Origin: Bacillota bacterium
GTDB lineage: Bacteria > Bacillota > Bacilli > Alicyclobacillales > SLC66
Assembly: GCA_021793015.1 (NCBI GenBank)
Contig: JAJYTO010000002.1
Coordinates: forward strand, 1-64,000
Length of the DNA stretch: 64,000 nucleotides
Direction: 5' to 3'
Made by a program: the position numbers and the translations under genes
Shown here: positions 1 through 64,000 of the stretch, piece by piece
Position numbering within the stretch: position 1 is the stretch's first letter
How the letters are laid out: the number at the start of each line of letters is the position of its first letter
Notes under the pieces: generated by a model
What the model was told of the DNA's origin: nothing
Seen by the model: only the letters and a program-made list of their open reading frames with translations
Database searches by the model: none

Positions 1-32
1 ACTCCGAGCATCACATTGACACAAGTGAGCGC

Positions 33-1415
33 TTGGAATGGATTGCCGAAGAAGTGAGCGAGTTGCAACCAGTGATGGTGGGGAGACTTGCAGAGAAAGA
101 ATTGGAATCTGCCAAACGCGCCCTGATTTTTGATCGCGTACAGGATTTTCACACCCTTTTTCACAAGCCGCAGAACTTTTCCGAAGACATATCCTACGTG
201 CCTTATGCAGGTAAAGTGTACGGAGCCGAAGAGATGATTTCTCTGGTTGACGCCTCCTTGGATTTCTGGTTGACGTTTGGGCGTTACGCGGAACAGTTTG
301 AAAAGGAACTGGAACAATTCCTGGGTATGCGTTACGCACTGTTGACCAATAGTGGATCATCCGCGAATTTGCTTGCGATTTCAGCGCTCACCTCGCCAAA
401 ATTAAAAGAGCGCAGGCTGTGTCCTGGCGACGAGGTGATCACCGTGGCAGCGGGCTTTCCAACGACTATCGCGCCCATTGTGCAGAATCGGTTGATTCCG
501 GTGTTCGTGGATGTCGAATTGGGGACCTATAATGTGCTGGTCGAGCGGTTGGAGATGGCGATTAGCGCCAAAACCAAGGCGATCATCCTTGCACATACGA
601 TGGGAAACCCGTTTGATGTTGACGCCGTTCTCGATGTTGCCAAGCGTCATCACCTGTGGATTATTGAGGACAACTGCGACGCGCTTGGATCTCTGTATAA
701 CGGAAAACTGACCGGCAGTTTCGGGCATCTTGCCACATCCAGCTTCTATCCGCCACACCATATCACGATGGGTGAGGGCGGTGCGGTGTATACCAATGAT
801 CCCCTGCTCAAGATGATCGTTGAGTCCTTTCGGGATTGGGGCCGCGATTGTTGGTGTCAGTCTGGGTGCGACAACACATGTGGCAAGCGATTCGGCTGGC
901 AACATGGCGAACTTCCATTCGGTTACGATCACAAGTACACCTATTCTCATCTTGGTTACAACCTAAAACCAACTGACCTGCAGGCGGCTGTCGGACTCGC
1001 CCAGTTGCGACGAATCCAAAGTTTTACTGCGCGAAGAAGACACAACTTTGAGAGGCTCAAGACTGGTCTGCGTGACCTTGAGGATCGCCTTATCCTACCC
1101 GAAGCACAGGGTAAATCTGAACCGAGCTGGTTTGGCTTCATCATCACGGTTCGCAATGGAGCCCAACTTTTGCGCAACCGCATGGTGGATTATCTTCAGA
1201 GCCGTCGAATCCAGACACGGATGCTCTTTGCCGGGAATATGATTCGCCAGCCTGCGTTTGAGAACGTGCCTCATCGCGTGGCGGGTGGACTTGACAACAC
1301 GGAGAAGATTATGAGGGACACATTTTTGGTCGGCGTTTATCCGGGATTGACTGATGATATGATCGATTATGTCATACAGGAGATCCATAGCGCCGCAAAG
1401 TTTGCGGCGCTATGA
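33..1415 (+). CDS. rfbH: CDP-4-dehydro-6-deoxyglucose 3-dehydratase-like (RfbH/E1, DegT/DnrJ/EryC1 fold); frame is open to the window start, so the 5' end is uncertain
   Basis: [104 protein letters not shown] with His at the usual PLP-Lys position. Confidence 0.85.
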
Positions 1416-1546
1416 TCAACCTGAAGGACGGAGAAGTGGGGACAAAGGATATCATTGGACATTGGCCGTCATCTTGATGGAAACGCCGCATAAGTGATCT
1501 TACTCCGCCAAATCGGAATTGGCTTTGGCCGATCTGGAGTTCCGTA

Positions 1547-2902
1547 TTACAAGATCCATTCCCGACATCTTATAATTCTAGGTCTGCAACTGGGATTGAA
1601 GAAGGATGCGCCGGCAATCATCCATTGCCAAGAGAAGTCCTCCATACGGTGGCCTCCCGCAACAATGATCGCGTCGATGTCTTTCAGACTATCCAGCGTT
1701 GGAACTACTGTCGTTCCGTGAATCTGGTGTTCTGTCGGCGCGGAACCAGAAGGGTTGATCACGCTCTGGATGACGAAATTGAAACGATTGGTCAAATCCC
1801 AGAGAATGGAGCACCATGACTGATAGCCAAACAATACGATTTGCCTTTTCGGCTGTAGGGAATCGGCGACAGACTCCCGCAGAAAAGCAATGAGCTCGTA
1901 GGTGAGAGGGCAATCATTGCTGAGGAGGCAACTTATCGAAAGCGACTCGAAACTAGATGGTGTAAGCGGTGTGTGCTGCTCTGAGCAGTTCCTCAATTGT
2001 TGGACATCTCGGAGGTAAGCGCCTCCCTCCAGCATAGAGAGGTCAGGGTGAAGAGTTGATTCGTAATCCCAAATGCCAGAGAGGTCTGTGGTAGATCCGT
2101 TCTTGATTGCTACAAGGATCGGATGTATGAGTTGAAGATGTTGTCTCAGCAGGGCTCCATTATAAAGCCCAAAATTGTCCAGTTCCGATCCGTGATTTAT
2201 GACGATCGACAAATCTTCACGCTGGGTCTGCAAAGCGGAATGATTGCCAGTGGATCCCGAGCTGTTATGAACTCGGTACATGACCAGCGGCGTGTCTATG
2301 GCTAACGCAGGTGCTGACATCAATAATTGCAGTAAGAGTTGCCAATCGGCCGAATTGTGTTTGGTTTCGTCAAAATGAGTATGCAGTAGGTGGTGTGTCC
2401 GAAACATCACGCTTGCGGGATTACCGACGATATTGCCTAAGCGGAGCGAGACAAGGAACAACTCCCCTGGGCGCCATCTCTGACGCTGTCCAAACGCCCA
2501 CGGGAAAACTCCAATGGGATTGCCGGAAGAGTCGATCATGTGCACGGGCGATAAAACACAGGCAAGGCTTGTATCCGCAAGAAGAAATGACACGAAACTT
2601 TCCAACGCCACAGGGTGCAGGATGTCATCGTGGTGCATGAACTTAATAAAATCCCCGCGTGCTCTTTGCAGTAGGAAGTTGTGGTTCTCGAAGATGCTTA
2701 GTTTCGATTCCTGCTCATACACGGTTATGCGTGGATCGCTAAAGCTACGCGCGACACTGGCAGACGCATCTGTGGATTTGTTCACCGACACCAAAAGTTC
2801 AAAATTCGAAAAGGTCTGCTGCAACACGGACAGGATCGCTTGCGCGAGATAATCTTGTCCGTTGAGAACAGGCAGTAATACGCTGCATTGAGGCTTTATC
2901 AC
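1547..2902 (-). CDS. Family 2 glycosyltransferase with extra C-terminal Rossmann-like region; GTG start overlaps upstream stop
   Basis: CSVLLPVLNGQDYLAQAILSVLQQTFSNFELLV, MHHDDILHP; GTGA overlap at 2899-2902. Confidence 0.8.
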   Translation of the reverse strand: MIKPQCSVLLPVLNGQDYLAQAILSVLQQTFSNFELLVSVNKSTDASASVARSFSDPRITVYEQESKLSIFENHNFLLQRARGDFIKFMHHDDILHPVALESFVSFLLADTSLACVLSPVHMIDSSGNPIGVFPWAFGQRQRWRPGELFLVSLRLGNIVGNPASVMFRTHHLLHTHFDETKHNSADWQLLLQLLMSAPALAIDTPLVMYRVHNSSGSTGNHSALQTQREDLSIVINHGSELDNFGLYNGALLRQHLQLIHPILVAIKNGSTTDLSGIWDYESTLHPDLSMLEGGAYLRDVQQLRNCSEQHTPLTPSSFESLSISCLLSNDCPLTYELIAFLRESVADSLQPKRQIVLFGYQSWCSILWDLTNRFNFVIQSVINPSGSAPTEHQIHGTTVVPTLDSLKDIDAIIVAGGHRMEDFSWQWMIAGASFFNPSCRPRIIRCREWIL

Positions 2903-4020
2903 AGTTGGTCTCCCTCACCCTGGGTCTTTCGCCCGCAGTATTTCGTATGTCCGATGTTGATGAAAATCGCCTCCATGTTTCTAACCACTTCAGTGGCCAG
3001 AAATCGTGTGACCGATTTTTCACACGCCAATGCGTCAGGGAGTTCAGAGCTTCCAGACACGATATCTTGCAGGATCTGCGCAAGTCCATCAGTATCATCT
3101 ACAGGAACAAGCCAGCCGTTTACACCGGGTTGAACGATCTCGGCCGGGCCGACGCACTCCGTGGCCACTACGGGGATTCCGCGTGCCAGCGCTTCGACGC
3201 AAACCAGCCCAAAACCTTCATATTGGGAAGTCAGCAACAAACATGAGACGCTCGATACAGAATTCCACGGCTTGTCCCGCCATCCATGCCAATGGACCTT
3301 TTCTGAAATCCCCATTGTTTTGCCCATGAGCTGTAGGTTTTGCATGTCTGGTCCATCCCCGATAATGTCCAGGCGCCATGGCCCTCTGACAATGGCCAGT
3401 GCGGAAAACATGAGGTCAAGTCGCTTTTGGGTATTGTCCAATCGTCCGACGTAGAGAAAGTGTGTCTCTCCAGCGGGGCGTTTGATGCGATGGACGGAAC
3501 TGACGTCAATGGGATTGAAGATGGTGTGGACAGCGCTCTCCGGTTGAACAATAGCCTCAATGTCGTGGGCAACGCCAGATGAGATGGCCAAATGCGCATC
3601 TGCATAGCGCAACAAATGCTCTCCGCCATAGCTGCTCGGAGGTCCATGCAACCAAGATAGAATGGGAGGACATACATCAGCAACCCCACTGCCGGCCAAT
3701 CGCGCCATTAAGCAATAAAGTGGAGTATGAGTAGCCACGATGACATCAGGTCTTCCGAGAAGCTCCAACGCACCGCGGTAGCCGAGTGACCAGCGAATAA
3801 GGTCGATTTCACCCGGATATCTAGTGGGAAAACCGGCGCAAACCGGATCATAGTAATAAATTTCCCTCAGGGTGCCTGCCCACTCCGCATAAACAGGCGG
3901 AATTGCCTGAAACACACGGACACGATGGCCGAGGTCGGTCAACCCTCCAACCACCTGGGTAATCACGGATTCCATACCGCCTCGTCCGGAGGCTTGTCCA
4001 AGAACGAAATCGACGATCAC
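2899..4020 (-). CDS. Family 4 glycosyltransferase (ORF track extends to 4134; likely GTG start at 4020)
   Basis: VDFVLGQASGRGGMESVITQVV, FLYVGRLDNTQKRLDLM, LLLTSQYEGFGLVCVEALARGIPVVATECVGPAEIV; GTGA coupling with upstream gene at 4017-4020. Confidence 0.8.
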   Translation of the reverse strand: MIVDFVLGQASGRGGMESVITQVVGGLTDLGHRVRVFQAIPPVYAEWAGTLREIYYYDPVCAGFPTRYPGEIDLIRWSLGYRGALELLGRPDVIVATHTPLYCLMARLAGSGVADVCPPILSWLHGPPSSYGGEHLLRYADAHLAISSGVAHDIEAIVQPESAVHTIFNPIDVSSVHRIKRPAGETHFLYVGRLDNTQKRLDLMFSALAIVRGPWRLDIIGDGPDMQNLQLMGKTMGISEKVHWHGWRDKPWNSVSSVSCLLLTSQYEGFGLVCVEALARGIPVVATECVGPAEIVQPGVNGWLVPVDDTDGLAQILQDIVSGSSELPDALACEKSVTRFLATEVVRNMEAIFINIGHTKYCGRKTQGEGDQL

Positions 4021-5126
4021 GGATTTTGCACCCCAAGGTTCGACATATGCAAGCTTGCTGTCATGCGCGTGTATACCGCCAAAGGGGCGTAAGGCTTTAC
4101 AGACTGCAGGGCATACTGAGACATGGCTTTCCAAGAATCGATTTCGATGGTTGCGATCTTCTGCAGTTGGCAGGCTAGTTTTTCCGGACTTCCCGCTTCG
4201 AATAGCAGTCCATTGCGTTCGTGCACAACAAGATCCCTTGGGCCGTCATTACAATCAGACGTGACAACGGGTAGGCCTCGAGACATGGCTTCGATGAGCA
4301 CCATCGGGAAACCTTCATAATCGGATGTGAGCACGAGTGCCGTCGCTCTGTCAATCAATTTCCAAGGTTTATCAGTCCACCCGTGCCAGTCAATGTGGTG
4401 CGAGAGTCCAAGGTCAATGGCAAGCTTTCTAAGAGATGGTTCATCTACTCCGTCGCCGTATACATCCAGTTTCCATTCAGTCCTCAGCAAAGATAAGCCC
4501 TTAAGGAGAACATCCAGTCGTTTCTGGGAGTTTTCGAGTCGACCAATATAAATGAATCGCGCGAGTTCGTCGGAATAGTGAACCCTCTCGTCATCACATT
4601 CGATCGGATTGCCAACCCATGTGACTGGTTGCCTGTTTCCAGTAATGGCTGTGAGTTTTACCGCCAATGACTTTGCGATCGCCCAGTGTGCATCAGCGTA
4701 ATTCAGCAGATGTGGGTCATGAAATGTCTCAGGGGGGTTGTGTAACCACGATACGATCCTAATGTCTGGGCGATAACCGGCCACAAGACGGGAATAAAGC
4801 GTTGTGTGGGGAACGTGGGTTCCAATCAGAACATCTGGTTGCTGAAATTCCAATAGTTTCCTGTGCAGCGCGATCGCACGGTTGCTCACAAACTCCAGAC
4901 CGTGTTGCGTTGAAGTTGCATTTTGGTGGTAGTAGGCCATTCGGGGAAGATTCATTTCCCATTTCGTGTCGCCACTAGGACCTGGGAGAAATACAACAGC
5001 TTCATGGCCCTGCGAGTGAAAAGTGTTGGCCATTGATGCGACTGCGGTTTCAACGCCTCCATGCCCAGAGAGCCATTCTAATATAAAGTATATAATCAAG
5101 TATAAACCTCCATGAATACAGATCAT
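4017..5126 (-). CDS. Family 4 glycosyltransferase
   Basis: LSGHGGVETAVASMANTF, FIYIGRLENSQKRLDVLLKGL, LVLTSDYEGFPMVLIEAMSRGLPVVTSDCNDGPRDLV. Confidence 0.8.
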   Translation of the reverse strand: MICIHGGLYLIIYFILEWLSGHGGVETAVASMANTFHSQGHEAVVFLPGPSGDTKWEMNLPRMAYYHQNATSTQHGLEFVSNRAIALHRKLLEFQQPDVLIGTHVPHTTLYSRLVAGYRPDIRIVSWLHNPPETFHDPHLLNYADAHWAIAKSLAVKLTAITGNRQPVTWVGNPIECDDERVHYSDELARFIYIGRLENSQKRLDVLLKGLSLLRTEWKLDVYGDGVDEPSLRKLAIDLGLSHHIDWHGWTDKPWKLIDRATALVLTSDYEGFPMVLIEAMSRGLPVVTSDCNDGPRDLVVHERNGLLFEAGSPEKLACQLQKIATIEIDSWKAMSQYALQSVKPYAPLAVYTRMTASLHMSNLGVQNP

Positions 5127-5180
5127 CGCATAGACAACGAGACCGTACTACTGCATACGTCCTGTGTGATCTGACCAAAA

Positions 5181-5750
5181 TCAAATCAAGATGCCGTGAA
5201 GATGAAGCTCACAAAAATAATCAGCAATTTGCGAAGGGGTATTGACCCCGGAAGAGGCGTACCAGCGATACACCCAGTTGCACGAGCCAAGGATGGACAG
5301 CGCGGCCAGACGCGCGTCGCCGGGAACAAATTCGCCATTGTCCATCCCTTCCTTAATAACGGCCACCCAGAGATCGAGATAGCGATCGGTTGCATTCTTG
5401 ATGATGCCGTGCTGCTCGTGGCTGAGCAAGAACGCTTCCCGCAACAGAACCGTGGTCATTTGTATGTCTCCGGTCACAATGTTAAAATGATGATGGATTG
5501 CCTGTATGAGACGATCCTTTGCCGATGTCTTGCGGTTTCGGATGAGTTCAAGTTCGCAGTTAAAGCCATGGATCGACTGGCTGGCGATGCGCAACAACAA
5601 TTCCTCTTTGTTCTCGATGTAATGATATAAACTTCCTTTTTGCAGTCCGACGGCGTCTGCAATATCCTGAACTGAGGTAGCGTGATAGCCTTTCTGATCA
5701 AATAATTGGATGGCGGCGCGGGCAATCTCTTCGTATTTGTTCGTTGCCAT
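5181..5750 (-). CDS. TetR/AcrR family transcriptional regulator (start at 5750 preferred over 5912)
   Basis: MATNKYEEIARAAIQLFDQKGYHATSVQDIADAVGLQKGSLYHYIENKEELLLRI; AGGAGG upstream of 5750 on the minus strand. Confidence 0.85.
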   Translation of the reverse strand: MATNKYEEIARAAIQLFDQKGYHATSVQDIADAVGLQKGSLYHYIENKEELLLRIASQSIHGFNCELELIRNRKTSAKDRLIQAIHHHFNIVTGDIQMTTVLLREAFLLSHEQHGIIKNATDRYLDLWVAVIKEGMDNGEFVPGDARLAALSILGSCNWVYRWYASSGVNTPSQIADYFCELHLHGILI

Positions 5751-5857
5751 GACAGCGCCTCCTGATACATGGGATCGTATGTGGTGTGCGACGACCTGTG
5801 ACGATCGCGGCTGACGGGTGTTGCCGCCATGCGCTGGCTGCGCGCATGTGCTGGCTC

Positions 5858-5994
5858 TGCGAATATGCTGCCTGTGCGAATATGCATATTGCAAGTTAAG
5901 CAAGTTCCACAAGTCTAAGTTGACTGCAGGTATATGCTCACTCCAAGTATATACTGACTGCGGCTATTCGCTTATTGCAAGTTTAAGCTAGTTT
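5858..5994. repeat. Cluster of degenerate short repeats in the divergent tetR/HAD intergenic region
   Basis: TGCGAATATGC twice (5858, 5875); ATTGCAAGTTAAGCAAGTT (5888) vs ATTGCAAGTTTAAGCTAGTTT (5974); TGACTGCAGGTATATGC vs TGACTGCGGCTATTCGC. Confidence 0.55.
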
Positions 5995-6053
5995 AGCAGG
6001 TTTATCAGGCGTCCGTCAATGAATGGCGCCGACAGACCGGCAGGAGGACTTGA

Positions 6054-6710
6054 TTGATGAATCGGGAAGGCGAACTGTGGATTTTTGATATGGATGGGAC
6101 CCTCTTTCGATCCGAGTTGGTGGCGTTGCCCGCGTTTCGAGTCTGTTTTGCAAGGATGAGCGCATATGGGATCGCAGTTCCGGACCATATTTCCGACGCG
6201 CAGATCACAGACACCTTGGGACAGACACACGATGTCCTGTGGGCGCGTTTGATGGGCCGTTCCCTGTCGAGCGCGGAAAGGAGCCTTGCCGACGCCTGGA
6301 TCCTCGAAGAAGAGGTTTCTCTCCTTCTGCGGGGAGTGGGCGCATTGTTTGATGGCGTGCCAGAAACCCTGCGCCTATTGCATGAAAACGGAGCGCTGCT
6401 GGCCGTCGCAAGCAATGGCCAGCAGCGATACATTGAGACGATTGTCAGCGTCTTTGGTTTGGAGCGATACTTTACCGGCCTGTACAGCGCGAGTGGATAC
6501 AATGTCACTTCGAAAGTACAGTTGGTGCAGCGGGTGCTTCAGGATATTCCTTGCCGGCGCGCCGTAATGGTCGGAGATCGTTCGTCCGATGTGGAGGCGG
6601 GCGTCAAGAACGGATTGCCCGTGATTGGATGCGTATTTGGTTTCGCAACCGGATCGGAGCTTCACGGCGCCACACGCATGGCCCACAAATTTTCGGACAT
6701 CCTATTCTGA
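6054..6710 (+). CDS. HAD-superfamily hydrolase (phosphoglycolate phosphatase-like)
   Basis: WIFDMDGTLFRSE, LAVASNGQQRYIE, AVMVGDRSSDVEAGVKNGLPVIGC. Confidence 0.85.
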   Translation: MMNREGELWIFDMDGTLFRSELVALPAFRVCFARMSAYGIAVPDHISDAQITDTLGQTHDVLWARLMGRSLSSAERSLADAWILEEEVSLLLRGVGALFDGVPETLRLLHENGALLAVASNGQQRYIETIVSVFGLERYFTGLYSASGYNVTSKVQLVQRVLQDIPCRRAVMVGDRSSDVEAGVKNGLPVIGCVFGFATGSELHGATRMAHKFSDILF

Positions 6711-6725
6711 GAATAATGATGGTCC

Positions 6726-6847
6726 GCGACGGGCGCAATATATGACTCCTCCCCTAGCGGGCCTTGTACCTGTGAAAAACACTGCAGCCGCATTTTCATT
6801 CCGCTGATACTGACGCGCGGCAGTGAGATTTTGCTTCGCAAAACTCA
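6726..6847 (-). repeat. Family A structured repeat, inverted partial copy (A1)
   Basis: Reverse complement contains TGAGTTTTGCGAAGCAAAATCTCA ... GCAGTGTTTTTCAC..AAGGCCCGCT.GGGGAGGAGTCATATATTGCGCCCGTCGC, co-linear with 14284-14406; second arm of the long hairpin absent. Confidence 0.8.
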
Positions 6848-6886
6848 GACTTGGCTGTCTGTCACAAAAAATATGGTGGAGTGGCG

Positions 6887-6915
6887 TTTACTTTTTAGCG
6901 GCAACTGATTATACT
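6887..6915 (+). promoter_or_regulatory. Predicted sigma-A promoter of ctsR operon
   Basis: TTTACT-N17-TATACT. Confidence 0.65.
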
Positions 6916-6925
6916 GAACTCGTAA

Positions 6926-6942
6926 GGTCAAGATTAGTCAAA
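6926..6942 (+). promoter_or_regulatory. Predicted CtsR operator
   Basis: GGTCAAG-ATT-AGTCAAA, close to the tandem-heptad CtsR box RGTCAAA-NAN-RGTCAAA, just downstream of the -10. Confidence 0.7.
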
Positions 6943-6965
6943 GTCAGGAGTGAGGCGCTGCCAAC

Positions 6966-7439
6966 GTGAAGACCATATCCGATGTCATTGAAATGTATCT
7001 CTGTGAACTGTTATCCCGCAGCGATGATGGCATGATTGAGGTGCAGCGCAGTGAACTGGCGGAGTCGTTCTCCTGCGTACCGTCGCAGATCAACTATGTC
7101 ATTGCGACGCGCTTTACTCCGCCGCGGGGGTATCTTGTGGAATCAAAACGGGGCGGCGGCGGATATATTCGCATTAGGCGGATTGCCTCTCAGCACATCA
7201 ACGAGATCAGTCAATTGCTGCAGGCCGTGGGCGACAGCATTCCACAAAAAGAGGCTGAGGGGATCATCTGGCGACTGGAGAGTGACAGAGTTCTGTCGCA
7301 ACGCGAAGCGTCTCTTCTGCGCGTGGCGGTTTCCAGGGAGACGTTGCTCCTTCCGTTGCCGGACCGGGACATCTTGAGAGCCCGCCTGCTGAGTTTGATG
7401 CTGGCGGCCGTGTACGGGTATCGCAGCAACGATTCTTAA
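6966..7439 (+). CDS. ctsR: Transcriptional repressor CtsR
   Basis: SDVIEMYLCELL, PSQINYVIATRFTPPRGYLVESKRGGGGYIRI; followed by mcsA-mcsB-clpC. Confidence 0.95.
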   Translation: MKTISDVIEMYLCELLSRSDDGMIEVQRSELAESFSCVPSQINYVIATRFTPPRGYLVESKRGGGGYIRIRRIASQHINEISQLLQAVGDSIPQKEAEGIIWRLESDRVLSQREASLLRVAVSRETLLLPLPDRDILRARLLSLMLAAVYGYRSNDS

Positions 7440-7444
7440 GAACG

Positions 7445-7981
7445 ATGAGGAGGCAGTTGCCCATGCTCTGCGAACAATGCGGTGAACGCCCGGCCACCGT
7501 GCATTTCACGGAGATTGTGCAGGGTCAAAAGAGTGAGTTTCACCTGTGTGAATCGTGCGCCCGCGAAAAGGGGCAGGCTGCGTATGAAGCGATGGTCGGC
7601 GCGTTTTCGGTCAACCAGTTGCTGTCCGGTCTGCTTCATCTTGATCCAACCGCGACGCAGCGCGCCGGTGCGCCTGCTTCGCGATGCGAAAACTGCGGGC
7701 TCACATTTCAACAATTTGCGCAGATCGGACGGTTTGGGTGCCCGAACTGCTATCAGGCATTTTCCCATGAATTAGGGAATCTGCTCAAACGGGTGCAGAG
7801 TTCTGATCAGCATACGGGGAAGATCCCCCGGCGGCGCGGCGGCGTCATCGGGGCCCGTCGGGAACTGAGCCGGCTGCGCCAGGAGATGCATATGCGGGTG
7901 GTCGAAGAGCGGTTTGAAGAAGCCGCGCAGTTGCGGGACCGGATCCGCTCTCTCGAACAACAGCTTGAATCGCAGGCGTAG
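7445..7981 (+). CDS. mcsA: Protein-arginine kinase activator McsA
   Basis: CEQCGERPATVHFTEI, CESCAREKG, CPNCYQAF, C-terminal UVR-like motif EERFEEAAQLRDRIRSLEQQL. Confidence 0.93.
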   Translation: MRRQLPMLCEQCGERPATVHFTEIVQGQKSEFHLCESCAREKGQAAYEAMVGAFSVNQLLSGLLHLDPTATQRAGAPASRCENCGLTFQQFAQIGRFGCPNCYQAFSHELGNLLKRVQSSDQHTGKIPRRRGGVIGARRELSRLRQEMHMRVVEERFEEAAQLRDRIRSLEQQLESQA

Positions 7982-7996
7982 GGGAGGTGAACAGCA

Positions 7997-9064
7997 ATGT
8001 CGCTGAGCGATTTTTTGTCCAACGCCACAAGCAAATGGCTGCGCGACGATGGCCCTGATTCAGATATTGTCATCAGCAGTCGTGTCCGCATCGCACGCAA
8101 TTTGACGGATCGATCGTTTCCAATGTTGGCCTCAGAGCGCGATAAACAGAGCTTGCTTGATGAAGTGGCGGCGGCCGTCCAACAACCGGACGTTCAGAAA
8201 CTGGGCAGGTTTGAACTGCTGAAGATGGGAGATCTCACTGATGTCGAGAAGCAGGTGCTGGTGGAGAAGCATCTGATCAGTCCAGCCCTGTTGGAGGCGC
8301 AAGGCGGAGCGGTGATCCTTCGCGAAGATGAAGAGATCAGCGTCATGGTGAACGAAGAAGACCATTTGCGGTTGCAGTGTCTGTTGCCTGGGTATCAACT
8401 GGACGGCGCGTATCAGATGGTGAATCGGCTGGATGACGCCCTCGAGGAAACGCTGGATTTCTCCTTTGATGAAACAAAGGGGTATTTGACGGCGTGTCCG
8501 ACCAATGTCGGCACCGGCATGCGCGCGTCGGTCATGATGCATCTTCCGGCGCTCGTGTTGACCGGTCAGATCGGCCGCATACTTTCCGCCGTCACGCATG
8601 TGGGTTTAGCCGTCAGAGGCATATACGGCGAAGGGACGGACGCCCTTGGCAATCTGTTTCAGATCTCCAATCAGATCACACTCGGGCAAAGCGAAGCGGA
8701 GATCATCGGCAATCTGCACGGCGTCGCCCGCCAGATTGTGGATCACGAGCGCGGAGCGCGCCAGTATCTGCTTCGCGACGGCAAGGAACAGATCGAGGAT
8801 CGCGTCTGCCGCTCGTTCGGGATATTGGCGTACGCCCGGCAGATCGATTCCAAGGAGGCAATGCAACGACTCTCCGATGTACGGCTGGGGATCGACCTTG
8901 GCATTATCAAAGGCGTGTCGGCGAACATCCTGAAGGAATTGATGGTGGCCACTCAGCCGGGCTTCCTGCAAAAGTACTTTGGTCATGAGATGAGTCCGGA
9001 TGTACGCGACGTCAAGCGCGCGTCGCTGATGAGGGAACGCTTGCGTATGGAGGACGGCGAGTGA
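7997..9064 (+). CDS. mcsB: Protein arginine kinase McsB
   Basis: DIVISSRVRIARNLTDRSFP, YLTACPTNVGTGMRASVMMHLPAL, GEGTDALGNLFQISNQITLG. Confidence 0.95.
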   Translation: MSLSDFLSNATSKWLRDDGPDSDIVISSRVRIARNLTDRSFPMLASERDKQSLLDEVAAAVQQPDVQKLGRFELLKMGDLTDVEKQVLVEKHLISPALLEAQGGAVILREDEEISVMVNEEDHLRLQCLLPGYQLDGAYQMVNRLDDALEETLDFSFDETKGYLTACPTNVGTGMRASVMMHLPALVLTGQIGRILSAVTHVGLAVRGIYGEGTDALGNLFQISNQITLGQSEAEIIGNLHGVARQIVDHERGARQYLLRDGKEQIEDRVCRSFGILAYARQIDSKEAMQRLSDVRLGIDLGIIKGVSANILKELMVATQPGFLQKYFGHEMSPDVRDVKRASLMRERLRMEDGE

Positions 9065-9129
9065 ACCGGTGATCTATCTTGGGATACTTGCCATTGGGAG
9101 ATTTACTTAAATGAAAATGGGGGATTGTT

Positions 9130-11571
9130 ATGTTGTTCAACCGCTTTACGGAGAGGGCGCAGAAAGTGTTGACCCTAGCCCATGAGGAAGCCGTTCGGCT
9201 GGGTCACCCCGGCGTCGGCACAGAACACATCCTGCTCGGCCTCGTGCGGGAAGGCGAGGGCATTGCGGCCAAGGCGCTGATCAGTCTGGGACTTACGAGC
9301 GACAAGATTCAGCGGGAGGTCGAGAAAATTATTGGACGCGGCCCCGGCAATGCCACAGGCACAACGTACACGCCGCGGGCGAAGAAGGTCATCGAGCTGT
9401 CCATGGACGAGGCCCGAAAACTCAACCACAACTACATCGGGACGGAACACATTCTGCTTGGCCTGATCCGCGAGGGGGAAGGCATCGCGGCGCGTGTTCT
9501 GAGCAACTTGGGCGTCAATCTGACCAAGGCCCGTCAACAGGTGCTGCAGCTTCTTGGCAGCGATACGCCGGAGAACGCCTCTGACAACAACCAGACTGCC
9601 AACACGCCGACACTGGATGGGTTGGCTCGCGACCTGACTTCGCTTGCGCGCGATTCCAAGCTCGATCCGGTCATCGGGCGCGCTGCGGAGATTGAACGCG
9701 TGATTCAGGTGTTATCCCGGCGCACGAAAAACAATCCTGTTCTGATTGGGGAGCCGGGCGTGGGCAAGACCGCGGTCGCGGAGGGGCTGGCGCAACGCAT
9801 CGTGTCCAACGAAATTCCGGAGACGCTGCGCAACAAGCGCGTGATGGTTCTTGATATGGGCACCGTGGTGGCCGGCACGAAGTATCGCGGCGAATTCGAG
9901 GATCGTCTGAAGAAAATTATGGACGAAATTCGCGGGGCGGGAAATGTGATTCTGTTTATCGACGAATTGCACACACTGATTGGCGCGGGTGGCGCGGAAG
10001 GCGCGATTGACGCATCCAACATTTTGAAACCTGCGCTCGCACGCGGTGAACTGCAGTGTATCGGAGCCACGACCCTGGATGAGTACCGGAAGCATATTGA
10101 AAAAGACGCCGCGCTGGAACGCCGTTTTCAACCCATCAAAGTGGAAGAGCCGACCGCCGATGAAGCGGTTCAGATCCTGCGCGGCTTGCGCGATCGCTAT
10201 GAGGCGCACCATCGCGTGCAGATCACGGACCAGGCGGTGGAGGCGGCCGTTCGATTGTCCGACCGCTATATCACCGATCGTTTCCTGCCAGACAAGGCCA
10301 TCGATCTGATTGACGAGGCCGCTTCGCGGGTGCGGTTGCGCACGTATACGGCGCCTCCGAATCTGAAGGAACTGGAGGTGAAGCTGGAGGAGATTCGTTC
10401 GGAGAAAGACTCGGCCATCCAGGGTCAGGAATTTGAACTGGCAGCATCGCTGCGGGACCAGGAGCAGCATCTGCGCGACGATCTTGAACGTCGCCGCATG
10501 GAATGGCAACAACGGCAGGATTCCCATGATGTGGCCGTTACCGACGAGGATATTGCCGAGATCGTGGCGAGTTGGACGGGGATCCCCGTGAAGAAGCTGG
10601 CTGAGGTCGAGTCGTCGCGACTGCTCAATATGGAGCAATTGCTGCATGAGCGCGTGATTGGCCAGGATGAGGCTGTGGCGGCGGTTTCACGGGCCATCCG
10701 GCGTGCGCGCGCGGGGCTCAAAGATCCCAAGCGTCCGATCGGATCGTTCATTTTTCTGGGTCCGACGGGCGTCGGCAAAACGGAACTGGCGCGTGCGCTC
10801 GCAGAGGCGATGTTCGGCGATGAAGACGCCATGATCAGAATCGACATGTCAGAGTACATGGAACGTCACACCACCGCCCGCTTGGTGGGAGCGCCTCCAG
10901 GCTACGTGGGTTACGAAGAGGGCGGACAACTCACGGAAAAGGTGCGTCGCAAGCCGTACTCTGTCGTCCTTCTGGATGAGGTGGAAAAGGCGCATCCGGA
11001 AGTGTTCAATGTACTGCTGCAAGCGCTGGACGATGGGCGTCTGACCGATGGCAAAGGGCGCACAGTGGACTTTCGCAACACCGTGATCATCATGACGTCC
11101 AATGTGGGCGCGCAATTGATCAAACGCGGCGGACCGCTAGGCTTCAAGAGCGGATCAGGATCGGACAGCGCTTATCATGACATGAAGGAGCGCGTGTTGG
11201 AGGACTTGAAGAAGACATTCCGGCCAGAGTTCCTGAACAGGATCGATGAACTGATTGTCTTTCATGAACTCGGGCAAGCGGATATCACCAAGATCGTATC
11301 GCTGTTGGCCGTTGAACTGGGCAAACGGCTTGAAGAGTATGGTCTGCATTTCACTCTGACCGAAGAGGCCAAAGCCTTCCTGGCGAAAGAGGGATTCGAT
11401 CCGCAGTACGGCGCCCGCCCACTGAAACGGGCGATGCAGCGGCACATTGAGGACAGACTGTCCGAATCGCTGCTCAGCGGTGAGATCCAGCGCGGCGATC
11501 ATCTCGAAATCGATGTGGACGCAAATGGCGGCCTTCTCGTGCGGCGCGCGGACCAGACCGTCAAAGCGTAA
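9130..11571 (+). CDS. clpC: ATP-dependent Clp protease ATP-binding subunit ClpC
   Basis: N-terminal Clp repeats, [15 protein letters not shown] and [20 protein letters not shown] Walker A motifs, UVR linker. Confidence 0.97.
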
Positions 11572-11616
11572 CCTGGTTGGCACAGCACGATTGCCGTTGC
11601 GAGTTGTCCCTACGTT

Positions 11617-11672
11617 GCCGTGGCCTGCAATCGTCATTGCAGGCCACGGCGGACGTCGTGACCGCCGTGGCC
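11617..11672 (+). promoter_or_regulatory. Perfect 15-bp hairpin plus third arm capable of an alternative pairing (clpC-radA intergenic)
   Basis: GCCGTGGCCTGCAAT-CGTC-ATTGCAGGCCACGGC (11617-11650), then GCCGTGGCC (11664-11672) complementary to GGCCACGGC. Confidence 0.55.
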
Positions 11673-11769
11673 GGAAGTCCTGCGAGGGAGTCCAAACTGT
11701 GCACAAACTGCTGTTTTTATCCTTTTGTGGCTGGTCATTTGGATGGCTCTGATGTATAGTGGAAACGTT

Positions 11770-13140
11770 ATGAAAAAGACGAAAACCAGATTTGTGTGCG
11801 CCGATTGTGGATCAGAGAGCCCCAAATGGCTCGGGCGATGTCCGGGTTGCGGGGCCTGGAGCACCATGGCGGAGGAAGCGGTCGCGCCAGCGCATGGCCG
11901 GGGCATTGGCATGACGGGAGAGGCTGCGGCGCCGTTTCTCATGCAGGACATCGATATGCTAGAGGTGACGCGTTTTACGACGGGCAGTCATGAATTCGAT
12001 CGTGTACTGGGAGGTGGTGTGATTCCCGGTTCGCTGTTTCTCGTGGGCGGAGACCCCGGCATTGGAAAATCGACGCTCCTGTTGCAGACTGCGCATGCGG
12101 TTGCACAAGCGGGGGTTTCCGTGCTCTATGTGACCGGGGAAGAATCGCCGCAGCAGGTGCGCCTGCGCGCAGAGAGAATCGGTTCATTTACCGACAGGCT
12201 GTACGTGTTGGCCGAGACTGACCTGGAGCGTATCGAGAGACAGGTGGCCGCGGTTGCCCCTCATTTTCTCGTCATCGATTCCATTCAGACGATGTCTCGC
12301 GATCATGTGCCTTCCGCTCCGGGATCGCCGCAACAGGTGCGGGAATGTACTCTGTCCCTTCTGCGTATGGCCAAGGAGCGGCAGCTGGCGACCTGCATCG
12401 TCGGGCATGTCACGAAAGACGGGACCATTGCGGGTCCGCGCCTGATGGAACACATGGTTGACGCCGTACTCTATTTTGAGGGCGATCGCCACCACCGCTT
12501 CCGAATTTTGCGAGGGGTCAAGAACCGTTTCGGGTCAACCCATGAAATCGGTGTCTTTGATATGCAGGCTTCGGGTCTGGTCGACGTTTTGAGCCCGTCG
12601 GAACTGTTTTTGGCAGAACGCACGGCGGGATCCGCAGGGTCTGCGGTGGTCGCCAGCCTGGAGGGAACCAGACCAGTTCTGGCCGAGGTGCAGGCCTTGA
12701 TCACTCCGACTGCCTTCGGCACACCGCGCCGGATGGCGTCAGGACTCGACTACAATCGGGTGTCGCTGCTCATGGCAGTACTGGAAAAACGTCTTGGGTT
12801 ATATTTGCAGAGTCAGGATGCATATGTGAATGTAGCAGGCGGAATGCGCATGGAGGAACCCGCGATCGACCTCGGCGTTGCCCTGTGCATAGCTTCGAGC
12901 TTCAGGGACACGGCCATCGCGCCGGGCGTCGTCCTGGTGGGGGAGGTTGGGTTGACGGGCGAAGTGCGTGCTGTGACCCGACTCGATCAACGCGTTCAGG
13001 AAGCGGAAAAGCTGGGCTTCTCCCGCATCATAGCTCCGGCGTTGAATGTGAAGCGGTTGGTCTTGCCTGCGGCTGTCGGAATTGAGGTCGTCGGTGTGAG
13101 TTCTGTTCAGGAGGCCCTGCGAGTTGCACTGGGAGGGTGA
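11770..13140 (+). CDS. radA: DNA repair protein RadA (track ORF begins 11725; MKKTKTRFVCADCG start preferred)
   Basis: FVCADCGSESPKWLGRCPGCGAWST, GGDPGIGKSTLLLQ, KNRFGSTHEIGVF. Confidence 0.95.
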   Translation: MKKTKTRFVCADCGSESPKWLGRCPGCGAWSTMAEEAVAPAHGRGIGMTGEAAAPFLMQDIDMLEVTRFTTGSHEFDRVLGGGVIPGSLFLVGGDPGIGKSTLLLQTAHAVAQAGVSVLYVTGEESPQQVRLRAERIGSFTDRLYVLAETDLERIERQVAAVAPHFLVIDSIQTMSRDHVPSAPGSPQQVRECTLSLLRMAKERQLATCIVGHVTKDGTIAGPRLMEHMVDAVLYFEGDRHHRFRILRGVKNRFGSTHEIGVFDMQASGLVDVLSPSELFLAERTAGSAGSAVVASLEGTRPVLAEVQALITPTAFGTPRRMASGLDYNRVSLLMAVLEKRLGLYLQSQDAYVNVAGGMRMEEPAIDLGVALCIASSFRDTAIAPGVVLVGEVGLTGEVRAVTRLDQRVQEAEKLGFSRIIAPALNVKRLVLPAAVGIEVVGVSSVQEALRVALGG

Positions 13141-14240
13141 CCGCGATGCGGGAGGACGGCAAACGGGACGATGGCAGGCGCGATAATTTTATGATGCGGA
13201 CGTTGCGCATGGTAGCGCCTGGCACGCCCATTCGTGAAGGTGTCGACAATGTGTTGCGCGCCCACACGGGCGGGTTGATCATCGTGGGGCATGACGCTCT
13301 GGTGCACTCACTTCTGGATGGTGGATTTGCGATTGATTGTGAACTGACGCCAGCCGGACTCTACGAACTGGCCAAAATGGACGGCGCTATCATTTTGAGC
13401 GAGGACCTGAAGCGCATCTTGTACGCGAACGCCCAGATCAATCCCGATCCGGCCATTCCCTCTCTTGAGACGGGAACTCGCCATCGCACGGCTGAGCGGG
13501 TGGCTAAACAGACGGGCCGCCTGGTGATCTGCGTCTCCCAGCGGCGCAACGTCATCACGCTGTATCAGGGGAACATTCGCTATTTATTGAAGGATTTAAG
13601 CGTGATCATCACCAAGGCCAATCAGGCGGTGCAGACTCTCGAACGCTACAAATCCGTTCTTGACGCCCACCTCACGAAACTTTCCGCGCTTGAAATGGAG
13701 GAGATGGTCACACTCGCCGATGTGGCAGGGGTGTTGCAACGATTCGAAATGGTGTTGCGGATCAAGAATGAAATCACGCGGTATGTCACCGAACTGGGCA
13801 CGGAAGGCCGATTGATTTCGATGCAGATGGACGAACTGGTGTCCAAGATCGACGAAGAAGCGTATCTGCTTGTCAAGGACTACTCGGCTTCGGGATTTGA
13901 ACTCACTCCACACCAGATCCTGACGCAAATTCATGCTCTGGATTCCGAAGAACTGCTGAGCGGGCAGGTGATTGCCTTGGCGCTTGGCTATGCGGAGGCG
14001 GTCAATCTGGCGGAAACCGGCGTCTCGTCGCGCGGCTATCGCCTGTTGCACAAAATTCCGCGGCTGCCGCAACCCGTCATAGACAACCTGACTGGCGAAT
14101 TTGCGACGCTGGGGCGTATCGTGTCCGCATCCGTGGAGGAGTTGGACGACGTGGAGGGCATAGGCGCCGTACGCGCCCGCACAATCAAGGAGGGGCTCAA
14201 GCGGATGCAGGAACTAGCCCTTTTTGAACGCAACCTTTGA
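13137..14240 (+). CDS. disA: Diadenylate cyclase DisA (start possibly ATG 13146)
   Basis: DGAIILSEDLKRILYANAQINPDPAIPSLETGTRHRTAERVAKQTGRLVICVSQRRNVITLY (DGA and RHR motifs). Confidence 0.96.
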   Translation: MTAMREDGKRDDGRRDNFMMRTLRMVAPGTPIREGVDNVLRAHTGGLIIVGHDALVHSLLDGGFAIDCELTPAGLYELAKMDGAIILSEDLKRILYANAQINPDPAIPSLETGTRHRTAERVAKQTGRLVICVSQRRNVITLYQGNIRYLLKDLSVIITKANQAVQTLERYKSVLDAHLTKLSALEMEEMVTLADVAGVLQRFEMVLRIKNEITRYVTELGTEGRLISMQMDELVSKIDEEAYLLVKDYSASGFELTPHQILTQIHALDSEELLSGQVIALALGYAEAVNLAETGVSSRGYRLLHKIPRLPQPVIDNLTGEFATLGRIVSASVEELDDVEGIGAVRARTIKEGLKRMQELALFERNL

Positions 14241-14283
14241 GGGCATCATGTACACATGTGGACTCCCACGGACGGATCATGCC

Positions 14284-14478
14284 TGAGTTTTGCGAAGCAA
14301 AATCTCATAGCTTGTGCGCCGCCATCAGTGAATGAAAAAGGCGTCGGCAGTGTTCTTCACGAATGCAAGGCCTGCTCAGGGAGGAGTCATATATTGCGCC
14401 CGTCGCGAGTTCAGCGACAGCGGTGTCTGAGCAGGGGCGCAATATATGACTCCGACCGGCACAGACCACCGTGATTTT
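14284..14478 (+). repeat. Family A structured repeat, fullest copy (A2)
   Basis: Hairpin 1 TGAGTTTTGCGAAGCAAAATCTCA (14284-14307); hairpin 3 arms GGAGTCATATATTGCGCCC (14383-14401) / GGGCGCAATATATGACTCC (14435-14453); tail CGACCGGCACAGACC..GATTTTCAG. Confidence 0.85.
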
Positions 14479-14498
14479 CAGGTTAGAGGAGGGTTCCC

Positions 14499-15212
14499 AT
14501 GCGCAGTTCACTGGCTAACGCATTAACCATTCTGAACCTTATATTGGGAATGACGGCAGTTATGCTGGCCATCCAGGGTGATTTTCAAATCGCGGCGCTG
14601 TTTGTGATTGCCGGGATGGTGTGTGATGGCCTGGATGGACGCCTGGCGAGAGCTTTACACATACAGAGCGACTTCGGCAGAGAACTTGACTCGCTGTCGG
14701 ATATCGTCACGTTTGGCGTCGCCCCCGCAGTGATCATGTACGTCGCGGTGCTTAAGGATGTGGGTGTGGTCGGCAGCGTCATCGCGGTGCTGTTTCCGGT
14801 GGCGGGAGCGCTCAGACTGGCTCGTTTCAATGTACAGCCGGGGCGGACAAACTACTTTGTCGGGTTGCCGATCACGGCCGCAGGGGGCATTTTGGCCACG
14901 TTTGCCCTGTATCACGGACTCATTCCCACCCTCTGGCTGCCCGTGTTGACCGTTGCACTCAGTTACCTGATGGTCAGCAGGACCCGGTATCCGAACTTCA
15001 AAAAATTGGGGATTCCGCGCCGGGCATACATCGCCATACCTTTGCTGGCGCTGGTTGTGGCCGCAGTCATGATCAACCATCGCGATGTGTTGGCCCGTTT
15101 TATTTTCTTGCTTCTGGCGGTGTATGGAGGATACGGGATATGGTACGATATTCGCTCCATATGGCGCAAGAAACCGCGTAAAGAGGAGGGTGACCGCTAT
15201 CGTTCTACGTGA
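14499..15212 (+). CDS. pssA: CDP-diacylglycerol--serine O-phosphatidyltransferase
   Basis: DGLDGRLARALHIQSDFGRELDSLSDIVTFGVAPAVI (CDP-alcohol phosphatidyltransferase motif). Confidence 0.92.
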   Translation: MRSSLANALTILNLILGMTAVMLAIQGDFQIAALFVIAGMVCDGLDGRLARALHIQSDFGRELDSLSDIVTFGVAPAVIMYVAVLKDVGVVGSVIAVLFPVAGALRLARFNVQPGRTNYFVGLPITAAGGILATFALYHGLIPTLWLPVLTVALSYLMVSRTRYPNFKKLGIPRRAYIAIPLLALVVAAVMINHRDVLARFIFLLLAVYGGYGIWYDIRSIWRKKPRKEEGDRYRST

Positions 15213-15338
15213 TGGATTCATGGGCTACAGGATTGCTTAATGTTTTGTAATTGACCCCCTCGTGTACTCATGATAACATTTAAGATGATTGCGTTTAAAC
15301 GACTCAGTTTTGACCATACTGGGTACAGGAGGTGACAC

Positions 15339-16433
15339 ATGTTGGTACGCAAATTGATTCAGCTCTTCTTCTTCATTATCGGTCTGGCTTTGGGCGGAGC
15401 CTACGGAGATCGCGCGTTCGCACTTATTCATGTTCATATATTCCCGTGGGAATCCGTGGCGTCTGCCATCCTGGGTGGAGTCGTCGCTCTTTTTCTCGGC
15501 ACGTTTGTGGTGGACCCACTGGTCAATTGGTTTCACTGGCTGGAAGACAAACTCATTCACACTCCGCTTGTCGATCTTCTGTCGGGTGTACTCGGGTTGG
15601 TCATTGGTTTTGTCATTGCGTTTGTGGTGACGCCCGCCATTGGCGAAATTCCGGTGGTCGGGGTGTTCGTCCAGTTTTTTGCGTCGCTTCTGCTCGGTTA
15701 CCTGGGGTTCCGCATCTTCTTTTCACGGCGCGAGGAGATTTTTTCGCTGCTTCCGTCGCTGCTCGCCAAGTCTTCCAGGGACCGGGATAAGGCGGCGCGG
15801 ACTGCCTCGCCCGCCCATCGCGCCGGCGAGGCCAAGCTTCTTGATACGAGCGTGATCATAGACGGGCGCATCGCGGATATTGTCCAGACGGGGTTCCTTG
15901 ACGGCGTCCTGATCATTCCGTCGTTTGTGCTGGAGGAACTGCAACACATCGCCGACAGTTCCGACGTGCTGAAACGGAACCGCGGACGGCGCGGACTGGA
16001 CATTTTGAACCGCGTCCAGAAGGAACTCAAGGTCAAGGTCCAGGTGCTTGAAATCGACTTTGAGGAGTTGTCGGAGGTCGACAGCAAACTGGTCAAGCTG
16101 GCCAAACAGTTGAACGGCAAAGTGGTCACGAATGACTTCAACCTGAACAAGGTTTGTGAATTGCAAGGGGTGGATGTCCTTAACATCAATGATCTGGCCA
16201 ACGCCGTCAAACCGGTGGTTCTGCCCGGCGAGGAGATTACGGTGCAGGTGATCAAGGACGGGAAAGAGTATGGCCAAGGGATCGGCTATCTGGATGACGG
16301 GACCATGATCGTCATAGAGGGCGGCCGGGAGTTTATCGGGCATCGACTGGATGTGCTGGTCACCAGTGTCTTGCAGACATCTGCGGGGCGCATGATCTTT
16401 GCCAAGCCCAAGATGCTTGAAAAGGCTCTATGA
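15339..16433 (+). CDS. PIN/TRAM domain membrane-anchored protein (YacL-like)
   Basis: N-terminal TM helices; [44 protein letters not shown]-like C-terminus. Confidence 0.9.
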
Positions 16434-16437
16434 GGCA

Positions 16438-16581
16438 GTCCGAAAAGGGTCGAGAACTCCGCGTTGCGGGGGCTCGGCTTGCGCCGGACAGGTGTGCTCA
16501 TGCACCGCGCATGAACCTTGCGCGCACCTGTCCGTGCTTCACCAATCCTCCGCAAGCGTCTTGCCTCGACCCTTTTCGGAC
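16438..16581 (+). repeat. Family B structured repeat copy 1 (B1)
   Basis: 17-bp perfect terminal inverted repeat GTCCGAAAAGGGTCGAG / CTCGACCCTTTTCGGAC; inner stem GGACAGGTGTGC / GCGCACCTGTCC; closely similar, equal-length copy at 24742-24885. Confidence 0.9.
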
Positions 16582-16624
16582 ACACATTTTATGAGCGCTG
16601 GATAAGTCGATGCTGTCGTGACGG

Positions 16625-17347
16625 GTGCGGAGAGGACCGGGTATGGTGTACAGCGAAGAAACTTTGACTGAACAGGTTGATGTGCTGGTTATGGCGGCGG
16701 GAACAGGGACCCGGATGGGCGCCGCAGAGCGCAAGCAGTGGCTGTTGCTCTGCGGTTATCCCGTCTTTGTGTATGTGTTGAAGCGGTTGCTTGGCTTCGG
16801 CGTTGTTTCCTGTATTCTCGTGGTCCATCCTGAGGATGTGGAACGCTCTCGGGAGCAGTTGTCGCTCCTCGGATTGTCGGGCTGCGCTGTGGTTGCCGGG
16901 GGCCCGAACCGGCAAGCGTCTGTCCTGCGCGGGCTATCCGCGTGCACTCGGCCGTTGGTGGCGGTCCACGACGCAGCGCGTCCCTTTCTTTCGGCGACCG
17001 ACTTTGCGGCTGTTCTGAAGGCGGGCGCCCAGCATGGCGCTGCGACGCTTGGCCATCCCGTCAGGGACACATTGAAGCGGATTGACTCCGCCGGGAATGT
17101 CTGCGTCAATGTCGATCGCGGCGGTGTTTGGGCCGTACAGACTCCGCAGGTGTTTGCGCGGAGCCTATTGGTCGAGGCGCATCGCGACGCGGCGCAGGCG
17201 GGCATTTCTGCGACGGATGACGCCGCCCTTCTGGAACGCATCGGAGTCCCTGTGCATGTCGTTCAGGGGTCAAAGTGGAACGTAAAACTGACAGATCCGG
17301 ACGACCTCGAATTTATGCGACAATGGGAGGCGATCCATTGCGAGTAG
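16625..17347 (+). CDS. ispD: 2-C-methyl-D-erythritol 4-phosphate cytidylyltransferase (start may be 16643)
   Basis: VLVMAAGTGTRMGAAERKQWLLLCGYPV, VHDAARPFLS, KLTDPDDLEF. Confidence 0.93.
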   Translation: MRRGPGMVYSEETLTEQVDVLVMAAGTGTRMGAAERKQWLLLCGYPVFVYVLKRLLGFGVVSCILVVHPEDVERSREQLSLLGLSGCAVVAGGPNRQASVLRGLSACTRPLVAVHDAARPFLSATDFAAVLKAGAQHGAATLGHPVRDTLKRIDSAGNVCVNVDRGGVWAVQTPQVFARSLLVEAHRDAAQAGISATDDAALLERIGVPVHVVQGSKWNVKLTDPDDLEFMRQWEAIHCE

Positions 17348-17823
17348 GGTTGGGTTTTGACGTTCATCGTTTCGTGTTCGGGAGACCACTGATTCTGGGC
17401 GGAATCGAGATCCCCCATGACCGGGGTTTGGACGGTCACTCCGACGCCGATGTGCTCATCCACGCGCTCATGGACGCGCTCTTGGGCGCGGCTGCACTGG
17501 GCGACATCGGCGATCATTTTCCGGACACCGATCCAAAGTATGAGGGGATTTCCAGCGTGGAGCTTCTGGGTTACGTCTGCCAGTTGCTGGCGGATCGCGG
17601 GTATCGCGTGATCAACGTCGATATCATGGTGCTGGCCGAACAGCCCAGGCTTGCCCTCTTCAAGAGCGACATGATACACTTGTTGGCACGGGAATTGCAA
17701 GTGACCGAAGCAGATGTCAGCATCAAGGCCACGACGATGGAGCGCATGGGCTTTATCGGCAGGGAAGAGGGAATCGCGGCGCAGGCTGTGGCGCTCATCG
17801 ACAACGGCGGCTGCGATGGATGA
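17338..17823 (+). CDS. ispF: 2-C-methyl-D-erythritol 2,4-cyclodiphosphate synthase (TTG start 17338 after GGGAGG; track ORF begins 17275)
   Basis: RVGLGFDVHRF, LILGGIEIPHDRGLDGHSDADVLIHALMDALLGAAALGDIGDHFPDTD. Confidence 0.94.
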   Translation: MRVGLGFDVHRFVFGRPLILGGIEIPHDRGLDGHSDADVLIHALMDALLGAAALGDIGDHFPDTDPKYEGISSVELLGYVCQLLADRGYRVINVDIMVLAEQPRLALFKSDMIHLLARELQVTEADVSIKATTMERMGFIGREEGIAAQAVALIDNGGCDG

Positions 17824-17833
17824 GGGTGAGAGT

Positions 17834-19306
17834 ATGGGTGTACGTCTACGGTATGCGCCGAGCCCCACGGGGCATCTGCATATCGGCGGGGCACGCACGG
17901 CTTTGTTCAATTATCTGTTCGCCAAACACCATGGCGGCTCGTTTATCTTGCGGATCGAGGATACAGATCTGGATCGCAATGTGGACAACGCCGCGCAGGA
18001 ATTCGCCGACAACTTGCGCTGGCTTGGCATCGAGTGGGATGAGGGAGCATATCTTGGCGGCGACTGTGGACCGTATGTGTCCACGGAACGTCTGGACATT
18101 TACGCGCGCCATGTTGAGGAACTGCGCGATAAAGGCGTGATTTACGAATGTTACTGCTCTGAGGATGAACTGGCCGCAGAACGGGAGCAACAGATGGCAC
18201 GCGGAGAGGCGGTCCGGTATTCAGGGCGCTGTCGGCGTTTGACGGACAAAGAACGCGCGGCCCACATCCACGAGGGTCGGAAACCCACTCTTCGGTTCAG
18301 GGTGGCGGATGACGAATCGGTGGAGTTTACGGATTTGATCCGTGGTGATATGATATTTGAACCACAGGGGATCGGCGGCGACTTTGTGGTCGTGAAATCG
18401 AACGGTATCCCTGTCTACAATTTTGCCGTCGTGGTCGACGATCACCTCATGAACATCACACATGTGGTGCGCGGAGAAGAACATATTTCAAACACGCCAA
18501 GGCAACTGTTGCTGTTTCGGGCGTTCGGCTGGACGGCCCCGGTATTTGGTCATGTACCGCTTATTCTTGGAGCGGACGGGAAGAAACTGAGCAAGCGGGA
18601 TGAATCGCTCATACAGTTTATCGATCAATATCGTGAGTACGGGTATCTGCCGGAAGCGATCTTCAATTTTCTCGCCCTGCTTGGTTGGACGCCGGGCGGT
18701 GAGCGCGAGATCCTTACCCGTGAGGAGTTCATCGCGAACTTCGGGTTGGATCGGGTCAACAGAAGCGGCGCCTATTTCGATGCGGCCAAACTGGCCTGGA
18801 TGAACGGACATTACCTGAAGAGCCGTTCGGCGGCTGAACTGCTCCCGCTGGCCCGGAGATTTTTGGAACCTTCGGCTGCGGGTTGGCAGGTTGCGGACGT
18901 TGACGCCTGGATGATCGATTTTATTGCTCTCTACAAGGATCAGGTCAGTTGTTTGTCGGAGCTTCCGGTTGTCGGAAACGTTCTGATAGGCGATGAGGCG
19001 ACCGTAGAGGCGGACGCCGCAGAGACGCTGAACGATGATCAGGCGGTTGCGGTCCTGGGCGTCTTTCTTGAACGCGCGCGGTCATGGACGGATTGGACGC
19101 CTGACGGCATGAAGGCATTGCTGAAGGATGTCCAGTCTATCGCCGGGAAGAAGGGCAAGGATCTGTTTTTCCCCGTTCGCGCGGCGATCACCGGTCGCCT
19201 GCATGGACCAGATCTGAATCGTTCTCTTGCTTTGCTCGGGCAGACCCGCGTGCTGGAGCGACTGGGAAGGGCTGTCGCAGCCGCTGGGGAACAGCCGGCG
19301 ACGTGA
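17834..19306 (+). CDS. gltX: Glutamyl-tRNA synthetase (track ORF begins 17714)
   Basis: RLRYAPSPTGHLHIGGARTALFNYLFAK, DGKKLSKRD (HIGH/KMSKS equivalents). Confidence 0.95.
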   Translation: MGVRLRYAPSPTGHLHIGGARTALFNYLFAKHHGGSFILRIEDTDLDRNVDNAAQEFADNLRWLGIEWDEGAYLGGDCGPYVSTERLDIYARHVEELRDKGVIYECYCSEDELAAEREQQMARGEAVRYSGRCRRLTDKERAAHIHEGRKPTLRFRVADDESVEFTDLIRGDMIFEPQGIGGDFVVVKSNGIPVYNFAVVVDDHLMNITHVVRGEEHISNTPRQLLLFRAFGWTAPVFGHVPLILGADGKKLSKRDESLIQFIDQYREYGYLPEAIFNFLALLGWTPGGEREILTREEFIANFGLDRVNRSGAYFDAAKLAWMNGHYLKSRSAAELLPLARRFLEPSAAGWQVADVDAWMIDFIALYKDQVSCLSELPVVGNVLIGDEATVEADAAETLNDDQAVAVLGVFLERARSWTDWTPDGMKALLKDVQSIAGKKGKDLFFPVRAAITGRLHGPDLNRSLALLGQTRVLERLGRAVAAAGEQPAT

Positions 19307-19389
19307 CGATTACTGCTTTGCATTCACGCTCATACTGAGATCCGTACAGATTCACACATTCACACACGCTGTTTCACAGATACATCGAT

Positions 19390-19650
19390 CGTCTGGAAGA
19401 GTACACTGAAACGACGCCTGCAGAGAGCCCCTTCGCCCCTTGGCGGGAGCTGCGAGAAGGGGTGGGCGAACGATGGTGGAATGCGCCAGACGCGAGCGGG
19501 GAGAACGGGGCGCACGGCCCCGGTAACTCTCGACGGACTCGCCCGTTACCGCGAATGATGAGTGCGCGCCGGCTTGGTGCGGCGCGCGAAATCAGAGTGG
19601 AACCACGGTTGACACCGTCTCTGGCGCTTGCTGGAGGCGGTTTTTTGCAG
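19390..19650 (+). ncRNA. T-box leader, predicted tRNA-Cys specific, upstream of cysE-cysS
   Basis: CAGAGAGCC near 5' end, GGAA-TGC candidate specifier (TGC 19482-19484), T-box AGAGTGGAACCACGG (UGGA matches tRNA-UCCA end), terminator ACCGTCTC...GAGGCGGT-TTTTTT (19614-19646). Confidence 0.88.
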
Positions 19651-19670
19651 CGAAGGGAGGGTCTGCGACG

Positions 19671-20357
19671 ATGTTTTCACGTATGTTCCAGGACATTGAA
19701 ATCGTGATGAAAATGGATCCCGCCGCCCGTTCCCGTTTTGAAGTGTTTCTCACCTACGCCGGACTTCATGCGGTGTGGCTGCACAGGGTCGCGCATCGCT
19801 GCTATCGCCTGGGATGGTTCACATTGGCGCGGGCGATTGCGCAATTTGGACGCTTTATGACGGGAATCGAAATCCATCCTGGCGCAGTGATCGGACGCGG
19901 TTTGTTTATCGACCATGGCATGGGCGTCGTGATCGGCGAAACGGCTGTCGTGGGCGATTACGTCGTGTTGTATCAGGGTGTCACGTTGGGGGGCACCGGC
20001 AAGGAGAAGGGAAAACGGCATCCCACGATCGGCAACCACGTCCTGATCGCGACCGGGGCCAAAGTTCTGGGGTCTCTGACAGTCGGCGATTATGCGAAAA
20101 TTGGCGCGGGTTCGGTGGTGTTGCGATCGGTGCCGCCCAACGCGACTGTGGTGGGCATCCCCGCAAGAGTGGTCGTTCTCGACGGCAGGCGAGTTGACGA
20201 ACTGGATCAGGTCAATCTTCCTGACGTCGTGGATGAGACGTGCAAAGCGCTTGAGAAACGCATCGAGAACTTGGAGAAGCAGTTGGCTGAGTTGGGAACC
20301 CGTGTTTCAGAGACGGGTGGAGGGGGGAACGACGGCAATGTCTATTCGGCTTTATAA
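19671..20357 (+). CDS. cysE: Serine O-acetyltransferase
   Basis: GIEIHPGAVIGRGLFIDHGMGVVIGETAVVGDYVVLYQGVTLGGTGKEKGKRHPTIG. Confidence 0.95.
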   Translation: MFSRMFQDIEIVMKMDPAARSRFEVFLTYAGLHAVWLHRVAHRCYRLGWFTLARAIAQFGRFMTGIEIHPGAVIGRGLFIDHGMGVVIGETAVVGDYVVLYQGVTLGGTGKEKGKRHPTIGNHVLIATGAKVLGSLTVGDYAKIGAGSVVLRSVPPNATVVGIPARVVVLDGRRVDELDQVNLPDVVDETCKALEKRIENLEKQLAELGTRVSETGGGGNDGNVYSAL

Positions 20358-21726
20358 TAGCCTGACCGGCCGCAAGGAAACGTTTATGCCGATTGAGCCT
20401 GGCGTTGTTCGCATGTATTCCTGCGGTCCGACGGTGTACAACTATTTTCATATCGGCAATGCGCGGGCGTTCGTGGTGTTTGACATCGTCCGCCGGTATC
20501 TGCGTTATCGCGGATACAAGGTGAAGTTTGTGCAGAATTTTACCGATGTCGACGACAAACTCATCAAACGCGCGCATGAACTGGGGACGACCGTCGACGA
20601 TGTGGCGACGAACTACATCAAGGCCTACTTTGACGATGCGGAAAAACTCGGAATCGAACCGGCGGACGCACATCCCAGAGTGACTGAAACGATGGATGAC
20701 ATCATCGAGTTCATTCAGGCGTTGATCGATTCTGGACACGCGTATGTCGCGGAGGGGGATGTCTTGTTTGACACCCCCAGATTTCCATCGTACGGAAAAC
20801 TGTCCAGACAGTCACTGAACGATCTGCAGGTGGGAAGCCGCGTTGAGATGACGGACCGCAAGCGCCACAGCACGGACTTTACGCTGTGGAAAGCGGCCAA
20901 ACCCGGCGAACCGTCGTGGAGCAGTCCCTGGGGCGAGGGGCGGCCAGGGTGGCACATCGAGTGTTCTGCGATGATTCACAAACATCTGGGCGATCATATC
21001 GACATCCATGGGGGCGGGCATGATTTGCTCTTTCCACACCATGAGAATGAAATCGCCCAAAGCGAAGCGGTGCTGGGGGCGCCGCTGGCCAAGTATTTTA
21101 TGCATAATGGGTACATTAACATCAATAATGAAAAGATGTCGAAATCGCTCGGAAACAGCGTGTTTGTCCATGAGCTGGCGCAGCAGTACAACCCGCGCGC
21201 GCTCCGCCTGTTCTTGCTGTCGGCGCACTACCGCAGTCCGGTCAATTATTCGGCGGAGGTCATGGCGCAGATGACATCAGCCTTGCGCCGCCTTGATGCA
21301 TGCCGCGATTCGTTGACGGATCGGTTGGGGGAAACGTACCTGCCTGAAGGCGAGGGCGTCGACTTGCGGGCGTGGGAGGATCGTTTCCAGGAGGCCATGG
21401 ACGACGATATCAACACAGGCGACGCTCTGGGAGTGGTGTTTGATTTTGTGCGGGACGCCAATGTGTACAGTCATCAACAGGAGATCAGCAAAGCAGGATT
21501 GCGGTCCTGGCTGGGAAAACTGCGGGACTGGCTGGACCTGTTCGGATTGTCGCAGACGGAACAGCCGCTCCTTGAGGAGCGGGTTGTTCGGATGATTGAG
21601 GAGCGCGCGGCGGCTCGCAAGGCGCGGGACTTTGTCAGTGCTGACGCCATTCGCGCCGAGTTGTCGAAGCAGGGCGTCCAACTGGAGGATACTCCCCAGG
21701 GTGTGCGGTGGTGGCGCGAGGGGTGA
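20338..21726 (+). CDS. cysS: Cysteinyl-tRNA synthetase (track ORF begins 20092; MSIRLYNSLTGRKE start preferred)
   Basis: YSCGPTVYNYFHIGNARAFVVFD, KMSKSLGNS. Confidence 0.95.
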   Translation: MSIRLYNSLTGRKETFMPIEPGVVRMYSCGPTVYNYFHIGNARAFVVFDIVRRYLRYRGYKVKFVQNFTDVDDKLIKRAHELGTTVDDVATNYIKAYFDDAEKLGIEPADAHPRVTETMDDIIEFIQALIDSGHAYVAEGDVLFDTPRFPSYGKLSRQSLNDLQVGSRVEMTDRKRHSTDFTLWKAAKPGEPSWSSPWGEGRPGWHIECSAMIHKHLGDHIDIHGGGHDLLFPHHENEIAQSEAVLGAPLAKYFMHNGYININNEKMSKSLGNSVFVHELAQQYNPRALRLFLLSAHYRSPVNYSAEVMAQMTSALRRLDACRDSLTDRLGETYLPEGEGVDLRAWEDRFQEAMDDDINTGDALGVVFDFVRDANVYSHQQEISKAGLRSWLGKLRDWLDLFGLSQTEQPLLEERVVRMIEERAAARKARDFVSADAIRAELSKQGVQLEDTPQGVRWWREG

Positions 21727-22112
21727 TGACGGAAGAGGAAGCTTATCGCATGTCGCCGCTTGCGCTGGCGTATGTCGGCGACGCTGTTTGGGAACTGGAG
21801 GTGCGCGTGACGCTCATTGGCCGCGGAGAGAGGCGGCCGCAGCAGCTTCATCGGCTGGCCGTGCAGAAGGTCAGGGCCAATGCGCAGGCGGATCGGCTGC
21901 GCCGCATCGAGGGTGCGCTGTCGGAGCGCGAGAGGGCGGTCGTCAGGAGAGGTCGCAACGCAAGGTCGCGATCCGTGCCAAGGAGCGCTTCAGTGGCGAA
22001 TTATCGGGCGAGCACAGGTGTGGAGGCGCTCCTTGGGTACCTCCACCTGTCCGGCTCGACTGAGCGGTTGCGGGAGATTGTACAATTATTGCTCATAGAT
22101 GAGGAGAAATAG
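21726..22112 (+). CDS. mrnC: Mini-ribonuclease 3
   Basis: LALAYVGDAVWELEVRV; position between cysS and rlmB. Confidence 0.9.
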   Translation: MTEEEAYRMSPLALAYVGDAVWELEVRVTLIGRGERRPQQLHRLAVQKVRANAQADRLRRIEGALSERERAVVRRGRNARSRSVPRSASVANYRASTGVEALLGYLHLSGSTERLREIVQLLLIDEEK

Positions 22113-22114
22113 AC

Positions 22115-23332
22115 ATGATAAAGACAAGACGTCGAGTGGGAAAACAGGGAACGGGGACGCGCAAGGACGAAAGCCGCTCCAGGCGGTCGGCGCCGCGCCG
22201 TGAAAATATTGGGACTGCCCGCAGTTCGCGCGGGTCCTCAGAAACAGTACGGGAGTATGGCCGGGGCCGCCCCTCCGAATCGACGTCGGAATACGGCCGG
22301 GGCCGCTCCTCTGAGTCAGCGCCGGAGTACGGCAGGCGCCGGTCTTCCGAATCGGCGTCGGAATACGGCCGGGGCCGCTCCTCTGAGTCAGCGCCGGAGT
22401 ACGGCAGGCGCCGGTCTTCCGAATCGGCGCCAGAACTCGGCAGGAGTCGTGATCGAAGTCGCACGGAGGTCCCGGCGCGCGGCCGTCGCAATCGCGGTGT
22501 GGGAAAATCGGCGCGAACAGCGCGAACAGCGGGAAGACCGAGTCGCCGCGCCGTCGGGGGTGCGGTTGAACAGGAACAGAACAGCCGCGAACAGGAGTTT
22601 GTCGCAGGTCGGCGCGCGGTGCTGGAGGCCCTGAAGGGAGGGCGGTCGCTCAACAAGATTTTGTTGCAGGACGGTTCCGCCGGCGGCAGTCTGAATGAAA
22701 TCGTCGCAGTGGCAAGAGAAGTCGGTGTGGTAATTCAATATGTCCCAAAGATCAAGCTTGATGAGATATCGCCGGAGCGTGGTCACCAGGGAATCATCGC
22801 GTATGCGTCGGCGAAACCGTATGTTGAAATCGATGATCTCATTGAACGGGCGCGTGACCGCCAACCAGGGCTGTTCGTCCTGCTCGACGGGCTGGAAGAT
22901 CCGCACAATCTGGGGTCCGTGTTGAGATCTGTCGACGGCGCAGGAGGGCAGGGTGTGATCATTCCCAAACGGAGAGCTGTTCCGCTCACTGGAACGGTCG
23001 CCAAAGCGTCTGCGGGTGCGCTGGAGCACGTGGAAGTGGCTCGCGTGGCCAATGTCAGCCAGGCCCTGCAAAAACTGAAAGACGCGGGATACTGGGTGAT
23101 TGGAACGGCGACCGACGCGCCGCAACCGTACTGGGCTGTCGATTACACGGTGCCTGTTGTGCTCGTGATCGGCGGCGAAGGCTCCGGTATGAACCGTCTC
23201 ACCAAAGAACGGTGCGATACGCTCGTCTCCCTGCCTATGAACGGACAGTTGAACTCCTTGAACGCCGGTGTGGCGGCGGGCATTCTGTTATACGAAGCAG
23301 TTCGCCAACGCAGCCTGGCGGGAAGCGTATAA
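22115..23332 (+). CDS. rlmB: 23S rRNA 2'-O-methyltransferase RlmB/TrmH family with repetitive N-terminal extension
   Basis: EFVAGRRAVLEAL, VLLDGLEDPHNLGSVLRSVDGAG, VIGGEGSGMNRLTKERCD; N-terminal EYGRGRSSESAP repeats. Confidence 0.9.
   Translation: MIKTRRRVGKQGTGTRKDESRSRRSAPRRENIGTARSSRGSSETVREYGRGRPSESTSEYGRGRSSESAPEYGRRRSSESASEYGRGRSSESAPEYGRRRSSESAPELGRSRDRSRTEVPARGRRNRGVGKSARTARTAGRPSRRAVGGAVEQEQNSREQEFVAGRRAVLEALKGGRSLNKILLQDGSAGGSLNEIVAVAREVGVVIQYVPKIKLDEISPERGHQGIIAYASAKPYVEIDDLIERARDRQPGLFVLLDGLEDPHNLGSVLRSVDGAGGQGVIIPKRRAVPLTGTVAKASAGALEHVEVARVANVSQALQKLKDAGYWVIGTATDAPQPYWAVDYTVPVVLVIGGEGSGMNRLTKERCDTLVSLPMNGQLNSLNAGVAAGILLYEAVRQRSLAGSV
22252..22440 (+). repeat. 36-bp tandem repeats (72-bp higher-order unit) inside rlmB
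   Basis: GGAATACGGCCGGGGCCGCTCCTCTGAGTCAGCGCCGGAGTACGGCAGGCGCCGGTCTTCCGAATCGGCG repeated at 22288 and 22360. Confidence 0.9.
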
Positions 23333-23427
23333 CAACAATCGCCGAGCGTCGCGCAGGGCCCCCCGTCGATTCCGACGGGCATGGCGGCAGGAACGGGGCG
23401 GCAATAATAGCCCTTTCGTGTTTTTCA

Positions 23428-23457
23428 TTGACCCCTCGGGAATCCATCATGTATACT
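23428..23457 (+). promoter_or_regulatory. Predicted promoter of sigH
   Basis: TTGACC-N18-TATACT. Confidence 0.6.
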
Positions 23458-23490
23458 TGCGTTACTATATTGATAGATTCAACCGGGGGG

Positions 23491-24141
23491 ATGACGGTGG
23501 CTGTTGAACTTTCGGTCGATCCTGTTCGAAACCTTGACGATATCCCGGACGAACTGCTCGTCGAGTGTGTGCGGGTTGGGGATGCTTTGGCGCTTGAATT
23601 CCTCATTCAAAAATACAAGACGTTCGTCCGTGGAAAGGCGCGTTCCTACTTTTTGATCGGCGCAGACCGCGAGGATATTGTGCAGGAGGGGATGATTGGT
23701 CTCTTCAAGGCCATTCGCGATTTCCGGGATGACAAGCTTGCCTCGTTCAAAGCATTTGCGGAGTTGTGCATCACGCGGCAGATCATCACGGCCATCAAGA
23801 CGGCCACGAGGCAAAAGCATGTGCCCCTAAATTCTTATATATCGTTGGACAAGCCCATATACGACGAGGATTCGGATCGTACGTTGATGGACGTTATCGG
23901 CGGTGCGAAGGTGACGGATCCAGAAGAATTGATCATCAATCGCGAGGAGTTTTCGGACATTGAGTACAAGATGTCGGAGCTTCTCAGCGAACTTGAGCGC
24001 AACGTGCTCATGCTGTACCTGGATGGGAGGTCGTATCAGGAAATCGCCGGCGATCTGAGTCGGCATGTCAAATCGATCGACAACGCCCTTCAGCGCGTCA
24101 AAAGGAAACTCGAAAAGTATCTGGAAGACCGCTTGGCCTGA
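23491..24141 (+). CDS. sigH: RNA polymerase sigma-H factor (track ORF begins 23212)
   Basis: DREDIVQEGMIGLFKAIRDF, FAELCITRQIITAIKTATRQKHVPLN, RSYQEIAGDLSRHVKSIDNALQRVKRKL. Confidence 0.92.
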   Translation: MTVAVELSVDPVRNLDDIPDELLVECVRVGDALALEFLIQKYKTFVRGKARSYFLIGADREDIVQEGMIGLFKAIRDFRDDKLASFKAFAELCITRQIITAIKTATRQKHVPLNSYISLDKPIYDEDSDRTLMDVIGGAKVTDPEELIINREEFSDIEYKMSELLSELERNVLMLYLDGRSYQEIAGDLSRHVKSIDNALQRVKRKLEKYLEDRLA

Positions 24142-24235
24142 TTCGCCTGCAGCCGGGGCCGCCGCCGTCCGCTCGATGTTTGCCGTGGTCTGTTATAGCA
24201 GGGAGAGCGATTGGCGATATTGATATGTGTCGACA

Positions 24236-24265
24236 TTGACATGCGTTGTCGCACTGTGATAGAGT
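24236..24265 (+). promoter_or_regulatory. Predicted promoter of rpmG-secE
   Basis: TTGACA-N18-TAGAGT. Confidence 0.5.
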
Positions 24266-24305
24266 GTTTGGGTATTTTGCGGCTTCACGTAAGGAGGTGC
24301 TTTAC

Positions 24306-24455
24306 ATGCGCGTCACGATCACTCTGGCTTGCACGGATTGCAAGCAGCGCAACTATACGACGATCAAGAACAAGAAAAACAATCCGGATCGCCTGGAAAT
24401 GAAAAAATTTTGCAAGTATTGCAACGGTCACCGCGTCCATCGCGAGACCCGGTAA
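24306..24455 (+). CDS. rpmG: 50S ribosomal protein L33
   Basis: [49 protein letters not shown]. Confidence 0.95.
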
Positions 24456-24504
24456 TGGGCGCGGTTGATTCACGCCCGCCAGCAGGGATGGGGGTGCGAT
24501 CTTT

Positions 24505-24726
24505 TTGACGAACGGCAGCAGTGTGGTGCGAGTAAAGTTGGGCCAGGGCATTTCCTATTTTCGCGAAGTAGTTGTGGAAACGAGAAAAGTTCGCTGGCCT
24601 AACCGAAAAGAATTGACGTCTTACACAATTACGGTTGTGTTGGTCTGTCTGGTCATGTTTCTGCTGACATATGGGTTTGACGTGTTGGTGACCAAGGGGT
24701 TCCAGGCGCTCGGCATAGGCAATTGA
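24505..24726 (+). CDS. secE: Preprotein translocase subunit SecE
   Basis: YFREVVVETRKVRWPNRKELTSYTITVVLVCLVMFLLTYGFDVL. Confidence 0.93.
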   Translation: MTNGSSVVRVKLGQGISYFREVVVETRKVRWPNRKELTSYTITVVLVCLVMFLLTYGFDVLVTKGFQALGIGN

Positions 24727-24741
24727 TGATTTCTAGAGGTT

Positions 24742-24885
24742 GTCCGAAAAGGGTCGAGAACTCCGCGCTCTTGGGGCCCGGCTTGCGCCGGACAGGCGTG
24801 CTCATGTTCCGCGCATGTACACTGCGCGCGCCTGTCCGGGCTTCACCAATCCCCCGCAAGCGTCTTACCTCGACCCTTTTCGGAC
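24742..24885 (+). repeat. Family B structured repeat copy 2 (B2), inside secE-nusG
   Basis: Same 17-bp terminal inverted repeat as B1; 144 nt; AGAGGTTGTCCG 5' flank. Confidence 0.9.
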
Positions 24886-24927
24886 ACACATTTCTAGTGT
24901 AGGAGGTGCGGGCTCCCGCCCTCGCTG

Positions 24928-25473
24928 ATGGATAATCAGATGGAGAAACAGTGGTATGTTGTGCATACCTATTCGGGCTATGAAAACAAGGTGAAGGCAA
25001 ATCTTGAGCGTCGTGTGGAATCCATGGATATGGCGGACAAGATCTTTCGTGTTTTGGTTCCCACCGAGGAAGAGTTGGAGATCAAGAACGGCAAGCGCCG
25101 GACCGTGCAAAGAAAAGTTTTCCCCGGTTATGTCCTCGTGGAAATGATCATGACGGACGACTCTTGGTATGTGGTGCGCAACACCCCTGGCGTCACCGGA
25201 TTTGTCGGTACGAGCGGCGCGGGGTCGAAGCCGACGCCGCTGCTGTCCAATGAGGTGCGCATGATCCTGCGCCAGATGGGCGTCGACGATGTCAAGACAC
25301 GCTTTGATTTCGCTTTGCAGGAACCCGTGCGGATCGTCGAGGGACCGTTCGCCAATTTCATCGGCAGCATCGATGAGATCCAGCTCGACAAACAGAAGGT
25401 GCGCGTGCTCGTGTCCATGTTTGGACGGGATACGCCGGTGGAGCTTGATTTTGAACAGGTGGAGAAACTATAA
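24928..25473 (+). CDS. nusG: Transcription termination/antitermination protein NusG
   Basis: KQWYVVHTYSGYENKVKANLERR, RKVFPGYVLVEMIMTDDSWYVVRNTPGVTGFVG. Confidence 0.96.
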   Translation: MDNQMEKQWYVVHTYSGYENKVKANLERRVESMDMADKIFRVLVPTEEELEIKNGKRRTVQRKVFPGYVLVEMIMTDDSWYVVRNTPGVTGFVGTSGAGSKPTPLLSNEVRMILRQMGVDDVKTRFDFALQEPVRIVEGPFANFIGSIDEIQLDKQKVRVLVSMFGRDTPVELDFEQVEKL

Positions 25474-25573
25474 TAAAGCGACCTATAATGCGGAGTGGCG
25501 TGAGGGCCCTCTTTGGACGCTTGCGGCGCTTTGTTGTTGTCCGGGGCATCGCTGCTATGTGCGTGTATAAGCC

Positions 25574-25619
25574 GTAGTGGGAGGTCGTGGGGTGCACCTG
25601 CGCCCGTCAATACCACATT
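25574..25619 (+). promoter_or_regulatory. Hairpin in rplK leader, possible r-protein autoregulatory structure
   Basis: GTGGGAGG...GGGGTGCACCTGCGCCC...TACCACA just upstream of rplK RBS. Confidence 0.4.
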
Positions 25620-25646
25620 TTAAGAGGAGAAAGCGAGGCGTATCAC

Positions 25647-26072
25647 GTGGCCAAGCGCGTCATGAAAGTCGTGAAACTGCAGGTTTCTGCGGGGAAAGCC
25701 ACTCCAGCGCCGCCGATTGGTCCAGCATTGGGCCAGGCAGGCGTCAACATCATGCAGTTTTGCAAGGAATTCAACGCCCAGACCGCCGATCAGCCGGGCA
25801 TGGTGATTCCGGTTGTCATCACGGTTTACGAGGATCGATCTTTTACCTTTGAGTTGAAGACGCCCCCGGCTTCTGTGCTATTGAAGAAAGCCCTCGGGAT
25901 CGAGTCTGGTTCCGGCGAGCCAAACAAAAAGAAGGTGGGCACACTCTCTCACGCCAAGGTGCGGGAGATCGCCGAACTCAAAATGGTCGATCTGAATGCT
26001 GCGGATGTGGAAGCCGCCATGCGCATGGTGGAAGGCACAGCGCGTTCCATGGGCATCGTGGTCGCAGATTAG
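25647..26072 (+). CDS. rplK: 50S ribosomal protein L11 (GTG start; track ORF begins 25587)
   Basis: [40 protein letters not shown]. Confidence 0.96.
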
Positions 26073-26320
26073 ACTCGCAGGACTGGCGTCTGTGTATTCC
26101 CGGCCGGGCGACTTGGGTATCTCGGCGCTTTGAACGGGAACTGATCGTACGGCAGCGTTGACTGGGTTCGCCAGCGGGGGAAGTTTTGCAGGGAAGTGTC
26201 GCCTGACGATGGAAGTCGCCGTCTTCACGGCGGGGACTGGTGGGAGGTTGGGTTTGCCGGTGCGCGTGAGATGGCGCCGGGGGCGCTCGACCGTCGACCA
26301 CACAGAGGAGGATATGGGAT

Positions 26321-27022
26321 ATGGCAGGAAAGAAATATGCGGACGCGCTCAAGCTGATTGACAGGGACCGCGCGTATGAACCGGCGGAGGCTGTGGAACT
26401 CGTGAAGCGGATGTCTGTCGTCAAGTTCGACGCCACTGTGGAGGTGGCCATTCGCCTGGGGCTCGACCCGCGCAAAAATGACCAGCAAATCCGCGGCGCC
26501 GTCGTGTTGCCGCATGGAACTGGCCGCAGCGTTCGTCTGATCGTATTTGCAAAGGGCGATAAGGCAAGAGAGGCGGAAGCAGCCGGCGCCGACGTTGTCG
26601 GCGACGAGGATCTCGTCGCCCGCATTGCGGGCGGTTGGCTGGAGTTTGACGCGGCGATCGCGACGCCGGACATGATGGCGAGTGTGGGGCGGTTGGGCCG
26701 TGTTCTGGGTCCGCGGGGGCTGATGCCGAATCCGAAGACCGGCACCGTCACGTTCGACGTCAGGAGGGCCGTTGAGGAAGTCAAGGCCGGCAAGGTCGAG
26801 TACCGTCTTGACAAGGGCGCCAATGTGCACGCTGTTCTCGGGAAAGTCTCGTTTTCCCCGGAGCAGTTGCTGGGGAACTTCCACGCGGTGGTGGATGCGC
26901 TGCAAAAAGCAAAACCCGCCGCCGCAAAAGGCCAGTATATTCGAAATATCACAATCAGCAGCACCATGGGGCCTGGAGTTGCCCTCAACCTGCAGCGGCT
27001 CACGGGGGCGACCGCCGAATAA
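26321..27022 (+). CDS. rplA: 50S ribosomal protein L1
   Basis: [45 protein letters not shown]. Confidence 0.96.
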
Positions 27023-27055
27023 CCGACGGGCGGCGATTTGGCGATTGAGCGTGAG

Positions 27056-27084
27056 TTGCGTGTGCAAGCCAGACGTGGTATACT
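27056..27084 (+). promoter_or_regulatory. Predicted promoter of rplJ-rplL
   Basis: TTGCGT-N17-TATACT. Confidence 0.6.
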
Positions 27085-27097
27085 GCGGTTTGTTTGT

Positions 27098-27175
27098 CGG
27101 GCTGTAGACAGCGGGCGCCCCAACGGGCTTAATGCAACGCCTGCCGAGGTTGCGACTCCTGAACGATAAGGTTGA
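27098..27175 (+). ncRNA. Ribosomal protein L10 leader
   Basis: GGGCTGTAGACAGCGGGCGC...GGGCTTAATGCAACGCCTGCCGAGGTTG; resembles the firmicute L10 leader and is placed before rplJ. Confidence 0.8.
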
Positions 27176-27249
27176 TGATGTAAAAACCTTGTTATGTCTG
27201 GAATCGGACTGGTCTTCGCTGCGGCGGGGACCATTTAGTTTGACAGGAG

Positions 27250-27756
27250 GTGTGCATGGTGAGTGTTCGTGAGGAAAAGGCGGCGCTGGTGAATGAGATC
27301 GCATCTAAACTCTCTCAGAGCAAGAGCACGATCATCGCCGACTATCGCGGATTGACTGTGGCGGAAATCACGGAACTTCGGAAGAATCTCCGTGCGTCCG
27401 GCGTTGAATTCCGGGTTTTGAAAAACACTCTGACCCGGCGTGCGACTGCCCAATCGGAGACCCAGGCGCTCGACGTCTACCTGAAGGGGCCAACGGCGGT
27501 GGCATTCGGAGTGGGGGATCTGGTGGCGCCGGCCAAGGTGCTCAACGACTTTGCCGCCAAGCACAAGGCGTTGGAGATCAAGGGTGGACTCGTGGAAGGC
27601 AGATTGATCGACGCAGAAGGCGTGAAGAACTTGGCCGGTCTCCCGTCGCGCGACGGTTTGCTGTCCATGCTGCTCAGCGTGCTGCAGGCGCCGATGCGGA
27701 ACCTGGCCTATGCGGCCAAGCAGGTGGCGGAACAGAAAGAAGCGGCCGGCGCCTAA
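27250..27756 (+). CDS. rplJ: 50S ribosomal protein L10
   Basis: [38 protein letters not shown]. Confidence 0.95.
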
Positions 27757-27842
27757 GCCCGCTGCTTTTCCAGCCCTGGAAGCGATCATATGTGAAGTGA
27801 TCATATGTACTGCAGTTTAGTCCATATCAGGAGGTTTGTCCT

Positions 27843-28211
27843 ATGTCGAAAGAACAGATTCTTGAAGCCATCAAGTCCATGACCGTGCTTGAACTGAACG
27901 ATCTGGTGAAAGCGATCGAAGAAGAGTTTGGCGTCACTGCGGCGGCGCCGATGGCGGTGGCAGGCGGCTCGGCAGCCGGCGCCGAGGAAGAAGTGGAGCA
28001 GTCCGAGTTTGATGTCATCTTGACCGCGGCCGGCGCGTCTAAAATCAATGTCATCAAGGTTGTCCGTGAGATTACGGGTCTCGGCCTGAAAGAGGCAAAA
28101 GATCTGGTCGACAACGCGCCAAAGGCTCTCAAAGAAAAAATCAGCAAAGAAGACGCCGCGGCTGTCAAGGCCAAAGTCGAAGAAGCCGGCGGTTCTGTCG
28201 AGATCAAGTAG
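27843..28211 (+). CDS. rplL: 50S ribosomal protein L7/L12
   Basis: [32 protein letters not shown]. Confidence 0.97.
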
Positions 28212-28238
28212 AGAATGCCTTATCTTTGGCATGAAACG

Positions 28239-28277
28239 GGTCAGCGGCGACATCCCGAGCGGGTGCCGACGCTGACC
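28239..28277 (+). terminator. Hairpin downstream of rplL, attenuator candidate (weak T tract)
   Basis: GGTCAGCG...CGCTGACC followed by TCTTGTTGCC. Confidence 0.45.
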
Positions 28278-28350
28278 TCTTGTTGCCTCAATAGCAAAGT
28301 GAGGAAACGATAGAAAAACACACTTTCTCTGAGAGAGGGGGGATGCCCTG

Positions 28351-28998
28351 GTGGTCGATCACTACTTTTCCGCCCAACCGGGCAGCGCCTCCTCGCCAAG
28401 GGAGATTCGCGCAGTCATGCGCGGACGGGCCGTGAGCTTTGTCGTTGATCGCGGCGTCTTCAGCAAACGGGGCGTGGATTACGGCACAGCGCTTTTGGCC
28501 GAGGCGCTGCACATTCCGTCTGGCGCCCGCGTTCTTGACCTCGGTTGCGGTTACGGACCCGTGGGCATCGCCGTCGCCCTGACGGTGGAAGATGTCCGTG
28601 TATGGCTGGTCGACGTCAATTTGCGCGCGACTCAGTTGGCGCTTCAGAACGCCCGCGCGGCGGGTGTGGCAGAGCGCGTCACAGTTGTGCACGGCGATGG
28701 GGTGGACTGTCTCGATCCACAACTGGATTTCGATGTAGCGGCGCTGAATCCGCCGATTCGCGCCGGAAAAAGCGAGGTTTGGAAACTGTATCGGCAGGCT
28801 TGCGGCCGTTTGAGCGGCGGCGGGGAACTGTATGTGGTGATTCAGAAAAAGCAGGGCGCCGAATCCAGCGCGAAGTATCTTCGCTCCCTGTTCGCAGACG
28901 TCTCCGTGGTCGCGCGCGGCGGCGGGTATCGCGTAATTCGCTGCCGCATGCGATTTCCGTTGCGCGACAAAAAAATATTGCCTGAACAGTTGACTTGA
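28351..28998 (+). CDS. Class I SAM-dependent methyltransferase (RsmC/YbxB-like)
   Basis: VLDLGCGYGPVGIAVAL, DVAALNPPIRAGK; between rplL and rpoB. Confidence 0.9.
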   Translation: MVDHYFSAQPGSASSPREIRAVMRGRAVSFVVDRGVFSKRGVDYGTALLAEALHIPSGARVLDLGCGYGPVGIAVALTVEDVRVWLVDVNLRATQLALQNARAAGVAERVTVVHGDGVDCLDPQLDFDVAALNPPIRAGKSEVWKLYRQACGRLSGGGELYVVIQKKQGAESSAKYLRSLFADVSVVARGGGYRVIRCRMRFPLRDKKILPEQLT

Positions 28999-29018
28999 AA
29001 TAATCGCTGTGCTATTGT
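28990..29018 (+). promoter_or_regulatory. Predicted promoter of rpoB-rpoC overlapping the end of the methyltransferase gene
   Basis: TTGACT-N17-TATTGT. Confidence 0.6.
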
Positions 29019-29026
29019 TATAAAAT

Positions 29027-29073
29027 GCGAAATATTATTTTGGGGATGTATGCTCCGCGAATGAATATTTCGC
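29027..29073 (+). promoter_or_regulatory. Inverted repeat in rpoB leader
   Basis: GCGAAATATT (29027-29036) / AATATTTCGC (29064-29073). Confidence 0.5.
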
Positions 29074-29190
29074 CAAATTTATGGCAATAGAAGTATATTA
29101 CGCGTCTTTCGCAGAGGAGAAATGAGGTCTTAGGTTGACCCGTTTGTCTTTCTTTTCTTTTTGTGGCTAGCCAGCGATTTGGTATGAGGG

Positions 29191-32100
29191 GTGACCGATT
29201 TGCAGGGACACGTAGTGAAGTACGGACGCCGTGAGCGCAGAACGTACTCCCGCGTTGCGGAAGTTCTGGAACTGCCGAATTTGATCGAAATTCAGCAAAA
29301 ATCGTACGAGTGGTTTTTGCGTGACGGGCTCAAGGAACTCTTCGCAGATATATCGCCCATTCAGGATTTCACTGGCAATCTGGTACTAGAGTTTATCGAT
29401 TATAGCTTGGGGGACCCCAAATACAGCGTCGATGAGTCAAAGGAGCGCGATGTCACATACGCGGCTCCGCTTCGCGTCAAAGTGCGGCTCATAAACCGCG
29501 AGACCGGCGAGGTCAAGGAGCAGGAAGTGTTCATGGGCGATTTTCCGCTCATGACGGAAACGGGCACTTTCATCATCAACGGGGCTGAACGAGTCATCGT
29601 CAGTCAGTTGGTCCGTTCGCCAAGCGTTTATTTCAACGCCAAGATCGACAAAAACGGAAAGAAAACGTTCAGCGCGACCGTGATTCCCAATCGGGGCGCT
29701 TGGCTTGAGCTTGAAACCGACGCCAAGGACATCATCTACGTCCGCATTGACCGCACCCGCAAGATTCCAGTCACGGTTCTTCTGCGTGCGCTCGGCTTTT
29801 CGACAGACGCGGAGATCATCAATCTGTTTGGCGAAGACGAGTATCTGCGCAATACCCTGGAAAAAGACAACACGGATTCCACGGAGCGCGCGCTCATTGA
29901 GATCTATGAGCGGCTGCGGCCGGGGGAACCACCCACCGTGGACAACGCGCGCAATCTGCTGGCGTCGCGCTTCTTCGATCCGAAGCGTTATGATCTGGCC
30001 GGTGTCGGCCGTTATAAAATCAATAAAAAGCTCCACCTCAAGAACCGCCTTCTCAATCAACGCCTCGCTGAAACCCTGATTGACCAGGAAACCGGCGAAG
30101 TGCTGGCCGAGGCTGGTCAGTTGGTCGATCGCCGTCTGCTCGACCGGCTCCTGGACTATCTCGAAGCCGGGCTGAACAGCTACACGTATCGTTCCAATGC
30201 GGGGTTGACGGAAGAACCGCTGATAGGCGTCCAGGAAATCAGGATTTTCAGTCAAAGGGAAGACGGAAAACCGATTAAAGTGATCGGCAACGGCGGCATT
30301 GAGAAGCACATCAAACACATCATGCCAGCGGACATTCTCGCATCGATCAGCTACTTCATGAACCTGTTGCACGGAGTGGGAACAACGGACGACATCGATC
30401 ATCTGGGCAACAGAAGGCTGCGCTCGGTCGGCGAGCTGTTGCAGAATCAATTTCGCATCGGACTTTCCCGGATGGAGCGCGTGGTGCGCGAACGGATGTC
30501 GATCCAGGACGCCAACGCCATCACGCCGCAGGGGTTGATCAATATCCGGCCCGTCATTGCGGCCATCAAGGAGTTTTTCGGATCGAGCCAGTTGTCGCAG
30601 TTTATGGATCAGACCAATCCACTCGCTGAATTGACCCATAAGCGGCGCCTGTCGGCTCTTGGACCGGGCGGCCTGACGAGGGAGCGCGCCGGTTTCGAGG
30701 TGCGCGATGTCCACCATTCCCACTATGGCCGGATGTGCCCCATCGAAACGCCGGAAGGCCCCAACATTGGCTTGATCAACAGTTTGTCCAGCTACGCGCG
30801 AATCAATGAGCATGGTTTTATTGAAACCCCGTATCGCCGCGTCGATGCGGAGACGGGCATTGTGACCGATCACATCGACTATCTGACCGCAGACGAAGAG
30901 GATAACTACATTATCGGACAGGCGAGCGCGAAACTGGCTCCGGACGCTCGATTTGCTGAATCGGAGCAGATCGTTCGCTATAAGGAAGAGATCCTGAGCA
31001 TGCCGGCCGACCGCGTCGATTATATCGATGTATCGCCGAAACAGGTTGTATCGGTTGCGACGGCGCTTATTCCCTTTCTTGAGAATGACGACGCGAACCG
31101 AGCTCTCATGGGGTCGAACATGCAACGCCAGGCTGTGCCGCTGCTCGTGACAGAAGCGCCTTTTGTGGGCACTGGCATGGAATACAAATCCGCGAAGGAC
31201 TCCGGCGTCACGATTGTGGCCAGGCGGTCGGGAACGGTAGAGCGCGTGGCGGCCAATGAGATCCGGATTCGCGTGGAAGAGGTTGTGGACGGCCGCCTGG
31301 TGCAGGGCGATGTGGACCGCTACAAACTGCAAAAATTCATGCGTTCCAATCAGGGCACCTGCATCAATCAAAGGCCGATTGTCCGTCTCGGCGACCGGGT
31401 TGAGAAGGGCGACATTATCGCCGACGGCCCAGCTACGGAACAGGGTGAGCTCGCGCTCGGGCGAAACGTCCTGGTTGCTTTCATGACGTGGGAAGGGTAC
31501 AACTACGAGGATGCGATATTGCTCAGTGAACTGGTGGTCAAGGATGACATCTACACATCGATTCACATCGAGGAGTATGAGTGCGAGGCGCGGGACACAA
31601 AACTCGGCCCGGAAGAAATCACGCGCGACATTCCCAATGTCGGCGAAGACGCGCTGCGCAATCTCGACGATCGAGGCATCATTCGCATCGGCGCGGAGAT
31701 CGTGGCCAACGACATTCTGGTTGGCAAGGTGACGCCGAAAGGCGTTACGGAACTCACGGCCGAAGAGCGTCTGCTGCACGCCATTTTTGGCGAAAAGGCG
31801 CGCGAGGTGCGCGACACCTCGCAGCGGGTCCCGAATGGCGGCGCCGGCATCGTCGTGGACGTGAAGGTCTTTACAAGAGAAAACGGGGATGAATTGCCGC
31901 CGGGCGTCAATCAACTCGTGCGCGTGTACATCGCGCAGAAGCGCAAGATCTCGGAAGGCGATAAGATGGCCGGGCGTCATGGCAACAAAGGTGTCGTGGC
32001 GCGCATCATGCCCGTGGAAGACATGCCGTTTCTTCCCGACGGCACGCCTGTCCAGATCGTGCTGAATCCGCTTGGCGTGCCGTCGCGCATGAACATTGGA

Positions 32101-32733
32101 CAGGTGCTGGAAACGCACCTGGGAATGGCGGCCGCCGCGCTGGGCATCCGTGTGGCGACGCCAGTGTTTGACGGGGCGCATGAATCAGACGTGTTTGATG
32201 CCCTGGAAGAGGCTGGATTGCCTAGAGATGGGAAGACTGTCCTGTATGACGGCAGAACAGGGGAACCGTTTGACGGGCGCGTCACCGTCGGTTACGTGTA
32301 CATGCTCAAGCTCGCCCATCTGGTCGACGACAAGATTCACGCCCGTTCCACTGGCCCCTACTCGCTCGTCACACAGCAACCGCTCGGGGGCAAGGCACAG
32401 TTCGGAGGACAGCGGTTTGGCGAGATGGAGGTGTGGGCGCTTGAGGCGTATGGCGCAGGCTACACTCTGCAGGAGATTCTGACTGTCAAGTCCGACGATG
32501 TGGTCGGTCGGGTCAAAACATATGAGGCGATTGTCAAGGGTGAGAACGTTCCCGAACCGGGAGTGCCCGAGTCGTTCAAGGTGCTCATCAAGGAGCTTCA
32601 GAGTCTGGGGCTGGACGTCAAGATTTTGACCGAGGATGAGCGGGAGATTGCCATGCGTGAGACGGATGAGGATGATGATACGACGGAAAAACTCAACTTC
32701 AGTCTGGAAATGCGCGAGGTTGGCGACGACTAG
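29191..32733 (+). CDS. rpoB: DNA-directed RNA polymerase subunit beta
   Basis: [65 protein letters not shown]. Confidence 0.98.
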
Positions 32734-32770
32734 GGTTTGCTTGCGGACGACATGAGAGGGAGGAACCCCG

Positions 32771-35700
32771 ATGCTTGATGTGAACAACTTTGAATATATG
32801 AAGATTGGTCTAGCCTCACCGGACAAGATCCGCTCCTGGTCGCACGGCGAAGTCAAGAAACCCGAAACGATCAATTATCGCACGTTGAAACCTGAAAAAG
32901 AGGGTTTGTTTTGCGAGAAGATATTTGGACCGCAGCGAGACTGGGAGTGTCACTGCGGCAAGTACAAGCGCGTTCGCTATAAAGGCGTGGTTTGTGACCG
33001 TTGCGGGGTTGAAGTCACACGCGCCAAGGTGCGCCGGGAGCGGATGGGGCACATAGAATTGGCCGCTCCGGTCTCGCATATATGGTATTTTAAGGGGATC
33101 CCGAGCCGCATGGGCCTGGTTCTCGACATGTCCCCGCGCTCTCTTGAGGAAGTCATCTACTTCGCTTCCTACGTGGTGACCGATCCCGGAGACACGCCGC
33201 TTGAGAAAAAACAGTTGTTGTCGGAAAAAGAATATCGCAGTTACCGCGAAAAATACGGCTACGCGTTTGAAGCGGGCATGGGCGCGGAGGCGATCAAAAA
33301 ACTGCTGTTTGACATCGATCTGGACCGCGATATTGAGACGCTCCGGGAAGAACTGCGAACGGTTCAGGGCCAACGCCGGAATCGCGCGATCAAACGGCTG
33401 GAAGTGCTGGACGCCTTCAAACAGTCCAACAATGATCCCAGTTGGATGATCCTCGACGCATTGCCGGTTATTCCGCCTGATTTGCGTCCGATGGTCCAAC
33501 TCGACGGCGGTCGTTTCGCGACCTCCGACCTCAACGACCTGTACCGCCGCGTCATCAACCGCAATAATCGGCTGAAGCGCCTGCTTGATCTGGGCGCGCC
33601 CGACATCATTGTGCAGAATGAGAAGCGCATGCTGCAGGAGGCCGTCGATGCGCTGATCGACAACGGCCGCCGCGGAAGGCCGGTTACGGGACCGGGCAAT
33701 CGTCCGCTAAAATCGCTGTCGCATATGCTGAAAGGAAAACAGGGGCGTTTTCGGCAGAATCTGCTCGGCAAACGCGTTGACTACTCTGGTCGTTCTGTCA
33801 TTGTGGTCGGGCCTGAACTGAAGATGTATCAATGCGGGTTGCCGAAGGAAATGGCTCTGGAGCTGTTCAAGCCATTTGTGATGAAGGAACTCGTCGCCCA
33901 AGGTCTCGCGCACAACATCAAGAGCGCCAAACGGAAAGTGGAACGCGTCTCGCCTGAGGTGTGGGATGTTCTGGAGCAGGTCATTACGGAGCATCCGGTC
34001 CTGCTCAATCGTGCGCCGACGCTTCATCGTCTGGGAATACAGGCGTTTGAGCCGATTCTGGTTGCGGGTCGCGCCATCAAGCTCCATCCGCTGGTGTGCA
34101 CGGCCTACAACGCCGACTTCGACGGCGACCAGATGGCGGTTCACGTGCCCCTGTCGGCCGAAGCGCAGGCCGAAGCGAGACTGCTCATGCTTGCGGCGCA
34201 TAACATTCTCAATCCAAAAGACGGAAAACCGGTTGTGACGCCGACTCAGGACATGGTGCTCGGTTCGTATTACCTGACGATCGAAAGAGCGGGCGAACCG
34301 GGAGAGGGGCGCATATTTGCCACTCCTGACGAAGCGCTTCTCGCCTATCAGTATGATCAGGTTTCGCTGCACACGAGAATCGTGGTTCCTGCGCGCTCGC
34401 TGGGCAAAACCTCGTTCACGCCGGAACAGCAGGGAGCGTACCTGGTAACGACGCTGGGGAAGATTCTGTTCAATGAGATTCTTCCGGCCGAATTCCCCTA
34501 TATCAATGTGGCTGACCGCAAGAATCTGCTCTACGGAACGCCAAATGAGTACTTTGTTTTTGAAAAAGGGGCCGACCTGACTGCGTTTGTGCAGGCGCTT
34601 CCGGCGAAGGGCGCGGTCATCAAGTCATTTCTCGGCGCCATTATCGGAGAGTGTTTCAGCCGCTACGGCACGACCGAGACCGCGGAGATTCTCGATCGGG
34701 TCAAAGCGCTCGCTTTCCGCTACTCGACCAAGGCCGGCATCACCATTTCTGTGGCGGACATTTACGTGCCGGAGCAAAAGAAAACGATACTGGCAGAGGC
34801 CGAGCAGAAGGAAGACACGGTGCTCATGCAGTTCCGGCGCGGCCTGATTACGGAAGAGGAGCGTTATAACCGCTTCATCAGCATCTGGAGCAACGCCAAA
34901 GACGACTTGACCAATACGCTGATGGATTCGCTTGATCGGTTCAATCCGATCTACATGATGGCCAATTCGGGCGCGCGCGGTTCCGTGTCGCAGATCACAC
35001 AGCTGGCGGGCATGCGCGGACTGATGGCCAATCCGTCAGGGAGAATCATTGAGTTGCCTATCAAATCCAACTTTCGTGAAGGATTGTCGGTGCTTGAGTA
35101 TTTCATCTCGACGCACGGAGCTCGCAAAGGTCTTGCCGATACGGCCCTGCGGACTGCTGATTCGGGGTATCTCACCCGTCGGCTGGTCGATGTCGCCCAG
35201 GATACCATCGTGCGCATCGACGACTGCGGCACGGACAGGGGTATCGTCGTAGAGGAAATGCGGGATGGCAAAGAGGTTCTTGAGGAACTGTATGATCGCA
35301 TTACCGGGCGGATTGCTTTTGAGACTGTGTATCATCCCGCAACCAGAGAAGTGCTTGTGGAACGCAACCATCTCATCGACGAGGTCATTGCGCGCAACAT
35401 CATTGATGCGGGGATTACGACGCTCACCATTCGATCCGTGCTTGTCTGCCGCGCGCGCCATGGGGTGTGCATCCGCTGTTACGGACGCAATCTGGCCACC
35501 GGCAAGATGGTGGAGATCGGCGAGGCGGTGGGTATTATCGCGGCGCAGTCGATCGGCGAGCCAGGCACGCAGTTGACCATGCGGACGTTCCACACCGGCG
35601 GCGTCGCCGGCGACGACATTACCCATGGTCTCCCGCGGATACAGGAATTGTTTGAAGCGCGAAACCCGAAAGGTCAGGCCACCATCACTGAACTCGCCGG

Positions 35701-36433
35701 GTCCGTCACGGAAGTTCGGGAAGTCAAGGACAAGCGAGAGATCGAAATCACTGGGGACAGCGAAACGAAGGTGTACGCCGTGCCGTTTGGTTCGCGGATT
35801 CGGGTCAGCGTCGGACAGACGCTTGAGGCGGGCGATGAACTGACGGAGGGGTCCGTCGATCCGAAGGAAATGCTGCGCGTCAAAGGTCTTCGCGGGGTGC
35901 AGAATTATCTGCTTCGCGAGGTGCAGCGCGTTTATCGGATGCAGGGCGTGGACATCAACGACAAACACGTGGAAGTCATGATCAGGCAGATGATGCGCAA
36001 GGTCAGAATTGTGGATAGCGGCACGACCGAACTCTTGCCGGGGACATACGCCGATCTGCAGGAGTATGAGAACGCGAACCGCCGCGTTCTGCTCGCCGGA
36101 GGCGAGCCGGCCGTAGCGCGGCCCGCGCTCCTCGGCATCACGAAGGCGTCGCTGGAAACGGACTCCTTCCTGTCGGCGGCGTCGTTCCAGGAAACCACGC
36201 GCGTCCTGACGGAGGCGGCCATCAAAGGCAAGGTGGATCGTCTGCTCGGCCTGAAGGAGAATGTGATCATCGGGAAACTCATTCCGGCGGGCACGGGCAT
36301 GTCGCGGTACCGCAATATTCAGATCGTGGATACCCTTGCGCCCGAAGAAGAGCACGAGGAGTTCGCAGACCCTGAGATTCCCGAGCAGGAAGAGACTCTC
36401 CTGGAAGCGATCGCCGTCGACGCGACGGAATAG
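32771..36433 (+). CDS. rpoC: DNA-directed RNA polymerase subunit beta'
   Basis: [39 protein letters not shown]. Confidence 0.98.
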
Positions 36434-36440
36434 ACCTTCA

Positions 36441-36511
36441 TGCCTGTTGGAGTCATATACTGTGCCCCCCCTGCTCAGACATGGCTGCGCCAAACTCGCC
36501 ACGGGCACAGT
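36441..36511 (-). repeat. Family A structured repeat, inverted degenerate copy (A3), downstream of rpoC
   Basis: Reverse complement: ACTGTGCCC-GTGGCGAGTTTGGCGCAGCCATGTCTGAGCAGGG-GGGCACAGTATATGACTCCAACAGGCA. Confidence 0.75.
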
Positions 36512-36590
36512 GTCGGGGCGAAGCGTCGGGGGACTTCGCGGCTTCGCTCTCTACTTGACACTGTCCGAGTCGCGGTGATAGTATACCGAA

Positions 36591-36875
36591 GTGTGCCTAT
36601 GCATGAAGGTGGGGGGCGTACCTGTGTATCAGCGAGTGAAACAGCAGCGGATGCGCACGGTCGGTGTTTCGTCCACTTTACGGGCGTTGCAAAAAGGGTG
36701 GTTGACTGAGGTCGTACTGGCCCGCGATACGGATCGCAGGGTGATCAATCCAGTCCTGACGCTCTGCAAGGAGCGGTCCATCAAGGTCTCCTGGGTTGAC
36801 TCGCAGATGGCCTTGGGGCGCGCCTGCGGCTTGAAGGTGAGGGCTTCGGCGGTGGGTTTTTTGCGCGAGGAATAG
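36591..36875 (+). CDS. L7Ae/L30e-family ribosome-associated protein (YbxF/RplGB-like)
   Basis: RTVGVSSTLRALQKGWLTEVVLARDTDRRVINPVLTLCKERSIKVSWVDSQMALGRACGLKVRASAVGFL; position before rpsL. Confidence 0.8.
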   Translation: MCLCMKVGGVPVYQRVKQQRMRTVGVSSTLRALQKGWLTEVVLARDTDRRVINPVLTLCKERSIKVSWVDSQMALGRACGLKVRASAVGFLREE

Positions 36876-36998
36876 GCGATACATCGAGATCGCAGGTTGC
36901 GAATGGCGATACGACCTGCCGGATCTCTTTCATTTGCACAACGAATGAACCGCCAGGGTCTGTGGCCTTGCGGATTTGGAAAGAAGGAGGTGTGCGAT

Positions 36999-37418
36999 GT
37001 GCCGACGATAAACCAGCTTGTGCGCAAGGGGCGAATGGCAATCGAGGAGAAGTCTGGAGCGCCTGCCCTGCAAAAGGGGTACAACAGCTATCACAAGGAA
37101 CAGACTGACCTGCCGTCGCCGCAAAAGCGTGGAGTGTGCACGCGGGTGGGGACCATGACTCCCAAGAAACCGAACTCAGCGCTTCGCAAATATGCGCGTG
37201 TCCGTTTGACCAACGGGATAGAGGTCACGGCCTACATTCCGGGTATCGGGCACAATCTGCAGGAGCACTCGGTGGTGCTTGTGCGTGGAGGACGCGTCAA
37301 AGATCTGCCTGGCGTGCGCTATCACATTGTGCGCGGCGCCCTGGATACGGCCGGCGTCAAAGACCGTCAGCAAGCGCGGTCCAAGTATGGGGCAAAGCGC
37401 CCGAAGAAGAAAAAGTAA
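36999..37418 (+). CDS. rpsL: 30S ribosomal protein S12 (GTG start; track ORF begins 36897)
   Basis: [52 protein letters not shown]. Confidence 0.97.
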
Positions 37419-37495
37419 TGCTCCAGAAGAAACAGCAAGGCTCCGGGATGCAAGGCTTTCTGGAACTCCCGGCATGTTGAAAGGAGGCGGCGGTT

Positions 37496-37966
37496 TTGCC
37501 GAGAAAAGGACCTGTTCCGCGGCGCGATGTCATGCCTGATCCGGTGTACGCAAACAAGCAGGTGACGCGCCTGATCAACAGAGTCATGGTCGATGGCAAG
37601 CGCGGAATCGCGCAGAACATCGTCTACAGCGCATTTGATAAAGTCCGTGAGCGGGGTGGGAAAGACCCGATCGAAGTATTTGACAACGCTCTGAAAAACA
37701 TTATGCCCGTTCTTGAAGTGAAAGCGCGTCGGGTGGGCGGTTCCAACTATCAGGTGCCTATCGAAGTGCGGCCTGAACGCCGTACGACGCTCGGTATCCG
37801 CTGGCTTGTCACCTACGCGCGGAATCGGCATGAGAAGGACATGGACGAACGTCTCGCCAATGAGCTTTTGGATGCTTCCAACAATGCTGGCGGCGCGGTG
37901 AAAAAACGTGAAGACACCCATCGCATGGCGGAAGCCAACAAGGCGTTTGCCCATTATCGCTGGTAG
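37496..37966 (+). CDS. rpsG: 30S ribosomal protein S7 (TTG start)
   Basis: [43 protein letters not shown]. Confidence 0.97.
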
Positions 37967-38011
37967 CGGACAAGACTCGTTCAAGAACCGAAGGAAAGGA
38001 GGCGATAGTTC

Positions 38012-40084
38012 ATGGCCAGGCAATTCCCGCTGGAGAAGACTCGAAACATAGGCATTATGGCACACATCGATGCGGGGAAGACGACCACCACAGAGCGGAT
38101 TTTGTTCTACACGGGGCGCGTGCACAAGATCGGAGAGGTTCACGAAGGCGCTGCCACGATGGACTGGATGGTGCAGGAACAGGAGCGCGGCATTACCATA
38201 ACTTCCGCGGCAACCACTGCCCAGTGGAAGGGTCATCGAATCAACATCATCGACACTCCCGGACACGTTGATTTCACGGTGGAAGTGGAACGTTCGCTGC
38301 GCGTTCTCGACGGCGCGGTCGCCGTCTTCGACGCGAAAGGCGGCGTGGAGCCGCAGTCGGAGACCGTATGGCGGCAGGCCGACAAGTACGAGGTCCCGAG
38401 GATTGCGTACGTAAACAAGATGGATATTATCGGCGCCGACTTCTTCATGTGTATCGATCAGATTCGCAATAGGTTGAAGTCCAATCCGGTCGCGATTCAA
38501 CTCCCGATCGGCGCTGAAGATCATTTCCTTGGCGTGATCGATCTTGTCGAGAGTCGCGCCATTGTGTACACGGACGATCTGGGGACAACATCCGAAGCAA
38601 GGGAAATTCCGGAGGAATACCGGGAGCAAGCGGCCGAGTATCGGACATATCTGATCGAGGCGGCTGCGGAAGTGGACGAAGAAGTGATGGTCAAATATCT
38701 CGATGGTGAAGAAGTCACCGTCGAGGAGATCAAGAGGGCGCTGCGCAAAGGCACCACCCAGTCGCTTCTTGTCCCCGTTCTGTGCGGTTCATCCTATCGG
38801 AACAAGGGCGTTCAGCCCATGCTGGACGCGGTCGTCGATTATCTGCCGTCGCCGCTCGACATTCCGTCCGTCAGGTGTCTGGACGGGGACGGGGAGGCGA
38901 TCGAGAGACACGCGGACGACAAGGAGCCATTCGCGGCTCTTGCATTCAAGATCATGACGGATCCATTTGTCGGAAAACTGGCGTTTTTCCGTGTCTACTC
39001 GGGAACGCTCAGTTCCGGTTCCTACGTGTTGAACTCGACAAAAGGCAAACGCGAACGCATCGGGCGCATCCTGCAGATGCACGCGAATCACCGGGAAGAG
39101 ATATCTGACGTGTACTCGGGCGACATCGCGGCTGCGGTGGGTCTAAAGGATACCACGACCGGAGACACGCTGTGCAGCGACAAGGACATCGTCGTGTTGG
39201 AATCGATGGACTTCCCGGATCCGGTCATCTCGGTTGCCATCGAACCAAGGACAAAGGCGGACCAGGACAAGATGGGCATCGCCCTGAACAAACTTGCGGA
39301 AGAAGATCCGACGTTCAGGACGCATACGAATCACGAAACGGGACAGACGATCATCTCCGGCATGGGCGAATTGCATCTGGAGATCATCGTGGATCGCATG
39401 GTTCGCGAGTTCAAGGTTGAGGCAAACGTCGGCAAGCCGCAGGTCGCCTATAAGGAGACCATCCGCAACAAGGTGCGCGCTGAGGGCAAGTTTGTGCGGC
39501 AATCGGGAGGGCGCGGCCAGTATGGACACGCCTGGGTGGAATTGGAACCGCTTGAACGCGGCGCGGGCTATGTGTTTGAAAGCAAGATCGTCGGCGGCGT
39601 GGTGCCCAAAGAGTACATTGCGCCCGTTGGCGAAGGCATTGAAGAGGCGATGCGCAATGGCATCGTGGCGGGGTATCCGATGATCGATGTGAAAGCGACC
39701 ATCGTCGACGGTTCCTATCACGATGTCGACTCGTCCGAGATGGCGTTCCACATCGCTGGATCGATGGCGCTCAAAAATGGCGCGCAGAAGGCGGATCCCT
39801 ATTTGCTTGAGCCCATCATGAAGGTGGAAGTCGTGGTGCCTGAGGAATATATGGGCGACATCATGGGTGACATCAACTCCAGGCGCGGTCGCATCGAGGG
39901 CATGGACGCCAGGGCGGGCGCCCAAGTGATCCGCGGCTACGTTCCTCTGGCAGAGATGTTCGGGTATGCGACAACGCTTCGCTCCCGCACACAGGGCCGA
40001 GGCACGTTTACGATGGAATTTTCCTCGTACGAGGAAGTGCCAAAATCTGTGGCGGCGGAAATCATCGCCAAAAACAAAGGGTAA
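38012..40084 (+). CDS. fusA: Elongation factor G
   Basis: [36 protein letters not shown]. Confidence 0.98.
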
Positions 40085-40114
40085 TAACTATTTCGATTGA
40101 GGAGCTGATCCAGA

Positions 40115-41305
40115 GTGGCAAAAGCAAAATTTGAACGCAACAAACCGCACGTCAATATTGGCACCATTGGACACGTCGATCACGGGAAAACGACGTTGAC
40201 AGCCGCCATCACCTCGGTGCTGGCGCAGAGCGGCCAGGCGCAGGCGATGGCCTACGACGCCATCGACAAGGCGCCCGAAGAACGCGAGCGCGGCATCACG
40301 ATCAACACCGCCCACGTTGAGTACCAAACGGCAAATCGTCACTATGCCCACGTCGACTGCCCCGGGCACGCCGACTACGTGAAAAACATGATTACCGGAG
40401 CGGCGCAGATGGATGGCGCGATTCTGGTGGTGTCGGCTTCTGACGGTCCGATGCCGCAAACGCGGGAACACATTTTGCTGGCTCGCCAGGTTGGCGTGCC
40501 GCACATTGTGGTGTTCATGAACAAATGCGACATGGTCGACGACGAAGAACTGCTTGAGCTCGTCGAAATGGAAATTCGCGATCTGCTCACTGAATATGAG
40601 TTCCCGGGCGATGATACGCCAATCATCCGTGGATCGGCGCTCAAAGCCCTGGAAGATCCAAAGGGCGACTGGGCGAAGAAAATCGACGAGTTGATGGCGG
40701 CCGTTGACAGCTTCATTCCGACCCCGGAACGGGACACTGATAAACCATTTCTCATGCCAGTCGAGGATGTGTTCACAATCACCGGTCGTGGTACTGTCGC
40801 GACGGGTCGTGTGGAACGCGGTCAACTCAAAGTCGGTGACGAGGTCGAGATCGTCGGTCTGTCCGAAGAACCTCGCAAGAGTGTCGCCACCGGCATCGAG
40901 ATGTTTCGCAAGCTGCTTGATTTTGCACAGGCAGGCGACAATATCGGCGCGCTGCTGCGCGGCGTAGACCGTAAGGACATCGAGCGCGGGCAAGTGATTT
41001 GCAAACCGGGTTCCATCAAGCCGCACACCACGTTTCAGGCGCAGGTGTATGTTCTGAAGAAAGAAGAAGGCGGCCGCCACACCCCTTTCTTCAACAACTA
41101 CAGGCCACAGTTCTACTTTCGCACGACGGATGTCACCGGCATCATCACGCTGCCGGAGGGTACGGAGATGGTCATGCCCGGCGACAACATCACGCTGGCG
41201 GTCGAGCTCATCTCCCAGATCGCGCTCGAAGACGGAACGCGTTTCGCCATTCGCGAAGGCGGTCGCACGGTGGGCGCCGGCGTCGTCGTGGGAATCAGCA
41301 AATAA
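40115..41305 (+). CDS. tuf: Elongation factor Tu
   Basis: [52 protein letters not shown]. Confidence 0.98.
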
Positions 41306-41321
41306 CGCGATTCGCAGAAAC

Positions 41322-41351
41322 AGCCGGGCGGCACTGTGCGCTCGGCTTTTT
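41322..41351 (+). terminator. Rho-independent terminator after tuf
   Basis: AGCCGGGC...GCTCGGCT followed by TTTTT. Confidence 0.75.
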
Positions 41352-41488
41352 CATCTTTTACATAGGAACTGGGCAACAACTCGCCATATGGCCAGTGGTT
41401 GCCATTCATCCGTCCATGTATAATTAAATCCGTATGCTTGGTTTGGCGCGCTCATCGCACGGCAAGGATTGATTTCGGGAGGGAACCC

Positions 41489-42100
41489 ATGAACAAGGAA
41501 ATCGAATCATCGCAATCTGGCGAGGCGTCGGGAGTCGCCGACAGGCCGCGCAAGGGTTCTGCCTGGAGCGGAATCTGGGACTGGGTCAAGGCGGGTCTGG
41601 TCGCCCTTGTCATCGCTTTTCTGATTCACCAGTTCCTGTTTGCCCAATTTCGCGTGGATGGCATTTCTATGGAGCCGACGCTACTCAATGGAGAACGTTT
41701 GTTGGTTGACAAGATTCCCTATTACTTCGGACCGCCAAAACCCGGCGACATCATCATCTTTCATGCGCCTGACGGCATGGACTGGGTGAAGCGTGTGATC
41801 GGCGTGCCGGGGGACACGATCCAGGTGTACAAGGGCAAGTTGATCCTCAATGGCAAGGTCGTGCGCGAGCCGTTCATCAATGGCCCGATGAATCCATATC
41901 GCAACTTTGGTCCCGTGAAAGTTCCGCCCGGACATCTCTTTGTTATGGGCGACAACCGAAACGTGAGCGAGGATAGTCGGGTAATCGGACCGATTCCCAT
42001 TTCGAAGGTCATAGGCCGCGTTGATTTTGTGTTTTGGCCGCTGAATAAGTTTCAGTTTATCGGGCCCACACAGGAGCATTATCTGCCGCAAGCTCCGTGA
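41489..42100 (+). CDS. lepB: Signal peptidase I (track ORF begins 41399)
   Basis: FRVDGISMEPTLLNGERLLVDKI, DWVKRVIGVPGDTI, FVMGDNRNVSEDSRVIGPI. Confidence 0.94.
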   Translation: MNKEIESSQSGEASGVADRPRKGSAWSGIWDWVKAGLVALVIAFLIHQFLFAQFRVDGISMEPTLLNGERLLVDKIPYYFGPPKPGDIIIFHAPDGMDWVKRVIGVPGDTIQVYKGKLILNGKVVREPFINGPMNPYRNFGPVKVPPGHLFVMGDNRNVSEDSRVIGPIPISKVIGRVDFVFWPLNKFQFIGPTQEHYLPQAP

Positions 42101-42123
42101 CGCAAAGTTCATTGAAGTTTTCC

Positions 42124-42152
42124 TTGTGTTTTGCCTGGCGCTTTAGTATAAT
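42124..42152 (+). promoter_or_regulatory. Predicted promoter of S10 operon with ~240-nt leader
   Basis: TTGTGT-N17-TATAAT upstream of rpsJ. Confidence 0.55.
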
Positions 42153-42396
42153 TTCTTAATGTTGGTTTCAGACTGCGATGAAGCAAAAGGTTGCTCAAGT
42201 ACCGACTGCCATATGCGGTACCAATGAGGTGAATTTTTGCGGAGTATGTCCAAACGGCATGCAACGAAGGCGAACGCGCAACCCCCCGCGCATGGGCTCC
42301 AGTGCCGCCAGTGGTACGGAACTCAAGTTTTTGGTCTGCGCGTTTGGGGTCGTCCGTCATTGCCGTGAATATTGGGCGACGAAGGAGGGAATTCAT

Positions 42397-42705
42397 GTGG
42401 CAAAACAGAAGATCCGCATTCGTCTGAAGGCGTATGACCATAAGCTCCTTGATCAGAGCGCCGAGAAGATTGTGGAGACAGCGAAACGTTCCGGCGCTGG
42501 TGTAGCGGGGCCGATCCCGCTGCCGACTGACAAGTCGATCATTACCATTTTGCGCTCACCGCACAAGTACAAAGACTCGCGCGAACAGTTTGAGATGCGT
42601 ACACATAAGCGCTTGATCGATATACTCAGCCCAACGCCGCAAACTGTAGATGCGTTGATGCGCCTGGATCTGCCGTCAGGCGTGGATATCGAGATCAAAC
42701 TCTAG
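42397..42705 (+). CDS. rpsJ: 30S ribosomal protein S10 (GTG start; track ORF begins 42178)
   Basis: [44 protein letters not shown]. Confidence 0.97.
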
Positions 42706-42766
42706 AAGATAAGCTTTGATGCCGCTGCGCGGCACCAACAACCGGGAAGAAAAAGCGCCTGCGGCG

Positions 42767-42795
42767 TTTTTCAGGATAAGGCCAGGCAATGGGAG
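42767..42795. repeat. Possible family A fragment / AT-capped hairpin between rpsJ and rplC (A7)
   Basis: GAAAAAGCGCCTGCGGCGTTTTTCAGGATAAGGCC resembles the A-element segment preceding the long hairpin. Confidence 0.4.
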
Positions 42796-42802
42796 GTGTA
42801 GG

Positions 42803-43426
42803 ATGATGAAGGGCATTCTGGGACGCAAACTTGGCATGACGCAAGTGTTTCTTGAAGACGGGAATGTTGTTCCCGTGACTGTTGTGGAGGCTGGTCCATG
42901 TGTGGTTTTGCAGGTCAAGACTCCGCAGACGGACGGATACAGCAGCGTGCAACTGGGGTTTGCCGACATGAAGCGGCCGATCAAAGCGCTTGCCGGCCAC
43001 GCCGCCAAAGCCAACACGGTGGCCAAGCGCTACGTTCGGGAACTTCGTGGTCCGCTGGCTCAGGAATATACGGTGGGTCAAGAGGTGTTTGCCGATACTT
43101 TTCAAGACGGCGATGTCGTCGATGTTGTCGGCGTGTCCAAAGGCAAGGGAAACGCCGGTCCGGTAAAGCGGCATAATCAGTCGCGCGGCCCGATGGCGCA
43201 TGGTTCCAAGTATCACCGCGGCGTCGGTTCCCTCGGTTCGATCAACGCAAACCGCGTCTTCAAAGGGCAGACGATGGCTGGGCGCATGGGGCATGAACGT
43301 GTGACCGTACAGAACCTGCAAGTGGTGCGCGTGGACAGGGAACGCAATCTATTGCTTATCAAAGGCGCTGTTCCTGGACCAAGAAACTCATTTGTAACGG
43401 TGAAGTCGGCGGTTAAAAAACGGTGA
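42803..43426 (+). CDS. rplC: 50S ribosomal protein L3 (track ORF begins 42716)
   Basis: [32 protein letters not shown]. Confidence 0.96.
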
Positions 43427-43456
43427 TTTCAGATCGGGAAAGGAGGTTGCAACAGC

Positions 43457-44083
43457 ATGGCAAAAGTACCCGTTTATAATCTGCAGGGGGAGGCTGTCGG
43501 TGAGATCGAGTTGTCCGATTCCGTATGGAATACGGCAGTCAACCAACATGCGATGTTCGAGGCGGTGCAGAGCCAGCTCGCCTCGCGCCGCGCGGGGACG
43601 CACAAGGTGAAAGGCCGCTCGGAAGTTCGCGGCGGCGGACGCAAACCGTGGCGGCAAAAGGGAACTGGACGCGCGCGTCAGGGAAGCATCCGCTCTCCGC
43701 AGTGGGTTGGAGGGGGAACGGTTCACGGACCAACGCCGCGCAGTTACGCCTATGCCCTGCCGAAGAAGATCCGGCGGTTGGCGCTTCGCTCCGCCCTCAC
43801 GACTAAAGTGCATGACGGCCTGATTCTCGTGTTGGATCAATTGGCGGTCCAGGAGGCCAAGACCAAGGTTATGGCCGCCGCTCTGAGGGCGCTGGGCGTC
43901 TCTTCAAAGGCTCTGCTTGTGGACGCGGTCAAGGATGAGAATGTCTACCGTTCGCTGAGAAACATTCCCGGCATGTCCTACTCTGCGGCAGACGCCCTGA
44001 ACGTCTACGATTTGCTGGCGTATGAGCGTCTGGTCATCACTGCGGCCGGGGTTGCAAGAGTCGAGGAGGTGTTTGCGCAGTGA
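43457..44083 (+). CDS. rplD: 50S ribosomal protein L4
   Basis: [29 protein letters not shown]. Confidence 0.96.
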
Positions 44084-44373
44084 AGGACCCTCGCGATATC
44101 ATCAAGCGGCCTGTCATAACCGAAAAGGCGACGAAACAGATGGAGCAGTACGTGTACACCTTCGAAGTGGCGGGAGATGCCAACAAGATCGAGATTGCGG
44201 CGGCGGTCGAGTCCGTGTTTCCCGGAGCCAAGGTGGCGCGTGTCAACACGATGTGGGTGAAACCCAAGCGCAAGCGGTTTGGGCGTCATTACGGCTTTAC
44301 GTCCAAGTGGAAAAAGGCGCTGGTCAAGCTGACGGAAGATTCCCGGCAGCCGGAGTTCTTTGCGGGCGACTAA
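44080..44373 (+). CDS. rplW: 50S ribosomal protein L23
   Basis: [25 protein letters not shown]. Confidence 0.95.
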
Positions 44374-44400
44374 TGGTGAGTGGTAAAGGAGGGATATCCC

Positions 44401-45231
44401 TTGGCGATTAGAAAGTACAAACCGACTTCGCCTGGTCGGCGCTTCATGTCGGTGGCGGAGTTCGATGAGATTACGACGCAGACGCCGGAGAAGTCTCTGC
44501 TTGAGGCCCTGCCGAAGCGCGCTGGCCGCAACCATCAAGGTAAGATCACGACTCGGCATCGCGGCGGCGGTCATAAGCGGCAGTACAGAATTATCGATTT
44601 TAAACGCGACAAAGATGGCATACCAGGGCGTGTTGCCACGATCGAATATGACCCCAACCGCTCCGCCCGCATTGCGCTGATTCATTACGTGGATGGCGAG
44701 AAGCGCTATATTTTGGCGCCGGTCGGACTGAAGGTTGGCGACATGATCCATTCCGGTCCGGACGCGGATATCAAGCCGGGCAATGCGTTGCCGCTGTCCG
44801 CGATTCCTGTGGGCACGGTCGTGCACAACGTGGAGTTGAAGCCCGGCAAAGGCGGTCAGTTGGCGCGCGCGGCCGGGGCGGAGGCGCAGTTGCTGGCCAA
44901 GGATGGGAATTACGCTCAACTGCGGCTGTCGTCGGGCGAGGTTCGCATGGTTCGCAAGGAGTGTCGCGCGAGCGTTGGCCAGGTGGGCAACCTCGATCAC
45001 GAGAACATCAACCTGGGCAAGGCGGGCCGTTCCCGGTGGCTGGGCTTGCGGCCGACCGTACGCGGTGTGGTTATGAATCCGAATGACCATCCTCACGGCG
45101 GGGGCGAAGGGCGGGCGCCGATCGGCCGGAAATCGCCGATGTCACCCTGGGGCAAGCCCACGCTTGGCAAAAAGACGCGTAAGAAGCGCCATCAGACTGA
45201 CAAGTATATTGTGCGTCGCCGCAAGAAGTAA
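44401..45231 (+). CDS. rplB: 50S ribosomal protein L2 (TTG start; track ORF begins 44380)
   Basis: [40 protein letters not shown]. Confidence 0.97.
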
Positions 45232-45250
45232 GTGAAAGGAGGGCGCTCAT

Positions 45251-45532
45251 ATGGGACGTTCGCTGAAGAAAGGGCCGTTTGCCGATGACCATCTGTTAAA
45301 AAAGGTGGATCGCCTGAATACCGCCAATGAGAAGCGGGTCATCAAGACATGGTCGCGCAGATCGACGATTTTTCCGCAGTTTGTCGGCCATACGATTGCC
45401 GTGCATGATGGACGCAAACACGTGCCCGTGTATATTTCTGAAGACATGGTCGGGCACAAACTGGGCGAGTTCGCGCCGACGCGCACATTCAAGGGCCATG
45501 CGGGCGATGAGAGATCTTCGCGTTCGCGGTAA
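45251..45532 (+). CDS. rpsS: 30S ribosomal protein S19
   Basis: [48 protein letters not shown]. Confidence 0.97.
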
Positions 45533-45592
45533 GGGCCTTGGGGGCGTCGCTGAACGCCGCAGGAGCGAAGTGGCAAAGGGGGTAAGTCGGAA

Positions 45593-45925
45593 ATGGAAGC
45601 GACAGCAATCGCTAGGCACGTTCGCATCGCTCCACGCAAGGTTCGGCTGGTGGTCGACCTGATTCGCGGGAAGGCCGTTGGAGAAGCGATCGCCATACTG
45701 AAGAACACGCCCAAGGCGGGGTCGCCAGTGGTGGAAAAGGTCCTGCGTTCCGCGATCGCCAATGCGGAACACAACTACAGCATGGATGTGGAACGGCTGA
45801 TCGTGAGCAGGATTTTCGTGGATCAGGGAACGACCCTCAAGCGATTCCATCCGCGTTCGCAGGGCAGGGCGTTCAGTATCTTAAAACATTCGAGCCACGT
45901 CACTGTGGTCGTGACCGAAAAGTAG
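45593..45925 (+). CDS. rplV: 50S ribosomal protein L22
   Basis: [44 protein letters not shown]. Confidence 0.96.
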
Positions 45926-45940
45926 GGAGGGATTCGCCGC

Positions 45941-46594
45941 ATGGGTCAAAAGGTTCACCCCGTTGGCATGCGTATTGGCATCATCAGGGATTGGGAGTCA
46001 AAGTGGTATGCAGGCAAGAAGGAGTATAAGGGGCTGCTGCACGAGGATCTTCGCGTTCGTGCGTTTGTGCTGAAACGTCTGAAGGATTCCGCCGTGTCGC
46101 GGGTGATCATTGAGCGGGCGGCAAATCGCATCAACGTGACGGTCTACACGGCTAAACCAGGCATGGTCATTGGCAAAGGCGGCACCGAAGTCGATACGCT
46201 GCGCAATCAACTCACGGAGTTGACAGGCAAGCGGGTGCACATCAACATCAACGAGATCAAGGCGGCTGATCTGGACGCCAAACTGGTGGCTGACAACATC
46301 GCGCAGCAACTGGAACGTCGCGTGGCCTTCCGGCGCGCGATGCGGCAGGCCATTCAGCGCACTTTGCGGGCAGGGGCCAAGGGAATCAAGGTGCAGGTCT
46401 CGGGCCGGCTCGGCGGGGCCGACATCGCACGCACCGAGGGGTATTCGGAAGGCACGGTGCCGCTTCACACGCTGCGGGCGGATATCGACTACGCATTGAC
46501 GGAAGCGCATACCACATATGGACGGATTGGCGTCAAAGTCTGGATCTATCGCGGTGAGATTTTGCCGGCGCGGACGAAGAAGGACGCCGAATAG
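45941..46594 (+). CDS. rpsC: 30S ribosomal protein S3
   Basis: [36 protein letters not shown]. Confidence 0.97.
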
Positions 46595-46599
46595 ACTTC

Positions 46600-46740
46600 C
46601 AGGGCGCCTGCGGCGATTCTCGGGCTTGGACGGCTCATGCATGCCGATGCAGCGAGTATTAGCGGCCGTCAGGCCGCGGCTGTCTGAGCGGCAGCGGCAT
46701 GCATGAGCCGTCCGGCGGGCACAGACCAGCGATTTTCTGA
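46600..46740 (+). repeat. Family A structured repeat with re-evolved stem (A4), between rpsC and rplP
   Basis: Perfect 19-bp arms GGACGGCTCATGCATGCCG (46628-46646) / CGGCATGCATGAGCCGTCC (46695-46713); loop retains GCGAGTATTAGCG...TGTCTGAGC and tail CCGGCGGGCACAGACCAGCGATTTTC. Confidence 0.8.
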
Positions 46741-46758
46741 ATAGGGAGGTAACAAACC

Positions 46759-47193
46759 ATGTTGATGCCGAAACGCGTATTGCACCGCAAAGAGCATCGC
46801 GGGCGCATGAAAGGCATGAGCAAGGGCGGCAACGAGGTGACATTCGGGGAATTTGGGCTGCAGGCGCTGGAGCCGGCCTGGATCACGAACCGGCAAATAG
46901 AGGCTGCCCGTATTGCGATGACGCGCTACATTCGCCGCGGCGGCAAGGTATGGATCAAGATTTTCCCGAGCAAGCCTGTGACTGCCAAGCCTGCCGAAAC
47001 GCGGATGGGGAGCGGGAAGGGGTCGCCGGAAAAATGGGTGGCGGTCGTCAAACCTGGACGCATCCTGTTTGAACTCGCCGGAGTTCCGGAAGAGGTGGCC
47101 CGCGAAGCGCTGCGCCTCGCTGCGCATAAACTGCCGATCAAGACCAGATTTGTGTTCCGTGAAGATGCAGGGGGTGAGCTCGATGAAAGTTAA
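46759..47193 (+). CDS. rplP: 50S ribosomal protein L16
   Basis: [43 protein letters not shown]. Confidence 0.97.
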
Positions 47194-47380
47194 AGACCTC
47201 CGCAGCAAGACCGATGTTGAGTTGTTGCAGGAGATCGGTTCTCTGAAGGAAGAGCTTTTCAACCTGCGTTTTCAGTTGGCCACCGGACAATGCGAGAATC
47301 CCATGCGAGTCAGGGAGGTCCGCAAGCAGATCGCTCGGGCCAAAACCATCATCCGCGAGCGTGAACTCGGCATCGGCTGA
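47183..47380 (+). CDS. rpmC: 50S ribosomal protein L29 (track ORF begins 47069)
   Basis: [36 protein letters not shown]. Confidence 0.95.
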
Positions 47381-47406
47381 GCGCGGCAGAAAGGAGAGGC
47401 AGAGGT

Positions 47407-47673
47407 ATGAGTCAGGACCGTAATGACCGCAAGATGCGTCAGGGCACTGTGGTCAGCGACAAAATGCAGAAGACGATCGTGGTCGCGGTGGAAACGACAA
47501 AACCGCATCCGCTGTATGGCAAGCGCGTCAGACACACGAACAGGTTCAAAGCCCATGATGAGATGAATGAGGCCCGCGTGGGAGACATCGTAAAGATTAT
47601 GGAGACCCGTCCACTCAGCAGGGACAAGCGCTGGCGGTTGATCGAGATCGTGAAGCGCGCGGAGATTCTTTGA
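47407..47673 (+). CDS. rpsQ: 30S ribosomal protein S17
   Basis: [41 protein letters not shown]. Confidence 0.96.
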
Positions 47674-47719
47674 CGCGGCGCAAGACATCGCGGGCGCCGG
47701 ATGAAAGGAGGCAATTGCC

Positions 47720-48088
47720 GTGATTCAACCGCAAACTCGACTGGCGGTAGCCGATAACTCGGGCGCCAAAGAAATCATGTGTTTTCGCGTTCTTGGGGGT
47801 TCGAATCGTCGCACGGGCAATATCGGAGACATCATCGTCGCCTCTGTCAAGAGCGCAACACCAGGAGGCGTTGTCAAGAAAGGCGATGTGGTGAAGGCTG
47901 TTATCGTCCGCACACGGCGCGGGATGCGCCGCAACGACGGTTCCTATATTCGCTTCGACGAAAACGCGGCCGTCATTATCCGTGACGACAAGAGCCCGCG
48001 CGGAACGCGTATCTTTGGGCCGGTGGCGCGGGAGCTTCGCGATCGGGAGTTCATGAAGATCATCTCTCTCGCTCCGGAGGTACTGTGA
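47720..48088 (+). CDS. rplN: 50S ribosomal protein L14
   Basis: [28 protein letters not shown]. Confidence 0.97.
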
Positions 48089-48103
48089 AAAGGGGGCGCT
48101 TTT

Positions 48104-48433
48104 ATGACGCAGCCGAAGGTTAGGATCAAGAAGGGCGACCGGGTTGTCGTGATCGCCGGCAAGGATCGCGACAAGAAGGGCAAGGTGCTGGCGGTCTATC
48201 CCCGCGAGAACCGATTGGTGGTCGAAGGTGTGAACATCGTCAAGCGGCACACCAAGCCGAGCATGTCGGCGCCGGACGGCGGGATCCTGGAACGCGAGGC
48301 GCCGATCCATGTGTCGAATGTGGCGCATGTCGACCCCAAGACCGGCGGGCCCACGCGGGTGGGATACAGGGTGTTGGCGGATGGAACCAAGGTGCGGTTT
48401 GCGAAAAAGTCTGGCGAAGTGATCGACAAGTAG
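48104..48433 (+). CDS. rplX: 50S ribosomal protein L24
   Basis: [46 protein letters not shown]. Confidence 0.96.
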
Positions 48434-48458
48434 CCAGGCCGGAAGAGAGGCGTTCGAG

Positions 48459-49001
48459 ATGGCAAGACTGAGGGACCATTATCAGAGCAACGTTGTGGGC
48501 AGCATGGTGCAAAAATTTAGCTATCGCAGCGTGATGCAGGTTCCGCGCGTAGAAAAGGTCGTCATCAACATGGGGGTTGGCGAAGCCGCCCAAAACGAGA
48601 AGGTGCTGGACAACGCGGTCGGCGATCTGACTCTGATCGCAGGGCAGAAGCCGGTGGTGACGCGCGCCAAGAAGTCGATCGCCGGGTTCAAGCTGCGCGA
48701 GGGGCAAAAGATTGGCGTGAAGGTAACGCTGCGCGGCGAACGCATGTTCCACTTCCTTGACAAATTGTTCAACATCGCGTTGCCCCGCGTTCGCGACTTT
48801 CGCGGCGTCTCGCCCAAGTCGTTTGACGGGCGCGGCAACTACACTCTTGGACTGCGCGAACAATTGATCTTTCCGGAGATCGACTATGATCGCATCGACA
48901 AGGTGCGCGGCATGGATGTCGTGATCGTGACGACTGCCAAGACGGATGAAGAGGCGCGGGCTCTCCTGACCGAATTGGGGATGCCATTCCGCCAATCCTA
49001 G
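48459..49001 (+). CDS. rplE: 50S ribosomal protein L5
   Basis: [39 protein letters not shown]. Confidence 0.97.
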
Positions 49002-49018
49002 GGCAAGGGGGTAGAATC

Positions 49019-49204
49019 GTGGCCAAAAAATCAATGATCATCAAGGCTCAGAGGGCGCCGAAGTTCAGTACGCGCGCCTACACCCGCTGCACCCGCTGCG
49101 GGCGGCCGCACTCAGTGCTTCGCAAGTTTGGCATTTGCCGGATCTGTTTTCGTGAACTGGCCCATCAAGGCCAGCTGCCTGGCATAACCAAGGCCAGCTG
49201 GTAG
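49019..49204 (+). CDS. rpsZ: 30S ribosomal protein S14 type Z (zinc-binding)
   Basis: [42 protein letters not shown]. Confidence 0.96.
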
Positions 49205-49230
49205 CGGAGAAGAAAGGAGGTTGTACGGCC

Positions 49231-49629
49231 ATGGTGATGACGGATCCAATTGCGGATATGCTAACCCGCATTCGCAACGGCAACATGGTTGGCCACGAAA
49301 AGGTCGACATCCCGGGCTCAGGAATCAAGCGGGCGATTGCTGATATTTTAAAGGCTGAGGGCTATATTCGCGACGCTGAGTTCATCCGTGACAACAAGCA
49401 GGGCACCATTCGCGTGCATTTAAAATATGGTCCCAACAGCCAGAGGGTCATTACCGGACTCAAGCGCATCAGCAAGCCGGGGTTGCGCGTGTACGCCGGA
49501 GCGGAGGAATTGCCGCGCGTTTTGGGCGGCCTTGGAATCGCCATCGTATCGACTTCGCGAGGCATTATGACCGACAAACAGGCGCGTCAGGACAAGGTCG
49601 GCGGAGAAGTGCTCTGTTACGTGTGGTAG
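49231..49629 (+). CDS. rpsH: 30S ribosomal protein S8
   Basis: [46 protein letters not shown]. Confidence 0.97.
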
Positions 49630-49673
49630 TGGAACGGCAGGAGTGCATGTCCTGCAGGTGAGGAGGTGTCGAA

Positions 49674-50213
49674 ATGTCCCGTATAGGAAGAAAGCCAATA
49701 GCGATTCCCGCTGGCGTTGATGTGTCGTTGGAGGGTCGCGTGGTGACTGTCAAGGGCCCAAAAGGCACGCTGACTCGCGAGGTGCATCCGGATATGGTCG
49801 TGCGGATCGAAGGCGGCGAGGTGCTTGTGGAACGTCCTTCCGACTCGAAGCAGCACAGAAGCCTTCACGGCACGACCCGCAGCGTGGTGTTCAATATGGT
49901 GGAGGGCGTGACCAACGGGTATCAGAAAGTGCTTGAACTGGTGGGCGTCGGATACCGCGCCGCCAAGTCAGGGAACAAGGTGACGCTGTCGCTCGGTTTC
50001 TCCCATCCCGTGGAAGTGACGCCGGCGGATGGACTGGAGATCGATGTGCCGGCCAACAACCGCCTGATCATCAAAGGGATCGACAAGGAAAAGGTCGGCC
50101 TGTTCGCAGCCAATATTCGCGATCTGCGCAAACCCGAGCCGTACAAGGGCAAAGGCATTCGCTATGAGAAGGAAGTCGTTCGCCGTAAAGTTGGGAAGAC
50201 TGGCAAGAAGTAA
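49674..50213 (+). CDS. rplF: 50S ribosomal protein L6
   Basis: [42 protein letters not shown]. Confidence 0.97.
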
Positions 50214-50266
50214 GGATCGGGTCTGCATGGTGGACCAACTTGGACATACAGTAGGAGTGTGAGACT

Positions 50267-50635
50267 GTGATTACAAAACCGGACAAACAAGCGGTGCGCA
50301 CCCGGCGGCATGCCCGGATTCGCCGCCAGTTGAGCGGCACCGCCAGCCGTCCGCGTCTGAACGTGTTTCGTTCTGGCAACCACATCTACGCGCAGGTTGT
50401 GGATGATGGCGCCGCGCGAACGATCGTGTCGGCGTCGACTGTGGAAAAGGATATCCGAGCCGGGATCGGACGCGGCAACACGGTTGCGGCGGCGCAGGCG
50501 ATCGGCAAACTGGTGGCGGAGCGCGCGGTCGCTGCCGGAATCACGGCTGTGGTGTTTGACCGCGGCGGGTATTTGTACCACGGCCGCATTCAGGCCCTGG
50601 CGGACGCTGCCCGTGAGGCGGGTCTCGTGTTTTAA
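50267..50635 (+). CDS. rplR: 50S ribosomal protein L18
   Basis: [55 protein letters not shown]. Confidence 0.96.
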
Positions 50636-50662
50636 ATACTCGGCAAGGGAGGGAAATCGTTC

Positions 50663-51160
50663 GTGCGTATAGAAGCATCCAGTCTGGATCTCTCCGAAAA
50701 GGTTGTCTCAATCAATCGGGTCGCCAAGGTTGTCAAGGGCGGCCGCAGGTTCAGTTTTAGCGCGCTTGTCGTCGTGGGAGACGGCCATGGAAATGTGGGG
50801 GCCGGTCTCGGCAAGGCTGCCGAAGTGCAGGAAGCGGTTCGCAAGGGCGTCGCAGACGCGAAGAAAAATCTGATCAATGTCGCCTTGAAAGGCACAACGG
50901 TGCCCCATGAAACAATTGGCCGTTTTGGCGCGGGCAGGGTTCTCATCAAACCGGCGCGCGAAGGGACCGGAGTTATCGCCGGCGGGCCCGTGCGGGCCGT
51001 GCTTGAACTTGCCGGCATCAAGGATATCGTGACAAAGTCGCTCGGTTCTTCAAACTCGATCAATATGGTTCACGCGACCCTGCAGGGTCTATCCTCCATC
51101 AAACGGCCGGAGGATGTGGCCAAGTTGCGCGGGAAAACGGTCGAAGAATTGTACGGCTAG
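50663..51160 (+). CDS. rpsE: 30S ribosomal protein S5
   Basis: [31 protein letters not shown]. Confidence 0.97.
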
Positions 51161-51169
51161 ACATCTCTA

Positions 51170-51310
51170 TGCGGCTCCGGCGTTTTTCAGGGATGCCAAG
51201 CCGACTTGGGGAGGAGTCATGTATTGCGCCCGTCGCGAGTTTGGTGACAGCGGTGGACTTCGCAGGGGCACAATACATGACTCCGACCGGCAGGGACTAT
51301 GTTTCAGGAC
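51170..51310 (+). repeat. Family A structured repeat (A5), between rpsE and rpmD
   Basis: Arms GGAGTCATGTATTGCGCCC (51213-51231) / GGGCACAATACATGACTCC (51266-51284); loop GTCGCGAGTTTGGTGACAGCGGTGG. Confidence 0.85.
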
Positions 51311-51326
51311 AGGAGGTCGAACGGCA

Positions 51327-51512
51327 ATGGCACAATTGCAGATCAAGCTGGTCCGGAGTCTGATCGGCCGCACGGAGGTGCAGCGCGCCACAGTGCAATC
51401 GCTGGGACTGCGCAAACTGAACCAAACGGTCACGCGTGACGATAACCCGGGACTTCGCGGCATGTTGGACAAAGTGGCCCACATGGTGCAGGTGACTGAG
51501 ATCGACGCCTAG
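51327..51512 (+). CDS. rpmD: 50S ribosomal protein L30 (track ORF begins 51114)
   Basis: [56 protein letters not shown]. Confidence 0.95.
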
Positions 51513-51530
51513 AGTGGTCTTGGAGGGATA

Positions 51531-51977
51531 ATGATGAAATTGCATGAATTGACGCCCGCTCCTGGATCGCGGCAGACGCGCAAGCGACTCGGTCGAGGGA
51601 TCGGTTCGGGTATGGGCAAGACGTCTGGCCGCGGGCACAAGGGCCAGTGGGCCCGCACGGGCGGAGGGGTGCGTCCAGGCTTTGAGGGCGGGCAGACGCC
51701 GCTGTTTCGCCGTCTGCCAAAACGCGGGTTTACAAACGCCCCGTTTAAAAAAGAGTGGAGTATTGTCAACCTCAAGGACCTGGGGCGATTTGCAGCGGGA
51801 ACTGTCGTCACACCCGAAGTCCTGGAAGATGCGGGTATCGTCAAGGCTGTGCGCGACGGCGTCAAGATCCTGGCGTTGGGAGAGCTGAGCGCGGCGCTGA
51901 CCGTTCGCGCGCACGCGTTCTCAGGCGCCGCCAAAGAGAAGATTGAGACGGCCGGCGGCTCGGCAGAGGTGATCTAA
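51531..51977 (+). CDS. rplO: 50S ribosomal protein L15
   Basis: [38 protein letters not shown]. Confidence 0.96.
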
Positions 51978-53276
51978 ATGTGGCAAAGCCTCGGACGGCT
52001 GTGGCGAGCTAAGGATCTGCGCAAGCGCCTGCTCATCACGTTGATGATTCTGGCGGTGTACCGCATTGGCGCCGTGATTCCCGTACCGGGCGTCAACGCT
52101 TCCATGCTGCAGTCGATTGCGGCCAAGAGTCCCGTGGTGGGATTGCTGAACACATTTTCCGGCGGCGCGCTCTTCAACTTCTCGATTTTCTCGATGAGCA
52201 TTTACCCGTATGTGACAGCTTCGATTATCGTGCAGCTGCTGCAAATGGGAGTCATCCAGCAATGGGAGGATTGGTCGAAAGAGGGCGAGACGGGCCGCGC
52301 GAAACTCAACCAATGGACGCGCTATCTGACGATCTTTCTGGGTCTGGTGCAATCCACAGCCCTGACTTACTCGTTCAGCCGCGAACTGGGGCCGGGCTTC
52401 ATTCTGGATCCGAGCATCTGGACCTTCATCCTGATCGCGCTCACCCTGACGGCGGGAACCACATTTCTGATGTGGCTTGGCGAGCAGATTACCGACAAGG
52501 GCGTTGGCAACGGGATTTCGATCATCATCTTCCTGAGCATTCTCTCGCGGTTGGAAGTCGTGATCCCGCAAATCTACACCAACTGGTTTTACGCCCATCA
52601 GGGGCAGTTGTTCCTGAATATCGTAAAGGTGTTGGCTGTTCTGGCCGGGCTGCTTATTCTGGTGGTCTTTGTGATTTTCGTGCAGCAGGGCGTGCGCCGT
52701 ATACCCGTGCAGTATTCGCAAAAACAGGTGGGGCAGAAAGTATACAGCGGCCAAAGCACGTTCCTGCCGTTCAAGGTCAATGCCGCGGGCGTCATCCCGG
52801 TCATCTTTGCGACCTCGCTGCTGTTTTTTCCGACGATCGTCGCACAGTTCTTTCCGGGCAACCGGGTAGGACAGTGGTTCCTCAACACGTTCAGTCCGAC
52901 GTCCACATTCTTTATCGTGGCGGAAATGGCGCTCATCATCGGATTCACGTTTTTCTACACATTTGTTCAGATCAATCCCAGTCAGTTGGCTGAGCAGATG
53001 GAGAAGAACGCCGGCTATATCGTCGGGATTCGACCCGGCAAACCGACTGAAGAGTACCTCATCTGGGTACTGAACCGGATTGCGTTGGTTGGCGGTCTGT
53101 TCCTTGCCGTGGTTTCTGCGGTGCCCTACCTGTTCATGGGCGTCACGGGACTTACAGGAGTGGCGTTTTATTTTGGCGGGACGTCAATCCTGATCGTGAT
53201 CGGCGTGGCGCTTGACACGGTGCGCCAGTTGGAGGGGCAAGTCCTGCAGCGGAACTACAAAGGCTTTATTCGCTAG
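51978..53276 (+). CDS. secY: Preprotein translocase subunit SecY
   Basis: LRKRLLITLMILAVYRIGAVIPVPGVN, multiple TM segments, GNGISIIIF. Confidence 0.97.
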   Translation: MWQSLGRLWRAKDLRKRLLITLMILAVYRIGAVIPVPGVNASMLQSIAAKSPVVGLLNTFSGGALFNFSIFSMSIYPYVTASIIVQLLQMGVIQQWEDWSKEGETGRAKLNQWTRYLTIFLGLVQSTALTYSFSRELGPGFILDPSIWTFILIALTLTAGTTFLMWLGEQITDKGVGNGISIIIFLSILSRLEVVIPQIYTNWFYAHQGQLFLNIVKVLAVLAGLLILVVFVIFVQQGVRRIPVQYSQKQVGQKVYSGQSTFLPFKVNAAGVIPVIFATSLLFFPTIVAQFFPGNRVGQWFLNTFSPTSTFFIVAEMALIIGFTFFYTFVQINPSQLAEQMEKNAGYIVGIRPGKPTEEYLIWVLNRIALVGGLFLAVVSAVPYLFMGVTGLTGVAFYFGGTSILIVIGVALDTVRQLEGQVLQRNYKGFIR

Positions 53277-53306
53277 GGACGCAACCCAAGAAGGGAATGT
53301 ATCGGT

Positions 53307-53960
53307 ATGCAAGTCGTCTTTCTGGGTCTGCCGGGCGCTGGGAAAGGCACACAGGCAGTCAGCATCACTGAGGAGTTCCATATTCCGCATATTGCCACAG
53401 GCGATATGTTTCGTGAAGCCAAAGCCGCGAAGACGCCGCTTGGCAAGGAAGTGCAGGAGTATCTCGACAAAGGGTTGCTGGTGCCGGACGAACTGACGAT
53501 TCGCCTTGTCCGCGAGCGTCTCGGGCAAGCGGACGCCAGGCATGGTTTTCTGCTTGACGGCTTCCCGAGAACCCTGCCCCAGGCGCAGGCGCTGGACGGC
53601 ATGCTCGCGGAGGAAGGCTTGGGCCTGACGCATGTGCTCTATCTTCTGGTGAGCGAGACGGAACTTCTGCAGAGGCTGACCGGCCGCCGCGTGTGTCCGG
53701 ATTGCGGCGCGAGTTATCATGCGGCTTTCCATCCGCCCCGCAGCGCCGGCGTCTGTGATCGCTGTGGAGGCGCGCTGATCCAGAGGGCGGACGACAGGCC
53801 GGAAGCCGTATCGGTGCGGCTGCGGGAAAATCTGGAGCGCACGAGAATGCTTTCCGAGTTCTATGAGAAGCGCGGACTGTTGGCAACCATTGACGGTGAA
53901 CGTCCCATAGGACACGTGTATGATGAGATACGACAGGCGTTGCGGGGCGACCATTCATGA
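53307..53960 (+). CDS. adk: Adenylate kinase (Cys4-type lid)
   Basis: [37 protein letters not shown]...[14 protein letters not shown]. Confidence 0.96.
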
Positions 53961-54703
53961 TTTCTGTGAAATCCCGGCACGAACTGGAGATCATGCGCGA
54001 AGCTGGGCGCATCGTCGCCATGGCCCATGCGGAAGTGAAACGCATGGTGGCGCCGGGCGTTACAACCAAAGATCTGGACAGCGTCGTAGAACAGGTCATT
54101 CACAAGGCGGGCGCGACGTCGTCATTCAAAGGCTATCAGGGATTTCCGGCCGCCATCTGCACATCCGTCAATGAAGAGTTGGTTCATGGGATACCCGGGG
54201 ATCGAGTGTTGCACGAGGGCGATATCGTGTCTGTGGATATCGGCGCCTTTTTCAAAGGCTATCATGGCGATTCGGCGTACACCTACGCGGTTGGCTCCAT
54301 TTCGCAAGAGGCGCGGCGACTTCTCGACGTGACGGAGGCGTCTCTGTACGAGGGCATTAAGCGGGCAATGGTCGGCCATCGTCTGTCGGATATCTCGCAT
54401 GCGATTCAGAGCTATGTTGAACCGAAGGGTATGTCGATCGTTCGGGAATACGTCGGGCACGGCATCGGCCGGGAGATGCACGAAGCGCCGCAAATCCCGA
54501 ATTACGGCCCGCCTGGCAAGGGTCTCCGGCTGAAAGCGGGAGTGGTTCTGGCCATCGAACCAATGGTCAACGCAGGCGGACCGGATGTTCGGACCCTCCT
54601 TGACAATTGGACTGTGGTCACTGAAGACGGGTCGCTCTGCGCTCACTTTGAGCATACTGTGGCGGTGGACGACCAGGGACCTGTGCTGCTGACCGTGCTT
54701 TAG
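53957..54703 (+). CDS. map: Methionine aminopeptidase type I
   Basis: [53 protein letters not shown]. Confidence 0.96.
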
Positions 54704-54750
54704 AAGAGGCCGTATTCACGAAGCCGTGAAGTGTGAAGGGGGAACTGCCG

Positions 54751-54969
54751 ATGGCCAAAGACGATGTCATCGAAGTTGAAGGCAAGGTGATCGAACCGCT
54801 GCCAAACGCGATGTTTCGCGTTGAACTGGAGAACGGTCACAAGATTTTGGCCCACGTTTCCGGTAAAATCCGCATGAATTACATTAAGATTTTACCTGGT
54901 GACCGCGTTACGGTAGAATTGTCACCATACGATTTGACGCGGGGCAGGATCACATATCGCTACAAGTGA
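54751..54969 (+). CDS. infA: Translation initiation factor IF-1 (track ORF begins 54733)
   Basis: [67 protein letters not shown]. Confidence 0.97.
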
Positions 54970-55009
54970 CCTGCGCGATTCACGTGGAGTCTGACGCAAG
55001 GAGGTTTGA

Positions 55010-55126
<117 letters not shown>

Positions 55127-55165
55127 GCCGCAATCGCGGCGGACCATAAGTGGGAGGTGCAGTGA

Positions 55166-55534
55166 ATGGCTCGTATCGCAGGCGTTGACTTGCCTCGCGA
55201 AAAGCGAATCGAAATTGGCCTGACGTATATTTTTGGAATCGGCCGTTCCACGTCAAACGCCATCCTTGAAAAGACAGGCGTGAATCCGGACACACGGGTT
55301 CGCGATCTGACGGAGGATGAGGTGCAAAAACTCCGCGACGAGATTGACAAGACCCTGAAGGTGGAAGGGGATCTTCGCCGCGAAGTGGCTCTGAACATCA
55401 AACGGTTGATCGAAATCGGTTCTTACCGGGGCATGCGCCACCGCAAAGGCCTGCCGGTGCGGGGCCAGCGCAGCAAGACGAACGCTCGCACCCGCAAGGG
55501 ACCGCGGCGCACAGTGGCCGGCAAGAAGAAATAA
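55166..55534 (+). CDS. rpsM: 30S ribosomal protein S13
   Basis: [60 protein letters not shown]. Confidence 0.97.
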
Positions 55535-55546
55535 GGAGGCGTTTTT

Positions 55547-55957
55547 GTGGCGACCAAGGTAAAGCGCAAGTCTGCGGCCGCGTCACGGCCCAAACGCCGT
55601 GACAGAAAAAATATTGACACCGGGATCGCGCATATTCGCTCGACCTTCAACAACACGATTGTGACCATCACGGATACGACCGGCAATGCCCTGAGTTGGG
55701 CAAGTTCCGGCGCCCTCGGCTTCAAGGGCTCCCGCAAGAGCACTCCGTTCGCCGCCCAAATGGCAGCGGATTCCGCCGCGAAGACGGCGATGGAACACGG
55801 CATGAAAACGGTCGAGGTGTACGTGAAGGGCCCCGGAGCGGGTCGCGAAGCCGCCATCCGTTCGCTGCAGGCGGCGGGTCTTGAAGTGTCGGCAATCAAG
55901 GACGTGACGCCGATTCCGCACAACGGGTGTCGCCCGCCCAAAAGGCGCCGCGTATGA
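55547..55957 (+). CDS. rpsK: 30S ribosomal protein S11
   Basis: [49 protein letters not shown]. Confidence 0.97.
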
Positions 55958-56038
55958 CCCTGAACCAATCAGTGTATGCGGCGCACGGCGATTCTATGCG
56001 CAAGCCGCATAATCCTACCAGGAGGTGTGCATACTAGA

Positions 56039-56665
56039 ATGGCGAGATATACCGATCCCGTATGTCGGCTCTGCCGCCGCGAAGGCGTCAAGCTGTACCT
56101 GAAGGGCGAACGTTGCTACACAGACAAATGTGCGATTGACCGCCGCGGCTATGCGCCTGGCCAACATGGGCAAGGGCGCAAGCGGACAAGCGAATACGGC
56201 CTGCAATTGCGGGAGAAACAGAAAGCGCGGCGCGTGTACGGCGTGCTCGAAAAACAGTTTCACGCGTACTATGAACAGGCCGCGCGGCAAAAGGGAATCA
56301 CCGGCGACAGGTTGCTGGCGTTGCTTGAGACGCGTCTTGACAATGTGGTCTACCGTCTCGGATTTGCCGCTTCCCGACCGGAGGCGCGTCAACTCGTCAA
56401 GCATGGCCACTTTGCGGTCAACGGACGCCGCGTCGACATTCCCTCCTATCAATTGAAGGTGGGCGAAACGGTATCATTGCGCGAAAAGAGCGCTCTGTCG
56501 CCAAAGTTCAAGGAGTTGCTGGAAGCGGCGGAAGGCAAGACGGTAGTGGCATGGCTTGAGCGCGATACGATCGCCCGCACGGGCCGCGTTGTGCGCCTTC
56601 CGGCGCGTGAGGAGATTGATGTGCCGGTATCCGAGCAGCTTATCATTGAGTACTATTCGCGTTAA
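56039..56665 (+). CDS. rpsD: 30S ribosomal protein S4 (Cys-containing form; track ORF begins 55976)
   Basis: [44 protein letters not shown]. Confidence 0.96.
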
Positions 56666-56735
56666 GCAAAGAGACATGGCCTTCGCAGACGAATCTGGTC
56701 CATGTTGCGCATTGGCGTCGCCCTGAGGGAGGGTT

Positions 56736-57686
56736 ATGAGGATGATCGAGATTGAAAAACCCCGGATCGAGACAGAAACCTTGAGTGAAGACGGGAAATA
56801 CGGCAAGTTTATCGTAGAGCCGCTCGAAAGAGGGTACGGCACGACTCTTGGCAATTCGCTGCGGCGAATCCTCCTTTCTTCGCTGTCAGGAGCGGCTGCC
56901 ACATCGGTAAAAATCGAAGGCGTCCTGCACGAATTCTCCACGATTGCCGGAGTGGTTGAGGACACGACAGAAGTAATCCTCAATATCAAACGGCTCGCGC
57001 TCAAGATCCATTCCGATGAGATGAAAAAACTCATCATCGAAGCGGACGAAGGCGGGGAGATCAAGGCCGGAGACATCCGGGCCGATTCGGATGTTGAGAT
57101 TCTCAACCCCGAGCTGCACATTGCCACATTGGCGCCGGGCGCACACATTTACGGTGAAATCGCCGCCCGCAACGGGCGTGGATACGTCCCGGCCCATTTG
57201 AACAAGGGTGAGGAGCAGGAAATCGGCGTATTGCCGATCGATTCCATTTTTTCGCCAATCTACCGTGTCAACTATCAGGTGGAGAACACCCGAGTGGGGC
57301 AGGTTACCGATTATGACAAACTGACTCTCGAAGTCTGGACCGACGGCAGCGTGCACCCCGATGAAGCCGTGAGTCTCGCTGCCAATATCCTGGCGGACCA
57401 GCTGTATCTGTTCATGGGACTGACTGATCGCGTGCGGAGTCACGACGCGCCTGTGGAGCGTGGTGAAGAACGGCGCGACAAGGTCCTTGAGATGACGATT
57501 GAGGAACTTGATCTGTCCGTCCGGTCCTATAACTGTCTCAAACGCGCCGGCATCAATACGGTTCAGGAACTGTGCGTCAAAACGGAAGAGGAGATGATGA
57601 AAGTCCGCAATCTCGGCCGTAAGTCGTTGGAAGAAGTGCAGGAAAAACTGGAACGCCTGGGTCTCGGTCTGCGTCCTGAGGAATAG
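56736..57686 (+). CDS. rpoA: DNA-directed RNA polymerase subunit alpha
   Basis: [34 protein letters not shown]-terminal [22 protein letters not shown]. Confidence 0.98.
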
Positions 57687-57728
57687 CGCGGCCCAGCGAC
57701 GGCATTATTCTGTTCAAAGGAGGGCTCG

Positions 57729-58097
57729 GTGGTGAGTTACCGCAAATTGAATCGCCGCACCGGATCACGCGAAGCGTTGTTTCGCAGTTTGGTGACGGAC
57801 CTGTTTATGTATGAACGCATCCGCACGACGGAAGCAAAGGCGAAGGAACTGCGCAAACTGGCAGACAAGATGGTGACGCTCGCGAAGCGGGGCGATCTGC
57901 ATTCGCGCCGGCTGGCCGCCCGTTATGTGCGTCCGGAGGCTATGGAGGGTGAAATGCGGCAGAATGTGCTGCAAAAACTGTTCGCCGAGATCGGGCCCCG
58001 CTTTGCCGATCGCCAGGGCGGGTACACCCGCATTCTCAAATTGGGGCCGCGGCGAGGCGACGCCACAGAGATGGTGTATATCGAACTCGTCGAATAG
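57729..58097 (+). CDS. rplQ: 50S ribosomal protein L17
   Basis: [58 protein letters not shown]. Confidence 0.97.
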
Positions 58098-58111
58098 GAC
58101 AGTCGGGCGCC

Positions 58112-58864
58112 ATGCAGAAGGTCAAATGCATCCTCTCCTACGACGGTACGGACTTTCATGGTTTTGCGCGGCAACGAAACCTGCGAACGGTGCAAGGCGA
58201 AGTGGAACGGGTCATGCAATCATTATGGGGATGCGCGGTGGAAACCTTTGGAGCCAGCAGAACCGACAGTGGTGTTCACGCGAGATGTCAGGCGTTGCAC
58301 TTCGTCTTGCCGAGCGATCGCATACCGGTGACGCAGTTGCCCTATATCCTGCGCCACTGGCTGCCGCAGGACATCGTGCTGGTGAGTGCGATCCCGGTCG
58401 GAAGCAGGTTTCACGCCCGTCATGATGCTCTTTGGAAACAGTATCGATACACGATCGATACCGCGCTGGCGCCTGACATCTTCGCAAGGCGTTTCGCATT
58501 GCACGAACGCCGCCCGCTCGATCTCGAATCCATGAGAACGGCGGCCGCACAACTGGAGGGGGAACACGATTTCACCAGCTTTTGCGCGGCCCGCGCAGAG
58601 CAGGTCTCCAAGGTGCGCACCGTATATGCGATCTCTCTCTCGGTTGGCGACAACCAGCAGTTGTACATCGATATCGCGGGAAACGGATTTTTGCACAATA
58701 TGGTCAGAGTTATCGTGGGCACGTTGCTCCAGGTGGGCCTTGGCGTCAGAGCTCCAGGAACGATGACGGAGGTTCTGGCGCGCCGCGATCGGCGCGCCGC
58801 GGGTTTTACGGCCCCCGCTCACGGTCTCTGCCTGACGCATATCGCGTATCCCGCGCTAGACTGA
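58112..58864 (+). CDS. truA: tRNA pseudouridine synthase A
   Basis: [34 protein letters not shown]. Confidence 0.94.
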
Positions 58865-58910
58865 CTCTCGGTGCTTTGAACGTTATTTTTCAATGAGGAG
58901 GACAAACACC

Positions 58911-59348
58911 ATGCGAACGACCTATATGGCCAAATCGGGCTCTGTGGAGCGCAAGTGGTACGTTGTGGACGCCACCGGCAAACGCGTTGGCCGTTTGGCG
59001 TCGGAAGTGGCGGCGATCCTGCGGGGCAAGCATAAGCCAGAATTCACTCCGCACATTGATACGGGCGACTTCGTGATCATTGTCAACGCGGAAAAGATCG
59101 TATTCACCGGAAAGAAATTGCAGAACAAACTGTATTACCGTCATTCAGGCTATCCCGGCGGCCTGAAATCGACATCGGCCGCCGACATGCTGAAAAAGCA
59201 TCCAGAGCGCATTGTTGAAATGGCGATCAAGGGGATGCTGCCGCACAACAGTCTGGGCGCCGATCAGTACCGCAAATTAAAAGTATACGCTGGGCCGGAT
59301 CATCCGCATGACGCTCAACAGCCGGAGCCGTTGCAACTGGCTGAGTGA
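58911..59348 (+). CDS. rplM: 50S ribosomal protein L13 (track ORF begins 58893)
   Basis: [49 protein letters not shown]. Confidence 0.96.
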
Positions 59349-59404
59349 GCTGAGTGAGCGCGCGCGTTTAGCTTTGCCATCATAACCAGGGAGGGTGTTT
59401 TCGT

Positions 59405-59797
59405 TTGGCACAGTTACAGTATTGGGGCACTGGCCGCCGCAAGACGTCAGTCGCACGGGTTCGCCTGTTGCCCGGAGAAGGCCAGGTAGAGATCAATCAT
59501 CGCACGATGGATGACTACTTTGGCTTGGAGACTTTGAAGTTGATTGTAAAACAACCGCTGCTTCTTACCGAACAGATTGGTCGTTACGATGTAATCGCCA
59601 ACGTACGCGGCGGCGGCATCTCAGGGCAGGCAGGCGCGATTCGCCATGGTATCGCGCGCGCCTTGCTGAAGGTCGATCCCGACCTCCGCCCTGTGCTCAA
59701 GCGGGAAGGTCTGTTAACCCGCGACGCGCGTATGAAAGAACGGAAAAAGTATGGGCTGAAGGCGGCGCGGCGCGCGCCGCAGTTCTCCAAACGCTAG
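59405..59797 (+). CDS. rpsI: 30S ribosomal protein S9
   Basis: [52 protein letters not shown]. Confidence 0.97.
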
Positions 59798-59804
59798 ACC
59801 CCAA

Positions 59805-59945
59805 AAAGGCGCCTTCCGCATTCTCTACAGGCGCAAGACCCGCTTGGGGAGGAGTCATATATTGCGCCCATCGCGAGTTTAGCGACGGCGCTGTCCGAGC
59901 AGGGGCGCAATATATGACTCCGACCGGCACGGACAATCTTATGTT
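59805..59945 (+). repeat. Family A structured repeat (A6), between rpsI and its terminator
   Basis: Perfect arms GGAGTCATATATTGCGCCC (59851-59869) / GGGCGCAATATATGACTCC (59903-59921). Confidence 0.85.
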
Positions 59946-59969
59946 CGGAATAGATTGTCTGAACAACTT

Positions 59970-59995
59970 GCGCCCCAAACCGGGGCGCCTTTTTG
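59970..59995 (+). terminator. Rho-independent terminator at end of the ribosomal supercluster
   Basis: GCGCCCC-AAACC-GGGGCGC followed by CTTTTT. Confidence 0.88.
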
Positions 59996-60062
59996 TATGA
60001 AACCTGACAAGTACAGAAGTGCGCGCGGCGACACGGAGAGTGCTACAATGCTTATGGAGCAT

Positions 60063-60205
60063 GTTCAAGAAGGGGTCAGGTAAGACCCAAGCAGTGCAAG
60101 GAAGCGAGCCAAGAATGCGGACCGAGCGTACGTTTTGGGTACGTGAGGGAGTATTCTTGGCGCTGACGCCGCAATGCGCCGGGGAGTTCTGACCCCTTTT
60201 TGAAC
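60063..60205 (-). repeat. Family C (B-like) structured repeat, minus orientation
   Basis: GTTCAAGAAGGGGTCAG / CTGACCCCTTTTTGAAC terminal inverted repeat; inner GCCAAGAAT/ATTCTTGGC and GCGTACG..CGTAC stems; in reverse complement shares AGAACTCC, GTCTTACCT and AGAGGTTGT flank with family B. Confidence 0.85.
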
Positions 60206-60240
60206 AACCTCTTATAGCAACGCAGAGGGGAGGCAATATC

Positions 60241-61332
60241 ATGGCAGGTTCGCAAGTGACGCGGGAGGCCGTTTTGGAGGCGCTTCGCGTGGTGGAAGAC
60301 CCTGACGTACACAGAAGCATAGTCGAAATGGATATGGTCAAGACAATCGATATCGTGGGGAGTCGCGTGGGCGTCGAGGTGCTGCTGACCATTCATGGCT
60401 GTCCACTGCGCACAGTCATCGAGAAACAGGTGCGCGATGCTGTTCTGTCTGTGAAAGGAGTCACAGAGGTCCAGGTAGCGATAGGCACCATGAACGATGA
60501 GGAACGGGAGCGGTTCGCCGCCAAACTGCGCGGCAAGGATGCGCAGGCTGCCGTGCCGCCGCTGTTGAGACCGGAGACCGACACCACGTTTATCGCGGTC
60601 GCAAGCGGCAAGGGAGGCGTCGGCAAGTCCACTGTGACGGCCAATCTTGGGGTGGCGCTGGCACGGGCAGGCTATCGTGTGGGGATCGTCGACGCGGACA
60701 TTTACGGTTTCTCCCTGCCAAATATTTTTGGCATCGCGGATATCAAGCCGGCTGTTGTTTCCAATCTGATCATGCCCGTTCAAACACACGGCGTCAGAGT
60801 GGTCAGCATGCAGTTCTTTGTGCCGGCCAATCGACCGGTCATCTGGCGCGGCCCAATGCTCGGGAAGATGTTGCGCAATTTCTTCCAGGAAGTGCATTGG
60901 GGCGATCTGGATGTCATGTTGCTGGATCTACCGCCGGGAACTGGAGACGTGGCGCTTGACATTCACGGCATGTTGCCGAAAAGCCGAGAGCTGATCGTCA
61001 CCACGCCGCATCCAAATGCGGCCGATGTGGCGGTGCGCGCCGGTCTGATGGCGCGGCAGGTGAACCACGATATACTCGGCGTCGTGGAAAATATGGCCTA
61101 CTATGCATGCGGGCATTGCGGCGAAAGAACCTACCTGTTTGGAGAAGGTGGCGGGCGTCAGGTGGCGGAGGCTCTCGGAACCGATTTGGTGGCGCAGATA
61201 CCGCTTGCCGTTGCGCAGAGTGGGACCGGAATTTTTTCTGAGGGTTCCGAACTAGCCGCGGTGTTTGACGACCTGGCGAGACAACTGGTGGACCGCACCG
61301 CGCTTCGTCCCCAGATGGCGACCAGAGCTTAG
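60241..61332 (+). CDS. Mrp/ApbC (SalA-like) P-loop ATPase with N-terminal MIP18/DUF59-type domain
   Basis: VLEALRVVEDPDVHRSIVEM, IAVASGKGGVGKSTVTANLGVALA, DLPPGTGDVALDI. Confidence 0.92.
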   Translation: MAGSQVTREAVLEALRVVEDPDVHRSIVEMDMVKTIDIVGSRVGVEVLLTIHGCPLRTVIEKQVRDAVLSVKGVTEVQVAIGTMNDEERERFAAKLRGKDAQAAVPPLLRPETDTTFIAVASGKGGVGKSTVTANLGVALARAGYRVGIVDADIYGFSLPNIFGIADIKPAVVSNLIMPVQTHGVRVVSMQFFVPANRPVIWRGPMLGKMLRNFFQEVHWGDLDVMLLDLPPGTGDVALDIHGMLPKSRELIVTTPHPNAADVAVRAGLMARQVNHDILGVVENMAYYACGHCGERTYLFGEGGGRQVAEALGTDLVAQIPLAVAQSGTGIFSEGSELAAVFDDLARQLVDRTALRPQMATRA

Positions 61333-61471
61333 GCGGCGCGGCCGTGCGCCAAACGGAGAAATGGCGGCTGGAGTTCCACCGAACGCGCCGCGCGCAGCCG
61401 CCAGAGCAATATGCTTGACAGCGTCGGGACGCGATCCGGGCGCTGTTCGTTTGTTAGTCGAAAAATACCGC

Positions 61472-61501
61472 TTGATATTGACTGGCGATATTTCGTATAA
61501 T
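61472..61501 (+). promoter_or_regulatory. Predicted promoter of the tetR/HlyD/MFS locus
   Basis: TTGATA-N18-TATAAT. Confidence 0.55.
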
Positions 61502-61517
61502 GCAAGCACATGCTTGC
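61502..61517. promoter_or_regulatory. Candidate TetR operator palindrome
   Basis: GCAAGC-ACAT-GCTTGC immediately downstream of the -10. Confidence 0.5.
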
Positions 61518-61565
61518 GCAAGTGATAGCTTACATGCATGTCTGCTTTTTGGGGGGAGTGTGTCG

Positions 61566-62183
61566 ATGACTGAATCACCCCAGTTTGGCGAGGCCGATAC
61601 ACATGCGCGCATCATTGAAGCGGCGCTGAAAGAATTCACGCAAAACGGGTACAAGGGGGCAAGCACCCGAGCGATCGCCGAACGTGCGGGCGTCAATGAA
61701 GTCACTCTGTTCCGCCACTTCGGCAGCAAACTCGATCTGCTGCGCATCGCAGTCCGGCACGCAGTAAGGACGATGGAAATCCCGGAGACGGTCGACCGGT
61801 ATCTGGCGATGAGTTTTCGTGCCGGATTTACCGCATTTGTGACGGAGCACCTTTTGCAGATAACTCAACACAGCGACATTTTAATGCTCGGATTTGCAGA
61901 ATCCCATTCCCATCCAGAGATCGCGGAACCGCTGATGCAAGTTTCCTGGCAGATCCGAAAGCGCCTGATGCAGTATTTTGCCGCTTTGCAGGAGCAGGGC
62001 CGCATGCGCGGCGCGGACACGCAGATCGTGGCTCAGATCGTCATGGCGACATTGCACTCCACGCCGCCTATGCGCCGACGAGCGTCGGTGGAGATTACGC
62101 GGCATCTGACGGATGAAAGGATCGCAGCCGCATTGGTCGAAACGATCGTATCCGCGTACGGCGCGGAGACCGCTGAGACTTAG
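61566..62183 (+). CDS. TetR/AcrR family transcriptional regulator (track ORF begins 61500)
   Basis: ARIIEAALKEFTQNGYKGASTRAIAERAGVNEVTLFRHFGSKLDLL. Confidence 0.9.
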   Translation: MTESPQFGEADTHARIIEAALKEFTQNGYKGASTRAIAERAGVNEVTLFRHFGSKLDLLRIAVRHAVRTMEIPETVDRYLAMSFRAGFTAFVTEHLLQITQHSDILMLGFAESHSHPEIAEPLMQVSWQIRKRLMQYFAALQEQGRMRGADTQIVAQIVMATLHSTPPMRRRASVEITRHLTDERIAAALVETIVSAYGAETAET

Positions 62184-62208
62184 CAGGATCATGGAGGAGG
62201 CATAATGT

Positions 62209-62850
62209 ATGGCAAAAGCAAGGACCGTCAGCTTATCTGTCATCGGAATCATCGCCTTTCTGATCATCGTGATCGGGGGCGGCTGGTATGTCTATCAGCA
62301 ACAAACCTATGTGTCAACAGCTGACGCCAGTGTACAGGGAACCCTTGTTCCTCTGACCGCGCCGGGGGACGGCACGCTGACCGGCTGGCATGCGACCGTG
62401 GGAAAGGCCGTAAACAAGGACACACTGCTGGGAACGATTGATGGACTTACAGGAAACGTGAATCTGTCAGCGCCGATCACGGGTACGGTTGTGCAGAATC
62501 TCGCCGTGGACCGCGAAACCGTCGTTCCGGGCGAGCCGCTCGGCTATATGGTCGACCTGAACAACCTGCAGATTGTGGCGAACGTGCAGGAGACGGAGAT
62601 CAACAATGTCGCGGTGGGAAAGACCGTCAACATCACGATCAGCGCGTATCCAAACAGCACATTTTCCGGAACAGTCACACAGATCGGCAGCGCTTCGTCC
62701 GTTATTACAAACGGGATTCCAAACACCAGTCTGTCGGGTACGTTTAACAAGCAAACACAACGCGTTCCCGTGTATATATCGATTGCAGGATCGGAGGGCA
62801 AGGCCCTGATGCCCGGCATGTCGGCGCAAGTGTCGATCTACCGCAACTAG
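62209..62850 (+). CDS. Short HlyD-like membrane-anchored periplasmic-adaptor-type protein 1
   Basis: N-terminal TM; STADASVQGTLVPLTAPGDGTLTGWHATVGKAVNKDTLLGTID; SAPITGTVVQNLAV; MPGMSAQVSIY. Confidence 0.8.
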   Translation: MAKARTVSLSVIGIIAFLIIVIGGGWYVYQQQTYVSTADASVQGTLVPLTAPGDGTLTGWHATVGKAVNKDTLLGTIDGLTGNVNLSAPITGTVVQNLAVDRETVVPGEPLGYMVDLNNLQIVANVQETEINNVAVGKTVNITISAYPNSTFSGTVTQIGSASSVITNGIPNTSLSGTFNKQTQRVPVYISIAGSEGKALMPGMSAQVSIYRN

Positions 62851-62901
62851 GCCCATAGCCCCATCCGTTGGCACGAGTCTAAGGGAGTGGAGTGAGAGCA
62901 T

Positions 62902-63636
62902 ATGGCGGCAACGAGTGTTGTTCGGGTTGTAGTCATCAATATCATCGTCATCATCGTGTTGTTTGCCCTGATTATTGGCGGGTATTTCTACTATATCGGC
63001 AGAACCAACTACGTGACGACGAGCGACGCGCAGGTTACGGGCAAAATCATACCGATCACCGTGCCATTTGCCGGGAAACTGAATCACTGGTACGCGGCAG
63101 TGAACAGCACGGTCAATCAGGGCGATCTGCTCGGCACAGAGGCGAACCAGTCGGTGTTGGCCATGAACCCCGGATTGCAGACCCTTGTCTCGCGTGATCG
63201 CGCCGCCGCGGGCAAGCTGACGAATTTTGAATCAGTGACGTCGCCGATCAGCGGCACCATTATTCAAAATACCGCGTATCCGGGTCAGATCGTGCAGCCA
63301 GGCCAAGTGCTGGCGCAGGTTGTGAACCTCGGACATCTGAATGTGACGGCCAATGTGCCGGAAACGGAGATCCGTCAAGTCAGCGTCGGACAGACCGTCG
63401 ATGTCTACATAGACGGCATTCCAAATACTGATTTCAAGGGCACCGTTCAATCGATCGGCAACACGACGAATTCCGTATTCTCGATCATTCCAAACGTGAC
63501 AGCGGCGCAGGGAAGCTATACAAACGTTGTACAACGCATCCCCGTGGTCGTCAGTCTGACAGGCGGCTATGCGGGCAAAGCGCTGGTTCCAGGCATGAGC
63601 GCTTCGGTTGTGATACACATCAACAGCAACGGCTGA
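62902..63636 (+). CDS. Short HlyD-like membrane-anchored periplasmic-adaptor-type protein 2
   Basis: N-terminal TM; TTSDAQVTGKIIPITVPFAGKLNHWYAAVNSTVNQGDLLG; SPISGTIIQNTAYPGQIVQPGQVLAQVV; VPGMSASVVIHI. Confidence 0.82.
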   Translation: MAATSVVRVVVINIIVIIVLFALIIGGYFYYIGRTNYVTTSDAQVTGKIIPITVPFAGKLNHWYAAVNSTVNQGDLLGTEANQSVLAMNPGLQTLVSRDRAAAGKLTNFESVTSPISGTIIQNTAYPGQIVQPGQVLAQVVNLGHLNVTANVPETEIRQVSVGQTVDVYIDGIPNTDFKGTVQSIGNTTNSVFSIIPNVTAAQGSYTNVVQRIPVVVSLTGGYAGKALVPGMSASVVIHINSNG

Positions 63637-63674
63637 GCCATGAGACGCTTCAGGGCCTGAAAGGAGGTTTTCCG

Positions 63675-64000
63675 ATGTCGTTCAAAGAGCGCTTTGGGAT
63701 TAGTTTTCCGGCGCTGTTCGCCGTCGTTTTGGGCGTATTTATGGCTATCCTGGACACCACGGTCGTGAACGTTGCGATTCCCAAGATGATGTCTGTCTTC
63801 AATGCGACGCAAAACCAGATTCAGTGGGTGATCACCGCCTATCTGCTCGTAACGGGGATGCTGACCCCTGTCAGTGGATATCTGGGAGATCGCTTCGGGC
63901 AAAAGCGCATCTATCTGGTGGCGCTGACGATCTTTACCGCAGGGTCGGCCCTGTGCGGACTTGCCTGGAGCACTGACGTCCTGATCCTGTTCCGCATCAT
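63675..64000 (+). CDS. DHA2-type MFS transporter (EmrB-like), truncated by window end
   Basis: VVLGVFMAILDTTVVNVAIPKMMSVFNATQNQIQWVITAYLLVTGMLTPVSGYLGDRFGQKRIYLVALTIFTAGSALCGLA. Confidence 0.9.
   Translation, partial: MSFKERFGISFPALFAVVLGVFMAILDTTVVNVAIPKMMSVFNATQNQIQWVITAYLLVTGMLTPVSGYLGDRFGQKRIYLVALTIFTAGSALCGLAWSTDVLILFRI

Follow-up and report, generated by a model that had tools for sequence, protein, structure and literature searches.

The window, the whole 64-kb stretch of DNA analysed here, comes from genome G000 (a 3.82-Mb assembly in 321 contigs) and carries dispersed copies of a multi-hairpin element, the fullest of which lies on the plus strand at 14260–14484 if the empty site in G001, a genome of the same genus, defines its limits. 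These limits, slightly wider than the 14284–14478 given in an earlier note on this DNA, enclose units together with the remnant of a delta unit at the left edge. The element comprises a small left hairpin at 14284–14307 (TGAGTTTTGC-GAA-GCAAAA-T-CTCA, with one unpaired T), of a type that recurs as a separate module beside many units elsewhere; the 5′ arm (14383–14401) and 3′ arm (14435–14453) of a core hairpin delimited by covariation and a covariance model; the conserved loop between them, GTCGCGAGTTCAGCGACAGCGGTGTCTGAGCAG (14402–14434), in which GCGAGT is invariant across 53 aligned copies; and the right end GATTTTCAGGTT (14473–14484), with the consensus GATTTTCCGGGAT among 78 right ends compared, all on the plus strand. 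The loop and tail are as recognisable as the earlier note had held, and all six copies that it listed are present at about the positions it gave. With 14284–14478 as the query, blastn/nhmmer searches of the window returned 59803–59940 (E 2e-26), 51171–51299 (E 4e-20), 6724–6847 on the minus strand (E 4e-20) and 36439–36513 on the minus strand (E 2e-7). For copies 51170–51310 and 59805–59945 the covariance model places the core hairpins at 51210–51287 and 59848–59924, both on the plus strand; the copy at 6724–6847, absent at the corresponding G001 site, is truncated and lacks the 3′ arm of the large core hairpin, and that at 36439–36513 is a core-hairpin copy with a divergent stem, downstream of an rpoC-like ORF. 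A separate subfamily (delta) is represented on the plus strand at 46628–46713 (covariance-model match, E 9e-12), where the loop contains an inserted hairpin, the stem is the wholly different one ascribed to A4 in the earlier note, and the right end TTTTCTGAAT follows at ~46742. The seventh copy, missing from the earlier list, is a minimal (gamma) unit on the plus strand at 42711–42777, consisting of a left hairpin and a short right hairpin, GAAAAAGCGCC-TGC-GGCGTTTTTC, with AGAT at its flank and CAGGAT as its end.

Further features of the window include an S10-Clostridia ribosomal protein leader identified by Rfam at 42170–42273 (37.3 bits, E 0.00056), which heads the ribosomal operon; a ~72-bp repeat within a long ORF at 22228–22444, with copies 87% identical; and genome-repeated 14-mers at 60069–60212, with GGGGTCAGGTAAGACCC, unrelated to the elements. 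A second repeat family, found at 16427–16589 and 24732–24893, consists of imperfect palindromes bounded by terminal inverted repeats GTCCGAAAAGGGTCGAG; G001 lacks the copy at 24732, as does G002, also of the same genus, the target duplication being ~8 bp (ATTTCTAG), and this family is a classical MITE of the terminal-inverted-repeat (TIR) type.

Comparison of 78 right ends and 76 left ends of the multi-hairpin element defines a unit which follows a flanking GGAT, begins with AGACTTTCATG, continues through a left hairpin, the unpaired spacer CACCAACAACCGGGAA and a right hairpin bounded by GAAAA and TTTTC, and terminates in CCGGGAT. The left hairpin takes the form GGCGC-TTGC-GCGCC, or one like it, or else is the 24-nt TGAGTTTTGC-GAA-GCAAAATCTCA. 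In minimal units, according to folding, GAAAA pairs with TTTTC to close off a short right hairpin, GAAAATNCGCC-TGC-GGCGATTTTC, in which one base is unpaired; in long units they surround a large domain that holds the core hairpin, and many copies have a right hairpin enlarged in this way by the 76-nt core. Delta, type I and type III cores have different stems around a common loop, GCGAGTT...GTGTYTGAG. Unit length ranges from 67 to ~225 bp, too short for a transposase gene, and units are arrayed head to tail, with the GGAT that closes one unit doubling as the left flank of its successor; of 36 minimal right ends, 25 finish in GGAT. DNA folding of a 69-bp unit gives two hairpins, the first starting 10 nt inside the left tip, the second stopping 6 nt short of the right tip, and the aligned ends contain no terminal inverted repeat, the left end AGACTTTCATG being unrelated to the right end TTTTCCGGGAT. 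The hairpin feet are CATG and GGAA/GGTC, without GT[AG]G and with no obvious complement of GGAT that would serve, by canonical pairing, as a counterpart of the guide tetranucleotide which in IS200/IS605 elements lies 5′ of each hairpin and pairs with the cleavage sites. Another module, AACCAACATGGCCTGACGG...GGCAAGTTGCCGTATAAAA, occurs both alone and within element arrays (L135, L143, L150; L144:13766–13869).

The element family is real and far more numerous than six copies. When the fullest copy was searched against G000 by blastn, 207 first-look candidates came up, 40 of which were scored, and 15 arrays were counted in an unselected 357 kb of this genome (picked by contig number, content ignored), extrapolating to ~160 genome-wide. 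In the sampled DNA, 98 stems scoring at least 12 flank GCGAGTT, against none for four other 7-mers. The core hairpin was modelled by covariance from alignment A1, and the resulting model (R1) matched at least 81 times in each of G000, G001 and G002, 41 times in G010, from another genus of the same family, and 12 times in G005, from a third genus; it gave no match in any of the order's remaining 54 genomes, nor in 398 other Bacillota genomes, for which 12 candidates per genome were scored, such that weak or rare copies could be missed. The G010 elements share the same architecture, with GGGT flanks and wholly different stems. Copies recur in the genome and its relatives, in keeping with the earlier note, and they match no family in Rfam, searches at gathering and permissive thresholds returning no match on the elements and no meaningful weak one. 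No element was found among PLSDB plasmids, or among viral contigs searched with three exact patterns. In G031, a member of another family, three copies lie on a single contig (L033, contig C17), of which two are minimal units that are whole or almost whole and none has a core hairpin; identity of up to 95% between these minimal units and the query, together with their confinement to one contig, suggests a probable arrival by horizontal transfer.

The conserved loop around which the 19-bp stem covaries is GTCGCGAGTTYRGCGACAGCGNTGTCTGAGCAG. When 53 distinct cores are compared, double-sided changes occur at each of the 16 outer-stem pairs tested, pairing is kept in 98.6% of cells, and the covariation score reaches 0.469, against 0.168 ± 0.009 for shuffled and 0.04–0.14 for slid controls, which bears out the compensated stem changes described in the earlier note. 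Among 13 distinct model-found matches from G005 and G010, with wholly different stems, 15 of 16 pairs change on both sides and the score is 0.615 against 0.170, in an alignment that is model-fitted, hence biased towards the model, and whose weakest row (E 0.026) is perhaps a hairpin that arose by chance. Few stem changes are one-sided: 1,784 stem pairs in 94 distinct cores include 25 G:T, 10 A:C and 19 other mismatches. For the left hairpin, covariation scored by regular expression gave 0.59 paired against 0.46 shuffled, in a register too ambiguous to interpret. A candidate pseudoknot that would pair the loop's CTGAGC with a GCTCRG upstream of the core was rejected on an extended alignment judged by eye, in which the variants do not covary. 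Stem covariation could arise from selection on the folded strand or from arm-to-arm copying within the palindrome, and the data fit both. Strong covariation around a conserved loop would also be expected of a selected cis-acting RNA (a leader, or an element for processing or termination) that had spread in modular form among transcription units, as would the position of several window copies directly upstream of start codons; the wobble strand asymmetry, 25 G:T against 10 A:C, agrees with such an RNA and fits single-stranded DNA equally.

Orthologous sites in sister species are, however, empty, and copies lie within coding sequences, neither of which favours the cis-acting RNA. A 69-bp minimal unit in G001 (L077) is missing from G002 (L104) between flanks 99% identical, the junction GTCAGGAT|AGACTTCC...CCGGGAT|CGAAG corresponding to the empty site GTCAGGAT^CGAAGCC; since G000 also lacks the unit, it is most simply read as an insertion in the G001 line. 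This unit (L077, ~19075) is in frame within an ORF, to which it adds 23 codons and no stop. Comparison of G000 L213 with G001 L265 reveals a 92-bp unit at TCGGGAT^AGACCG, interrupting in G000 the gene of an HxlR-like regulator (so named by eye) that is intact in G001, and comparison of G000 L126 with G002 L084 a composite of >300 bp at AGGGGAT^AGGTG. The window element at 14260–14484 is absent in G001, where CACATAT^AGAGGAGGG stands for CACATGT|GGACTCCC...CAGGTT|AGAGGAGGG, and arrays of close genomes differ by whole units (L079/L107, L088/L099, L129/L103). The two cleanest recent insertions are without the core hairpin, which is therefore dispensable for movement. The left-flank consensus over 52 sites, some of which follow an older unit and are thus not all independent targets, is G (.63), G (.65), A (.71), T (.75); together with three clean empty sites it places insertion 3′ of a fixed short sequence, and as GGAT is common to the target and the element 3′ end, target duplication and pre-existing target are indistinguishable. 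The empty sites in sister species, among them the clean insertions of 69 and 92 bp within coding sequence, identify the elements as recently active, mobile and non-autonomous, and not primarily as cis-RNA of conserved operons. The earlier description of an element of conserved operons is accordingly not sustained, with orthologous sites empty, some copies interrupting or extending coding sequences, and both orientations relative to genes represented.

Orientation was compared with the leading strand as marked by GC skew over 20 kb, a proxy that agrees with regional gene direction (79:10). Elements are oriented with the leading strand 95:29 overall and, when classed by flanking genes (signs relative to the leading strand), 47:9 for ++, 18:7 for +−, 17:10 for −+ and 13:3 for −−. 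The last class, in which both flanking genes run against the leading strand (p = 0.02), separates replication from transcription, though with only 16 arrays; an earlier count based on gene direction instead of skew had given an undecided 11:9 for the class with both genes opposed. Of 122 arrays, 20 oppose both flanking genes. A cis-acting RNA is poorly reconciled with these 20 arrays and with elements that follow the leading strand where transcription disagrees, and is judged improbable as the main explanation. The earlier note had left open a selected RNA or single-stranded DNA structure: the evidence favours the DNA half, whereas a primarily selected RNA is disfavoured by an orientation that follows replication and not local transcription. 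Where the element strand is the leading strand, it lies on the lagging-strand template. The orientation of IS608 and ISDra2 likewise mirrors the direction of replication, with use of the lagging-strand template (PMC5371812, PMC6006769); as a point against the single-strand reading, replication-linked orientation is known in other IS families too (PMC5371812).

GGAT or a close variant on both sides of clean insertions could also indicate a 4-bp target duplication made by a DDE transposase, in which case the repeats would be ordinary MITEs. This is considered rather unlikely, given the lack of terminal inverted repeats, a strong fixed target preference that coincides with the element's own 3′ end, the replication-linked orientation and the different appearance of true MITEs with TIRs and target duplications in the same genome, namely the second family described above.

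Matches to PF01797 number 13 in G000, six in G001 and eight in G002, and a scan of the loci and stretches around them in these three genomes yielded no tnpA with matching ends. Among the scanned loci, only one standalone tnpA (L167, 149 aa) adjoins an array, 94 bp downstream of it and without IS ends of its own. Its position has a bearing on whether the repeats are REP/REPIN-like and owe their spread to a resident TnpA-REP (RAYT), perhaps this very gene, a reading that would also account for short, intergenic hairpin repeats in high copy number. The hairpin foot is nevertheless without GT[AG]G, each element has two hairpins and a defined target and end, the L167 gene is flanked by an array on one side only, and G001 has just a fragmented relative of it, all of which leaves this reading a small probability. 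Resident IS605/IS200 copies that were examined have ends and targets unlike those of the elements; ~1.39 Mb of sampled DNA contained non-coding units only and no ORF-bearing unit with element ends. Direct reading covered about 1.05 Mb of G000, and an autonomous copy is possible in the remainder or in assembly gaps. At the scanned Y1 and TnpB loci, element copies are sporadic and without systematic association; a tandem-repeat locus near a G001 Y1 gene was set aside, its repeats lying within a coiled-coil-like ORF and being unrelated to the elements. The presence of TnpB genes in the genomes, and of a structured, loop-conserved domain directly inside the right end, would suit a core hairpin acting as a guide-RNA scaffold (TnpB omega-RNA-like) of non-autonomous elements, yet a core copy is near only two of 30 TnpB loci, no covarying pseudoknot was found and recently moved units are without the core, making a guide-RNA role very improbable.

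The repeats are probably non-autonomous, modular, PATE/IS200-like single-strand elements, mobilised in trans by a Y1/HUH transposase. Junctions, target consensus and empty sites place the insertion of a unit 3′ of GGAT-like targets; since each unit itself finishes in GGAT at its 3′ side, further units could be added beside old ones to build arrays. The orientation bias and the anatomy suggest that the transposase, supplied in trans, would act during replication by recognising the hairpins on the lagging-strand template, and the core hairpin, where it enlarges the right hairpin, may serve as a recognition or folding module dependent on shape and loop. More doubtfully, the elements may form a separate single-strand family, the mobiliser of which would not be a recognised IS200/IS605 TnpA, with the loop-conserved, stem-variable hairpin as a dedicated recognition domain that compensation of one arm for the other has maintained from genus to genus.

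By anatomy the elements are PATE-like and by behaviour of IS200/IS605 type, with membership not claimed, since an IS605-type relative in the host was sought and none was found. Palindrome-associated transposable elements (PATEs) of Haloquadratum walsbyi (PMC3119063) likewise have near-terminal palindromes and neither terminal inverted repeats nor a transposase gene, are short (down to 52 bp) and very numerous, and cause differences between strains; the present elements, in a Bacillota host as opposed to haloarchaea, differ in matching no IS605-type element found in the host, in forming arrays and in carrying a long covarying core hairpin. PATEs, moreover, leave no target duplication and have ends resembling those of an IS605-type transposon of their host; here the GGAT common to target and element end fits a duplication and a pre-existing target alike, and the resident IS have other ends. 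With IS608 and ISDra2 of the IS200/IS605 group they share subterminal hairpins, the lack of TIRs, insertion 3′ of a short fixed sequence and an orientation that follows replication, but have neither tnpA nor tnpB, and their target is GGAT. The targets of IS608/ISDra2 are TTAC or TTGAT. REP/BIME sequences with TnpA-REP (RAYT) are comparable in being repeated hairpins between genes that a Y1 protein probably mobilises in trans; here, by contrast, the GT[AG]G foot is missing, each unit has two hairpins and defined tips, and no REPtron was found. We know of no sequence relation between the elements and BOX of Streptococcus pneumoniae. BOX (PMC3049150) is similarly modular and multi-hairpin, with a variable number of units and a likely effect on co-transcribed genes, but differs in having TIRs and target duplications.

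The elements amount to very small (down to 67–69 bp) and numerous mobile DNA, the target, end structure and replication-linked orientation of which can be read from empty sites, with a core hairpin whose stem is free to change provided that pairing is kept. Covariation alone, the usual sign of a functional RNA, can arise in mobile single-stranded DNA hairpins or through arm-to-arm correction, which calls for caution in RNA discovery. The mobilising enzyme, once known, would show how a transposase can read shape and loop as against stem sequence, and whether such a family is maintained wholly in trans.
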